Positions 1 through 46,071 of a DNA stretch of 46,071 nt are shown here, piece after piece; position 1 is the first letter of the stretch, and each line of letters opens with the position of its first letter. The notes below the pieces were generated by a model. The model saw only the letters and a program-made list of their open reading frames with translations. It had not been told where the DNA came from and did no database searches. The translations under genes and the position numbers were made by a program. Origin of the DNA: Neptunomonas japonica DSM 18939 (lineage in GTDB: Bacteria > Pseudomonadota > Gammaproteobacteria > Pseudomonadales > Balneatricaceae); assembly GCF_000422765.1 (NCBI RefSeq), contig NZ_AUGR01000028.1, positions 1 to 46,071 of the forward strand. Direction: 5' to 3'.

Positions 1-68
1 AGGCTGGGTGTGGAAGCGCTGCGAGGCGTTGAGCTAACCAGTACTAATTGCTCGTGAGGCTTGACCAT
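1..68 (+). rRNA. rrl: 23S ribosomal RNA, 3' end only
   Basis: The first 68 bases match the conserved last bases of gammaproteobacterial 23S rRNA, including the stretch GTTGAGCTAACC and the final GAGGCTTGACC. The rest of the gene lies left of the window. A 5S gene follows after about 110 bases, the normal spacing in an rrn operon. Confidence 0.93.
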
Positions 69-179
69 ATAACGCCAAAGGCGTGTGGGAAGCATGTAGT
101 AACAGATAAGATTACAGACTAGCGCTTGTTAAACAGACAAAGACACAGAAATTCATCGAATCCATGTTGTGACAGTTTA

Positions 180-298
180 TGCTTGGCGACCATAGCGAAA
201 TGGAACCACCTGATCCCATCCCGAACTCAGAAGTGAAACGTTTTAGCGCCGATGGTAGTGTGGGGTCTCCCCATGTGAGAGTAGGTCATCGCCAAGCT
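180..298 (+). rRNA. rrf: 5S ribosomal RNA
   Basis: About 119 bases that align along their whole length with gammaproteobacterial 5S rRNA. The core CCGAACTCAGAAGTGAAACG and the GATGGTAGTGTGGGG segment are intact. The ends GCTTGGCGA and TCGCCAAGC pair to form helix I. No tRNA is seen between 23S and 5S or after 5S. Confidence 0.96.
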
Positions 299-308
299 TT
301 TAATAGAG

Positions 309-341
309 AACCCTGATCACTTCGTGATCAGGGTTTTTTTA
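309..341 (+). terminator. Rho-independent terminator of the rRNA operon
   Basis: A perfect 12-bp stem (309-320 with 324-335) with a TTC loop is followed by a run of T. It starts about 10 bases after 5S rRNA and closes the rrn operon. Confidence 0.93.
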
Positions 342-349
342 TGTCTGGA

Positions 350-1289
350 GTTGGGGCATATATCTATTGATCGCTAAGTGTTGTTTATTCCCAGTACTAG
401 ATTCTTTAAGCTCTAGTAAGTTTGGTATAACTGTTCTACTCCCATCTCGATTTTATATTTCGATTCGCTGGCTTTTGCGTTGTCGTTTGAGCGCCTACTG
501 GTAGGAATGAGATGCTGATTTCCTCTATCTGGCTCGTTGCTTCTTGTGTGGCATGGCTTTTTTCTATTACTTCAGTGAGATTGTTTGACCCGCTGAGGGT
601 TGCCTTCTGTTACTCATCCCATTAGTGCACTTATGTCATCACTTTCCGTCTATGGTGGGTTTGACTTATACACATGGGAGGCATCATGCTTTCTAGTTTC
701 GCGGCTTCTTGTCTCTGGCTCTCGAGAACAGTTTGAATGACTTGCTTGTTTTATTATCAAACATTTCTTGGCGAGCATTGTGAGGTTTAGCAATTTACTT
801 TGGCGTTCAGAGGTTCTTAGGCGGTACGCTTTTTGACGCTCAGTATTTCGATGTTGATTATTAATTTCTACTAACGTACTGAGTCTGTCGGAGGTTTCTT
901 ATTCTGATAAAACCAGTAAGGTTTCAGGATTCGATGGTTTCACTGCGACTTTTAGAGCTAGGGATAAATCACTGCTAAGTTTTTTTATTGTGGATAAGGT
1001 ATTCGTTTTTGCAGACTGAGGCCTCGAAAACTCCAAGCTTAAGCGATGTATGAGTGCGGAGATGTTCTCTGAGGTTTTGTTGAGCTGGTTGATATTACTT
1101 GAGTGGAGGTAGTCGTTAATAGGGAGAGTAATTGTATCTTGGGTGATCTGTTGAAGTTGTTGGAAATTTTGTGAATGCTTGCTCAAGTTTTTGTAACGAC
1201 CAATACACTGAAACAACTAAAATACTCAATGTTATAAAAAGAGATATTGTGGTTGCACGGGTCAAATGAGATATATGCATCGCAGGCAT
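350..1289 (-). pseudogene. Decayed methyl-accepting chemotaxis protein (MCP)
   Basis: There is no intact gene here, but minus-strand translation in shifting frames gives the parts of an MCP in the right order. Near 1280 to 1200 there is a start region and a membrane helix (SLFITLSILVVSVYWSL). From 1216 to 900 there is a helical ligand-domain-like segment ending NPETLLVLSE at an in-frame TAA (899-901), with similar sequence continuing after the stop. Around 740-670, in another frame, is KQVIQTVLESQRQEAAKLE, which resembles the start of an MCP methylation helix. Around 585-500 is NLTEVIEKS joined directly to ATQEATSQIEEIS. In intact MCPs these two flank the hairpin tip, so the tip appears deleted. 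From about 470 to 375 comes SESKYKIEMGVEQLYQTY, a stop, then SLKNL. The frames, stops and deletion are seen directly. MCP identity is inferred from motif order, and exact ends are approximate. Confidence 0.7.
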
Positions 1290-1460
1290 TATTTGTAGAT
1301 TGCCGAATTTAGTTTGAAGAGCATATGAATATAGTGTGGTGATTTTATGAAGTAAGGTAGGGAAGTCTAGGAGGGAGCATGGACAGCGCTTCATGGATCG
1401 ACTAGAATACCGCCGTTTACCTGCTGTATGTAGGTAGCACCAAGAATTCCGGTTTTAAAG

Positions 1461-1483
1461 CGAGGTTGCACCTCGTTTTTTTT
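1461..1483 (+). terminator. Hairpin with T-run upstream of carA
   Basis: CGAGGT and ACCTCG form a 6-bp stem with a TGC loop, followed by eight T. It lies about 55 bases before the carA start. It may be a leftover terminator of a gene once located here or a leader attenuator for carA; the sequence does not decide. Confidence 0.6.
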
Positions 1484-1536
1484 CAGGTGTCGTATATAGT
1501 TTTCTGTAAAGTCGCAGCACACGCGGGGAGGTTCAA

Positions 1537-2673
1537 TTGACAAGACCAGCCATTCTGGCCCTTGAAGACGGCAGTATTTTCAGGGGTATTGCTATTGGCG
1601 CGGACGGTCAATCCAGTGGTGAAGTTGTTTTCAACACATCCATGACCGGTTATCAAGAAATTCTGACAGACCCTTCCTATTGCAGACAAATAGTGACATT
1701 AACTTATCCACATGTAGGTAATGTCGGCACGAATGATGAGGACGAGGAATCAGCTAGCACATGGGTGTCAGGGCTGGTGATTCGTGATTTACCGCTTGTT
1801 GCGAGTAATTTTAGAAGTCAGAAAACTTTAGATCAGTATTTGAAAGACCATAATATTGTGGGTATTGCAGATATTGATACGCGTCGTTTAACACGTATTC
1901 TTCGTGAAAAAGGCTGCCTAAACGGCTGCATTATGGCCGGAGCTGTGGATGAAGAGTCTGCACTAGCGCAAGCTAAGGCATTTCCTGGCTTGAAAGGCAT
2001 GGATTTAGCTAAAGAAGTTAGCGTTTCCGAGAAGTACGAGTGGAATTCATCTACTTGGCAGCTAGGCAAAGGCCATGAAGAAAAAGACGCTACGACTCAA
2101 CCGTATCATGTTGTTGCTTATGATTTTGGTGTGAAGCGCAATATCTTAAGAATGTTGGTAGAAAGGGGCTGTCGTGTAACCGTCGTACCTGCACAGACGC
2201 CTGCTTCAGAAGTTCTTGGTTTATCCCCGGATGGTGTGTTTTTATCGAACGGCCCTGGTGATCCTGAACCTTGCGACTACGCTATTTCTGCTATTCAGGA
2301 AATATGTAAAACAGATGTGCCTGTTTTTGGTATCTGTCTTGGCCATCAGTTGCTGGCTTTAGCTTCCGGAGCCAAAACTGTCAAAATGAAGTTTGGGCAT
2401 CACGGTGCGAACCATCCTGTACAGGATATCGATACAACGCGAGTGATGATCACCAGTCAGAACCACGGTTTTGCTGTAGATGAAACAAGCTTGCCTGATA
2501 CGATTCGTGCTACTCATAAGTCACTATTTGATCAGTCCCTGCAAGGAATTGAGCGTACAGACCGCCCAGCGTTTAGTTTTCAGGGGCACCCTGAAGCGAG
2601 CCCTGGACCACGCGATGTGGCGCCTCTGTTTGATCGTTTTGTAACAGAGATGAGAAAAAGTAAAAACGCCTGA
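1537..2673 (+). CDS. carA: Carbamoyl-phosphate synthase small (glutaminase) subunit
   Basis: CarA hydrolyses glutamine and passes ammonia to CarB for carbamoyl phosphate, the precursor of pyrimidines and arginine. The protein has 378 residues, close to the usual 380. It carries the N-terminal CPSase domain ([17 protein letters not shown]) and a C-terminal class I glutamine amidotransferase domain. The nucleophile is Cys267 in FGICLGHQ, and the His and Glu of the triad lie in GHPEASPGP. The start is a TTG at 1537, placed five bases after the strong ribosome binding site GGGGAGG; the resulting N terminus [13 protein letters not shown] is the family one. carB follows after 46 bases. The dapB gene that often precedes carA in gammaproteobacteria is missing; an rRNA operon and a pseudogene stand there instead. 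Confidence 0.97.
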
Positions 2674-2719
2674 TTGATATATTGATCAGCTAAGTAATTA
2701 GATTCGACCGGTTTATACA

Positions 2720-5700
2720 ATGCCAAAACGCACAGATTTAAAAAGCATACTGATTTTAGGAGCCGGGCCGATCATTATCGGTCAGGCATGTGAGTTCGAT
2801 TATTCTGGTGCGCAGGCGTGTAAAGCGCTGCGTGAAGAAGGTTACAGAGTTATTTTGGTTAACTCTAACCCTGCTACCATTATGACTGACCCAGCAATGG
2901 CCGATGCAACTTATATCGAGCCAGTTACTTGGGAAACTGTCGCTAAGATTATCGAGAAAGAACGCCCAGATGCATTGTTGCCGACTATGGGTGGGCAAAC
3001 AGCGCTGAACTGTGCTCTTGATCTTGAACGCGAAGGTGTTTTGGTTGAATTCGGTGTTGAAATGATCGGGGCTAATGCCGATACCATCGATAAGGCAGAA
3101 GACCGCTCTCGTTTTGATAAAGCGATGAAGAAAATTGGTCTGGAATGTCCCCGCGCAGCCATTGCTCACAGTATCGAAGAAGCTCAACAAGTTCAGGCTC
3201 AGCTTGGCTTCCCATGTATTATACGTCCATCGTTTACGATGGGGGGGAGTGGTGGCGGTATTGCTTATAACATGGAAGAGTTTCTTGAAATCTGCGAACG
3301 TGGATTAGACCTCTCACCAACGAATGAGCTATTGATCGATGAATCGTTGATCGGTTGGAAAGAGTATGAGATGGAAGTTGTTCGTGACAAAAACGATAAC
3401 TGCATCATCATTTGTGCAATTGAAAACTTCGATGCGATGGGTGTACATACCGGCGATTCTATTACTGTTGCTCCTGCTCAGACATTAACTGATAAAGAAT
3501 ATCAGATCATGCGAGATGCTTCATTGGCAGTACTGCGTGAGATAGGCGTTGAAACGGGCGGCTCTAACGTACAATTTGGTGTTAATCCGCTGGATGGCCG
3601 TATGGTTGTCATCGAGATGAACCCACGCGTTTCTCGCTCTTCAGCTTTGGCGTCAAAAGCGACAGGTTTCCCTATAGCTAAAGTTGCAGCAAAATTAGCT
3701 ATAGGCTATACACTGGATGAGCTACAGAATGATATTACCGGTGGCGCTACTCCCGCGTCTTTCGAGCCGGCTATTGATTATGTTGTTACGAAAATTCCTC
3801 GTTTTACATTTGAAAAATTCCCGCAAGCAAATGACCGACTCACCACTCAGATGAAATCTGTGGGGGAGGTAATGGCTATTGGCCGTACACAGCAAGAGTC
3901 TTTGCAGAAAGCTTTGCGTGGCCTAGAAGTGGGCGCTACAGGTTTTGATCCTATCGTTGACCTTGATAGTGAAGATGCGCGTTCAGACATTGTGCGTGAA
4001 ATGAAGCAGCCTGGAGCCGAGCGTATTTGGTATCTAGGAGATGCGTTCCGTATGGGAATGACAGTTGAAGAGCTGTATAGCATTTCTGGTATTGACCCGT
4101 GGTTCTTAGTGCAGATAGAAGACCTTATTCAAGACGAGCAGCGGGTTTCAAAAATGACGCTGACTGAGCTTGATGCAGATAAAGTCTATCGGTTGAAGCG
4201 TAAAGGCTTTTCTGATGCGCGTTTAGCGACACTCTTAGGCGTGAGCGAGAAGCAGTTCCGTAAACACCGTCATAATTTGAATATTCGTCCTGTCTTTAAG
4301 CGTGTTGATACCTGTGCAGCTGAGTTCTCGACAGATACGGCTTACATGTATTCAACGTATGAAGAAGAATGCGAAGCTAATCCATCTGATCGTGAAAAAA
4401 TCATGGTGATTGGCGGTGGTCCTAACCGTATCGGTCAAGGTATCGAGTTTGATTACTGCTGTGTTCATGCTGCTCTTGCCGCGCGTGAAGCTGGCTTTGA
4501 AACCATTATGGTTAACTGTAACCCTGAAACTGTATCTACCGACTACGATACATCTGATCGTCTGTTCTTTGAGCCGATCACGCTTGAAGATGTGTTGGAA
4601 ATTGTTGATGTAGAGAAGCCTAAAGGCGTTATTGTTCAGTTTGGTGGCCAAACGCCGCTCAAGCTCGCCGTAGCTCTAGAGCAGGCTGGTGTGCCGATTA
4701 TTGGTACCTCTCCTGAAGCAATTGATCGTGCGGAAGATCGTGAGCAGTTCCAGCAAATGTTACAGCGTCTTGGCTTGAAGCAGCCTGAAAACTCAACGGT
4801 TCGCTCGCTTGAGCAAGCGGTTATCGAAGCAGAAAAAATTGGTTATCCTTTAGTGGTTCGCCCTTCCTATGTATTGGGTGGCCGCGCAATGGAGATCGTT
4901 TATAAAGAATCTGAGTTGCGTCGTTACATGAAAGAAGCTGTTCAAGTTTCTAATGAAGCGCCAGTGCTGCTTGATCACTTCTTAAATGCAGCTATTGAAG
5001 TTGATATCGATGCTATATGTGACGGTGAAACAGTCGTCATTGGTGCGATTATGCAGCATATTGAACAGGCTGGCGTGCACTCGGGTGACTCTGCTTGCTC
5101 TTTCCCTCCTTACAATCTTCCTAAAGATGTTCAGGATGAGATGCGTGATCAGGTAAAGAGAATGGCGCTTGAATTAGGCGTTGTTGGCTTAATGAACACA
5201 CAGCTAGCGTATCAGGACGGTGAGATTTATGTGATCGAGGTGAACCCTCGTGCATCTCGTACTGTTCCTTTTGTATCGAAATGCATTGGTGTTTCTTTAG
5301 CTAAGGTAGCAGCTTTAGTCATGATTGGTAAAAAGCTCACTGAGATCGGCTTTACTGAAGAGATCATTCCTGAATATTTCCACGTAAAAGAAGCGGTGTT
5401 CCCGTTCAATAAGTTTCAAGGTGTTGATCCTGTTCTTTCTCCTGAGATGAAGTCTACGGGTGAAGTAATGGGAACCGGAGAAACCTTCGGCGAGGCATTT
5501 ATGAAAGCAATGATTGGTGCAGGCGAAAAAATGCCGCAATCAGGAAAAGCTTTTATATCAGTACGCAACGTGGATAAAGAAGGCGCAGTGCCTGTTGCTA
5601 AATCAATGCTGGCTCTTGGCTTCTCACTAGTTGCCACTGGCGGAACAGCGGCCTTCCTTAAAGAACATGGCTTGCCAGTTGATGTTGTCAATAAAGTGAC

Positions 5701-5926
5701 TGAGGGGCGTCCAAATATCATTGATATGATAAAGAATGGCGACATTGCTTATGTTGTAAATACAACGGAAGGGCGTAAAGCAACAGCGGACTCGGCAGAA
5801 ATTCGTCGTAGTGCGTTACAGCATAAGGTCCCTTACACTACAACTCTGGCCGGAGCTGAAGCGGTTACTATGGCGCTTGAGTATGGTGAAGAGAAAGTAG
5901 TTCGTCGTTTACAAGATTTGCATTGA
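2720..5926 (+). CDS. carB: Carbamoyl-phosphate synthase large subunit
   Basis: CarB makes carbamoyl phosphate from bicarbonate, ammonia from CarA and two ATP. It has 1068 residues, the normal length (E. coli 1073). The duplicated carboxyphosphate and carbamate halves are both visible. Each begins with a nucleotide-binding segment ([20 protein letters not shown] at residue 12, [18 protein letters not shown] near 560) and each has ATP-grasp motifs such as [12 protein letters not shown] and [11 protein letters not shown]. The last 140 residues form the MGS-like allosteric domain with the TGGTAAFL loop. No strong ribosome binding site precedes the ATG at 2720. It is probably cotranscribed with carA, and greA starts 10 bases after the stop. 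Confidence 0.98.
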
Positions 5927-5936
5927 GGACTAACTA

Positions 5937-6413
5937 ATGAGTCGTGTTCCTATGACAGTGGGTGGCGAAAAAGCGCTTCGTGAAGAGCTCGTTACCCTTA
6001 AAACTGCCGATCGTCCACGTGTTATTCAGGCCATAGCTGATGCACGTGAACATGGTGACCTAAAAGAAAACGCTGAATATCATGCTGCACGTGAAGAGCA
6101 AGGTTTCATTGAAGGGCGTATTCAAGAACTGGAAAGTAAGCTTTCACAATCACAAGTGATTGATGTAACAGCGATTCCATGTTCTGGGAAAGTAATATTT
6201 GGAACGACTGTGGTTATTATTAACTGTGATACTGATGAGACTGTACGTTATCAGATCGTAGGTGATGATGAGGCAGATATTAAAATTGGCAAGTTGTCAG
6301 TTAACTCGCCAATTGCTCGAGGCTTGATCGGCAAGAGCGAAGGTGATGTAGCCGGTATTCAAACACCGAACGGTGTTGTCGAATATGAGATAGAAGAGGT
6401 GTTACACCTTTAA
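5937..6413 (+). CDS. greA: Transcription elongation factor GreA
   Basis: GreA binds the secondary channel of RNA polymerase and stimulates cleavage of backtracked transcripts. The 158 residues are the standard length. The N-terminal coiled coil carries the acidic tip ([18 protein letters not shown], with the conserved D and E). The C-terminal FKBP-like domain includes [20 protein letters not shown] ribosome binding site sits just before the ATG. The gene lies 10 bases after carB, as in many gammaproteobacteria, and is closed by a terminator at 6421. Confidence 0.97.
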
Positions 6414-6414
6414 C

Positions 6415-6445
6415 AAAAAAGCCGCCTTTTTGGGCGGCTTTTTTT
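6415..6445. terminator. Shared terminator between greA and yhbY
   Basis: The stem GCCGCC (6421-6426) with GGCGGC (6433-6438) is flanked by A6 on the left and T7 on the right. It can work for greA on the plus strand and for yhbY, which ends at 6444 on the minus strand. Confidence 0.9.
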
Positions 6446-6746
6446 AACGTAAAAGGTTAGATAGTTTGGGGTTAGGTTGCAGTGCAGGACGATAAATTAA
6501 GGCTATATTGCCTATCTCCTGAACAATAGTGGCTTCAACGATAGTGCAAAGCTCTTTAATTAATTGCTTTTTCATATCTCTGTCGCCAACTGCGAACTTC
6601 ACTTTAATAAGCTCGTGGTCTTCAAGCGCTCTATCCACCTCCAACTGAATGTTTTCTGTCATCCCTTTTCCTGCGATGGTCACAAGTGGATTCAGGCTAT
6701 GACCGATGGTGCGATATTGTTTCTTTTGCTCGGGTGTCAGGCTCAT
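6444..6746 (-). CDS. yhbY: YhbY family RNA-binding protein (CRM domain)
   Basis: This small RNA-binding protein is linked to 50S ribosome assembly in the family. It has 100 residues and is a single CRM domain. It shows LTPEQKKQYRTIGHSLNPLV at the start, the GxxG-type loop (AGKGMTENI), and the strand pattern HELIKVKF. It is divergent from rlmE (ftsJ), another 50S maturation gene, with a 95-base shared promoter region. This yhbY/rlmE/ftsH neighbourhood is the same as in E. coli. Confidence 0.95.
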   Translation of the reverse strand: MSLTPEQKKQYRTIGHSLNPLVTIAGKGMTENIQLEVDRALEDHELIKVKFAVGDRDMKKQLIKELCTIVEATIVQEIGNIALIYRPALQPNPKLSNLLR

Positions 6747-6841
6747 ACTAAAATAGACATCTCATTTGGGGTGGCTGGGCCACATTTAAAAAGTATATTC
6801 TACCTGAGACGGGCTCAGCGTAAAACTATAGAGAAAAATTA

Positions 6842-7459
6842 GTGGCAAGATCAAAAACGAGTAAAGCGTGGCTGAAGGAACATTTTGATGATTCGTACGT
6901 CAAACTAGCTAAAGAGAAAGGCTACCGTTCGCGCGCCAGTTTCAAGCTTTTAGACATACAGGAAAAGGATAACCTGTTTAAAAAAGGCATGACAGTGGTT
7001 GATCTAGGTGCTGCTCCTGGTGGCTGGTCACAAATTGCGGCAGATCTTGTTGGAGATAATGGCCGTGTGGTGGCATCTGACATTCTTCCTATGGACTCTT
7101 TGGCAGGTGTTGAGTTTGTTCAGGGTGATTTTACTGAAGAGTCAGTGCTTAATGAAATCCTCGCTGTAATGGATGGTGAATTAGCAGACCTTGTAATTTC
7201 TGATATGGCCCCCAATATGAGTGGTATGAACTCTATTGATCAACCAGCGGCTATGTATTTAGTTGAACTAGCACTGGAGATGGCAAAAGACGTTCTGAAA
7301 CCGAAAGGCAATTTTGTAGCGAAAGTGTTTCAGGGTGAAGGTTTTGATCAGTATTTGATGGACGTCCGCGCAAATTTTGATCGAGTAGTTACGCGTAAGC
7401 CCGATTCTTCACGTGCGAGGTCGCGAGAAGTTTATATAATCGGGCGAGGCTTTAAATGA
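6842..7459 (+). CDS. rlmE: 23S rRNA 2'-O-ribose U2552 methyltransferase
   Basis: RlmE (FtsJ, RrmJ) uses SAM to methylate the 2'-OH of U2552 in the A loop of 23S rRNA during late 50S assembly. It has 205 residues, the usual length. The Rossmann SAM motif is [15 protein letters not shown] (about residues 52-66). The catalytic K-D-K-E set fits Lys in YRSRASFKL, Asp in [10 protein letters not shown], Lys in [10 protein letters not shown] and Glu in RSREVYIIG. The start is a GTG at 6842 with only a weak GAGA ribosome binding site. ftsH follows after 76 bases. Confidence 0.96.
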
Positions 7460-7471
7460 GTTTTATTAGTC

Positions 7472-7507
7472 AAAGCATCTAAACTGATGTAGTTTATCCG
7501 ATGCTTT
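7472..7507 (+). terminator. Bipartite hairpin between rlmE and ftsH
   Basis: AAAGCATC (7472-7479) pairs with GATGCTTT (7500-7507), and inside it TAAACT (7480-7485) pairs with AGTTTA (7491-7496), leaving a TCC bulge. There is no long T-run after it, so it may be a weak terminator, an mRNA stabiliser or a leader structure for ftsH. Confidence 0.5.
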
Positions 7508-7535
7508 ATGACGCTATTAAATTGAGGGTTGTCTT

Positions 7536-9518
7536 TTGAACGATATGGCAAAGAATCTGGTTCTCTGGTTGGTTATTGCGGCGGTCTTGTTGACGGTCTT
7601 CAATAATTTCAGCGCCGAAAGCGATCCAGGCCGCGTGACTTATTCGGATTTTGTGACTGAGGTTCAGTCTGACCGAGTTTCTAAAGTAGTGATAGATGGA
7701 TACACCATTCATGGACAGCGCAGTAATGGTGAGCGTTTTCAGACAATTCGCCCTGCTTTACAGGATCCTAAGCTAGTAGATGATTTGCTTTCCCACAATG
7801 TTGTTGTCGAAGGTAAGCAGCCTGAGCAGCAAAGTGTTTGGACACAACTCCTCGTTGCGTCATTCCCAATATTGATCATCATCGCAATATTTATGTTCTT
7901 TATGCGACAGATGCAGGGCGGCGGCGGTAAAGGCGGCCCAATGTCTTTTGGTAAATCAAAAGCGCGCATGATGAGCGAAGATCAAATAAAGACTACGTTT
8001 GACGATGTGGCTGGTGTAGAAGAAGCCAAAGAAGAAGTGGCGGAACTGGTTGAATATCTACGTGATCCAGGGAAATTTCAGCGTCTAGGTGGGCATATCC
8101 CACGTGGTGTGTTGATGGCGGGTAGCCCTGGTACGGGTAAAACTCTGTTGGCAAAAGCTATTGCGGGTGAAGCGAAAGTACCGTTCTTCTCTATCTCCGG
8201 TTCTGACTTTGTTGAAATGTTCGTGGGTGTAGGTGCATCTCGAGTGCGTGACATGTTCGAACAAGCCAAGAAGCATGCTCCATGTATTATCTTCATCGAT
8301 GAAATTGATGCTGTTGGTCGTAGCCGTGGTGTGGGTATGGGCGGCGGAAATGATGAGCGTGAGCAAACACTCAACCAGTTACTTGTTGAGATGGATGGCT
8401 TTGAAGGAACGGAAGGCGTAATCGTTATTGCAGCGACTAACCGACCCGATGTGTTAGACCCTGCGCTACTGCGCCCAGGTCGTTTTGACCGCCAAGTACA
8501 TGTTAGTTTGCCGGACATTCGTGGCCGTGAACAAATCCTAAAAGTGCATATGCGTAAAGTGCCTATCGGTGATGATGTTAAGCCTGAGTTGATTGCGCGT
8601 GGTACACCGGGGTTCTCTGGTGCTGATCTTGCTAACTTGGTTAATGAGGCGGCTCTCTTTGCGGCTCGTGACAGCAAGCGTACAGTAGGAATGGAGCAGT
8701 TTGAAAAAGCCAAAGATAAAATCATGATGGGCGCTGAGCGTAAATCTATGGTTATGTCTTACAAAGAGCGCTTGAACACTGCATATCATGAATCGGGACA
8801 CGCGATTGTTGGTCGTTTGATGCCTGAGCATGATCCTGTTTATAAGGTTTCGATCATACCACGTGGACGTGCGTTGGGTGTGACTATGTTTTTACCTGAA
8901 GAAGATCGCTACAGCTATAGCCGATCTACCATCATCTCTAATATTTGTTCTCTCTATGGTGGTCGAATTGCAGAAGAGATGACGCTAGGTAAAGATGGCG
9001 TGACTACGGGTGCTTCTAATGATATTCAGCGCGCAACGTCAATGGCTCGAAACATGGTAACGAAATGGGGCCTGTCTGAAGAGTTAGGTCCATTGCTATA
9101 CGATGAAGAAGGTGATGATCCGTTTGGTCGAGGTTATGGTCAAGGGGCTAAGCCGTTAGCTGAAGAGACGCAGCGCCGTATCGATGCTGAAGTACGTAAA
9201 ATTATTGATGAGTGCTATACGCAGGCTACCACTCTTCTCGATGATAATCGTGACATACTTGAGAGTATGACGCAGGCGCTGATGAAGTATGAAACGATCA
9301 ACAGTGAGCAGATAACTGAATTGATGGAGCGTAAAGATGTTACTCCTCCTGAAGACTGGGTGGACGAAAATGATACTCCAGCGGCGGGCAGTGATTCAGA
9401 CACACCTGCTTCTGATGAGCAGTCTGAGGTAGATTCTCCGTCAGCTGATGCTGATAAGCCTGTGAAACCATCTGATGATGGCGCAGGTGATGTAGATGAA
9501 GATGGAAAAACAGTTTAA
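7536..9518 (+). CDS. ftsH: ATP-dependent zinc metalloprotease FtsH
   Basis: FtsH is a membrane-anchored AAA+ protease that degrades misfolded membrane proteins and regulators such as sigma-32 and LpxC in the family. It has 660 residues. Two membrane helices (about 8-24 and 108-131) flank a periplasmic domain. The AAA+ domain has Walker A GSPGTGKT (206-213), Walker B IIFIDEID and the second region of homology [17 protein letters not shown]. The protease motif is HESGH (418-422). The C-terminal tail is long, acidic and rich in Asp, Ser and Ala. The start is taken at TTG 7536 because GAGGG lies seven bases before it; ATG 7545 is the alternative. A terminator follows at 9538. Confidence 0.97.
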
Positions 9519-9535
9519 GCGTAATTGAGTTAAAA

Positions 9536-9567
9536 AGAACCGGATGTGTAGAGCATCCGGTTTTTTT
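9536..9567 (+). terminator. Terminator of ftsH
   Basis: AACCGGATG (9538-9546) pairs with CATCCGGTT (9554-9562) and is followed by T7. It lies between the ftsH stop and the folP start, so folP and downstream genes need read-through or their own promoter. Confidence 0.92.
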
Positions 9568-9582
9568 ATATGTAGGCGGAAA

Positions 9583-10446
9583 ATGACTATATTACAGTGT
9601 GGGTCACGGGCGCTAAACCTTCAGTATGTGCATGTGATGGGTATTTTGAATGTCACCCCCGACTCTTTTTCTGATGGTGGCGAGCTGTTTAAGCACAATA
9701 AGTTGTCGGTTGAGAACGCATTGGAGCGTGCTGCTCAGATGGTAAAAGAGGGGGCTTCCATCATCGATGTGGGTGGTGAGTCAACTCGCCCAGGCGCGAA
9801 AAAAGTTACGCTTCAAGAAGAGCTCGATCGTGTCCTCCCTATTGTCGATATTATATCTAAAGAGCTAGATGTATTGATTTCAGTTGATACGAGTCAGCCT
9901 GAAGTCATAATCAATGCGGCACAATTAGGTGCGGGTATTATTAATGATGTCCGAGCATTAAGTGTTCCGGGGGCATTGGAGGCGGCGGCTGAGACTGGGC
10001 TACCCATTTGTCTCATGCATATGAAGGGCTCTCCGCAAGATATGCAGGATGCTCCCATCTATACTAATGTTATTGATGAGGTGGCTGCGTTTTTCCATGA
10101 GCGAATTAAAGCATGTGCAGAAGCGGGTATAGCCTCGGCGCGGTTGTTGTTAGATCCGGGGTTTGGTTTTGGTAAAACGCTTGAGCATAATTTGGCGCTA
10201 CTGAACCGTTTGGATGCTTTACATGATTTTGCTTTGCCTCTTCTTATAGGGACTTCGCGAAAAAGTATGATTGCTGGAGTGTTGGATCGAGCAGTTGATC
10301 AGAGATTACCAGGCAGTTTGGCCACAGTGGCCATTGGCGTCATGAAGGGAGCTAAAATTATCCGTGTTCATGATGTATTAGAATCAGTAGATGTTGTACG
10401 TATGACCGAAGCTGTTATGCATGAAAGAGGAGAATGGTGTGAGTAA
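9583..10446 (+). CDS. folP: Dihydropteroate synthase
   Basis: FolP condenses 4-aminobenzoate with dihydropterin pyrophosphate in folate synthesis and is the sulfonamide target. From ATG 9583 the protein has 287 residues, close to the usual 282. It shows [24 protein letters not shown], the SVDTSQPEV segment, [21 protein letters not shown] and GTSRKSMI, which are the pterin and pyrophosphate site motifs of the TIM barrel. An upstream ATG at 9544 is in frame, but it lies inside the ftsH terminator hairpin, so 9583 with the preceding GGCGGA is preferred. The last 8 bases overlap glmM, as in the common ftsH-folP-glmM order. Confidence 0.95.
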
Positions 10447-11794
10447 AAGGTATTTTGGTACAGATGGTATTCGAGGTCGTGTGGGACAGTTTCCGATTAC
10501 CCCTGATTTTATGCTCAAGCTGGGCTGGGCTGCAGGTAAAGTGTTTGCTCGTGAAGGTCGTAGTAAGATTTTAATAGGTAAAGACACACGCATTTCTGGG
10601 TATATGTTTGAGTCGGCTCTAGAGGCTGGTCTGTCTGCTGCGGGTGTTGATGTCTTACTCACGGGGCCAATGCCAACACCGGCAATCGCTTATTTGACCA
10701 GAACCTTCCAAGCCAATGCTGGGATTGTTATTTCTGCATCGCATAATGCCTACGGAGATAATGGTATTAAGTTCTTTTCAGCAGAAGGCACGAAACTGCC
10801 TGATGAGATAGAGCACGCTATTGAAGCTCAGATGGACTTGGTGATGACAACGGTTGATTCGGCCAGCCTAGGTAAGGCGAGGCGTATAGAAGATGCGCCA
10901 GGTCGATATATAGAGTTTTGTAAATCTTCCGTTCCAGTTGGTTTTAACTTGTCAGGCCTTAACATCGTCTTGGACTGTGCGAATGGTGCGACCTATCATG
11001 TGGCGCCGGCCGTATTGTCAGAGCTGGGTGCTAACGTTATTGAAGTTGCGTCGTCTCCTGATGGTTTAAATATTAATGAAGCTTGTGGTGCGACGGCTCC
11101 GCAGCGATTACAAAAAGTAGTAGTTGCTGAGAAAGCGGACCTTGGTATTGCTTTGGATGGAGATGGTGATCGCCTCATGATGGTGGATCACCTAGGTGAA
11201 GTTATTGATGGAGATGAGGCGCTATTTATCATAGCTGAGAGAATGCATCAGCGCGGAGTTCTGCAAGGTGGGGTTGTTGGCACCTTAATGAGTAATTTCG
11301 GGCTAGAGCAGTCATTGGCTAAGCTAGATATACCTTTTGTTCGAGCTAATGTTGGTGACCGTTACGTAATGGCACTCTTGGCAGAAAATGATTGGGTTTT
11401 AGGTGGAGAGAGTTCCGGGCATGTTGTGTGTCGTCACCTGACATCTACAGGAGATGGCACCATTTCTGCGCTTCAGGTACTTAGGGCAATGCTTGAATCA
11501 GGTAAAGATTTGCATGACTTGAAAAAAGGCATGCATAAAATGCCGCAGGTGATGATTAACGTTCGCACCACTGCAAAAGTTGATATTCGTAGTGTTGAGT
11601 CTATTCAGCAAGCAGTAAAGGATGTCGAAGCTCAGTTGGGCAACTCTGGTCGAGTATTGTTACGTCCTTCAGGCACGGAGCCGCTTGTTAGAGTGATGTT
11701 AGAAGGCGAAGATAAAGAGTTTATTCAAAAACTCTGTGAAGAGTTGGCGAAAGAGGTAGGAAAAGCGCTTGAAGCGCTTGTCAGCCACGAGTAA
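10439..11794 (+). CDS. glmM: Phosphoglucosamine mutase
   Basis: GlmM interconverts glucosamine-6-phosphate and glucosamine-1-phosphate on the way to UDP-GlcNAc, peptidoglycan and LPS. From GTG 10439 it has 451 residues. It shows FGTDGIRG at the start, the phosphoserine loop VISASHN with Ser101, the metal loop DGDGDR, the sugar loop GGESSGH and the phosphate-binding [13 protein letters not shown] 10439 is chosen over ATG 10421 because AGGAG lies six bases before it and [10 protein letters not shown] is the family N terminus. It overlaps the folP stop by eight bases, which suggests translational coupling. Confidence 0.96.
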
Positions 11795-11832
11795 CTCGGT
11801 TAATATTTGCGCCTCTTTTATGGAGGATGGCG

Positions 11833-12594
11833 ATGCGTGACTTAATAGTCGCTGGAAATTGGAAAATGAATGGCTCGCAGCAGTTTGTTGGTGAGATGTT
11901 ATTAGCGCTAAATAACGCTGGTTTTTCCGAATCTGTAAAGGCTGTCGTCTTCCCGCCTTCTGTGTATTTGCATGAAGCAATTCAGCAAGCAAAAGCAGTA
12001 AAAGTTGGCGCACAAAATCTTTTTTATGAAAACTCGGGTGCTTATACAGGCGAGTTGTCTGCATCGATGATATCTGATGTGGGTTGCGAGTATGTGATTC
12101 TCGGGCATTCAGAGAGGCGTGCAGTATTTGGTGAAGATGATTTGCTTGTAGCAAAAAAAGTTGTTGCTACGTTAGAAAATCATCTCACACCTATCTTATG
12201 TGTTGGTGAGACGCTCGAAGATAGGGATGGTGGTAAATATTCTGATGTTATAGCTACTCAGGTAAAAGTGGGTTTGAGTCTGCTAAGTGCAGAGCAGATT
12301 TCTAATGTGGTTATTGCATATGAGCCTGTTTGGGCAATAGGTACCGGTAAAACGGCTTCCCCATTGCAGGCACAAGAAGTTCATGAGCTAATTCGTAACT
12401 TAGTTGCGGAGATAGCAGGTAAAGAAGTATCGAGTAATATGTCGGTACTGTATGGCGGCAGTGTTAACGCTGCTAATGCGCAGGAGCTTTTCTCTCAGCC
12501 TGATATTGATGGCGGTCTTGTTGGAGGAGCTTCATTGAAGGTCGATGAATTTTTAGCTATCTGCAGTGCGGCTGCAGAAGTGCTTAAACGGTAG
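11833..12594 (+). CDS. tpiA: Triosephosphate isomerase
   Basis: TpiA interconverts dihydroxyacetone phosphate and glyceraldehyde-3-phosphate in glycolysis. The (beta/alpha)8 enzyme has 253 residues. It has the catalytic Lys11 in AGNWKMNG, the His in ILGHSERR, the Glu in AYEPVWAIGTG (start of loop 6), and the phosphate-binding LYGGSVN and GGLVGGAS. The ribosome binding site GGAGG ends directly before an ATG at 11827, leaving no spacing, so the ATG at 11833 (six bases away) is the likely start. glmM-tpiA-secG is a conserved order in several gammaproteobacteria. Confidence 0.96.
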   Translation: MRDLIVAGNWKMNGSQQFVGEMLLALNNAGFSESVKAVVFPPSVYLHEAIQQAKAVKVGAQNLFYENSGAYTGELSASMISDVGCEYVILGHSERRAVFGEDDLLVAKKVVATLENHLTPILCVGETLEDRDGGKYSDVIATQVKVGLSLLSAEQISNVVIAYEPVWAIGTGKTASPLQAQEVHELIRNLVAEIAGKEVSSNMSVLYGGSVNAANAQELFSQPDIDGGLVGGASLKVDEFLAICSAAAEVLKR

Positions 12595-12599
12595 GTAAT

Positions 12600-12959
12600 A
12601 TGGAAACTCTGGTTCTTGCTGCTCATGTTGTTCTTGCTGCTGGTATTATTGCTCTGGTGCTATTGCAGCAGGGTAAAGGTGCTGAGGCCGGCGCTGCATT
12701 TGGTAGCGGCGCATCCCAGACGGTTTTTGGTAGTCAGGGGTCAGGAAATTTTTTAAGTCGTATGACGGCAGTGCTTGCAACGGCTTTGTTTGCGACAAGT
12801 TTTGTATTGGCTATTTATGCCAAGGAGCAAGCTGGCTCTGTTGGTGATGCGGGCATTCCTACAGTTGAAGCAGTACTGGAAGAGCAGTCTACTTTGCCTG
12901 TTTTAGATGAGCCTAAAATTGAAGTGCCAGTAGAGACAGATATTCCAACGGCGAACTAG
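12600..12959 (+). CDS. secG: Preprotein translocase subunit SecG
   Basis: SecG is the small accessory subunit of the SecYEG channel in the inner membrane. It has 119 residues with two membrane helices (about 1-20 and 52-72). The conserved LLQQGKGAEAGAAFG and GSGNFLSRMTA loops lie between them. The C-terminal tail is acidic and Val/Pro/Glu-rich. It starts five bases after the tpiA stop. tRNA-Leu(GAG) follows directly, as in E. coli. Confidence 0.95.
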   Translation: METLVLAAHVVLAAGIIALVLLQQGKGAEAGAAFGSGASQTVFGSQGSGNFLSRMTAVLATALFATSFVLAIYAKEQAGSVGDAGIPTVEAVLEEQSTLPVLDEPKIEVPVETDIPTAN

Positions 12960-12975
12960 GTCGTTAAAGAGTAAA

Positions 12976-13061
12976 GCCCAAGTGGTGGAATTGGTAGACA
13001 CGCTATCTTGAGGGGGTAGTGGCTTATGGCTGTGCCGGTTCGAGTCCGGCCTTGGGCACCA
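12976..13061 (+). tRNA. tRNA-Leu (anticodon GAG)
   Basis: An 86-base class II tRNA. The acceptor arms GCCCAAG and CTTGGGC pair, and CCA is encoded. The anticodon stem CTATC/GGTAG encloses the loop TTGAGGG, giving anticodon GAG. A variable arm and the T loop GGTTCGAGTCC are present. Its place after secG matches E. coli leuU. Confidence 0.96.
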
Positions 13062-13066
13062 TATGT

Positions 13067-13094
13067 TTGCAAAGGTACGTATTATATGTATAAT
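13067..13094 (+). promoter_or_regulatory. Sigma-70 promoter for the initiator tRNA / nusA operon
   Basis: TTGCAA (13067-13072) and TATAAT (13089-13094) are 16 bases apart and lie 17 bases before tRNA-fMet. The segment after the -10 box contains GCGCC, a GC-rich discriminator of the kind seen in ppGpp/DksA-controlled stable RNA promoters. That control is an inference. Confidence 0.75.
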
Positions 13095-13110
13095 ATGCGC
13101 CTGTTTCTGA

Positions 13111-13187
<77 letters not shown>

Positions 13188-13195
13188 TATTTTTG

Positions 13196-13222
13196 AAATA
13201 GCCCCTTTTTAGGGGCTTTTTC
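13196..13222 (+). terminator. First hairpin after tRNA-fMet
   Basis: AGCCCCT (13200-13206) pairs with AGGGGCT (13211-13217) and is followed by TTTT. It is a compact Rho-independent terminator after the tRNA. Some read-through is expected if rimP-nusA share this promoter. Confidence 0.85.
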
Positions 13223-13250
13223 GTAAGTATGGTTAAGTTTGATTTCGCAG

Positions 13251-13278
13251 AAATGGGTCTTATAAAGACCCATTTTTT
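13251..13278 (+). terminator. Second hairpin, upstream of rimP
   Basis: AAATGGGTCTT (13251-13261) pairs perfectly with AAGACCCATTT (13265-13275) and is followed by further T. This is a second terminator or attenuator 33 bases before the rimP start. In E. coli this operon is autoregulated by NusA through leader terminators, so these tandem structures may be the target. Confidence 0.8.
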
Positions 13279-13310
13279 ATTTCTGCTTTACGAAAGTTAG
13301 AGGTTAGTGG

Positions 13311-13766
13311 GTGTCAGCAAAGCTGAAATTATTACAAGAGATGTTAAAACCTATAGTAGAGTCACTTGACTGTCAGCTATGGGGTATTGATCACATCTCA
13401 CAGGGTAAACACAGCACCTTACGTGTCTATATAGAGCGTGAAGAGGGTGTCTCTGTGGATGATTGCGCGGCAGTGAGCCATCAAATCAGTGGAATACTTG
13501 ATGTAGAAGACCCTATTAGCGGTGTCTATACATTAGAAGTGTCTTCCCCTGGGATGGATAGGCCGCTATTTACATTGGAGCAATTCAATGCCTTTGCAGG
13601 AAGCAAAGTTCAAATTCGTCTTCGCGTACCATTTGATGGCAGACGAAACTTTAAAGGGATCTTAAATGGCATTGAGGGCGAAGATATTCTGCTGGTTGTG
13701 GACGATGAAGAGTTTTTGTTACCGATTGATTTGATCGATCGGGCTCAGGTTATTCCGCAGTTTTAA
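13311..13766 (+). CDS. rimP: Ribosome maturation factor RimP
   Basis: RimP assists assembly of the 30S subunit. It has 151 residues, the usual length. The N-terminal alpha/beta domain includes [20 protein letters not shown] and [13 protein letters not shown], the family signature. The C-terminal domain is SH3-like ([15 protein letters not shown]). The start is GTG 13311 with AGAGG seven bases before. First protein gene of the rimP-nusA-infB-rbfA-truB operon. Confidence 0.95.
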
Positions 13767-13797
13767 CGATACATTCGGGGATTGGCGAGGCAGTAGC

Positions 13798-15288
13798 ATG
13801 AATAAAGAGATTCTACTGGTTGCAGAAGCAGTATCGAACGAAAAAGACGTCCCAAAAGATGTTATTTTTGAAGCGATTGAACTGGCATTAGCAACAGCGA
13901 CTAAAAAACGTTTTGATGAAGAGGCTGATGTAATTGTCATCATAGACCGTATAACTGGCGGTTATGATACTTTTCGCAGCTGGAAAGTAGTCAGTAATGA
14001 CGATGTACCTTTATTGGGTACAGAATTAACCATGGAAGAAGCAGAGGAAATCGATCCTAAGCTGCAACCAGGTGACATTCATAAAGAACAAATTGAATCT
14101 GTTGCGTTTGGGCGTATTGCTGCACAAACCGCTAAGCAGGTTATCGTACAAAAAGTACGTGAAGCAGAGCGAGCAAAAGTTGTAGATCTTTATCGTGATC
14201 GTCTTGGCGAGCTGATTTCAGCGAGCGTGAAGAAAGTAACGCGCGATAATATCATCGTTGATCTAGGTAATAACGCAGAAGCATTATTGCCACGTGATAA
14301 CGTTTTACCTCGTGAAGTGTTCCGTATGGGCGATCGTGTTCGTGCAGTCTTGACGGAAGTTCGTGCTGAAGGGCGTGGCCCTCAGTTGGTGCTAAGTCGT
14401 GCTTGCCCAGAAATGCTGATAGAGCTTTTCAAGATTGAAGTGCCTGAGATTTCTGAGCAAGTTATAGAAATCAGAGCGGCTGCAAGAGATCTTGGCTCGC
14501 GTGCAAAAATTGCAGTTAAAACTAACGATGGCCGCATAGATCCTGTCGGTGCGTGTGTTGGTATGCGTGGTGCGCGTGTTCAGGCGGTTTCTAATGAACT
14601 AGGTGGCGAGCGTGTTGATATTATCCTCTGGGATGATAACCCTGCGCAGTTGGTAATTAATGCCATGTCTCCTGCTGAAGTTGCTTCCATTGTTGTTGAT
14701 GAAGAAACACATTCAATGGATGTTGCTGTAGCGCAAGAATCGCTTGCAATGGCTATTGGCCGAAGTGGCCAGAACGTTCGATTAGCATCAGAGCTCACCG
14801 GTTGGGAGCTGAACGTCATGACAGTTGAGGCCGCTGAAGAGAAACAGCAGTCTGAAATGGGTTCTGTCATGGAAGTTTTGATGAAACATCTGGATCTTGA
14901 TGAAGATGTTGCGTCAGTGCTGGTTGAAGAAGGATTTACCACCTTGGAAGAGGTGGCTTATGTGCCAGTCGATGAGATGTTAGAAATTGACGGCTTTGAT
15001 GAAGATTTAGTGAATGAGCTTCGTACTCGAGCGAAAGACGCACTGCTGAATATAGCTCTAGCGAGTGAAGAACAGCTCGAGAAATCCGAACCAGCAGCAG
15101 ATCTGCTGGAAATGGAAGGTATGGATCGCCATTTGGCTTTCCTGCTTGCGGCTAATGGCGTGATTACCATGGAAGATTTGGCAGAGCAATCTGTTGAAGA
15201 ACTTCTAGATGTTGAAGGTATGAACGAAGAAAAGGCTGCAGAGTTAATCATGACCGCGCGTGCGCCATGGTTTGCGGATGAAGTCTAA
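13798..15288 (+). CDS. nusA: Transcription termination/antitermination factor NusA
   Basis: NusA binds RNA polymerase and promotes pausing, termination and rRNA antitermination. It has 496 residues. In order there are the N-terminal polymerase-binding domain, an S1 domain (about 135-200, [19 protein letters not shown]), two KH domains ([14 protein letters not shown] and [17 protein letters not shown]), and two acidic C-terminal AR repeats (about 360-490) whose sequences resemble each other. Stop-to-start distance to infB is 23 bases. Tandem hairpins upstream of rimP may mediate autoregulation. Confidence 0.97.
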
Positions 15289-15311
15289 TTCAGCGGAGGA
15301 GATATACCAAT

Positions 15312-17849
15312 ATGGCAGAAGTCACTGTTAAACAACTTGCCGGTGTGGTTGGTGTTCCCGTTGAGCGTTTATTAGCGCAAATGCAGGAAGCGGGAATCGC
15401 AGGTAAAAAAGATGAATCTCTGGTTTCGGAAACCGAAAGACAGACATTATTGAACCATCTTAAAAGATCACATGGTGAAGAAGACGAAAATGTTGCTTCA
15501 CCTAAAAAGATTACATTGAAGCGCTCTACTACTTCTCAGTTAAAAGTAGCTGGCGCATCAGGTAAGAAAAAAACGGTTAATGTAGAAGTGCGTAAAACAC
15601 GTACTTATGTCAAACGTGCTGATGTAGAAGGCGATGCAACAGAGTCTGATAAGGCTGCTGCTGAAGAAGCCGCACGTTTGGATGCAGAACGCTTGAAGCT
15701 TGAGCAAGAAACGGCAGCTAAAGAAGCAGAGGCTAAAGTGAAAGCTGAGGCGGATGCTAAAGCAGCAGAAGTAGCTAAAACAGCTGCAGCTGCTAAACCA
15801 GCGCCTAAGCCTCAGGAAGCGGCTAAACCAGCACCTAAATCTGCGCCTCGACCTGCAGCAGCTCCTAAACCAGCAGCAAAAGCAGCGCCTTCTCAGGATG
15901 ATAAGAAAAAGTCATTCCGTGGAGAAGACAAGAAGCCAGCTAAAGCATCTCATGGCCGCAATTCACGCGGTGGTAGTGATGCAAAAGGCGCTCGTCGTGG
16001 CGGTAAACTTTCACGTAATAACATGAAGGGTCGCGCTAAGACCGCTCATCAGCTAGACAATGCTCATGGATTCACCGAGCCACAGGCTCCGAAAGTTCAT
16101 GATGTTGCTGTACCTGAAAGTATTACTGTTGCTGAACTGGCCAAGAAAATGTCAGTAAAAGCGGCTGAAGTCATCAAGGTTATGTTTAAAATGGGCGCTA
16201 TGGCGACTATTAACCAGGTGATTGACCAAGATACAGCGGTACTGGTTGTTGAAGAGATGGGTCACGTTGCTAAGCCAATGGCTGAAAATGCCATCGAAGA
16301 AGCGTTGATGGAAAGCATTCAGCAGTCGCAGGGTGAGCTACACGGTCGTGCACCTATCGTGACGGTTATGGGACATGTTGACCATGGTAAAACATCGTTG
16401 CTTGACTCTATTCGTCGCACGCGTGTTGCCGCTGGTGAGTCGGGTGGTATTACCCAGCATATCGGTGCATATCACGTAGAAACAGACAACGGTATGGTTA
16501 CTTTCTTGGATACTCCAGGGCATGCTGCTTTTACAGCGATGCGTGCTCGTGGTGCTAAGTTAACAGATATCGTTATCCTTGTTGTTGCTGCTGATGATGG
16601 CGTTATGCCTCAGACAGAAGAAGCCGTTCAGCATGCTAAAGCTGCGGGCGTGCCTCTAGTTATTGCGGTCAACAAAATGGATAAAGAAGACGCCGATCCT
16701 GATCGTGTTAAAAACGAACTAGCTCAGCGTGATGTTATTCCAGAAGATTGGGGTGGTGATGTACAGTTCATTCCGGTATCTGCGAAAACAGGCGAAGGCA
16801 TCGATGCCTTATTAGAAGCTGTATTGCTGCAAGCTGAAGTACTAGAACTGAAAGCGGTTAACAATGCACCGGGTCAAGGTGTTGTTGTTGAGTCACGTCT
16901 GGATAAAGGACGTGGTCCGGTTGCTACGCTGCTTGTACAAAATGGAACCTTGAAGAAAGGTGATATTGTTCTAGCAGGACTGCATTATGGCCGTATCAGA
17001 GCAATGATGGATGAGAACGGTAAGCCAGTTGAAGAAGCGGGTCCAGCCATTCCTGTTGAGATCCAAGGTCTTGATGGAACGCCAGGCGCAGGTGATGAGT
17101 TCACTGTTGTTTCTAACGAGAAGAAAGCACGTGAAGTTGCTCTATTTCGTCAAGGAAAATACCGTGACATCAAACTTGCGCGTCAGCATGCGTCTAAGCT
17201 TGAGAACCTGTTTGCCAATATGGAAGCCGGTGATGTTAAGAACTTAAATATTGTTCTTAAAGCTGATGTAAGGGGGTCTTTGGAAGCATTAACAAATGCG
17301 CTTGAAGAGCTTTCTACTGATGAAGTAAAAGTTGTTATAGTTTCTAGCGGTGTCGGTGGTATTTCTGAAACAGAAGCCAACCTTGCGCTAGCGTCATCTG
17401 CATTAGTTGTTGGTTTCAATGTACGTGCAGACGCTCAGGCTAAGGCGATCATTTCTCGCGAAGGTATACAGCTACGTTATTACAGTGTCATCTATAACAT
17501 CATTGATGATGTTAAGCAGGCAATGACAGGCTTGTTGTCACCTGAGTTCCGTGAAGAAATAGTCGGTATTGCTGAAGTACGTGATGTCTTCCGTTCACCT
17601 AAACTGGGTCTAGTAGCCGGTTGTATGGTGACTGAAGGTACTGTGTTCCGTAACAAGCGTATTCGTGTACTGCGTGAAAACGTTGTTATTTACGAAGGTG
17701 AGCTGGAATCACTACGTCGCTTTAAGGACATCGTGAGCGAAGTTCGTCAGGGTATGGAATGTGGTATCGGTGTGAAAAACTATAATGACGTTAAAGTCGG
17801 CGACCAGATCGAAGTATTCTCGGTTGTTGAAGTTCAACGCACATTGTAA
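15312..17849 (+). CDS. infB: Translation initiation factor IF-2
   Basis: IF-2 is the GTPase that brings fMet-tRNA to the 30S subunit and drives subunit joining. It has 845 residues. It has N-terminal IF2N domains, then a low-complexity Ala/Lys/Glu/Pro region (about 110-230). The G domain has G1 [10 protein letters not shown]3 DTPGHAAF and G4 NKMDKEDAD. Domains II to IV follow and include the [15 protein letters not shown]-terminal element. A strong GGAGGAG ribosome binding site precedes the ATG. Internal starts producing shorter isoforms, known in E. coli, cannot be judged here. Confidence 0.97.
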
Positions 17850-17858
17850 CGGAGTAGT

Positions 17859-18254
17859 ATGGCACGCGAATTTAGTCGTACTCAAAGAATCGCTGACCAG
17901 ATGCAACGAGATCTGGCTCAGCTGATTCAACTTGAAGTCAAAGACCCACGTATAGGGATGGTGACTATCAGCTATGTTAAGGTTGCTAAAGATCTAGGCT
18001 TTGCTGATGTATATATCACTGTTTTCCCTCTGGGAGAGCAAACTCAAGAGGATGCTATTAAGTGTTCTCTTGAAGTGCTGCGTAATGCGGCCGGTTTTCT
18101 CAGGCATGAGCTGTCGAATAAAATACAGCTGCGTGTGATGCCGCAACTGCGTTTCCACTTTGATAAAAGTGTGGAGCGTGGCCGCCATATACATAGTCTT
18201 ATAGAGAAAGCTTCTCGCGAAATTCGTGAGAAAGATGACTCAGAAGAGGATTAG
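17859..18254 (+). CDS. rbfA: Ribosome-binding factor A
   Basis: RbfA is a KH-fold protein needed for 30S maturation, 16S 5'-end processing and cold adaptation. It has 131 residues. The conserved segments are SRTQRIADQMQRDLAQLI at the N terminus, DPRIGMVTISYVKVAKDL, ADVYITVFPLG, and LRVMPQLRFHFDKSVERG. An acidic tail (KDDSEED) ends it. It starts 9 bases after infB and 3 bases separate it from truB. Confidence 0.96.
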   Translation: MAREFSRTQRIADQMQRDLAQLIQLEVKDPRIGMVTISYVKVAKDLGFADVYITVFPLGEQTQEDAIKCSLEVLRNAAGFLRHELSNKIQLRVMPQLRFHFDKSVERGRHIHSLIEKASREIREKDDSEED

Positions 18255-18257
18255 GTA

Positions 18258-19208
18258 GTGGGCCGGCGACATAAAGGCCGTCCAGTGGACGGCATTTTTC
18301 TGCTTGATAAACCGCAGGGCGTTAGTTCCAACTATGTTCTGCAAGGTGTAAAGCGCATTTATGGTGCCGCGAAAGCGGGGCATACCGGTGCGCTTGACCC
18401 GTTAGCGACGGGTATGCTTCCTCTTACTTTCGGGGAAGCCACCAAATTCTCTCAATTTCTTCTAAATGCTGATAAACGCTATCAAACCACTGCAAAACTA
18501 GGTATCAGAACTGATAGCAGTGATGCGGATGGGCAGGTAATTGCAACGGCAGATATCGGAGAGCACGTTACATGTGAGCTAATTCAATCTTTGCTTGAAG
18601 AGCATTTTACCGGTGAGATTGAGCAGGTTCCTTCGATGTTCTCGGCCTTGAAACATAATGGTCAGCCTTTGTATAAGTTGGCTAGACAAGGCATTACTGT
18701 TGAAGTTAAGCGACGACAAGTTACTATTTTAAATATTGAGATTCTCGACTTTCGCGGTGATGAGGTCGATCTGGATATACACTGTACGAAAGGCACCTAT
18801 ATTCGCTCGATTGTAGAAGATTTAGGTTTGTATCTTGGTTGTGGTGCTCACGTTAAAGTATTGCGTCGTTTAGATTCAGGGCCCTATCAGGCACAAAGCA
18901 TGATTACCTTGGAGCAATTGCAAAAAATAGCTGCTCCAATGACGCCTGATGAACCCCCTCAGAGCATACAAGAGCGCTTAGATGCGCTATTATTAGCGCC
19001 GTGGTCAGCAATTGAGGACACACCTCTCATTGAGCTGGAAGCAGAGCAATGTGCGCGTGTATTAAATGGCATTGTCATTGACCTTGATATGGCTGCGCAG
19101 CCGCTTGTAAGAATACAAGAAAAAGATACTGGGAAATTTCTTGGTATTGGCGAGATAACTCAGGAAGGCCAGTTAGTTTCAAGACGTTTAATGTCGACAA
19201 ATAACTAG
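18258..19208 (+). CDS. truB: tRNA pseudouridine(55) synthase TruB
   Basis: TruB makes pseudouridine 55 in the T loop of tRNAs and also acts as a tRNA chaperone. It has 316 residues. It starts with GIFLLDKPQGVSSN and has the catalytic Asp47 in GHTGALDPLATGML. YQTTAKLGIRTDSSDADG and KGTYIRSIVEDLG are the other family motifs. The C terminus holds a PUA-like domain. The start is GTG 18258, three bases after the rbfA stop. Confidence 0.96.
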   Translation: MGRRHKGRPVDGIFLLDKPQGVSSNYVLQGVKRIYGAAKAGHTGALDPLATGMLPLTFGEATKFSQFLLNADKRYQTTAKLGIRTDSSDADGQVIATADIGEHVTCELIQSLLEEHFTGEIEQVPSMFSALKHNGQPLYKLARQGITVEVKRRQVTILNIEILDFRGDEVDLDIHCTKGTYIRSIVEDLGLYLGCGAHVKVLRRLDSGPYQAQSMITLEQLQKIAAPMTPDEPPQSIQERLDALLLAPWSAIEDTPLIELEAEQCARVLNGIVIDLDMAAQPLVRIQEKDTGKFLGIGEITQEGQLVSRRLMSTNN

Positions 19209-19285
19209 CATTCCTAAAATGTTTGGATGCCAGATGGCAGCAAATGATGGCGATGAACTGATAATATGCTCGGTTCACCGTGTCC

Positions 19286-19309
19286 TATAATCCGACAGCA
19301 GAAGCTGTC
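19286..19309 (+). promoter_or_regulatory. Putative rpsO -10 box and leader hairpin
   Basis: TATAAT lies at 19286-19291 with no clear -35 box. It is followed by GACAGC/GCTGTC (19294-19299 with 19304-19309), a six-base stem with an AGAA tetraloop just upstream of rpsO. In E. coli S15 represses its own mRNA through a leader structure; whether this one does is open. Confidence 0.4.
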
Positions 19310-19334
19310 CGCATATTAGACTGGAGCAAAATAG

Positions 19335-19601
19335 ATGTTAACAGCTGAACAGAAAGCGCAGATCGTAGCAGATTACGGCCGTAGCGAAGGTGATACAGGT
19401 TCTACAGAAGTACAGGTTGCTTTGCTAACTGCAAACATCGAGACTCTGCAGGGCCATTTCAAGTCTCACAAACATGATCACCATTCACGTCGTGGTCTGA
19501 TTCGCATGGTAAACCAGCGCCGTAAATTGCTTGATTACTTGAAAAAGAACGATGCAGATCGTTATTTGACAGTAATTGGCCGTTTGGGTCTGCGTCGCTA
19601 A
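19335..19601 (+). CDS. rpsO: 30S ribosomal protein S15
   Basis: S15 is a primary 16S rRNA-binding protein of the small subunit platform. It has 88 residues (89 in E. coli). The motifs [28 protein letters not shown] and [13 protein letters not shown] are intact. A TGGAGC ribosome binding site precedes the ATG. A strong terminator follows at 19614, so pnp may depend partly on read-through. Confidence 0.97.
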
Positions 19602-19611
19602 GACTGTTTTT

Positions 19612-19644
19612 CCAAAGGCCATACACTGTATGGCCTTTGTTTTA
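19612..19644 (+). terminator. Terminator of rpsO
   Basis: AAAGGCCATA (19614-19623) pairs with TATGGCCTTT (19629-19638), followed by a T-rich stretch. It is located as the rpsO terminator is in E. coli. Confidence 0.9.
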
Positions 19645-19674
19645 TCCGCCTGTTTAAAAAGAGAATGTTTTCAA

Positions 19675-19740
19675 CCAGCCTGTACTCATTTGTGCTTAAT
19701 CAATCCTCTATAGTTTTGATAGAGTGCAAATGAGTACTGG
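19675..19740 (+). promoter_or_regulatory. pnp leader double stem-loop (possible RNase III site)
   Basis: GTACTCATTTG (19682-19692) pairs with CAAATGAGTAC (19727-19737), extended weakly outward by CCAG/CTGG. Inside, CTCTAT (19706-19711) pairs with ATAGAG (19719-19724). In E. coli a comparable pnp leader hairpin is cut by RNase III and allows PNPase to repress its own mRNA. The structure is seen here; the mechanism is inferred from position. Confidence 0.6.
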
Positions 19741-19808
19741 CCTTAAGATGGTATGGAATTCGATTTCTCTCTGACAGGCATTTGTTTATTAAACGAGAGG
19801 TTATATTC

Positions 19809-21914
19809 GTGCAAGCGATTACAAAGACATTTGAATTCGGTGGCCAACAGGTCACATTAGAAACAGGCCGTGTTGCTCGTCAAGCAACAGGTGCTGTATT
19901 AGTAACGATGGGCGAGATTCAGGTTTTATGTACCGTTGTTGGTGCTAAAGAAGCCAAAGAAGGTCAGGGTTTTTTTCCACTGTCCGTTCATTACATCGAA
20001 AAAACGTATTCTGTTGGTAAAATTCCTGGTGGGTTTTTTAAACGTGAAGCACGTCCGTCAGAGAAAGAAACACTTACATCACGCTTGATTGACCGTCCGA
20101 TTCGTCCGCTTTTCCCAAAAGGCTTCATGAATGAAGTACAGGTAATCTGTACTGTGATGTCTGCTGATAAGAACAATGATCCAGATATCGCAGCAATGAT
20201 CGGTACTTCTGCTGCTCTGTCTATCTCTGGTATTCCATTTGTTGGCCCAGTGGGTGGTGCGCGTGTAGGTTTCACTGAAGAGCAGGGTTATATTCTTAAC
20301 CCTACTTATGAGCAGCTTGCTGAGTCTGAACTAGACATGGTTGTTGCTGGTACTACTGATGCAGTTCTGATGGTGGAATCAGAAGCAAAAGAACTGACAG
20401 AAGATGAAATGTTGGGTGCTGTTCTTTACGCTCACACTGAGATGCAAGTCGTTATCAATGCAATCAGTGAATTGAAAGCTGAAGCTGGTAAACCTACATG
20501 GGACTGGCAGCCTGCAGCTAAAAATGAAACCTTGATTGCACAAGTAAACACTTTGGTTGGTCAGGGTATCTCTGATGCTTACCAAGTGGCTGATAAAATG
20601 CAGCGCCAAGCAACACTTAATGACCTACGTAGTAAAGCAATCGGTGAATTATCTGGTTCTGATGAAGGTCAGCCTTCTGATAAAGAAGTATCGGGTGTTG
20701 TTAGCTCTGTTGAGAAAACGATTGTTCGTCAGCGTATCGTTGATGGCGCTCCACGTATTGATGGCCGTGATACGAAAACTGTTCGCCCAATCAACGTTGA
20801 AGTTGATATTTTGAAAGGTGCTCACGGTTCTTCATTGTTCACTCGTGGTGAAACACAGTCTATCGTGACATGTACACTTGGTACGTCACGTGACCAGCAG
20901 TTTATTGATGCACTGGAAGGCGAGCGTAAAGATCCGTTCATGCTTCACTACAACTTCCCTCCATATTCTGTAGGTGAAGCTGGTCGTATTGGTTCAACTG
21001 GCCGTCGTGAAATTGGTCATGGTCGTTTAGCTCGTCGTGGTATCGCAGCTATGTTGCCATCACAGGAAGAATTCCCGTATACCATCCGTGTTGTATCTGA
21101 GATAACAGAATCTAACGGTTCTAGCTCAATGGCGTCTGTATGTGGTGCTTCTCTTGCGATGATGGATGCAGGTGTTCCTTTGAAGGCACCGGTAGCTGGT
21201 ATTGCTATGGGTCTTGTAAAAGAAGGCGAAAAATTCGCTATCCTGACTGATATTTTGGGTGATGAAGATCACCTAGGTGATATGGACTTTAAAGTAGCGG
21301 GTACTGAGCAAGGTATTACTGCACTGCAAATGGACATTAAAATCACAGGTATCACTGAAGAGATTATGGAAATTGCATTGGAGCAAGCGCTACATGCACG
21401 TACCCATATCTTGAAAGAGATGGCTAAAGTCATTGGTTATGCTCGTCCAGAGCTGCCAGACAATGCTCCAGCGATGACTCAGTTGAAAATTAATCCTGAG
21501 AAAATTCGCGATGTTATCGGTAAAGGCGGTGCGACTATCCGTGCTCTAACCGAAGAAACGGGCGCAATGATTGATATCGAAGATGACGGTACTGTACGTA
21601 TTTATGCAGCTGATAAAGCCGCCGCTAAAGCAGCAACAGATAAAGTTATCGAAATTACTGCTGAAGCTGAAGTAGGTAAGATCTACGAAGGTAAAGTAGT
21701 ACGCTTGGAAGAGTTTGGTGCATTTGTGAACATCTTGCCGGGTAAAGATGGTTTGGTACATATTTCTCAGATCGACAACAAGCGTGTTGAGAAAGTAACT
21801 GATTACGTGAAAATGGATGACATCATTAAAGTTAAGGTGTTAGAGGTTGATATGCGCGGTCGTATTAAGCTGTCTATGAAAGATCTAGTTCAGGATGAGT
21901 CTGTAGAAGGCTAA
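19809..21914 (+). CDS. pnp: Polyribonucleotide nucleotidyltransferase (PNPase)
   Basis: PNPase is a 3'-5' phosphorolytic exoribonuclease and part of the RNA degradosome. From GTG 19809 it has 701 residues, the length usual in pseudomonads. It has two RNase PH-like cores ([18 protein letters not shown] and [14 protein letters not shown]), a KH domain ([18 protein letters not shown]) and an S1 domain ([21 protein letters not shown]). GTG 19809 has GAGAGG eight bases upstream and gives the family N terminus. The in-frame ATG at 19782 would put the ribosome binding site inside the gene, so it is not favoured. Confidence 0.96.
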
Positions 21915-21933
21915 GCTGTTCTGATTTAATAAA

Positions 21934-21958
21934 AAGCCCTCCTAGAGAGGGTTTTTTT
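21934..21958 (+). terminator. Terminator of pnp
   Basis: CCCTC (21937-21941) pairs with GAGGG (21947-21951), with A5 before and T7 after the stem. Confidence 0.88.
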
Positions 21959-22002
21959 GTGTCTGAAATTACCTCTAATGAGTTATATGTAGAATGAGTA
22001 TT

Positions 22003-22025
22003 AACATGTATAATAATTGCATGTT
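22003..22025 (+). promoter_or_regulatory. NsrR-like operator overlapping the nnrS promoter
   Basis: This 23-base imperfect palindrome begins AACATGTAT and ends TTGCATGTT, with the 11-1-11 layout of NsrR sites (family consensus near AAGATGYATTT-N-AAATRCATCTT). It encloses a TATAAT box at 22009-22014 and lies 22 bases before the ATG. NsrR is a nitric-oxide-sensing [Fe-S] repressor and NnrS genes are known members of its regulon. No nsrR gene lies in this window. Confidence 0.65.
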
Positions 22026-22046
22026 TAAAAGAATCGAGACTCTATT

Positions 22047-23264
22047 ATGGCTATTCTGATGTTTGAAAAGTATCCGGCATCTCGCTGGGATACATTATTG
22101 AGCAACGGCTTTCGGTTGCTGTTTCTTTGCGTGGGAGCTGCCGGCGTCATTCTAATGGGGTTATGGTTAGCTATTTTAAAAGGCTATTGGTATGGCGCCT
22201 CTATTGCCGTTCCTGTCACGCAGTGGCACGCACATGAAATGCTGTTTGGCTTTGTTGGTGCAGCCATTGGCGGTTTCTTGCTTGCGGCCGTTTCCAAATG
22301 GACAAACCGTTTGCCCGTTAGTGGTATGCCATTAGCTATACTGGTATTTTTTTGGGTATTGGGCCGCTTAGCGATGCTTGTGTCTGCGGAGTTGCCTTAC
22401 GCAGTCGTAGCGGCCGCGGATCTGTTTTATGGTGTTTTGTTGGCAGGCTTGATCGGCCGTGAAATTTTTATCGGAGGACACAAGCGCAATTACAAAATAA
22501 TCGTTATGTTGGGTTTATTCTGCGTTTTCAATTTGCTGTTTCATTTGGGGCATCAATACGGTGCTGCGTATAGCGATATGGCATTACGTGGTGTAATTAT
22601 GCAGGTTAGCTTGATGATTGCTTTAATAGGAGGACGTATTACTCCTTCTTTTACGCGGAACTACCTGGTTCAACAAAAAAACGATTCAGACAAGCCATTG
22701 CCGATGCTATTTAATCGTTTTGATATGTTTGTTAGCGTCTTGTTAGTTGTTGCGGCTGTAAGTTGGATAGCAGTACCGGTTAGCATGGTTACAGGTGGCT
22801 TATTGTGCCTTGCAGGTATAGCTCAGTGGGCACGCATCAGCCGCTGGCAGGGAATACAAATCTTAGGTGAGCCTTTGTTGTGGGTATTGCACTTAGGCTT
22901 TGTATGGTTAGGTGCAGGGCTTATTTTACTTGGGCTGTCTGCTGTAGGTTTAATCAATGTTTCTGCTGGATTACATGCCATAGGTATTGGCGCTATGGCA
23001 GGGATGATTCTCGGTGTAGCATCACGGGCTGCCTTAGGTCACACTCAGCGAGAACTGGTTGCGGGTAAAACGATGACGGCTGTCTTTGTGTTAATCAGCA
23101 TAACAGCATTGCTAAGAGCGGCTGCGTCCTTGGTAGGTGGGGTTGCTTATAATCACTTTATTTTGAGTGCAGGCGTTATATGGGTGGTCGCATTCATACT
23201 GTTTTGTATTCGCTACGTACCGATTCTAATTTCACCGGCGCCGAGCTGGAAAAAGCCAAATTAG
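22047..23264 (+). CDS. nnrS: NnrS family membrane protein (nitric oxide stress)
   Basis: NnrS proteins are polytopic inner-membrane haem/copper proteins linked to protection from nitric oxide in bacteria that may or may not denitrify. The 405 residues contain about 12 hydrophobic segments. The family motif QWHAHEMLFGFVGAAIGGFL lies near residue 65. FHLGHQYG near residue 170 and GHTQREL near 330 hold further conserved His. It stands alone after the pnp terminator, with its own operator-like site. The next gene is convergent. Confidence 0.9.
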   Translation: MAILMFEKYPASRWDTLLSNGFRLLFLCVGAAGVILMGLWLAILKGYWYGASIAVPVTQWHAHEMLFGFVGAAIGGFLLAAVSKWTNRLPVSGMPLAILVFFWVLGRLAMLVSAELPYAVVAAADLFYGVLLAGLIGREIFIGGHKRNYKIIVMLGLFCVFNLLFHLGHQYGAAYSDMALRGVIMQVSLMIALIGGRITPSFTRNYLVQQKNDSDKPLPMLFNRFDMFVSVLLVVAAVSWIAVPVSMVTGGLLCLAGIAQWARISRWQGIQILGEPLLWVLHLGFVWLGAGLILLGLSAVGLINVSAGLHAIGIGAMAGMILGVASRAALGHTQRELVAGKTMTAVFVLISITALLRAAASLVGGVAYNHFILSAGVIWVVAFILFCIRYVPILISPAPSWKKPN

Positions 23265-23311
23265 TTGGTGATATTGCTGTATCGATTCAAACTGCGTTTG
23301 CTGGGCCTAGG

Positions 23312-24361
23312 TTATAGTTTAGGTTGAGATAGGCGAACCAGCTTAAAGTGATCAGTGACCACGGGCGTCTCACATAGGGTAAAGTAACGACTGGCTTTAC
23401 GCTCTAGAGGGATGTGCAAGTTAACGACAAAAATGGCTAGCCCATCTGCTGTTAAATGTTTTGCCGCACTGTCTAAAAATCGATCAGTTAAATCGTTTTC
23501 CACACCAAATCCTGAATGAAAAGGTGGGTTACATATTACTAGCGAGAAACGTTGTTTTATATTGTCAGCGCAGTTATCTGCTATTGCGTTGCCATTAAGT
23601 TGGTAGTGCTCAAGGTTGGTTTGGCAAGCGAGAATAGCGGCAGCATTGTTATCTGTTGCAGTGATCCGAGTATTGAGTTGTTTGGCTGCATGTAGGCTTA
23701 GATAGCCGTAGCCACAACCAATATCCAATGTAGACTCAATGTGACCGACTCCTGTCGTGAGTGTTTTTAAGTGCTGAATAAGCAGCTCACTGCCTTTATC
23801 AATCTTATCCCAGCCGAAAATCCCCGGTTTACTCCAAAAACTGAAAGTTGAGTCGCCAGGAGTTTGTCTAAGGTTGCGATAGGATTTGTCATCTAAGAGC
23901 GCAGCTGATGTGTTATCAAAGGTGATTTTTCCAGCCCATGTTTGTTTGTCAGCTTTCCATGTTTGTACTGGAGTACTTGTGAGTGTTCCTGCTCGCTCTA
24001 TAAAGCCTTTAATGCCTTCTTGCTTTAAACCACTCAGATATAGTGAGCCGCCATTGGCAAGTAAGCGTTGTGCCTGATTAATAACGTAGTGTGCTTGTGC
24101 TTTTTCTTTAGGAATGCGTAAAAAAATATTGTGAAAGTGCTTTTCGGGTAGGGCTTCGAGTAGGTAGTCATTAAAACTACAATCCCACCCTTGGCGCTGT
24201 AAGCTCTGTGCAATATCTAAGCGATTAGATATTGCACAGATCAATGGCGTCGCCGCAGGGGTCGTCTGTGTGGAAATGTTCTCATCGACTACCCATAGCG
24301 AAGAGTCACTGACCTGCTTAAATTCTGCATACAGCAGGTCAAAGGCTTTATCTGCACTCAT
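23312..24361 (-). CDS. rsmC: 16S rRNA m2G1207 methyltransferase RsmC
   Basis: RsmC methylates the N2 of G1207 in 16S rRNA within the 30S subunit. It has 349 residues, near the usual 343. The N-terminal half is the degenerate methyltransferase-like domain. The C-terminal half is the active SAM domain, with TLDIGCGYGYLSLHAA as SAM-binding motif and the catalytic NPPFHSG. It overlaps the rsuA stop by four bases (ATGA), so translation is probably coupled to this second 16S modification gene. Confidence 0.93.
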   Translation of the reverse strand: MSADKAFDLLYAEFKQVSDSSLWVVDENISTQTTPAATPLICAISNRLDIAQSLQRQGWDCSFNDYLLEALPEKHFHNIFLRIPKEKAQAHYVINQAQRLLANGGSLYLSGLKQEGIKGFIERAGTLTSTPVQTWKADKQTWAGKITFDNTSAALLDDKSYRNLRQTPGDSTFSFWSKPGIFGWDKIDKGSELLIQHLKTLTTGVGHIESTLDIGCGYGYLSLHAAKQLNTRITATDNNAAAILACQTNLEHYQLNGNAIADNCADNIKQRFSLVICNPPFHSGFGVENDLTDRFLDSAAKHLTADGLAIFVVNLHIPLERKASRYFTLCETPVVTDHFKLVRLSQPKL

Positions 24362-25053
24362 TTGCTTATATGTATCTCTTCTTCAGTCAACTCGCGGTAC
24401 TCACCAGGCGCTAGAGATTCATCAAGCACAATATGGCTAATCCGGTCCCGGTGTAGTTTGATGACTTTATTGCCGATGGCTGCAAACATTCGCTTAACTT
24501 GGTGATAACGCCCTTCGGTTAATGTTAAGAGCGCTTCATCAACACCAAGGATTTCAAGTTCAGCGGGTTTAGTGAGGTGTTTTTCATTTAGAAGCTGCAC
24601 ACCTTGGGCAAATTGCTCCACGGCTGATTCAGGGATCGGGTCAGCTGTTTCCAGCAAGTAACGTTTTCCTTGCTTGTGTTTTGGTGATGTAAGTTTGTGT
24701 GACCACTGGCCGTCATCAGTGATCAAGAGTAAACCTGTGGTATCAAGATCAAGTCGACCGGCTAGGTGAAGGTCGTTTGGACGAGGCTCGTCGATAAGCA
24801 GGCCCATGACGGTTGCATTGGTTGGGTCATCTGAAGAACAAACATAGCCGTATGGTTTGTTCATCATAAAGTAACGAGGGCGGGGAGCTGCAATGTCCGA
24901 GTCTTGAAAGACCACATTGTCATCGTCTGAGATTTTAAGAGACGCATCTCGCGTAACAACTCCATTGACGCTAGCCAAATCTTTATGCAGCAGGCGTTTG
25001 ATGTCTTTTCTGGAGAGGCCGGTAGCTTGAGATAAATATTTATCGAGACGCAT
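24358..25053 (-). CDS. rsuA: 16S rRNA pseudouridine(516) synthase RsuA
   Basis: RsuA isomerises U516 of 16S rRNA. It has 231 residues. An N-terminal S4 RNA-binding domain (MRLDKYLSQATGLSRKDIKR) is followed by the synthase domain. The catalytic Asp102 lies in GRLDLDTTGLLL, and EGRYHQVKRMFAAIGNKV is the C-terminal motif. It is first of a two-gene minus-strand unit with rsmC. The 160 bases upstream, shared with a divergent gene, show no clear promoter or element. Confidence 0.94.
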   Translation of the reverse strand: MRLDKYLSQATGLSRKDIKRLLHKDLASVNGVVTRDASLKISDDDNVVFQDSDIAAPRPRYFMMNKPYGYVCSSDDPTNATVMGLLIDEPRPNDLHLAGRLDLDTTGLLLITDDGQWSHKLTSPKHKQGKRYLLETADPIPESAVEQFAQGVQLLNEKHLTKPAELEILGVDEALLTLTEGRYHQVKRMFAAIGNKVIKLHRDRISHIVLDESLAPGEYRELTEEEIHISK

Positions 25054-25213
25054 GTCAGATCAATTTTCCTGAATACAAAAATACATTATAACGTGCTCAA
25101 GCGAGTCTCATAATCAAATTTATAACTTCGCTTGAAAAAGCCGCTATCGGTAATGATTTGAATGCATCTGGATACTGCCTTGCGGTAGAATGTGAGGCTT
25201 CAAACGAGGGTGA

Positions 25214-26056
25214 ATGACTGTGAAGCTTTTTGTAAATAATCTGACAAATGTAGATTTTTCCTACCTGCACTCATCTCGGGGCTTAATGGGAGAGTCTTGG
25301 TTGCTACAGCTTGAGCTGGATGGCGCACTTAATGAACAAGGAATGGTCTGCGATTTCGGTATTGTAAAAAAGCTGACGCGCGAGTGGATGGATAACACCA
25401 TTGATCATGCTCTATTAGTACCGACAAAAATGAGCCATGTTCAGGCTGAGCAATCTGTCGGTCAAACCAGTGTTGAGTGGCGCTACCCTGATGGAGAGTC
25501 GTTCAATTGTGTTTCGCCAAGCAAAGCCATTGTGCTGATTGATGTTGAAGAAATCACTCCCGAAGCGATGGCGCAGTGGTGCACAGCCCAGTTGATCGAG
25601 TTGTTTCCTCAAGAAGTTAAAGGGCTAAGTTTAAAGTTTATACCTGAAGAAGTGGCAGGCGCTTTTTACCATTACAGTCATGGATTGCAACAGCACGATG
25701 GTAATTGCCAGCGTATTGCGCATGGGCATCGTTCACGTATAGAGATCTTTTTGAATGATCAGCGTGATGAAAAGCTTGAGCAAGAGTGGGCTAATCGCTG
25801 GCAGGACATTTATATTGGAACAACAGCGCACCGTAAGGAAAGCGAGGCGGGTATGAACCGCTATGAATACCGTGCACCTCAGGGAGAGTTTTCATTAACG
25901 CTTCCAGAAAAGTACTGTTACGACATAGACACCGAAACAACAGTTGAGCAGATAGCTAGACATCTAGCGGCACGTATCAAGCAGATGAGACCGTTAGATG
26001 ATGTTATGGTTCGAGCTTATGAAGGCGTAGGTAAAGGCGCTGCCGCTAAGGCTTAA
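25214..26056 (+). CDS. 6-pyruvoyl-tetrahydropterin synthase (QueD) family protein, two-domain
   Basis: The 280 residues look like two fused QueD/PTPS-type T-fold units. The first begins KLFVNNLTNVDFSYLHSSRG and contains GMVCDFGIVKKL and DHALLVP. The second contains YHYSHGLQQHDGNCQRIAHGH, with the zinc-ligand His pattern, and ends ARIKQMRPLDDVMVRAYEG. True QueD enzymes (about 120 residues) make 6-carboxytetrahydropterin for queuosine. The role of this long marine-type version is not certain. ATG 25214 lies only three bases after GAGGG; GTG 25220 gives the N terminus MKLFVNN seen in relatives and may be the true start. No queC or queE is nearby. Confidence 0.8.
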   Translation: MTVKLFVNNLTNVDFSYLHSSRGLMGESWLLQLELDGALNEQGMVCDFGIVKKLTREWMDNTIDHALLVPTKMSHVQAEQSVGQTSVEWRYPDGESFNCVSPSKAIVLIDVEEITPEAMAQWCTAQLIELFPQEVKGLSLKFIPEEVAGAFYHYSHGLQQHDGNCQRIAHGHRSRIEIFLNDQRDEKLEQEWANRWQDIYIGTTAHRKESEAGMNRYEYRAPQGEFSLTLPEKYCYDIDTETTVEQIARHLAARIKQMRPLDDVMVRAYEGVGKGAAAKA

Positions 26057-26091
26057 TCAGTTCTTCGGTTGTGTTTAGTGGCTTATAATAT

Positions 26092-26124
26092 AAAAAACCG
26101 CAGCCTTTAGTTGCGGTTTTTTTT
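26092..26124. terminator. Shared terminator, QueD-like gene and thiolase
   Basis: AAAAAACCGCA pairs with TGCGGTTTTTT across CAGCCTTTAGT-type spacing, with T on the right and A on the left. It lies between two convergent genes and can serve both strands. Confidence 0.88.
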
Positions 26125-26141
26125 ATGCCAAAAGCTAGCGA

Positions 26142-27323
26142 TTAATCGCGTTCGATAGCCAGAGCTGTACCCATACCGCCACCGATGCATAGAGTAGCCA
26201 GACCTTTTTTAGCATCACGCTTAATCATTTCATGAACCAGTGATACAAAGATACGACAACCCGAAGCACCAATTGGGTGTCCTAGAGCAATGGCGCCGCC
26301 ATTGACGTTAACAATGTTCGTATCCCAGCCTAGGTCGCGGTTAACAGACATTGCTTGAGCAGCGAAAGCTTCATTGGCTTCAACCAACTCAAGGTCAGCA
26401 ATTGACCAGCCTGCTTTTTCCAGTGCTTTTTGCGTAGCAGAGATAGGACCAGTACCCATGATGGCAGGGTCAACACCAGCAGAAGCATAAGCCTTGATGC
26501 GAGCTAGTACAGGTAAACCAAGCTCAGTTGCTTTCTCAACAGAGCACAGCATGACTGCTGCAGCGCCGTCGTTAATAGTTGAGCTATTACCTGCTGTAAC
26601 TGTACCGTCCTTTTTGAAGGCTGGACGAAGTTTTGCAAGTGCTTCAGGTGTGCAACCAAAACGTGGCTGTTCATCAGTGTCAAAGACAACTGGGTCGCCT
26701 TTGCGCTTAGGAATAACAACAGGGAAGATCTCACCTTTAAAGCGTCCTGACGTTACAGCTGCTTCAGCTTTGTTCTGCGAAGCGCTGGCAAATGCGTCTT
26801 GCTCTTCACGAGAAAAACCGTATTTTTCAACGATATTCTCTGTCGTGATACCCATGTGGTAGTTGTTAAATGCATCCCACAGGCCATCAGTGATCATGGT
26901 ATCAACCATTTTCCAGTCGCCCATGCGTGCGCCATTGCGTGAATTAGGCAGGACATGAGGAGACTGGCTCATGTTTTCTTGTCCGCCAGCAATGATCACT
27001 TCAGCGTCGCCGCAGCGAATTGCTTGAGCAGCCATTTGAATGGCTTTTAGGCCTGAACCGCACACTTTGTTGATAGTGAGAGCAGATACTTCTTGAGGAA
27101 TTCCGGCATTGATCAGAGATTGACGTGCTGGGTTTTGCCCGCAACCCGCAGCAAGGACTTGTCCAAGGATGACTTCGTCGATCTGAGCAGGGTCAATTTT
27201 GGTCTGTTCTACTAGTCCTTTTAGTACCGTAGCGCCTAAATCAGATGCTTTTACGCCAGCTAAAGAACCATTAAATGCACCAACCGCAGTACGGCCAGCT
27301 GCAACAATAACGACTTCACGCAT
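26142..27323 (-). CDS. Acetyl-CoA C-acetyltransferase (thiolase)
   Basis: This biosynthetic-type thiolase condenses two acetyl-CoA to acetoacetyl-CoA or runs in reverse, feeding fatty acid, ketone body or polyhydroxybutyrate metabolism. It has 393 residues, the exact family length. It has the nucleophile Cys88 in [10 protein letters not shown], His349 in GHPIGASG and the acid/base Cys379 in CIGGGMG. It is a single gene with no phaB, phaC or fadB next to it, so the pathway (AtoB or PhaA type) cannot be told apart. A long inverted repeat lies upstream, between it and panC. Confidence 0.94.
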
Positions 27324-27381
27324 GATTGTGCCTCTTATCAGTAAACTCTATCCGGTCGCTTTTATATTAAAGAGATCCAGA

Positions 27382-27496
27382 TGCTGCAGGTGCTAATGAA
27401 TAGCCTTGCAGGAGTCAGCTTAGTAGTTGGTTTTTTCCGCAGTGCGGAAAATCTCAGTGTGAGCAACCCAGAAGGCTATTGCAAGCACCTTCAGCA
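27382..27496. repeat. Long imperfect inverted repeat between thiolase and panC
   Basis: The left arm (27382-27407: TGCTG, AGGTGCT, ATAGCCTT) pairs with the right arm (27472-27496: AAGGCTAT, AGCACCT, CAGCA) over 20 base pairs in three blocks separated by a mismatch and a 5/4 internal loop. Inside lies the palindrome TTCCGC-AGT-GCGGAA (about 27435-27449). There is no T-run on either side, so it is not a standard terminator. It lies in the 243-base gap after panC and before thiolase, both on the minus strand. Confidence 0.6.
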
Positions 27497-27566
27497 ATAA
27501 ACATTGAAAAAGGTGCCGACAATTAGTCGTATTGAAATGAAGTGCTTTAGCGGTTTGGTAGTAACT

Positions 27567-28415
27567 TTAGAGGTTGACTACTTGGTTATCGAGAAGGCGG
27601 GCAGGGCCAATATAAGCAGCAGCAAGAATGGCCAGCTTAGTATCGCCTTTTGACGCAGCAAGAAGGTCGCTTTGGCGCGTAATGACGAAATAGTCACGCT
27701 GAAAGCCCGCTGCTTCGAGTTGTAGCTGTGCTGTTTCTACGAGAGCATCAAAGTCAGTATTGCCTTCTTCGATAGCTTGCGCAGTCGCTTTTAGGGTTTT
27801 ATTGAGTGCTGTAGCAGCACTTAATTGCTCATCTGACAGATAACCATTGCGCGAGCTTAATGCTAGGCCATGTTCGTTTCGAACGATCGGAGATCCTTGA
27901 ATGATAATCGGTAAGCTCAGGTCTTTTGTCATTTTACGGATAACAAAAAGCTGCTGGTAATCTTTAGCACCAAAAATGGCTAAGTCTGGCTGTACCATTC
28001 CGAATAGTTTGCAAACGATGGTAGCAACACCCTGAAAGTGGCCGGGGCGGCTGGCGCCGCAGTAAAGGTCAGATACATCGGGGACTTCCACCATTGTCTG
28101 TTTTTCGCGTCCATCAGGATAAACTTCTTCTTCTGACGGTACGAATAAATAGTGGCAGCCAACCGCTGCTAGTTTTTCTTGGTCGGCTTGGAGTGTGCGA
28201 GGGTATTTGTCGAGATCCTCACCTGCTGAAAACTGTAACGGGTTAACGAAAATAGTAGAGACAATAATGTCCGCATTTTCTTTCGCCTGCTGCACGAGTG
28301 CAATATGCCCAGCATGCAGATTACCCATAGTAGGGACCAAGCCAATATTATGGCCGCGCGCGCGCTCCTGGGCCAGGTTCTGGCGGAGCTCTTCTAATGT
28401 GTGAATAGTCTTCAT
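27567..28415 (-). CDS. panC: Pantothenate synthetase
   Basis: PanC ligates pantoate and beta-alanine with ATP to give pantothenate. It has 282 residues. It has the HIGH-type motif in PTMGNLHAGHIALV, the substrate-binding FVNPLQFSAGEDLDKYPRT, KDYQQLFVIRKM, and the KMSKS-like ALSSRNGYL. It is last in the pcnB-folK-panB-panC operon and starts three bases after panB. No panD is nearby. Confidence 0.96.
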   Translation of the reverse strand: MKTIHTLEELRQNLAQERARGHNIGLVPTMGNLHAGHIALVQQAKENADIIVSTIFVNPLQFSAGEDLDKYPRTLQADQEKLAAVGCHYLFVPSEEEVYPDGREKQTMVEVPDVSDLYCGASRPGHFQGVATIVCKLFGMVQPDLAIFGAKDYQQLFVIRKMTKDLSLPIIIQGSPIVRNEHGLALSSRNGYLSDEQLSAATALNKTLKATAQAIEEGNTDFDALVETAQLQLEAAGFQRDYFVITRQSDLLAASKGDTKLAILAAAYIGPARLLDNQVVNL

Positions 28416-28418
28416 GGC

Positions 28419-29219
28419 TTATTCGAAACTGTGCTCAGGCCCCGGGAAGCTAGTTTGCTTTACCGCGGCGACATAATTTTGGATGGCTGATTGGATATCA
28501 GCAGCATCTTCCATAAAGTTTTTAACAAACTTAGGGTTTTTGCCTGGAGTAATTCCCAGCATATCGTGCAGCACTAATACCTGGGCATCAGTAGCGGCGC
28601 CAGCGCCTATGCCAATAACGGGAATATCAACCGCCTGAGTGACCTCTTCTGCTAACAGGGAAGGAACGCACTCAAGTAATAGAATACTTGCGCCGGCCTC
28701 TTCAAGCCTGACGGCATCTTCAATCATCTGTTTAGCTGTGCCGCGATCGCGGCCTTGAACTTTATAACCGCCTAGCTTGTTAACGGCTTGTGGCGTCAGC
28801 CCCATATGAACGCAGGTTGGAATACCGCGTTCAGACAGCAGAGAAACGCTTTCTGCTAACCAGGCATTTCCTTCGATTTTGACAACGTGCGCACCTGCTT
28901 GCATAAGTAGGGCTGCATTATCCATCGTTTGCTCAGGAGTGGCATAGCTCATAAATGGCATATCAGCCATGACCATGGCGCCTTGGTTGCCTTTAGCAAC
29001 ACTGGCAGTGTGGTAGATCATGTCATCCATAGTGACAGGTAGTGTGCTGTCCTGCCCTTGTAGAACCATCCCAAGAGAATCGCCTACTAGAATCACTTCA
29101 ACTCCAGCTTCGCTGACTACGTGTGCAAAACACGCATCGTAAGCGGTCAGGACGGAGAACTTCTCACCTGCCTTTTTGCAGGCGGACAATGTATGTAATG
29201 TGACTTTGTTCATAGGCAA
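28419..29219 (-). CDS. panB: 3-methyl-2-oxobutanoate hydroxymethyltransferase
   Basis: PanB transfers a hydroxymethyl group from methylene-tetrahydrofolate to ketoisovalerate, giving ketopantoate. It has 266 residues. It shows [26 protein letters not shown], with the Mg-binding Asp, plus [14 protein letters not shown] and [18 protein letters not shown], all from the decameric TIM-barrel family. It lies between folK and panC; its cofactor is folate-derived, which gives the folK neighbourhood some sense. Confidence 0.96.
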
Positions 29220-29257
29220 CTCGATTGATTAATTGGATGCACTGTTTTCGAGCGTGA

Positions 29258-29755
29258 TTATACAGAGATCTTTTCCAGTGTGCCCAGCGGGCATGCTACT
29301 AATAGATCATTAATTGATCTGTCACCGGGGAAAATAAGCTCTGGTGAGAGCTCTGCTAGAGGCCAGAGTACAAAGTTACGCTCTGTAGCGAAAGGGTGGG
29401 GGATAGTTAGTCGAGTGCTATTGAGCAATAAATCATCGTATAGGATGATATCTAGGTCTAATGTTCTGGGCCCCCAATGGATACGTCGCACGCGTTGGTG
29501 CTGTTGCTCAATGGCTTGTAATTGGTCGAGAAGAGCTTCGGGTTCTAGTCGGGTTTCCAAGAGCGCCACAGCATTAATATAGTCGGGCTGACCTGCGGGG
29601 CCTACTGGGTCAGAGCGATATAAGCTGGAACTAGCGAGTAAAGCGCAGCCTGGTATTTGGCTCAGCTCCACTAGCGCGGTTGAAACTTGTTGGCGAGGGT
29701 CTTCTAAATTACTGCCCAAGCCAACATAGCATCGACTAAGCGTTGCGAGGGTCAT
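29258..29755 (-). CDS. folK: 6-hydroxymethyl-7,8-dihydropterin pyrophosphokinase
   Basis: FolK pyrophosphorylates hydroxymethyl-dihydropterin, giving the substrate of FolP (found at 9583 in this window). It has 165 residues. The motifs YVGLGSNLEDP, the ATP-site segment RVRRIHWGPRTLDLDIILYD with the two metal-binding Asp, and IPHPFATERNFVLWPLAEL are intact. Its start overlaps the end of pcnB by 20 bases, so coupling is likely. Confidence 0.95.
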   Translation of the reverse strand: MTLATLSRCYVGLGSNLEDPRQQVSTALVELSQIPGCALLASSSLYRSDPVGPAGQPDYINAVALLETRLEPEALLDQLQAIEQQHQRVRRIHWGPRTLDLDIILYDDLLLNSTRLTIPHPFATERNFVLWPLAELSPELIFPGDRSINDLLVACPLGTLEKISV

Positions 29756-31163
29756 TCTTAGCTCTTCTTCGACGACGAGGCTTACGAGAAGGGCCTTCGG
29801 AAGCGAGTTCAGAGACCATTGATTCTCTTTCTTCTATGGGAGCCGCTTGATACTGCGTCCACCATTGGCCTAAATTATCCAAGGTTTCCCCGCTTTGCTC
29901 TCTGAGTAGCAGAAGATCATAGGCAGCTCTGAAGCGAGGATGCTCTAATAACTGTTCAGCACGGTTGCCAAAACGCTTAGGAAGGCGCAGTTGCAGCTCC
30001 CAAATCTCTCTGATAGGCGTAGAAAAGCGTCGCGGAATAGCGGTACGTTTTACCTGTGCTGCAATAATGTCATTTGCAGCAGCATGTAATGCAACCAGAG
30101 GTGGCATTTTACTATTTTGCTTCTGTATTTCTCGCATGCGTGTTTGCAGAGGGTGCCAAAGCATAGTGGCGAATAAAAATGCAGGTGTAACGCTTTTGCG
30201 CTGGTTAATACGTCTGTCGGTATTTTTAAGCCCTTGAAGTATCAGCGCTTCTACTAGTTTTTTATCGCCCTGTTTGCTGACGGCTTTAGCTGCTGAAGGC
30301 AGTAGTTGTTCAAACAACTGATATTCTTGAAGTAGGTGATATGCAGTAACCGCATGGCCTGATTGAAATAGCTTTAAGGTTTCATCAAACAAGCGAGCAG
30401 GTGCAATACCCTGTAATAAATGTGCTTGTTGTCTAATCGGGGCGGCAGTTGCTGGCTCAATCGAAAAATCAAGTTTTGCGGCAAAGCGTATGGCGCGTAG
30501 CATGCGAACAGGGTCTTCTTTGTAGCGGAAGTCAGGGTCGCCGATCATGCGAATAATTTTTTTCTGTATGTCTTCATAGCCATCAGTAAAGTCATAAATA
30601 CTATGATCTTTCATGCAGTAATAGAGCGCATTGACGGTAAAGTCTCGACGTAATGCGTCCTCTTCTATAGTGCCGTACACATTGTCACGCAAAATTAGTC
30701 CTGATTCGGACTGTTTGCCTTTAGCATCATCGTTATTGTCTTTTGAGTCATGGCTCGCTCTAAATGTGGCCAGTTCAATGATTTCTCTACCAAAACGCAC
30801 ATGTAGTAACTTAAAGCGACGCCCTATAAGGCGTGAGCGCTGAAATAGCTCATGAGCCTGCTCGGGGTGTGCGTTTGTGGCAATATCAAAATCTTTTGGG
30901 CGCTTCCTAAGCAAAGTATCTCGAATGCAGCCGCCAACAAGATAGCCTTCATAGCCAGCATCTAGTAGGCGATACACAACTTTAGCTGCGTTATCATCCA
31001 AGTGCTTGCGAGGAATCTGATGAGTTTTCTCGGAAATAATCAACGGAAAGTCATTTTGCTCCTCTGGGGCCTCATCTTGTGTTTGAGTGGGCTCTTTTGA
31101 TGGAGAAGAGTTCGACTTGTTACGGAACAGTCCGGTGACTTTCTGAATTAAACGGCTAGGCAT
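29736..31163 (-). CDS. pcnB: Poly(A) polymerase I
   Basis: PcnB adds 3' poly(A) tails to RNA, promoting decay. It has 475 residues. The nucleotidyltransferase motif is YLVGGCIRDTLLRKRPKDFDIATNA with the two catalytic Asp of DFD. The downstream RDFTVNALYY, EDPVRMLRAIRFAAKLDF and head domain fit the family. The tail is basic (RKPRRRRRAKN), as usual for RNA binding. It lies downstream of cbrB across a 455-base gap with a likely sRNA locus, the same order as in Pseudomonas. Confidence 0.95.
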   Translation of the reverse strand: MPSRLIQKVTGLFRNKSNSSPSKEPTQTQDEAPEEQNDFPLIISEKTHQIPRKHLDDNAAKVVYRLLDAGYEGYLVGGCIRDTLLRKRPKDFDIATNAHPEQAHELFQRSRLIGRRFKLLHVRFGREIIELATFRASHDSKDNNDDAKGKQSESGLILRDNVYGTIEEDALRRDFTVNALYYCMKDHSIYDFTDGYEDIQKKIIRMIGDPDFRYKEDPVRMLRAIRFAAKLDFSIEPATAAPIRQQAHLLQGIAPARLFDETLKLFQSGHAVTAYHLLQEYQLFEQLLPSAAKAVSKQGDKKLVEALILQGLKNTDRRINQRKSVTPAFLFATMLWHPLQTRMREIQKQNSKMPPLVALHAAANDIIAAQVKRTAIPRRFSTPIREIWELQLRLPKRFGNRAEQLLEHPRFRAAYDLLLLREQSGETLDNLGQWWTQYQAAPIEERESMVSELASEGPSRKPRRRRRAKNDPRNA

Positions 31164-31269
31164 GAGTTTTAAATTTTGCTCGTAAAATATTTAGTGGCAC
31201 ATCATAACATTGTTAAGGTGACACATTAAGCAATGAGGGAATAAACAGTAAAGAGGAGATGGACAGCTG

Positions 31270-31463
31270 ACCGCAAGCTTAAGAGTAAAATCTCGGCTTG
31301 TTGTTATTATTAGAGCACTGTAGATGCATTACTGCACAACCCAGCGATCAGCTTTTAAACCTCATTTTTATTATTATTCGAGGTGGATTACTTATTTACA
31401 CTCAGCCTATTTTTATTTTTATTGATGGTCGGCGTATCAAAGTTTATTTTTTTTGTTTGTACA
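31270..31463 (-). ncRNA. Candidate CrcZ-like Hfq-titrating small RNA
   Basis: Downstream of a sigma-54 promoter on the minus strand lie four A-rich modules: 31460-31442 (ACAAACAAAAAAAATAAAC), 31424-31406 (CAATAAAAATAAAAATAGG), 31380-31360 (GAATAATAATAAAAATG) and 31313-31295 (CTAATAATAACAACAAG). They resemble the AAnAAnAA motifs bound by the Hfq distal face with Crc. The third sits in the loop of an ACCTC/GAGGT hairpin. In Pseudomonas the sRNA CrcZ lies in this same place, between cbrB and pcnB, and is switched on by CbrB. Motifs and position are seen; function is inferred. The 5' end is predicted from the promoter. No intrinsic terminator is visible before pcnB, so the 3' end is open. Confidence 0.6.
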
Positions 31464-31474
31464 CCCAATATAAT

Positions 31475-31489
31475 GCATTCGGTGTGCCA
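31475..31489 (-). promoter_or_regulatory. Sigma-54 (-24/-12) promoter between cbrB and pcnB
   Basis: The minus strand reads TGGCAC-ACCGA-ATGC, with the invariant GG and GC spaced by exactly ten bases and five of the remaining consensus bases kept (consensus TGGCAC-N5-TTGC). It faces the A-rich stretch and pcnB. The predicted start is near 31463. Confidence 0.75.
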
Positions 31490-31553
31490 CTTTTTCTAAG
31501 ATATTGTTTTTTATAAAGAACTTGTTTTTTGTGAAATATGTGCTATCGGATTG

Positions 31554-31622
31554 GTTACAGGAGGGAACACTTTTTTGTTTCTTTAGGTAACACTATGTGT
31601 GGGTGTTACCTCTAAGTGTTAC
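31554..31622. promoter_or_regulatory. Cluster of GTAAC/GTTAC half-sites, possible CbrB activator sites
   Basis: GTTAC occurs at 31554, 31605 and 31618 and GTAAC at 31587. GGTAACAC (31586-31593) and GTGTTACC (31603-31610) form a perfect 8-base inverted repeat with a 9-base spacer. The cluster ends at the cbrB stop and lies about 65-145 bases upstream of the sigma-54 promoter, a normal enhancer distance. From memory, GTTAC/GTAAC palindromes are the type reported for CbrB in Pseudomonas. Confidence 0.55.
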
Positions 31623-33010
31623 CCTTTGGGGCGCTTTGGAATTCCTAATTTTTGGCGGCGTTCCCATAAGCATTTTCGGCTGACGCCCAACTTTTTAGCC
31701 AAGTCAGTTTCGTTCATCTCGTTTTGATGCTCAATCACAAAGCGCTGGAAGTAATCATCCATTGATAGCCCCGCAGGAGAGTTCTTTTTTGAAAGGTGGC
31801 TGGTGGTTGTTTCACGCGTTGTTGATTGCTCTATATAGTCCGACTCTAATTGCTGAAGGCTAGGGCGTGTTTCTATATCAAGTCCAAGCAGGTCGGGTGT
31901 AATAAAGTGATTATCAGCAAGAATAACGGCGCGCTCAATGGCGTTTTCTAATTCACGTACATTACCTGGCCAACTATATTGCAGCATAACTTGGCGGGAA
32001 CTATCGCTAAGAACGGCTTCTGGGCAGTTCATTCGTGAGCAAGCACTAATCAAAAAGCGCTCTGCCAGCGTGATAATATCCTGGCCACGTTCCCGTAAAG
32101 GGGGCATGTTCAGTTCCATGACATATAAACGATAGTATAAATCTTCACGGAACTGTGCGGCGCGCGCCAATTCTTTGAGGTTGCGGTGAGTGGCGGCAAT
32201 TAAGCGTACATTGACCTTTATCGACTGTATTGAGCCGACTTTACGAATTTCACCTTCTTGTAAAAAGCGTAATAAGCGCGCTTGTGCTTCAAGTGGCAGC
32301 TCTCCGATCTCATCTAAAAATAATGTACCGTTATCAGCTGCTTCGATTAATCCGCAGCGGCTGTTGTCCGCGCCAGTAAAAGACCCTTTTTCATGACCAA
32401 AGAGTTCTGATTCAATGAGGGATTCTGGAATAGCTGCGCAGTTAACGGAAATCATTGGTGCTTTCGCGCGTGAGCTTTGCTCGTGTATGGCACGCGCAAC
32501 TAATTCTTTACCGGTACCTGATTCGCCTAGTACTAGGACCGTGGCATCGGTGCGAGCTACCTTTGAGATGCGAGAAAAGAGGTTAAGCATTGCATCACAC
32601 TTGCCAGTGATTTCGGTATGTTGCGCCTCAGGTTCAATGCTGACACTGTGTTGTTCTATCGGTTGCTGGTTCAAAATAGTAGCAATGGTTGATAGCATTT
32701 CTTCATGGTTAAAAGGTTTGGCTATATAGTCAACGGCACCCATTTTCATGGCGTCAACGGCAGACTTCATGCTGGCGTAACTCGTCATTATCAGTACAGG
32801 TACGCTACGAGCTAGTTGAATGAGATCTGTACCTGGCGCGCCAGGCAGCCGTAGGTCGCTGATAATCAGATCAAAACTATCTAAATTAAATTGTGAGGCG
32901 GCTTCGTCAACAGAAGCTGCATCATCGATGTTGTAGTTGTTTTTTTCTAATAAACGGCGCAGCGCTGCACGGATGATGGACTCATCTTCTACGATCAGAA
33001 TTCGGCTCAT
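31619..33010 (-). CDS. cbrB: Sigma-54-dependent response regulator CbrB
   Basis: This NtrC-family activator is paired with CbrA. It has 463 residues. The receiver domain has the phosphoacceptor Asp52 in ISDLRLPG, with Thr/Ser near 76-80 and Lys98. The AAA+ domain has Walker A GESGTGKE (162-169), Walker B LFLDEIGEL, and the sigma-54 contact loop GSFTGA (209-214) in place of the commoner GAFTGA. A Fis-type helix-turn-helix (DLAKKLGVSRKCLWERRQKL) ends the protein. It starts 10 bases after cbrA. The CbrB name rests on the kinase type and the pcnB neighbourhood. In Pseudomonas CbrAB sets carbon/nitrogen balance through CrcZ. Confidence 0.92.
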   Translation of the reverse strand: MSRILIVEDESIIRAALRRLLEKNNYNIDDAASVDEAASQFNLDSFDLIISDLRLPGAPGTDLIQLARSVPVLIMTSYASMKSAVDAMKMGAVDYIAKPFNHEEMLSTIATILNQQPIEQHSVSIEPEAQHTEITGKCDAMLNLFSRISKVARTDATVLVLGESGTGKELVARAIHEQSSRAKAPMISVNCAAIPESLIESELFGHEKGSFTGADNSRCGLIEAADNGTLFLDEIGELPLEAQARLLRFLQEGEIRKVGSIQSIKVNVRLIAATHRNLKELARAAQFREDLYYRLYVMELNMPPLRERGQDIITLAERFLISACSRMNCPEAVLSDSSRQVMLQYSWPGNVRELENAIERAVILADNHFITPDLLGLDIETRPSLQQLESDYIEQSTTRETTTSHLSKKNSPAGLSMDDYFQRFVIEHQNEMNETDLAKKLGVSRKCLWERRQKLGIPKRPKG

Positions 33011-33020
33011 TGTTCTCTAC

Positions 33021-35969
33021 CTAATCTCCAGTACTAGACCTTTCAGAAAGTTTGTCTTTCAGTTCAGGCCTGGAGCCCGGTAAGGTGATAATCACCTGAG
33101 TGCCTTTCTTCTGCTTGTTATTGGCGGGGCTAATTATTTTAATACTACCATAATGCTCAGTTAGAATGTTGTAAACCAATGGCAAGCCCAGTCCGGTGCC
33201 CTTGCCCGGCTCTTTTGTCGTGAAAAAAGGCTCGAAAAGTTTATCTTGGATGGACGGGTCAATGCCGCTGCCTTCATCTGTGATAGTTAGGAAAATTCTC
33301 TGTTCTTCTTGGGACGCAGTAATTGTGATCTCGCTCTCTTCAGGTGATGCATCACAGGCATTGTTTAGGATATTAACCAACACTTGCAATAATAGTTGAG
33401 GGTCTCCGTCGACCATCAGACCGTTATCGAGTTTACAAATAAACTGTTGTTGCCTGGCATGCATATCCAGAGAGACTAGATGAATAGCTTCTTCTACACA
33501 TTGGGTTAAATTAATCGTTTCAAATTGAATGTCGCTAATCGTTTGGCCGGTGTGAGCAAAGCGAACCAGTGACTGTACAATTCGATTGATGCGTCGGGTT
33601 TGCTCCATTATTTGATCACCCGCTTGCAAAACCTCGGGTTGGTCGGTTTCCAGAGAAAGGTTTTGAGCTAAACAGGCTATGCCAGTGATCGGATTGCCTA
33701 TTTCGTGAGCTACGCCCGCAGCAAAGCGCCCTATAGAGGCAAGCCGCTCGCTATGCATTAAGTTATCTGTGAGCTGATGATGTTCTGTTTCATCCTCAAC
33801 CAGAATGACGATAGAGCTATCAGCATTTTCAGAAAGTAGGTTTTTATGCAGTGTTAGCCAATAAGTATCTGTCCCTATCATCACTTGGGTGTCGGTTAAA
33901 TGATTATCACTTTGCTGTACAAATTCAGGGAGCAGTGTGCACCATGGCTCTGGCAGCTCTGAGAGAGAGAGGTCGGTAACATCCGCTGCACTGAGTTGGG
34001 TTAAGTGAGCAATTTCATTATTCCAGAAAAGAATATGTTGTGTCGGAGTGATAGTGCAGGCGCCAATGGGTAGTTTTTCTAACGTTCTTTTATGATACCG
34101 ACGTAGTTCGTCCAGTTCTGCTGCAAGACCACTTAATTTAGCTTGGTATGTCTCTAAGTGGGTTTCAAGAAGATAGATGTCGCGTGTTTGAAATGGTTTT
34201 CCACCGGGTTGTTTAGCAAGGGGCTCTAGTAGTGTGGCTGCTTCGATGGGGCCAACGAGTGCTGATAAGTTTTGCTCAAGCGCATTTCGTAAGCGAAGTA
34301 AATCAAGTGGCCCTATTTGGTCTTTGTCTAATTCCAACTGGTTAGTGGCATGGAGTAGTTCTCTACGTGCTGCTGTTTCACCTAACTTGGGAGTAAGTAA
34401 GCGAATAATGTCGGTTGTTTCAAAAGAGAGTCGTTGAATATCAGAAGGTGAATTCATGGTGTTTAAAAGACACGCTTCTCCGGCTCTTGTCTCTTCTGGG
34501 TAAGTCGGGGTTAGGCGTGAAACAATAATGAATGCACTGATGTTGAGTAAGAGAGAGATAATGGCAGATGATTGCCAGTTCAAGTTTTCAATATTGGTGT
34601 CTGTTAATAGTGCGCCTTGTTGCAAAAGGACTGGATAGAACGTGGTAATGATCCAACTGGACATACCCAATATTAAGCCAACGATAAAGCCGATGCGGTT
34701 AGCCCCGAGCCAAAACAACGTAGCAATAATGCCAGGTAAAAACTGCAGGAATGCCACAAAAGCACTTAAACCGAGCAGATGGATTTGTTGGCTTGCCCCA
34801 AATACGGTGTAAAAAAGATAGCTACATAACACCACGAGTGAAATTAGAATGCGTCTAAGCCACAGTAACCAAGTATAAAATTTAACATTTTCGGGTGTTT
34901 TAATTAACGGCAAAATGAGATGGTTTTGTAGCATCGACGCCAATGAAATCGAGGCGACGATAATAATCCCACTGGCCGCTGTAAGGCCGCCAATGAAAAC
35001 AATAATGATCAACCATTCGGAGTGCAGAATTTGGCTTAAATACAGGAGTAAGAAGGATGATTCTTGATTAATTTCTAGTTTATAACCCGCCAGTACGATA
35101 ATCGGTACGCAGCCAGCCAAGAGTAACAAGTAAAGAGGCATTCCCCACGATGCTTTATAGAGGCTATCGGTTGAGCGGTTTTCTGTAAAAGCTAAATGGA
35201 ACATGTGTGGCATAACTAGCGTGGCAGTAAAGAATGCAAGAAGCAGGGTATGCCAACTGTCGTCGTTATCGCTTGCGGTGAGTTGCGAAAGGATCTGTGG
35301 ATTTTGCTCCAGCCAAGATAGAGCATCTTTTGGGCCGCCCAGTACAGCAAAAAGAACATAAGCGGCGATGCTTAATAGTACTAATAGCTTGATAATGGAA
35401 CTGATCGCCATCGCCATAACGAGCCCTCGGTTACGAGCACGCATAGAGGGATGGCGTGTACCGAACAAAATAGCAAACAGGGCGATAAGAATACAAAATG
35501 CGGCAGCTATCTGGGGTGAGGCAAAATCACCATTAAGAATATGTAGCGTATCAGTGACCGCCTGAATCTGAATCGATAGTAATGGTAACGTGGCTAATAG
35601 TAGTAATAGTGTTGTGATAGTACCGACAAGTCCGCTACGAAACCTAAACGCAAAAAGATCAGCAAGAGAACTCAGTTTGTAGCGATTAGTGATGTTAAAA
35701 ATGGGTATGAGCAGTGAAGGCGCCATGATAAAGGCGGCTGTTGCTCCAAGGTAAGAAGATAAAAACAGCAGCCCTGAGTGCTCTAACATCCCAAAAGCAC
35801 CGTAAAAGGTCCAAACGCTGGCGTAAGTTCCTAAGGAGAGCATGTGAGTTATGGGGTGTTGTGAAATACGCCGTGGAATGACTTCTCGCTCAGTGGCATA
35901 GGCGATGCCGAATAGAAACAGCAGGTAGGCGGTAACAATTAGGAAAAGTTCGGTAACCGAAAAATTCAT
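33021..35969 (-). CDS. cbrA: Sensor histidine kinase CbrA with SLC5 transporter-like domain
   Basis: The 982 residues match the length and layout of Pseudomonas CbrA. About 13 membrane helices of the sodium/solute symporter (SLC5) type fill residues 1 to roughly 490. A linker and PAS-like domain follow (about 630-735). Then come HisKA with His755 in GVAHEIGNP and HATPase_c with N box VNILNNACDAS, G1 DEGSG, F box FEPFFTTK and G2 GKGTGLGLPL. It probably phosphorylates CbrB, encoded 10 bases downstream. Whether the transporter domain carries a solute (histidine in Pseudomonas) cannot be read from the sequence. The 330 bases upstream up to dksA hold a 16-bp inverted repeat and otherwise nothing recognised. 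Confidence 0.94.
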   Translation of the reverse strand: MNFSVTELFLIVTAYLLFLFGIAYATEREVIPRRISQHPITHMLSLGTYASVWTFYGAFGMLEHSGLLFLSSYLGATAAFIMAPSLLIPIFNITNRYKLSSLADLFAFRFRSGLVGTITTLLLLLATLPLLSIQIQAVTDTLHILNGDFASPQIAAAFCILIALFAILFGTRHPSMRARNRGLVMAMAISSIIKLLVLLSIAAYVLFAVLGGPKDALSWLEQNPQILSQLTASDNDDSWHTLLLAFFTATLVMPHMFHLAFTENRSTDSLYKASWGMPLYLLLLAGCVPIIVLAGYKLEINQESSFLLLYLSQILHSEWLIIIVFIGGLTAASGIIIVASISLASMLQNHLILPLIKTPENVKFYTWLLWLRRILISLVVLCSYLFYTVFGASQQIHLLGLSAFVAFLQFLPGIIATLFWLGANRIGFIVGLILGMSSWIITTFYPVLLQQGALLTDTNIENLNWQSSAIISLLLNISAFIIVSRLTPTYPEETRAGEACLLNTMNSPSDIQRLSFETTDIIRLLTPKLGETAARRELLHATNQLELDKDQIGPLDLLRLRNALEQNLSALVGPIEAATLLEPLAKQPGGKPFQTRDIYLLETHLETYQAKLSGLAAELDELRRYHKRTLEKLPIGACTITPTQHILFWNNEIAHLTQLSAADVTDLSLSELPEPWCTLLPEFVQQSDNHLTDTQVMIGTDTYWLTLHKNLLSENADSSIVILVEDETEHHQLTDNLMHSERLASIGRFAAGVAHEIGNPITGIACLAQNLSLETDQPEVLQAGDQIMEQTRRINRIVQSLVRFAHTGQTISDIQFETINLTQCVEEAIHLVSLDMHARQQQFICKLDNGLMVDGDPQLLLQVLVNILNNACDASPEESEITITASQEEQRIFLTITDEGSGIDPSIQDKLFEPFFTTKEPGKGTGLGLPLVYNILTEHYGSIKIISPANNKQKKGTQVIITLPGSRPELKDKLSERSSTGD

Positions 35970-36252
35970 ATATTCGCTTTTATCAATAAGGAGATGTCGT
36001 CAGTATACAGAGTCTGCTAGAGCGCAATCCAGATCTGTGTAGGTAAGTTCTGTTTTAAATTAAGGTATTAACTGAGTGCTTGGGTGCAATATATATACGT
36101 GAACGGTTTTGGTAGTATGTTTTGGCGTGATGTAGGTGTGTCAGCAGGCGGGTGTGTATTTGCGACAGAAAAGCGAAGTTCTACCTATTGTATACGTCAA
36201 AATGAACGTGAATAGGCCTTGGAAATAAGAAGCTAAGAGCAGGGCAGGCAAC

Positions 36253-36295
36253 TATAAATTCAGGCAAAGGAAACTTCCATTTGCCTGAATTTATA
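36253..36295. terminator. Perfect 16-bp inverted repeat after dksA
   Basis: TATAAATTCAGGCAAA (36253-36268) pairs perfectly with its complement at 36280-36295, with an 11-base spacer. It begins four bases after the dksA stop on the minus strand. No T-run follows the stem in that direction, so it may be a terminator of the hairpin-only kind, an RNA-stabilising 3' end, or a protein site. Confidence 0.55.
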
Positions 36296-36299
36296 AGTC

Positions 36300-36731
36300 T
36301 TAGGAGCCGACCTGTTTTTCTTTTATTTCGGCTAGAGTTTTACAATCGATGCACATAGTTGCAGTAGGACGTGCTTCCAAACGACGGATGCCTATCTCAA
36401 TGCCGCAGGTATCGCAATAACCATAATCATCTTCTTCGATTCGTTCCATCGCTTCACGGATTTTTTTAATCAGCTTACGCTCACGGTCACGAGTACGAAG
36501 TTCCAGGCTGAACTCTTCTTCCTGGCTAGCCCTGTCACTAGGGTCTGCAAAGTTAGATGCTTCTTCCTGCAGGTGGTGGATTGTGCTATCAACCTCCTCC
36601 ATTAGTTCCTGTTTCCAGGCCAGAAGAATATGACGGAAATGATCTTTTTGAGCATCATTCATGTATTCCTCACCCTTTGCTGCCTCGTAAGGTACAAAAT
36701 GGGTGAATTGTGTGTTGCTAGTGTTTGGCAT
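36300..36731 (-). CDS. dksA: RNA polymerase-binding transcription factor DksA
   Basis: DksA works with ppGpp at RNA polymerase to repress stable RNA promoters and activate amino acid genes. From ATG 36731 it has 143 residues, close to Pseudomonas DksA. The coiled coil carries the acidic tip ([19 protein letters not shown]). A four-Cys zinc finger follows ([19 protein letters not shown] then CIDC). An in-frame ATG at 36803 would add 24 residues ([12 protein letters not shown]...) not seen in relatives. Both starts have a possible ribosome binding site; GAGG six bases before 36731 and the MPNTSN start favour the shorter form. dksA next to cbrA matches the order in Pseudomonas-like genomes. Confidence 0.93.
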
Positions 36732-36964
36732 GTGGCGCCTCACTTCTCCGAAATGACCGGGTTTTGGACTATAAACCGGCAACCCAATTACAGTTGATTC
36801 CATTACTTCCTGAGATCAGAAGGTTGGAGAAACTACCAGAAGATACGGTATTAGGCTAGTACTGATCTGTAAAAAGTAAAGAGAGTTGAAAGTATTCCAG
36901 GAATCTTGCATCTCTCTACTAGGGACAATAAGTATGTTTAAGCCAATATTCGATACAACTTATG

Positions 36965-36970
36965 TATAAT
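36965..36970 (+). promoter_or_regulatory. -10 box before the aminotransferase gene
   Basis: TATAAT preceded by TG, 29 bases before ATG 36999. No good -35 box is seen at the normal distance. Its position makes the ATG at 36969 an unlikely start. Confidence 0.45.
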
Positions 36971-36998
36971 GCTCAGGTTAATTGAGCAGGAGTTAAAA

Positions 36999-38162
36999 AT
37001 GGATAGTCAGTGGTCAGGACGCGCGCGCGAAATTGAATCATTTAAAGTAATGGATTTGCTAAAAAGAGCCAAAGAACTAGATGCTCAAGGCAATGATGTC
37101 GTGCATATGGAAGCGGGTGAGCCTGATTTCAGTACGGCCCCACTTATTAAAGAGGCAGCACACCGGGCTATCGATCAAGGGCTTACGCAATATACTCCTT
37201 CAGCAGGTATTCCTGAACTGCGCCAAGCCATATCACGCTTCTATAAATATCGCTACGACTTGGATATCGCAGCTGAACGGATTGTCGTTACTTCGGGCGC
37301 GTCAGGCGCGTTGTTGTTGGTATTTGGCCTGTTAGCTGATCCTGATACTAGCTTTATGATGAGCGACCCGGGCTATCCGTGTAATCGCCAAATTTTACGG
37401 ATGTTAGAGGCGCGTGGACAACTCGTTCCGGTTTCTGCAGAGCAGAATTTTCAGCTTACACCGGAGTTGATTCGCCAGGAATGGAAAAAAAATACAGCCG
37501 GCGTTTTGTTGGCGTCGCCAGCCAACCCAACAGGTTCTGTATTACGTCGTGACGAGCTGGCTGCTATTGCTGAAGTAGTAAGAGAAAAGCAGGGGGCTTT
37601 AGTGGTGGATGAGCTTTACCACGGCCTTACATATGGCTTTGATGCGCCATCGGTACTGGAAGTTGACCCTAATGCTTTTGTTATTAATAGTTTCTCTAAA
37701 TATTTTGGTATGACTGGCTGGCGCTTGGGTTGGGTTGTTGCTCCTGAAGCCGCGGTACCCGAAATAGAAAAATTGGCACAAAATGTATATATTTCACCAA
37801 CAACGGTATCGCAATATGCAGCGGTAGCGGCTTTTGAACCTGAGACGTTGGCGATTCTGGAAGAGAGGCGTCACCAGTTTGAGATACGCAGAAACGTGCT
37901 GGTGGATGGTTTAAGAAAGCTAGGTTTTAAAATTCCTGTCATGCCAGAAGGTGCATTTTATGTTTATGCGGACGCATCGCATTTAACGGATAATTCATTT
38001 GATTACTGTTGGAATATATTGGAAGAGTTGCATGTTGCGGTAACGCCCGGTCTAGATTTTGGTTCATACCGGGCAAATCAATTTATTCGTTTTTCATACA
38101 CCACTAGCCTTGATCGTATTGAACTTGCTTTGAGCAGACTCAAAGCAAAAATTAATGGCTAA
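36999..38162 (+). CDS. PLP-dependent class I aminotransferase
   Basis: Fold-type I aminotransferase of the aspartate/alanine aminotransferase group; the substrate cannot be assigned. From ATG 36999 it has 387 residues. It shows MEAGEPDF near the start, YTPSAGIPELRQAI, SDPGYPCNR, SPANPTGSV with the cofactor-binding Asn, and VVDELYHGLTYG with the pyridine-nitrogen Asp. The PLP Lys is in NSFSKYFGMTGWRLGW, and the substrate carboxylate Arg in FIRFSYTTS. The start at 36999 has CAGGAG six to seven bases before it; a longer frame starts at 36969 within the -10 box. It faces a convergent Rieske gene two bases away. Confidence 0.92.
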   Translation: MDSQWSGRAREIESFKVMDLLKRAKELDAQGNDVVHMEAGEPDFSTAPLIKEAAHRAIDQGLTQYTPSAGIPELRQAISRFYKYRYDLDIAAERIVVTSGASGALLLVFGLLADPDTSFMMSDPGYPCNRQILRMLEARGQLVPVSAEQNFQLTPELIRQEWKKNTAGVLLASPANPTGSVLRRDELAAIAEVVREKQGALVVDELYHGLTYGFDAPSVLEVDPNAFVINSFSKYFGMTGWRLGWVVAPEAAVPEIEKLAQNVYISPTTVSQYAAVAAFEPETLAILEERRHQFEIRRNVLVDGLRKLGFKIPVMPEGAFYVYADASHLTDNSFDYCWNILEELHVAVTPGLDFGSYRANQFIRFSYTTSLDRIELALSRLKAKING

Positions 38163-38164
38163 TT

Positions 38165-38545
38165 TTACGTTGAGGGCAGGTTTACCCAAACTTGCCCTTG
38201 ATCTATTTTAGTTGGAATAGCCGTAAGCATTTCACCTGGGCAAGGTCCTGCAATACATTCACCATCTTCTATACGAAATAGAGCCCCATGGGTAGCGCAT
38301 TGAATAAAGTTTTTATCTAGATCGAGAAACTGATCGGGCTGCCACTCTAATGGAACACCGCGATGCGGGCATTGGTTCAGATAGACATGAACCTTATCGT
38401 GCTTATTAACCGCCAGCAGGGATATATCATTCAACTGGAAGCCTTTTGAGGTATCTGTGGGTAATGTGTCGAGAGAGCAAAGTAATTGCATATCGAGTCT
38501 CATGTGGGGAAAAGTGAATCCAACGCGTATCATGATGAAGAGCAT
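38165..38545 (-). CDS. Small Rieske [2Fe-2S] protein
   Basis: A single-domain Rieske protein. In the longest frame (126 residues) the cluster ligands are Cys59 and His61 (CPHRG) and Cys83 and His86 (CATHG), followed by a GPCPGE motif typical of the fold. There is no oxygenase catalytic domain and no membrane anchor, so it resembles soluble Rieske ferredoxins of unknown partner. The start is uncertain. The first 14-18 residues (MLFIMIRVGFTFPH) look unlike a Rieske N terminus, and no ribosome binding site marks any start; ATG 38503 or 38491 (MQLLCSL) is plausible. Confidence 0.85.
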   Translation of the reverse strand: MLFIMIRVGFTFPHMRLDMQLLCSLDTLPTDTSKGFQLNDISLLAVNKHDKVHVYLNQCPHRGVPLEWQPDQFLDLDKNFIQCATHGALFRIEDGECIAGPCPGEMLTAIPTKIDQGQVWVNLPST

Positions 38546-38598
38546 TCAACCATGGGCTGTGCATAAGTGTTTATAATTCGTGTCTATGATACTGCCTG

Positions 38599-39309
38599 AT
38601 GAAGCGGGAATACAGCGTGCTACTTAATCATTATTCGATACGTTTTTTGCTGTTATTACTGTGCTCGGCAGGTGTTCATGCTTTTTTTATTTGGTCACAA
38701 CAAAACTCCGCAGAAAATGTTGGCAGTGATCGGGTTACAGCGTCTTCCCAAAGCATTCGATTAAATAGCCGCTTAAGCAACGCGCCAAAACTTGACGCCC
38801 CTCCCATAGAAGAAAAGGCTGAACCGCAACCGCAACCGCAACCTAAGGTGGCTAAAGCGGCTCCTGTTGTGCAAAAAACCACATCAAAACCGCTCGAGAA
38901 AGCACGTTCTCAAAGCCGCACTAGCGAGAGTAAAGTGGTCGAAAAAGTGCTGGCTGATAATGCGAGAAGTAGTGATAATTCTGCCCAGAAAAGCGCTAAC
39001 CTTGATCAATCAGTATTTGTCATAGACCATCGAGCGCTAAATTACCGAGAGGCACCAGTACAACCCAATTACCCTCGCATGGCTACACGAAGAGGCTTAG
39101 AGGGCACTGTCATGCTGGTATTACATATCAGTGCTGCAGGCTTGGTCGAGCGTGTGGTGATTGACACAAGCTCAGGATATTCGATACTTGATAAAGCGGC
39201 AGTGAAAGCTGCCCGCCAATGGCGTTTTGTGCCGGCTGTTCGGGCAGGCAACGCGGTAGCAGCGCAAGCTAGTATTCCGGTGCGCTTTTCTCTTGTAGGA
39301 AGAAAATAA
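38599..39309 (+). CDS. TonB family energy transducer
   Basis: TonB proteins carry proton-motive force energy from ExbBD to outer-membrane receptors. This one has 236 residues. There is a short cytoplasmic start, one membrane helix (about 13-33, RFLLLLLCSAGVHAFFIW), a Pro/Lys/Glu-rich spacer with PQPQPQPK near residue 75, and a C-terminal TonB domain (about 150-236). That domain contains NYPRMATRRGLEGTVMLVL and AARQWRFVPA. Its stop overlaps the permease start by one base, so it belongs to the same operon as an ABC importer. That points to iron, haem or cobalamin uptake. exbB and exbD are not nearby. Confidence 0.9.
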   Translation: MKREYSVLLNHYSIRFLLLLLCSAGVHAFFIWSQQNSAENVGSDRVTASSQSIRLNSRLSNAPKLDAPPIEEKAEPQPQPQPKVAKAAPVVQKTTSKPLEKARSQSRTSESKVVEKVLADNARSSDNSAQKSANLDQSVFVIDHRALNYREAPVQPNYPRMATRRGLEGTVMLVLHISAAGLVERVVIDTSSGYSILDKAAVKAARQWRFVPAVRAGNAVAAQASIPVRFSLVGRK

Positions 39310-40319
39310 TGTCGAATGCGAGAGTCAAAGCTAGCTTCTGGATTGTTGTGCTGATGCTATTGCCGCTGATGATGTTGCTGTCTTTGTTAAATGGCTCATC
39401 TGCTTTACCCCTTACAGACTTGTGGGAGGGGAGTGATTTAACACATCGTATTCTCTATGAACTTCGCTTGCCAAGAATTTTAGTCGTTATGCTTTGCGGC
39501 GGTTTGTTAGCGATCTCTGGTGCTGTCGTGCAGGCCTTATTTCGCAACCCGTTGGCCGACCCAGGCCTAATTGGTGTGGCTGGTGGTGCGGCATTGGCTG
39601 CAGTGACATGGCAAGTCGTTGTGTCTGCAACCTTGGGTGCGGGTGTTTGGTTGTCAGCAGGTATGCCGCTGGCTGCATTTTTGGGTGGCATGTTAGTTAC
39701 TTTTCTAGTAATACGTATCGCACGAAACGCATCGGGAATTTCATCACTAATGTTACTGTTAACCGGTATCGCCATTAATACCATTGCAGGAGCGGGTATT
39801 GCTGGGCTCAAATATTTATCAGATAGCATGACCTTACGACAGGTAACGTTCTGGTTGATGGGTAATGTACAGGCAGCTTCTTGGTGGGCAGTGTTATTGT
39901 TGTTGATCGTCAGTATTGTATTTGTGCCTGTACTGGTTCGCCATGCAGCAGCACTGAACATACTCTTGCTGGGCGAACAGCAGGCATTGTTATTGGGCGT
40001 TGATGTAGAAAAAACTCAACGCCGTTTAGTCGTGATAACAGCACTTATTGTTGGTGCTGTGGTGTCGATGGTGGGCTTAATTGGTTTTGTCGGCTTGGTT
40101 GTGCCGCATTTAGTTAGGCTCATTAACGGGCCAGACAACCGCTTCCTATTGCCGATGTCTTTTTTAAGCGGTGCTTTGTTGCTGTTAATCGCTGACCTTG
40201 TGGCTCGTAATGTGGCGGCGCCTGCTGAGCTGCCTATTGGTTTGATCACCGCCTTGATCGGAGGGCCGGTATTTCTCTTTATGATTAGCTATCGGCAACG
40301 GGAGCGCGGTGCATGTTGA
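39309..40319 (+). CDS. hmuU: FecCD-type ABC permease, haem/cobalamin/siderophore import
   Basis: An inner-membrane permease of 336 residues with about nine to ten helices. It carries family segments LRLPRILVVMLCGGLLAISG, ALFRNPLADPGLIGVAGGAAL and GLVVPHLVRLINGPDNRFLLP, the last including the coupling loop that meets the ATPase. Its ATPase partner hmuV overlaps by seven bases. The hmuU name is chosen because of the tonB-hmuU-hmuV grouping and the HmuV-like ATPase; BtuC-like function is not excluded. The periplasmic binding protein gene is absent from this cluster. Confidence 0.85.
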   Translation: MSNARVKASFWIVVLMLLPLMMLLSLLNGSSALPLTDLWEGSDLTHRILYELRLPRILVVMLCGGLLAISGAVVQALFRNPLADPGLIGVAGGAALAAVTWQVVVSATLGAGVWLSAGMPLAAFLGGMLVTFLVIRIARNASGISSLMLLLTGIAINTIAGAGIAGLKYLSDSMTLRQVTFWLMGNVQAASWWAVLLLLIVSIVFVPVLVRHAAALNILLLGEQQALLLGVDVEKTQRRLVVITALIVGAVVSMVGLIGFVGLVVPHLVRLINGPDNRFLLPMSFLSGALLLLIADLVARNVAAPAELPIGLITALIGGPVFLFMISYRQRERGAC

Positions 40320-41065
40320 AAGCTGAATCATTAGTGGTAAGTCGCTATGGAAGCACCTTGCTAAATGATATTAATCTCGACATAAAACCGCAGGGCTTAC
40401 ATGTTATTTTAGGCCCTAATGGCGCAGGAAAAAGTAGCTTGCTTAAAGCATTGGCGGGCTTGCTTAAAGCAGACGTTGGCAAGGTATTATTAGATACGGT
40501 TGATATTCAGAATATTGGTATAAGTGAGCGCTCACTTAGTCTATCGGTATTGCTACAAGAGCAGCCGCTGGATTTCTCCTTTCAAGTAGAAGAAGTGGTT
40601 TCTATGGGCGCTTATATAGCTGATAAGGCATTGCAGCCGCCTGATAACGCGATAGTTGATGCAATGAAAGTAATGGATGTTATGCATCTTGCAAAGCGTG
40701 ACTATACAACTTTATCTGGTGGGGAAAAGCAACGTACGCACCTAGCGCGCTTGTTGGTGCAAGTGACTAGAAAAACGGCGTATGTGATGTTGGATGAGCC
40801 ATTAAAAGCGATTGATTTAAAGCATCAGATTACCGTCATGCAACACCTTAAACAGATGGCTGACGAGGGTACAGGGGTGCTGTTAATTGTGCATGATTTA
40901 TCATTAGCCGCGCAATTTGCTGACACGGTAACGCTGATGGATAAAGGTAAAATTGTGCAAACTGGGTCACCGGATGAAGTAATGCAGCCTGAAATACTCT
41001 CATCGGTGTTTCAAACCCAGATTAATAAAACAGAAGCTCTTGGCCAAACGTTATTTTTTACCTAG
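40313..41065 (+). CDS. hmuV: Haem-type ABC importer ATP-binding protein
   Basis: This 250-residue ATPase has Walker A GPNGAGKSS, Q-loop LLQEQPLDFSFQVEEVVSMG (HmuV-like), signature LSGGEKQRTHLARLL, Walker B YVMLDEP and the switch His in IVHDLS. After Walker B it reads LKAIDLKHQ, where relatives usually have TSALDLxHQ, so the D-loop is altered at the S-to-K position. It ends the tonB-hmuU-hmuV unit. The next gene is convergent and starts no visible shared terminator. Confidence 0.85.
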   Translation: MLKAESLVVSRYGSTLLNDINLDIKPQGLHVILGPNGAGKSSLLKALAGLLKADVGKVLLDTVDIQNIGISERSLSLSVLLQEQPLDFSFQVEEVVSMGAYIADKALQPPDNAIVDAMKVMDVMHLAKRDYTTLSGGEKQRTHLARLLVQVTRKTAYVMLDEPLKAIDLKHQITVMQHLKQMADEGTGVLLIVHDLSLAAQFADTVTLMDKGKIVQTGSPDEVMQPEILSSVFQTQINKTEALGQTLFFT

Positions 41066-41106
41066 CCTAGCGTTCTGACTCAACGTTAAACCCCATACCC
41101 TAAATT

Positions 41107-42654
41107 CTAAGGTTCCACCAATCCTTGGGCAATAAGCTGGCTTACCACAATGTTGATTGCATCATCACTATCAGTATCAATCTGTAAGCTACTTTTTAGT
41201 TCTGCATCCGTCAGTTTTTGCTGATGCTTTAATTGGTTCTGCATAACAGAAATATCGGCATCTGAGGCGTCTCCACCTTCTTCACTGCGCCTTGCCAGTC
41301 GTGCTTCTATTAATTTTGGCTCGCAATAACAGCTGATGATACGCATAGGAATATCAAGAGACGTAGCAAGATCCATATAACTTTGGCGGGTACGCTGTCG
41401 GATAAAGGTGGCGTCAACAATAACGGAGTAACCGCTCTTTAAGAGGGCTGTGGATAAGTTTAATAAGTGTTGAAAAGTACGCGCGTTCATCTCTTGGCCA
41501 TAAAGTTCCAGGTGTTCGCCGCGCAGGCAAAGCTCGCGATACAGACGCTTTCGTTCCACGTCAGAACGTATTTTTATACAGTCCAGCCTTTCAACCAGTT
41601 GGCTGCACAGATAACTTTTTCCACTACCTGATACACCGTGCATCAAGAATAGCGATGGCTTCTTTTGATGGGCATAAGACTTGGTTAACTGCAGGTAGCG
41701 CCTGAATGTCAGAATATCCGGGTTATCGCCGAGCATAGACACTTTGGCGCGAATCATCGAGCGAAAAGACTTGTAGAAATTGAGAAGTGTTAAGCCTTTA
41801 TAGTCCCCAGTGAGCTCAAGATAGCGGTTGAGACAACGGTTGGCCCAGCGATATTGGCCCTTTACTTCTAAGTCCATAAGAAGGAACGCTAAGTCACAAA
41901 TGGTGTCTATCCAACGAAATTGCAGGTTAAACTCAATGCAATCGAACAGGCGTAGTTGTCCATGATAAAGAGCAATATTGCCTAAGTGCAGATCCCCGTG
42001 GCATTCACGGATGTAACCATCTTGTTTGCGGCGCTTGATCAAGGCTTCTAATTTGCGAAACTGTTGTGACGTGCGTTGTGAAAGAAACTGCAATTGCTGC
42101 CAGTCGTGAGCTTCTAGCTGATGCTCGCTGATATGTTGGTAATTATCTGAAACAACACCCCAGATAGTATCTGACTCTCCCCACTGGCTGTTTTGCGCGA
42201 CGCGGGGAGTTCGAGTATGAAAATGAGCGATTTGTTCGGCCAACATATCGATCCATGCCGGTTCAAATCGTTGTCGATCAAGGATAAGATCCAGCCGCAG
42301 TTCAGGATCAAACTGATACATTCGCACGGCATACTCGAAAGGCTCGTCTTCGCCGAGTTGTGAAGCTTCTATTAATTGCGGCTTTTCAGGCGAACCAACG
42401 ATGGCGATTAGCGTATCATAGATATCTGGCGCTAAGCGTTGGTTCAAACGTAGCTCTTCTTCGCAAAAGTAGCGGCGTTGCTTCAGCGTTGTAAAGTCGA
42501 GGAAACCAAAATCGACCGGCTTTTTTATTTTATAGGCATACTCGCCGGTTAATAAAAGCCAAGAGATATGTGTTTCGATAACACGTATCGGCGCTTCTAC
42601 CGAGTGAGGGTAAAATGAGGGACAAGTGAGCGCTGGAATCAATTTGGCTAGCAT
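41107..42654 (-). CDS. Fused aminoglycoside-phosphotransferase-like and P-loop kinase protein
   Basis: The 515 residues contain two parts known as a recurrent fusion (COG2187 plus COG0645). The N-terminal part (about 1-330) is a protein-kinase-like phosphotransferase. It shows KIKKPVDFGFLDFTTLKQRR, the catalytic-loop-like CHGDLHLGNIALY and LFDCIEFN. The C-terminal part (about 340-515) is a P-loop kinase with Walker A HGVSGSGKSYL and a lid-like RLARRSEEGGDASD. The substrate is unknown. It is divergent from mrcB with 46 bases between them. Confidence 0.85.
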   Translation of the reverse strand: MLAKLIPALTCPSFYPHSVEAPIRVIETHISWLLLTGEYAYKIKKPVDFGFLDFTTLKQRRYFCEEELRLNQRLAPDIYDTLIAIVGSPEKPQLIEASQLGEDEPFEYAVRMYQFDPELRLDLILDRQRFEPAWIDMLAEQIAHFHTRTPRVAQNSQWGESDTIWGVVSDNYQHISEHQLEAHDWQQLQFLSQRTSQQFRKLEALIKRRKQDGYIRECHGDLHLGNIALYHGQLRLFDCIEFNLQFRWIDTICDLAFLLMDLEVKGQYRWANRCLNRYLELTGDYKGLTLLNFYKSFRSMIRAKVSMLGDNPDILTFRRYLQLTKSYAHQKKPSLFLMHGVSGSGKSYLCSQLVERLDCIKIRSDVERKRLYRELCLRGEHLELYGQEMNARTFQHLLNLSTALLKSGYSVIVDATFIRQRTRQSYMDLATSLDIPMRIISCYCEPKLIEARLARRSEEGGDASDADISVMQNQLKHQQKLTDAELKSSLQIDTDSDDAINIVVSQLIAQGLVEP

Positions 42655-42700
42655 GTAACCTTCGATATTGTCTGAAAAGTTAAGGAATTATACGGGCTTG

Positions 42701-45058
42701 ATGAACAAAAAGAGAACACCAGCAAAAAAAACGTCTCGAAAAAGAACCGCAAAGCCGCAGGTTAAGAAAAGCCTCTGGCGCTCTTTTGGCGTATTTTTAC
42801 TAAAATTGACCTTAATTGGTGCCGTAATAGGCTCTATTGGGCTGATATACCTTGATGCTCAAATACGCCAGCAGTTTGAGGGAAAGCGCTGGGCTTTGCC
42901 TGCAAAAGTCTATGCTCGGCCATTAGAGCTGTACTCTGGGCTAGCGATCTCTACAAAAGATGTGAAGGTTGAGCTTGCCGGTTTAGGCTATCAGCTCGTC
43001 TCTAAAGCAACACAGCCAGGACAAGCTGAAATAGCTAAAAGACGCATACGCGTTTACACGCGAGGGTTTGAGTTTCCTGATGGGTTGGAACGTTCTCAAA
43101 AGCTGCTATTAGATTTTAAGGGTGAGCAATTATCTAGAATTCGAAATAGCAAAGGGCAAACGGTTAACTTAGCCCGCCTTGAGCCGGTGCTAATTGGCGG
43201 TATTTACCCACAAAATAATGAAGACAGAGATCTGATTCGTTTAGACGAAGCGCCGACTAGCCTAACCGATGCACTAATCGCGATTGAAGATCAGAGCTAT
43301 TATGATCACTTTGGTGTATCGCCTAAAGGTATTGCCCGCGCTATGTGGGTCAACCTTCGTGTTGGGCGCTTTGTGCAGGGCGGTAGTACGCTGACTCAAC
43401 AGTTGATTAAGAACTTTTATCTGACATCTGATCGAACGCTGGCGCGTAAATTAATGGAAATTCCAATGGCGATTCTATTGGACTTTCACTACAGCAAAGA
43501 TGAAATTTTAGAAGCCTATCTCAATGAGGTTTATTTAGGGCAGGAAGGTTCTCGTGCTATTCATGGTTTTGGTTTAGCTGCACAATATTACTTTTCTCAA
43601 CCGTTGCAAGAACTGAAGTTATCGCAGGTCGCATTATTAGCGGGGATGGTTAAAGGCCCTTCTTATTATGATCCGCGTCGCCACCCCGAGCGTGCCAAAA
43701 AGCGTCGTGACTTGGTTTTAAGAGTACTGCGTGATGAAGGCAAGATCAACGAAGATACGTACCAAAAAACTATTAATAAATCTCTAGGTGTTGTTAAGCA
43801 GAAAAGCTTACTAAAAGGCGCATATCCTGCGTATTTGGACTTAGTTAAACGCCAACTGCGTGAAAGTTATCACGAGGAAGATCTGCGTACAGAAGGGCTG
43901 CGAGTCTTTACCGGTTTAAATCCTATCGTGCAGGCAAAGGCCGAAGCTGCACTGGTCAACACGATAAAAAGTTTGGAAAAGCGTTACGGAAAGCGTGCCG
44001 CTGATCTTGAGGGCAGCATGGTAGTGACGGACCCGCAAACCGGTGAAGTACTCAGTATCATTGGCGGAAAAAGCACCCGATATGAGGGCTTTAACCGCGC
44101 ACTTGATGCCGTAAGGCCGATTGGATCTTTAGTCAAACCTGCAGTTTATTTAACGGCACTGGAAAATGGATATTCATTAGTATCGCCGTTAGATGATGAA
44201 CCCGTATCTGTTGAAATGCCTAGTGGGCAAGTGTGGGAGCCGCAAAACTTTGATAAAAAATCTCATGGTGTAGTGCCTCTACACCAAGCATTAGCGCGAT
44301 CTTATAACTTATCCACAGCTAATCTTGGAATGTCGTTAGGCATTGATAAAGTGATAGGCACCATGCAAGACCTCGGTGTCAGCCGTGAGATGGATGAATA
44401 TCCTTCTCTATTACTTGGCGCTCAAGGTTTACCTGTAGTTGAAGTCGCAACTATGTACCAGACAATTGCTGCTAATGGTTTTCAGATGCCGTTGCGAGCC
44501 ATACGTATGGTGACAGATAGCCAAGGTATGGAGCTATCCAGATATCCTTTTAACGTGAAGCAAACTGTTTCTGCTGAAAGTGTTCATCTCCTACAGTATG
44601 CAATGCAAGAGGTTGCCCGCGAAGGTACGGCACGTTCGGTGTATTCGCACTTGCCGTCCAACCTAAATGTGGCTGGTAAAACTGGTACCTCTAATGATCA
44701 GCGTGATAGCTGGTTTGCAGGCTTTACCGGAAGCCGCTTGGCGGTTGTCTGGCTAGGACGAGATGATAACAGCGCCTTGCCGTTTACAGGGTCAGGTGGT
44801 GCACTTAAAGTCTGGACTGCCTACATGAAAGCCGATAAACCAGAGCCGTTTCAAGCACCTGTGCCAGAAGGGGTGGAATATCTCTGGGTTGATAAGGAAA
44901 CAGGTTACTTATCGGATGAGCGTTGCCAAGGTGCTATCCCCGTTCCTTTCCAGAATGGCAGTAAACCGCAGTATCGAGTTGATTGTGGAGTAGAACCTGT
45001 TCAGAATAGCGAATCAAAACCACTTGACTGGTTTCGGCGTTGGTTTAGGCAGGAGTAA
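42701..45058 (+). CDS. mrcB: Penicillin-binding protein 1B (bifunctional)
   Basis: PBP1b polymerises and cross-links peptidoglycan. From ATG 42701 it has 785 residues. A basic cytoplasmic tail (KKRTPAKKTSRKRTAK) is followed by one membrane helix (about 28-48) and a UB2H-like domain (about 55-150). The transglycosylase domain has IEDQSYYDHFG with the catalytic Glu, GGSTLTQQLIKNFYL and RKLMEIPMA. The transpeptidase domain has the active Ser in GSLVKP, SYN and KTGTSND. A TTG at 42668 would add 11 residues with no better support. The next gene is a lipoprotein two bases on; in E. coli PBP1b needs the lipoprotein LpoB, but this one is a TPR type. Confidence 0.95.
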   Translation: MNKKRTPAKKTSRKRTAKPQVKKSLWRSFGVFLLKLTLIGAVIGSIGLIYLDAQIRQQFEGKRWALPAKVYARPLELYSGLAISTKDVKVELAGLGYQLVSKATQPGQAEIAKRRIRVYTRGFEFPDGLERSQKLLLDFKGEQLSRIRNSKGQTVNLARLEPVLIGGIYPQNNEDRDLIRLDEAPTSLTDALIAIEDQSYYDHFGVSPKGIARAMWVNLRVGRFVQGGSTLTQQLIKNFYLTSDRTLARKLMEIPMAILLDFHYSKDEILEAYLNEVYLGQEGSRAIHGFGLAAQYYFSQPLQELKLSQVALLAGMVKGPSYYDPRRHPERAKKRRDLVLRVLRDEGKINEDTYQKTINKSLGVVKQKSLLKGAYPAYLDLVKRQLRESYHEEDLRTEGLRVFTGLNPIVQAKAEAALVNTIKSLEKRYGKRAADLEGSMVVTDPQTGEVLSIIGGKSTRYEGFNRALDAVRPIGSLVKPAVYLTALENGYSLVSPLDDEPVSVEMPSGQVWEPQNFDKKSHGVVPLHQALARSYNLSTANLGMSLGIDKVIGTMQDLGVSREMDEYPSLLLGAQGLPVVEVATMYQTIAANGFQMPLRAIRMVTDSQGMELSRYPFNVKQTVSAESVHLLQYAMQEVAREGTARSVYSHLPSNLNVAGKTGTSNDQRDSWFAGFTGSRLAVVWLGRDDNSALPFTGSGGALKVWTAYMKADKPEPFQAPVPEGVEYLWVDKETGYLSDERCQGAIPVPFQNGSKPQYRVDCGVEPVQNSESKPLDWFRRWFRQE

Positions 45059-45060
45059 GA

Positions 45061-45669
45061 ATGAATTTTAATACACAGATGAAGCTAGTCGCTATGGGCG
45101 CCTTAGTTGTTTTGACGGGTTGTACCACGCAAGGTATTTACAATACCCCTATTGAAGACCGCTCTACGACGCGCCCTCAGCAGGAAAGTAACGGTGTAGT
45201 TACACCGGTAGATATCACCACCGGCGTTACGGTTACCCCTGTCGCTCCGTCACCGGTTTTTCGCCCACAACGTGGTGACAGTACTAGTGAAGAGAGCAGC
45301 GTAGGAACGTCAGTCCCTGTTGCTCCTAAAGTAGTTTTACAGTCTAAGCAAAACCCTGCCGCTGTGGCGCTGCTGGCGACGGCGCGTAAGCAAACTAATA
45401 ATGGCCAATTACGTTCGGCGCAAACTAGTTTGCAGCGTGCACAGCGCATCGCCCCTAAAGACCCAGAAGTGTATTACTCCCTAGCTGATACGCACCGTCG
45501 TTTAGGTGAGTTTTTGCAGGCCGAGCAAGTCGCCCTAAAAGGCGTAGGAATAGCACAAGGGCAGAGCACTAAACTACGCCGCTTATGGCAGTTGATTGCT
45601 TCTATTCGCACAGATGCAGGTGACCTAGAAGGGGCTGATAAAGCATCTGCTATAGCAAGGCGCTATTAG
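45061..45669 (+). CDS. TPR-repeat lipoprotein
   Basis: The 202 residues begin with a lipoprotein signal peptide (MNFNTQMKLVAMGALVVLTGC) with lipobox LTGC and Cys21 as the expected lipidated residue. A Thr/Val/Pro-rich linker (about 30-95) leads to a helical TPR-like region (about 100-195), with AQTSLQRAQRIAPKDPEVYYSL and LADTHRRLGEFLQAEQVAL. It is two bases after mrcB with ribosome binding site GGAG, so it is probably cotranscribed and may support PBP1b or envelope assembly. That role is inferred from context only. A strong terminator follows. Confidence 0.85.
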   Translation: MNFNTQMKLVAMGALVVLTGCTTQGIYNTPIEDRSTTRPQQESNGVVTPVDITTGVTVTPVAPSPVFRPQRGDSTSEESSVGTSVPVAPKVVLQSKQNPAAVALLATARKQTNNGQLRSAQTSLQRAQRIAPKDPEVYYSLADTHRRLGEFLQAEQVALKGVGIAQGQSTKLRRLWQLIASIRTDAGDLEGADKASAIARRY

Positions 45670-45715
45670 TAGAAATGAAAACGGCTAGACGCCTGTAAGG
45701 TTCTAACTATTTGAG

Positions 45716-45750
45716 AAAGGCCATTGAATGAGAATTCAATGGCCTTTTTT
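45716..45750 (+). terminator. Terminator of the mrcB operon
   Basis: AAAGGCCATTGAAT (45716-45729) pairs perfectly with its complement (45734-45747), with a GAGA loop and six T at its end. Confidence 0.93.
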
Positions 45751-45757
45751 GTCGGGA

Positions 45758-46071
45758 TGTCCCGTCCTGAAATAGGTTTACATATTGAGGACCTATTATG
45801 GACACATCAACCCCCACGCATCATAAGCGCAGTCAGTGCGATTACACAATGGGCTTTAAATTGCAGTTGAAAAAGGCGACATGACCTATAAACAAGCTCA
45901 AAAGATATATGGTATTCAAGGGCGATCTACCGTTCTGACTTGGTTAAGAAAGCACGGCAAGCTAGATTGGTCCCAGCCAACGCATAGAATTATGACTAAA
46001 TCACCCCAAAGCAAAGAAACGCCAGCCCAGAAAATTAAGCGCCTAGAGAGGGAGCTTGAAGATGAGCGAGC
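45758..46071 (+). mobile_element. Insertion sequence, left end (element runs off the window)
   Basis: The likely left inverted repeat begins TGTCCCGTCCTGAAATAGG at 45758, directly after the mrcB terminator, with the TG start common in IS3-type elements. A transposase frame starts 40 bases in. The right end, the second frame and any target duplication lie outside the window, so the family is only a best guess. Confidence 0.65.
45798..46071 (+). pseudogene. Transposase OrfA-like gene, frameshifted and cut by the window edge
   Basis: From ATG 45798, with GAGG seven bases before, the frame reads MDTSTPTHHKRSQCDYTMGF and stops at 45882 after 28 residues. A second frame, open from about 45863 to the window end, continues with VEKGDMTYKQAQKIYGIQG, then RSTVLTWLRKHGKLDWSQP and an acidic coiled-coil-like KRLERELEDER. 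Together these fit the helix-turn-helix protein of an IS3-like element. The join near 45864-45868 looks like a small deletion that removed part of the first helix. It is too near the start to be the usual programmed frameshift. The remaining gene lies outside the window. Confidence 0.65.

Follow-up and report, generated by a model that had tools for sequence, protein, structure and literature searches.

What occupies the 455 bases (31164-31618 by the coordinates of the open reading frames) that separate cbrB from pcnB in Neptunomonas japonica? An earlier note, made from the letters alone, had read them as the locus of a CrcZ-like small RNA. The excerpted part of a 2022 review describes the cbrA-cbrB-crcZ organisation in Pseudomonas and Azotobacter only, and terms the CbrAB system unique to the Pseudomonadaceae (PMC8871633). 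A counterpart of CrcZ outside this family is reported in none of the matches listed from the open-licence PMC literature. One of these papers records cbrA and cbrB transcripts from mesopelagic sea water, and its excerpt does not mention the RNA alongside (PMC5073097); another, as excerpted, names CbrAB of Acinetobacter as an open question only (PMC8312277).

Elements of the cbrB-pcnB gap

In the window, i.e. the whole stretch of 46,071 nucleotides that was analysed, the order is dksA-cbrA-cbrB-RNA-pcnB. The candidate RNA gene thus lies between cbrB and pcnB on the strand shared with both, which is the place of CrcZ (Table 1).

Table 1. Positions of the genes and predicted elements at the locus
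Feature	Position	Strand	Basis and remarks
cbrA	33021..35969	-	ORF; 982-aa sensor kinase; C-terminal HisKA and HATPase, Pfam E<=1e-5
cbrB	31619..33010	-	ORF and Pfam; 463-aa NtrC-type response regulator with sigma-54 interaction domain
Four GTAAC/GTTAC half-sites (putative CbrB sites)	31553..31623	-	sequence
Sigma-54 promoter match TGGCAC-N6-TGCA	31474..31489	-	sequence; same element in relatives
CrcZ-like small RNA (predicted)	31266..31464	-	match to model R1, 178.4 bits (the window itself is among the 21 rows used to build R1); start near 31463
A module 1, five A-R-N triplets	31443..31457	-	5' and unpaired in the predicted fold
A module 2, six A-R-N triplets	31406..31423	-	in predicted hairpin 31443-31390
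A module 3, five A-R-N triplets	31364..31378	-	in predicted hairpin 31384-31359 (ACCUC/GAGGU)
A module 4, five A-R-N triplets	31297..31311	-	inside the closing helix
Closing helix GCUGAUCGC...GCGGUCAGC and enclosed part	31266..31352	-	pairing in 21 aligned RNAs
pcnB, poly(A) polymerase	29736..31163	-	NCBIfam TIGR01942, 527 bits

The kinase gene is taken by us to be cbrA, a name that rests on the adjoining cbrB and on recall. Pfam matched its kinase domains only, the long N-terminal part giving no match at the threshold of Table 1; in Pseudomonas CbrA an SLC5 transporter domain is found in the N-terminal part, according to an excerpt of PMC8871633.

The elements that the earlier note had claimed are present on the minus strand and in the order given there, i.e. 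half-sites, sigma-54 promoter and four A-rich modules. The half-sites (GGTAAC, GGTAAC, GTTACC and GTAACC) include the inverted repeat noticed before, as GGTAACAC-N9-GTGTTACC, and their number upstream of the promoter, four, compares with a mean of 0.61 in shuffled sequences, among which at least four were reached in 2 of 2000. The published half-sites of CbrB are TGTTAC/GTAACA and its consensus is TGTTAC-N12-14-GTAACA-N15-19-GTAACA (PMC8871633, excerpt); the F-R-R triad (F1-R1-R2) with a spacing of 18-26 bases is absent from the window, although half-sites are present. The promoter was found where it had been placed, at 31489-31475 on the minus strand, and reads TGGCACACCGAATGC / TGGCACACCGAATGCA; by its sequence it is of the sigma-54 type that characterizes CrcZ, and rpoN is in the genome. 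The sigma-54 pattern was rejected as evidence by itself, as it gives 32 matches genome-wide against 23 for the reversed pattern and is barely enriched. Among the 30 of these 32 matches for which sequence was retrieved, the locus in the window is the only one followed by four A-motif clusters.

The A-rich modules were confirmed as runs of 5, 6, 5 and 5 A-R-N triplets, several runs of at least four being characteristic of CrcZ. One point of the note had to be corrected, in that not one module but two, modules 2 and 3, are located in hairpin loops in the predicted fold of the window's RNA. Across the 46-kb window the density of A-motif clusters peaks in the cbrB-pcnB gap, with five in 170 nt as opposed to at most three elsewhere. 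Note that the clusters of five begin upstream of the promoter, where three more AAnAAnAA motifs are found, and that the transcribed part by itself has four in 170 nt. When the gap was shuffled (n=1000), a cluster of five was obtained in no case and a cluster of four in 12. These single-sequence statistics are good, not overwhelming; it is conservation that settles the observation.

Conservation and structure in related genomes

Of 57 related genomes, the window's own counted, 50 have a homolog of cbrB at E<=1e-100, and pcnB is visible in 43 of the 50 stretches downstream of cbrB. We scored an array where three or more A motifs occur within 200 nt of a promoter and two or more half-sites in the 200 nt upstream of it. 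Such an array is present in 40 of the 50 stretches downstream of cbrB (28 of 30 in the window's family, 12 of 20 outside it), while the opposite strand gives 0 of 50 and shuffling 0 of 1000. Conservation of the promoter and of the A modules in relatives had been set beforehand as the refuting test, and the counts on the two strands show that both are conserved.

A model of the RNA, R1, was constructed from 21 RNAs of 20 of the 30 family genomes with cbrB (alignment A4); three stretches of the first RNAalifold set (L105, L109 and L111) were left out of the R1 alignments, and four rows (two of L093, L110, L112) were dropped because they were poorly aligned. The array fails in ten stretches, eight of them outside the family; among these eight, L115 is cut by a contig end, and the genomes G041 and G042 carry R1 matches. 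The two family genomes that miss the array, G015 and G029, have four and five R1 matches elsewhere (E<=0.05), three in each with E<1e-14; those of G029 are on contigs C21, C26 and C34, one of them at a contig end. Six of these nine matches were retrieved: none adjoins pcnB, a GG-N10-GC promoter match goes with five of them, and at least two half-sites with every one.

R1 was searched with filters that lose weak matches. Of 390 genomes of the order, 34 carry a match at E<=1e-3, divided equally between the window's family (17) and the rest of the order (17); among 369 genomes drawn from the whole class, the window's own was the sole match. Outside the family there are 20 R1 matches, and 10 of the 13 that were retrieved adjoin cbrB and/or pcnB. 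CbrB with a CrcZ-like RNA occurs across many families of one order, the RNA being unrecognised by Rfam. Three R1 matches (L185, L188 and L189, in genomes G083, G042 and G041, respectively) carry TGGCAC-type letters and half-sites away from cbrB and pcnB, and are possibly extra copies of the RNA in other families. A separate observation concerns Gilvimarinus, where 14 (L003) and 15 (L005) non-overlapping AAnAAnAA motifs follow the promoter in the cbrB-pcnB gap, as compared with about 3 in shuffles.

The conserved RNA has a length of about 200 nt in the window's family. All nine pairs of the closing helix are kept in all 21 family RNAs, with double changes at six of the nine. Over 28 named pairs, 84.7% of the cells are paired versus 77.4% in shuffles, and double-change cells number 54 versus 20.8; since the structure was picked by eye on the same 21 rows on which it was scored, this test favours the structure. 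Further pair types in the 21 RNAs are not above shuffles (148 of 500 reach the number). The stem of module 3 is paired in 95% of cells, and that of module 4 shows compensatory changes in other genera and is mostly broken in the window's genus. The positions of the A modules are nearly fixed within the family. The window's RNA folded alone gives a modest z of -1.45, 17 of 200 shuffles being as good. A first attempt with RNAalifold on a MAFFT alignment and with single-sequence folding gave weak structure or two helices only, and was replaced.

A proposed decoy for Hfq and its alternatives

The expected partners of a CrcZ are encoded: a search for crc and hfq, which the earlier note had called for, found both in the window's genome. 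The Crc ortholog is encoded between pyrE and rph, and its best solved matches are Crc proteins, with exonucleases behind; the structure at the top is presumably that of P. aeruginosa Crc. Crc was counted in 54 of the 57 genomes, a tally that includes two matches at 29-31% identity and that may contain exonuclease-type homologs among the distant genomes. Residue 25 of the Hfq encoded in the window's genome is F; in P. aeruginosa Hfq it is Y25, and its change to D abolished CrcZ binding (PMC4063720, excerpt). F in place of Y is a mild change, yet one that may count against the predicted binding.

We consider it very likely that the gap holds a gene for a decoy RNA of about 200 nt, driven by CbrB and sigma-54, that acts on Hfq (with Crc). 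When preferred carbon is short, CbrA would phosphorylate CbrB, which in this form would bind the half-sites and fire the sigma-54 promoter. The RNA would offer its four runs of 5-6 A-R-N triplets, the first at the open 5' end, the rest carried by hairpins or enclosed by the closing helix, and each run might fill the A-rich-binding distal face of one Hfq hexamer. Catabolic mRNAs would thereby lose Hfq and Crc from their start regions and be released for translation, and less-preferred foods could be used. The activation by CbrB, the binding of Hfq and the relief of repression are carried over from work on Pseudomonas. The CrcZ-like reading of the note is supported in silico by conservation, by covariation and by hfq, crc and rpoN in the genome. 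Should the decoy act in this manner, carbon catabolite control through titration of Hfq has an earlier origin and a broader distribution than has been assumed.

Other explanations have to be weighed against this one. On one reading the intergenic sequence is A-rich by chance and the promoter is spurious; this would agree with the weak enrichment of the promoter pattern, with the A motifs upstream of the promoter and with the clusters of four in gap shuffles, but conservation, spacing and covariation speak so strongly against it that we find it hardly credible. A somewhat different possibility is that the RNA is driven by CbrB and sigma-54 and acts mainly by base-pairing with mRNAs, Hfq being its helper and not the target of a decoy. 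Some genera do conserve stretches outside the A modules; however, the invariant columns of the alignment are mostly those of the A modules, and elsewhere pairing is retained more than sequence, which makes this possibility unlikely, even though it is the least improbable of the alternatives.

It might also be asked whether the stretch belongs to pcnB as its 5' leader or attenuator and is not a free RNA. It closely precedes pcnB, with which it shares the strand, and the search for an intrinsic terminator gave none for the window's RNA, whose predicted 3' end is at or beyond the closing helix. On the other hand, pcnB has its own TATGAT element near its start, and the gap of G015 and G029 is without the RNA, yet R1 matches occur elsewhere in these genomes, away from pcnB in each retrieved case. 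A leader is thus quite improbable, slightly more so than base-pairing, and we retain the decoy as the preferred reading.

Candidate targets of Hfq and Crc were looked for in 324 genes from 20 stretches of 20 kb of the window's genome, with 274 genes of a relative without crc (G016) as comparison. Five A-R-N triplets are found at the starts of 9 of the 324 genes, as opposed to 1 and 2 in control windows, and AAY repeats at 11, as opposed to 3 and 2; in G016 the respective values are 3 of 274 versus 0 and 1, and 4 versus 7 and 2. The enrichment at starts is small and not clearly above that of the relative. Ten of the 17 hits were inspected, and they include three genes of a phenol-hydroxylase/catechol-dioxygenase operon (a pattern spotted post hoc), fdhA, the beta subunit of a quinohemoprotein amine dehydrogenase and a polyamine-type ABC transporter, as well as the housekeeping genes of glycyl-tRNA synthetase and the GidB methyltransferase. 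For the phenol operon, two matches to the sigma-54 promoter were found, together with a divergent activator of the XylR/DmpR type. The phenol-hydroxylase and catechol meta-cleavage cluster extends over L239:4252-17891 (G000:C6:64252-77891), and several of its start codons are preceded by A-repeats. A further case, from beyond the sample, is a StyD-like aldehyde dehydrogenase (709 bits, under the family cut-off of 850), whose gene adjoins a quinohemoprotein amine dehydrogenase gene and has a sigma-54 match and AACAACAATAAAAA just 5' of its start. Judged from these motifs, the phenol operon, fdhA and the StyD-like aldehyde dehydrogenase are candidate targets.

Relatives without cbrB and comparison with known RNAs

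Six genomes of the family gave no cbrB match at E<=1e-100 (G010, G025, G008, G023, G035 and G016). In G010 and G025 the order is dksA-gluQ-RNA-pcnB, and the RNA is kept with four A motifs (R1 E-values of 9.7e-15 and 9.6e-10, respectively) in the absence of cbrB. Neither half-sites nor a sigma-54 match precede the RNA in these two genomes; instead, TTGAAY-N17-TATAKT stands directly 5' of it in both. Elements of this kind are expected by chance 0.5-1 times per stretch of such size, so the sigma-70-like promoter that we infer here relies on its place and on its conservation in two genomes. In genus g4, then, the RNA with four A motifs stays before pcnB behind TTGAAY-N17-TATAKT while cbrB is gone. 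G008, G023 and G035 have pcnB after gluQ, and an A-rich RNA is missing from the space between the two. Elsewhere in these genomes an A-rich RNA-like element was noticed, in G023 (L204:1500-1640, downstream of hslU), in G008 (L272) and in G035 (L273); a terminator-like hairpin is present in all three, the latter two being 90% and 86% identical to G023, and three A motifs are found in G023 and G008. This other A-rich RNA with a terminator may have replaced the decoy RNA in genus g2. In G016 gluQ is directly followed by pcnB, and neither a Crc match (E<=1e-20) nor such an RNA was found. Over the six genomes, crc and an A-rich RNA candidate are therefore either both found or both not found.

One might speculate that in this system the decoy RNA is more durable than the CbrAB sensor. 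It would be an order-wide RNA family that multiplies to up to five copies and, provided that Crc is retained, outlives cbrAB by way of a housekeeping-type promoter; we give this view an even chance. If it is true, small genomes without cbrB would titrate Hfq and Crc constitutively or under some new kind of tuning. The relatives that have the RNA without cbrB are natural experiments on the decoy's need for its sensor.

It is instructive to compare the RNA with CrcZ of Pseudomonas. The Rfam model of CrcZ, RF01675, has no match in the window at the gathering score, none in L082 (the same RNA) at E<=0.1, and none at E<=0.1 in L091, L104, L003 (Gilvimarinus) and L007 (a Cellvibrionaceae MAG), which fits the earlier description of a sequence-divergent counterpart. 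The model matches L002 (Pseudomonas fildesensis, 349.6 bits), L006 (Serpens gallinarum, 272.1 bits) and also L107 (306.8 bits), from a genome of the window's order (G055) in which R1, searched with filters that lose weak matches, has no match. It is from G055 that the order is presumed to be the Pseudomonadales of GTDB. The loci are thus linked by their place and promoter, the RNA having diverged beyond the reach of either model.

The likenesses are the location between cbrB and pcnB, the sigma-54 promoter, half-sites of the TGTTAC/GTAACA type, crc and hfq in the genome, and several A-R-N runs, the first of which is a few bases past the predicted start. P. aeruginosa CrcZ has six runs of A-R-N triplets and titrates Hfq through such repeats on the distal face of the protein (PMC4063720, excerpt). 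In contrast to CrcZ, the window's RNA has about 200 conserved nt, as opposed to the 398 positions of RF01675, and its four modules are carried by covarying hairpins and a closing helix. Since it is not matched by the Rfam model and differs in size and architecture, we regard it as a new RNA variant and not as CrcZ proper.

The extra copies of the decoy RNA in a genome, several with their own promoter and half-sites, recall CrcY and CrcX of Pseudomonas (PMC8871633, excerpt). Unlike these, the copies also occur in tandem within the cbrB-pcnB gap, two in G009, G013 and G028 and three in G024, which has five R1 matches in all (G024:C18 and G024:C6), two of them elsewhere; the window's genome has one copy. 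RNAs of the CsrB/RsmZ type sequester a protein, and the sites of CsrA are GGA. Repeated sites that titrate an RNA-binding regulator are common to them and to the present RNA, an analogy that is also drawn in the excerpt of PMC4063720, whereas the present one offers A-R-N runs, which suit Hfq, in place of GGA. By its place, the RNA of Neptunomonas japonica is best read as a counterpart of CrcZ that differs from it in size and architecture.
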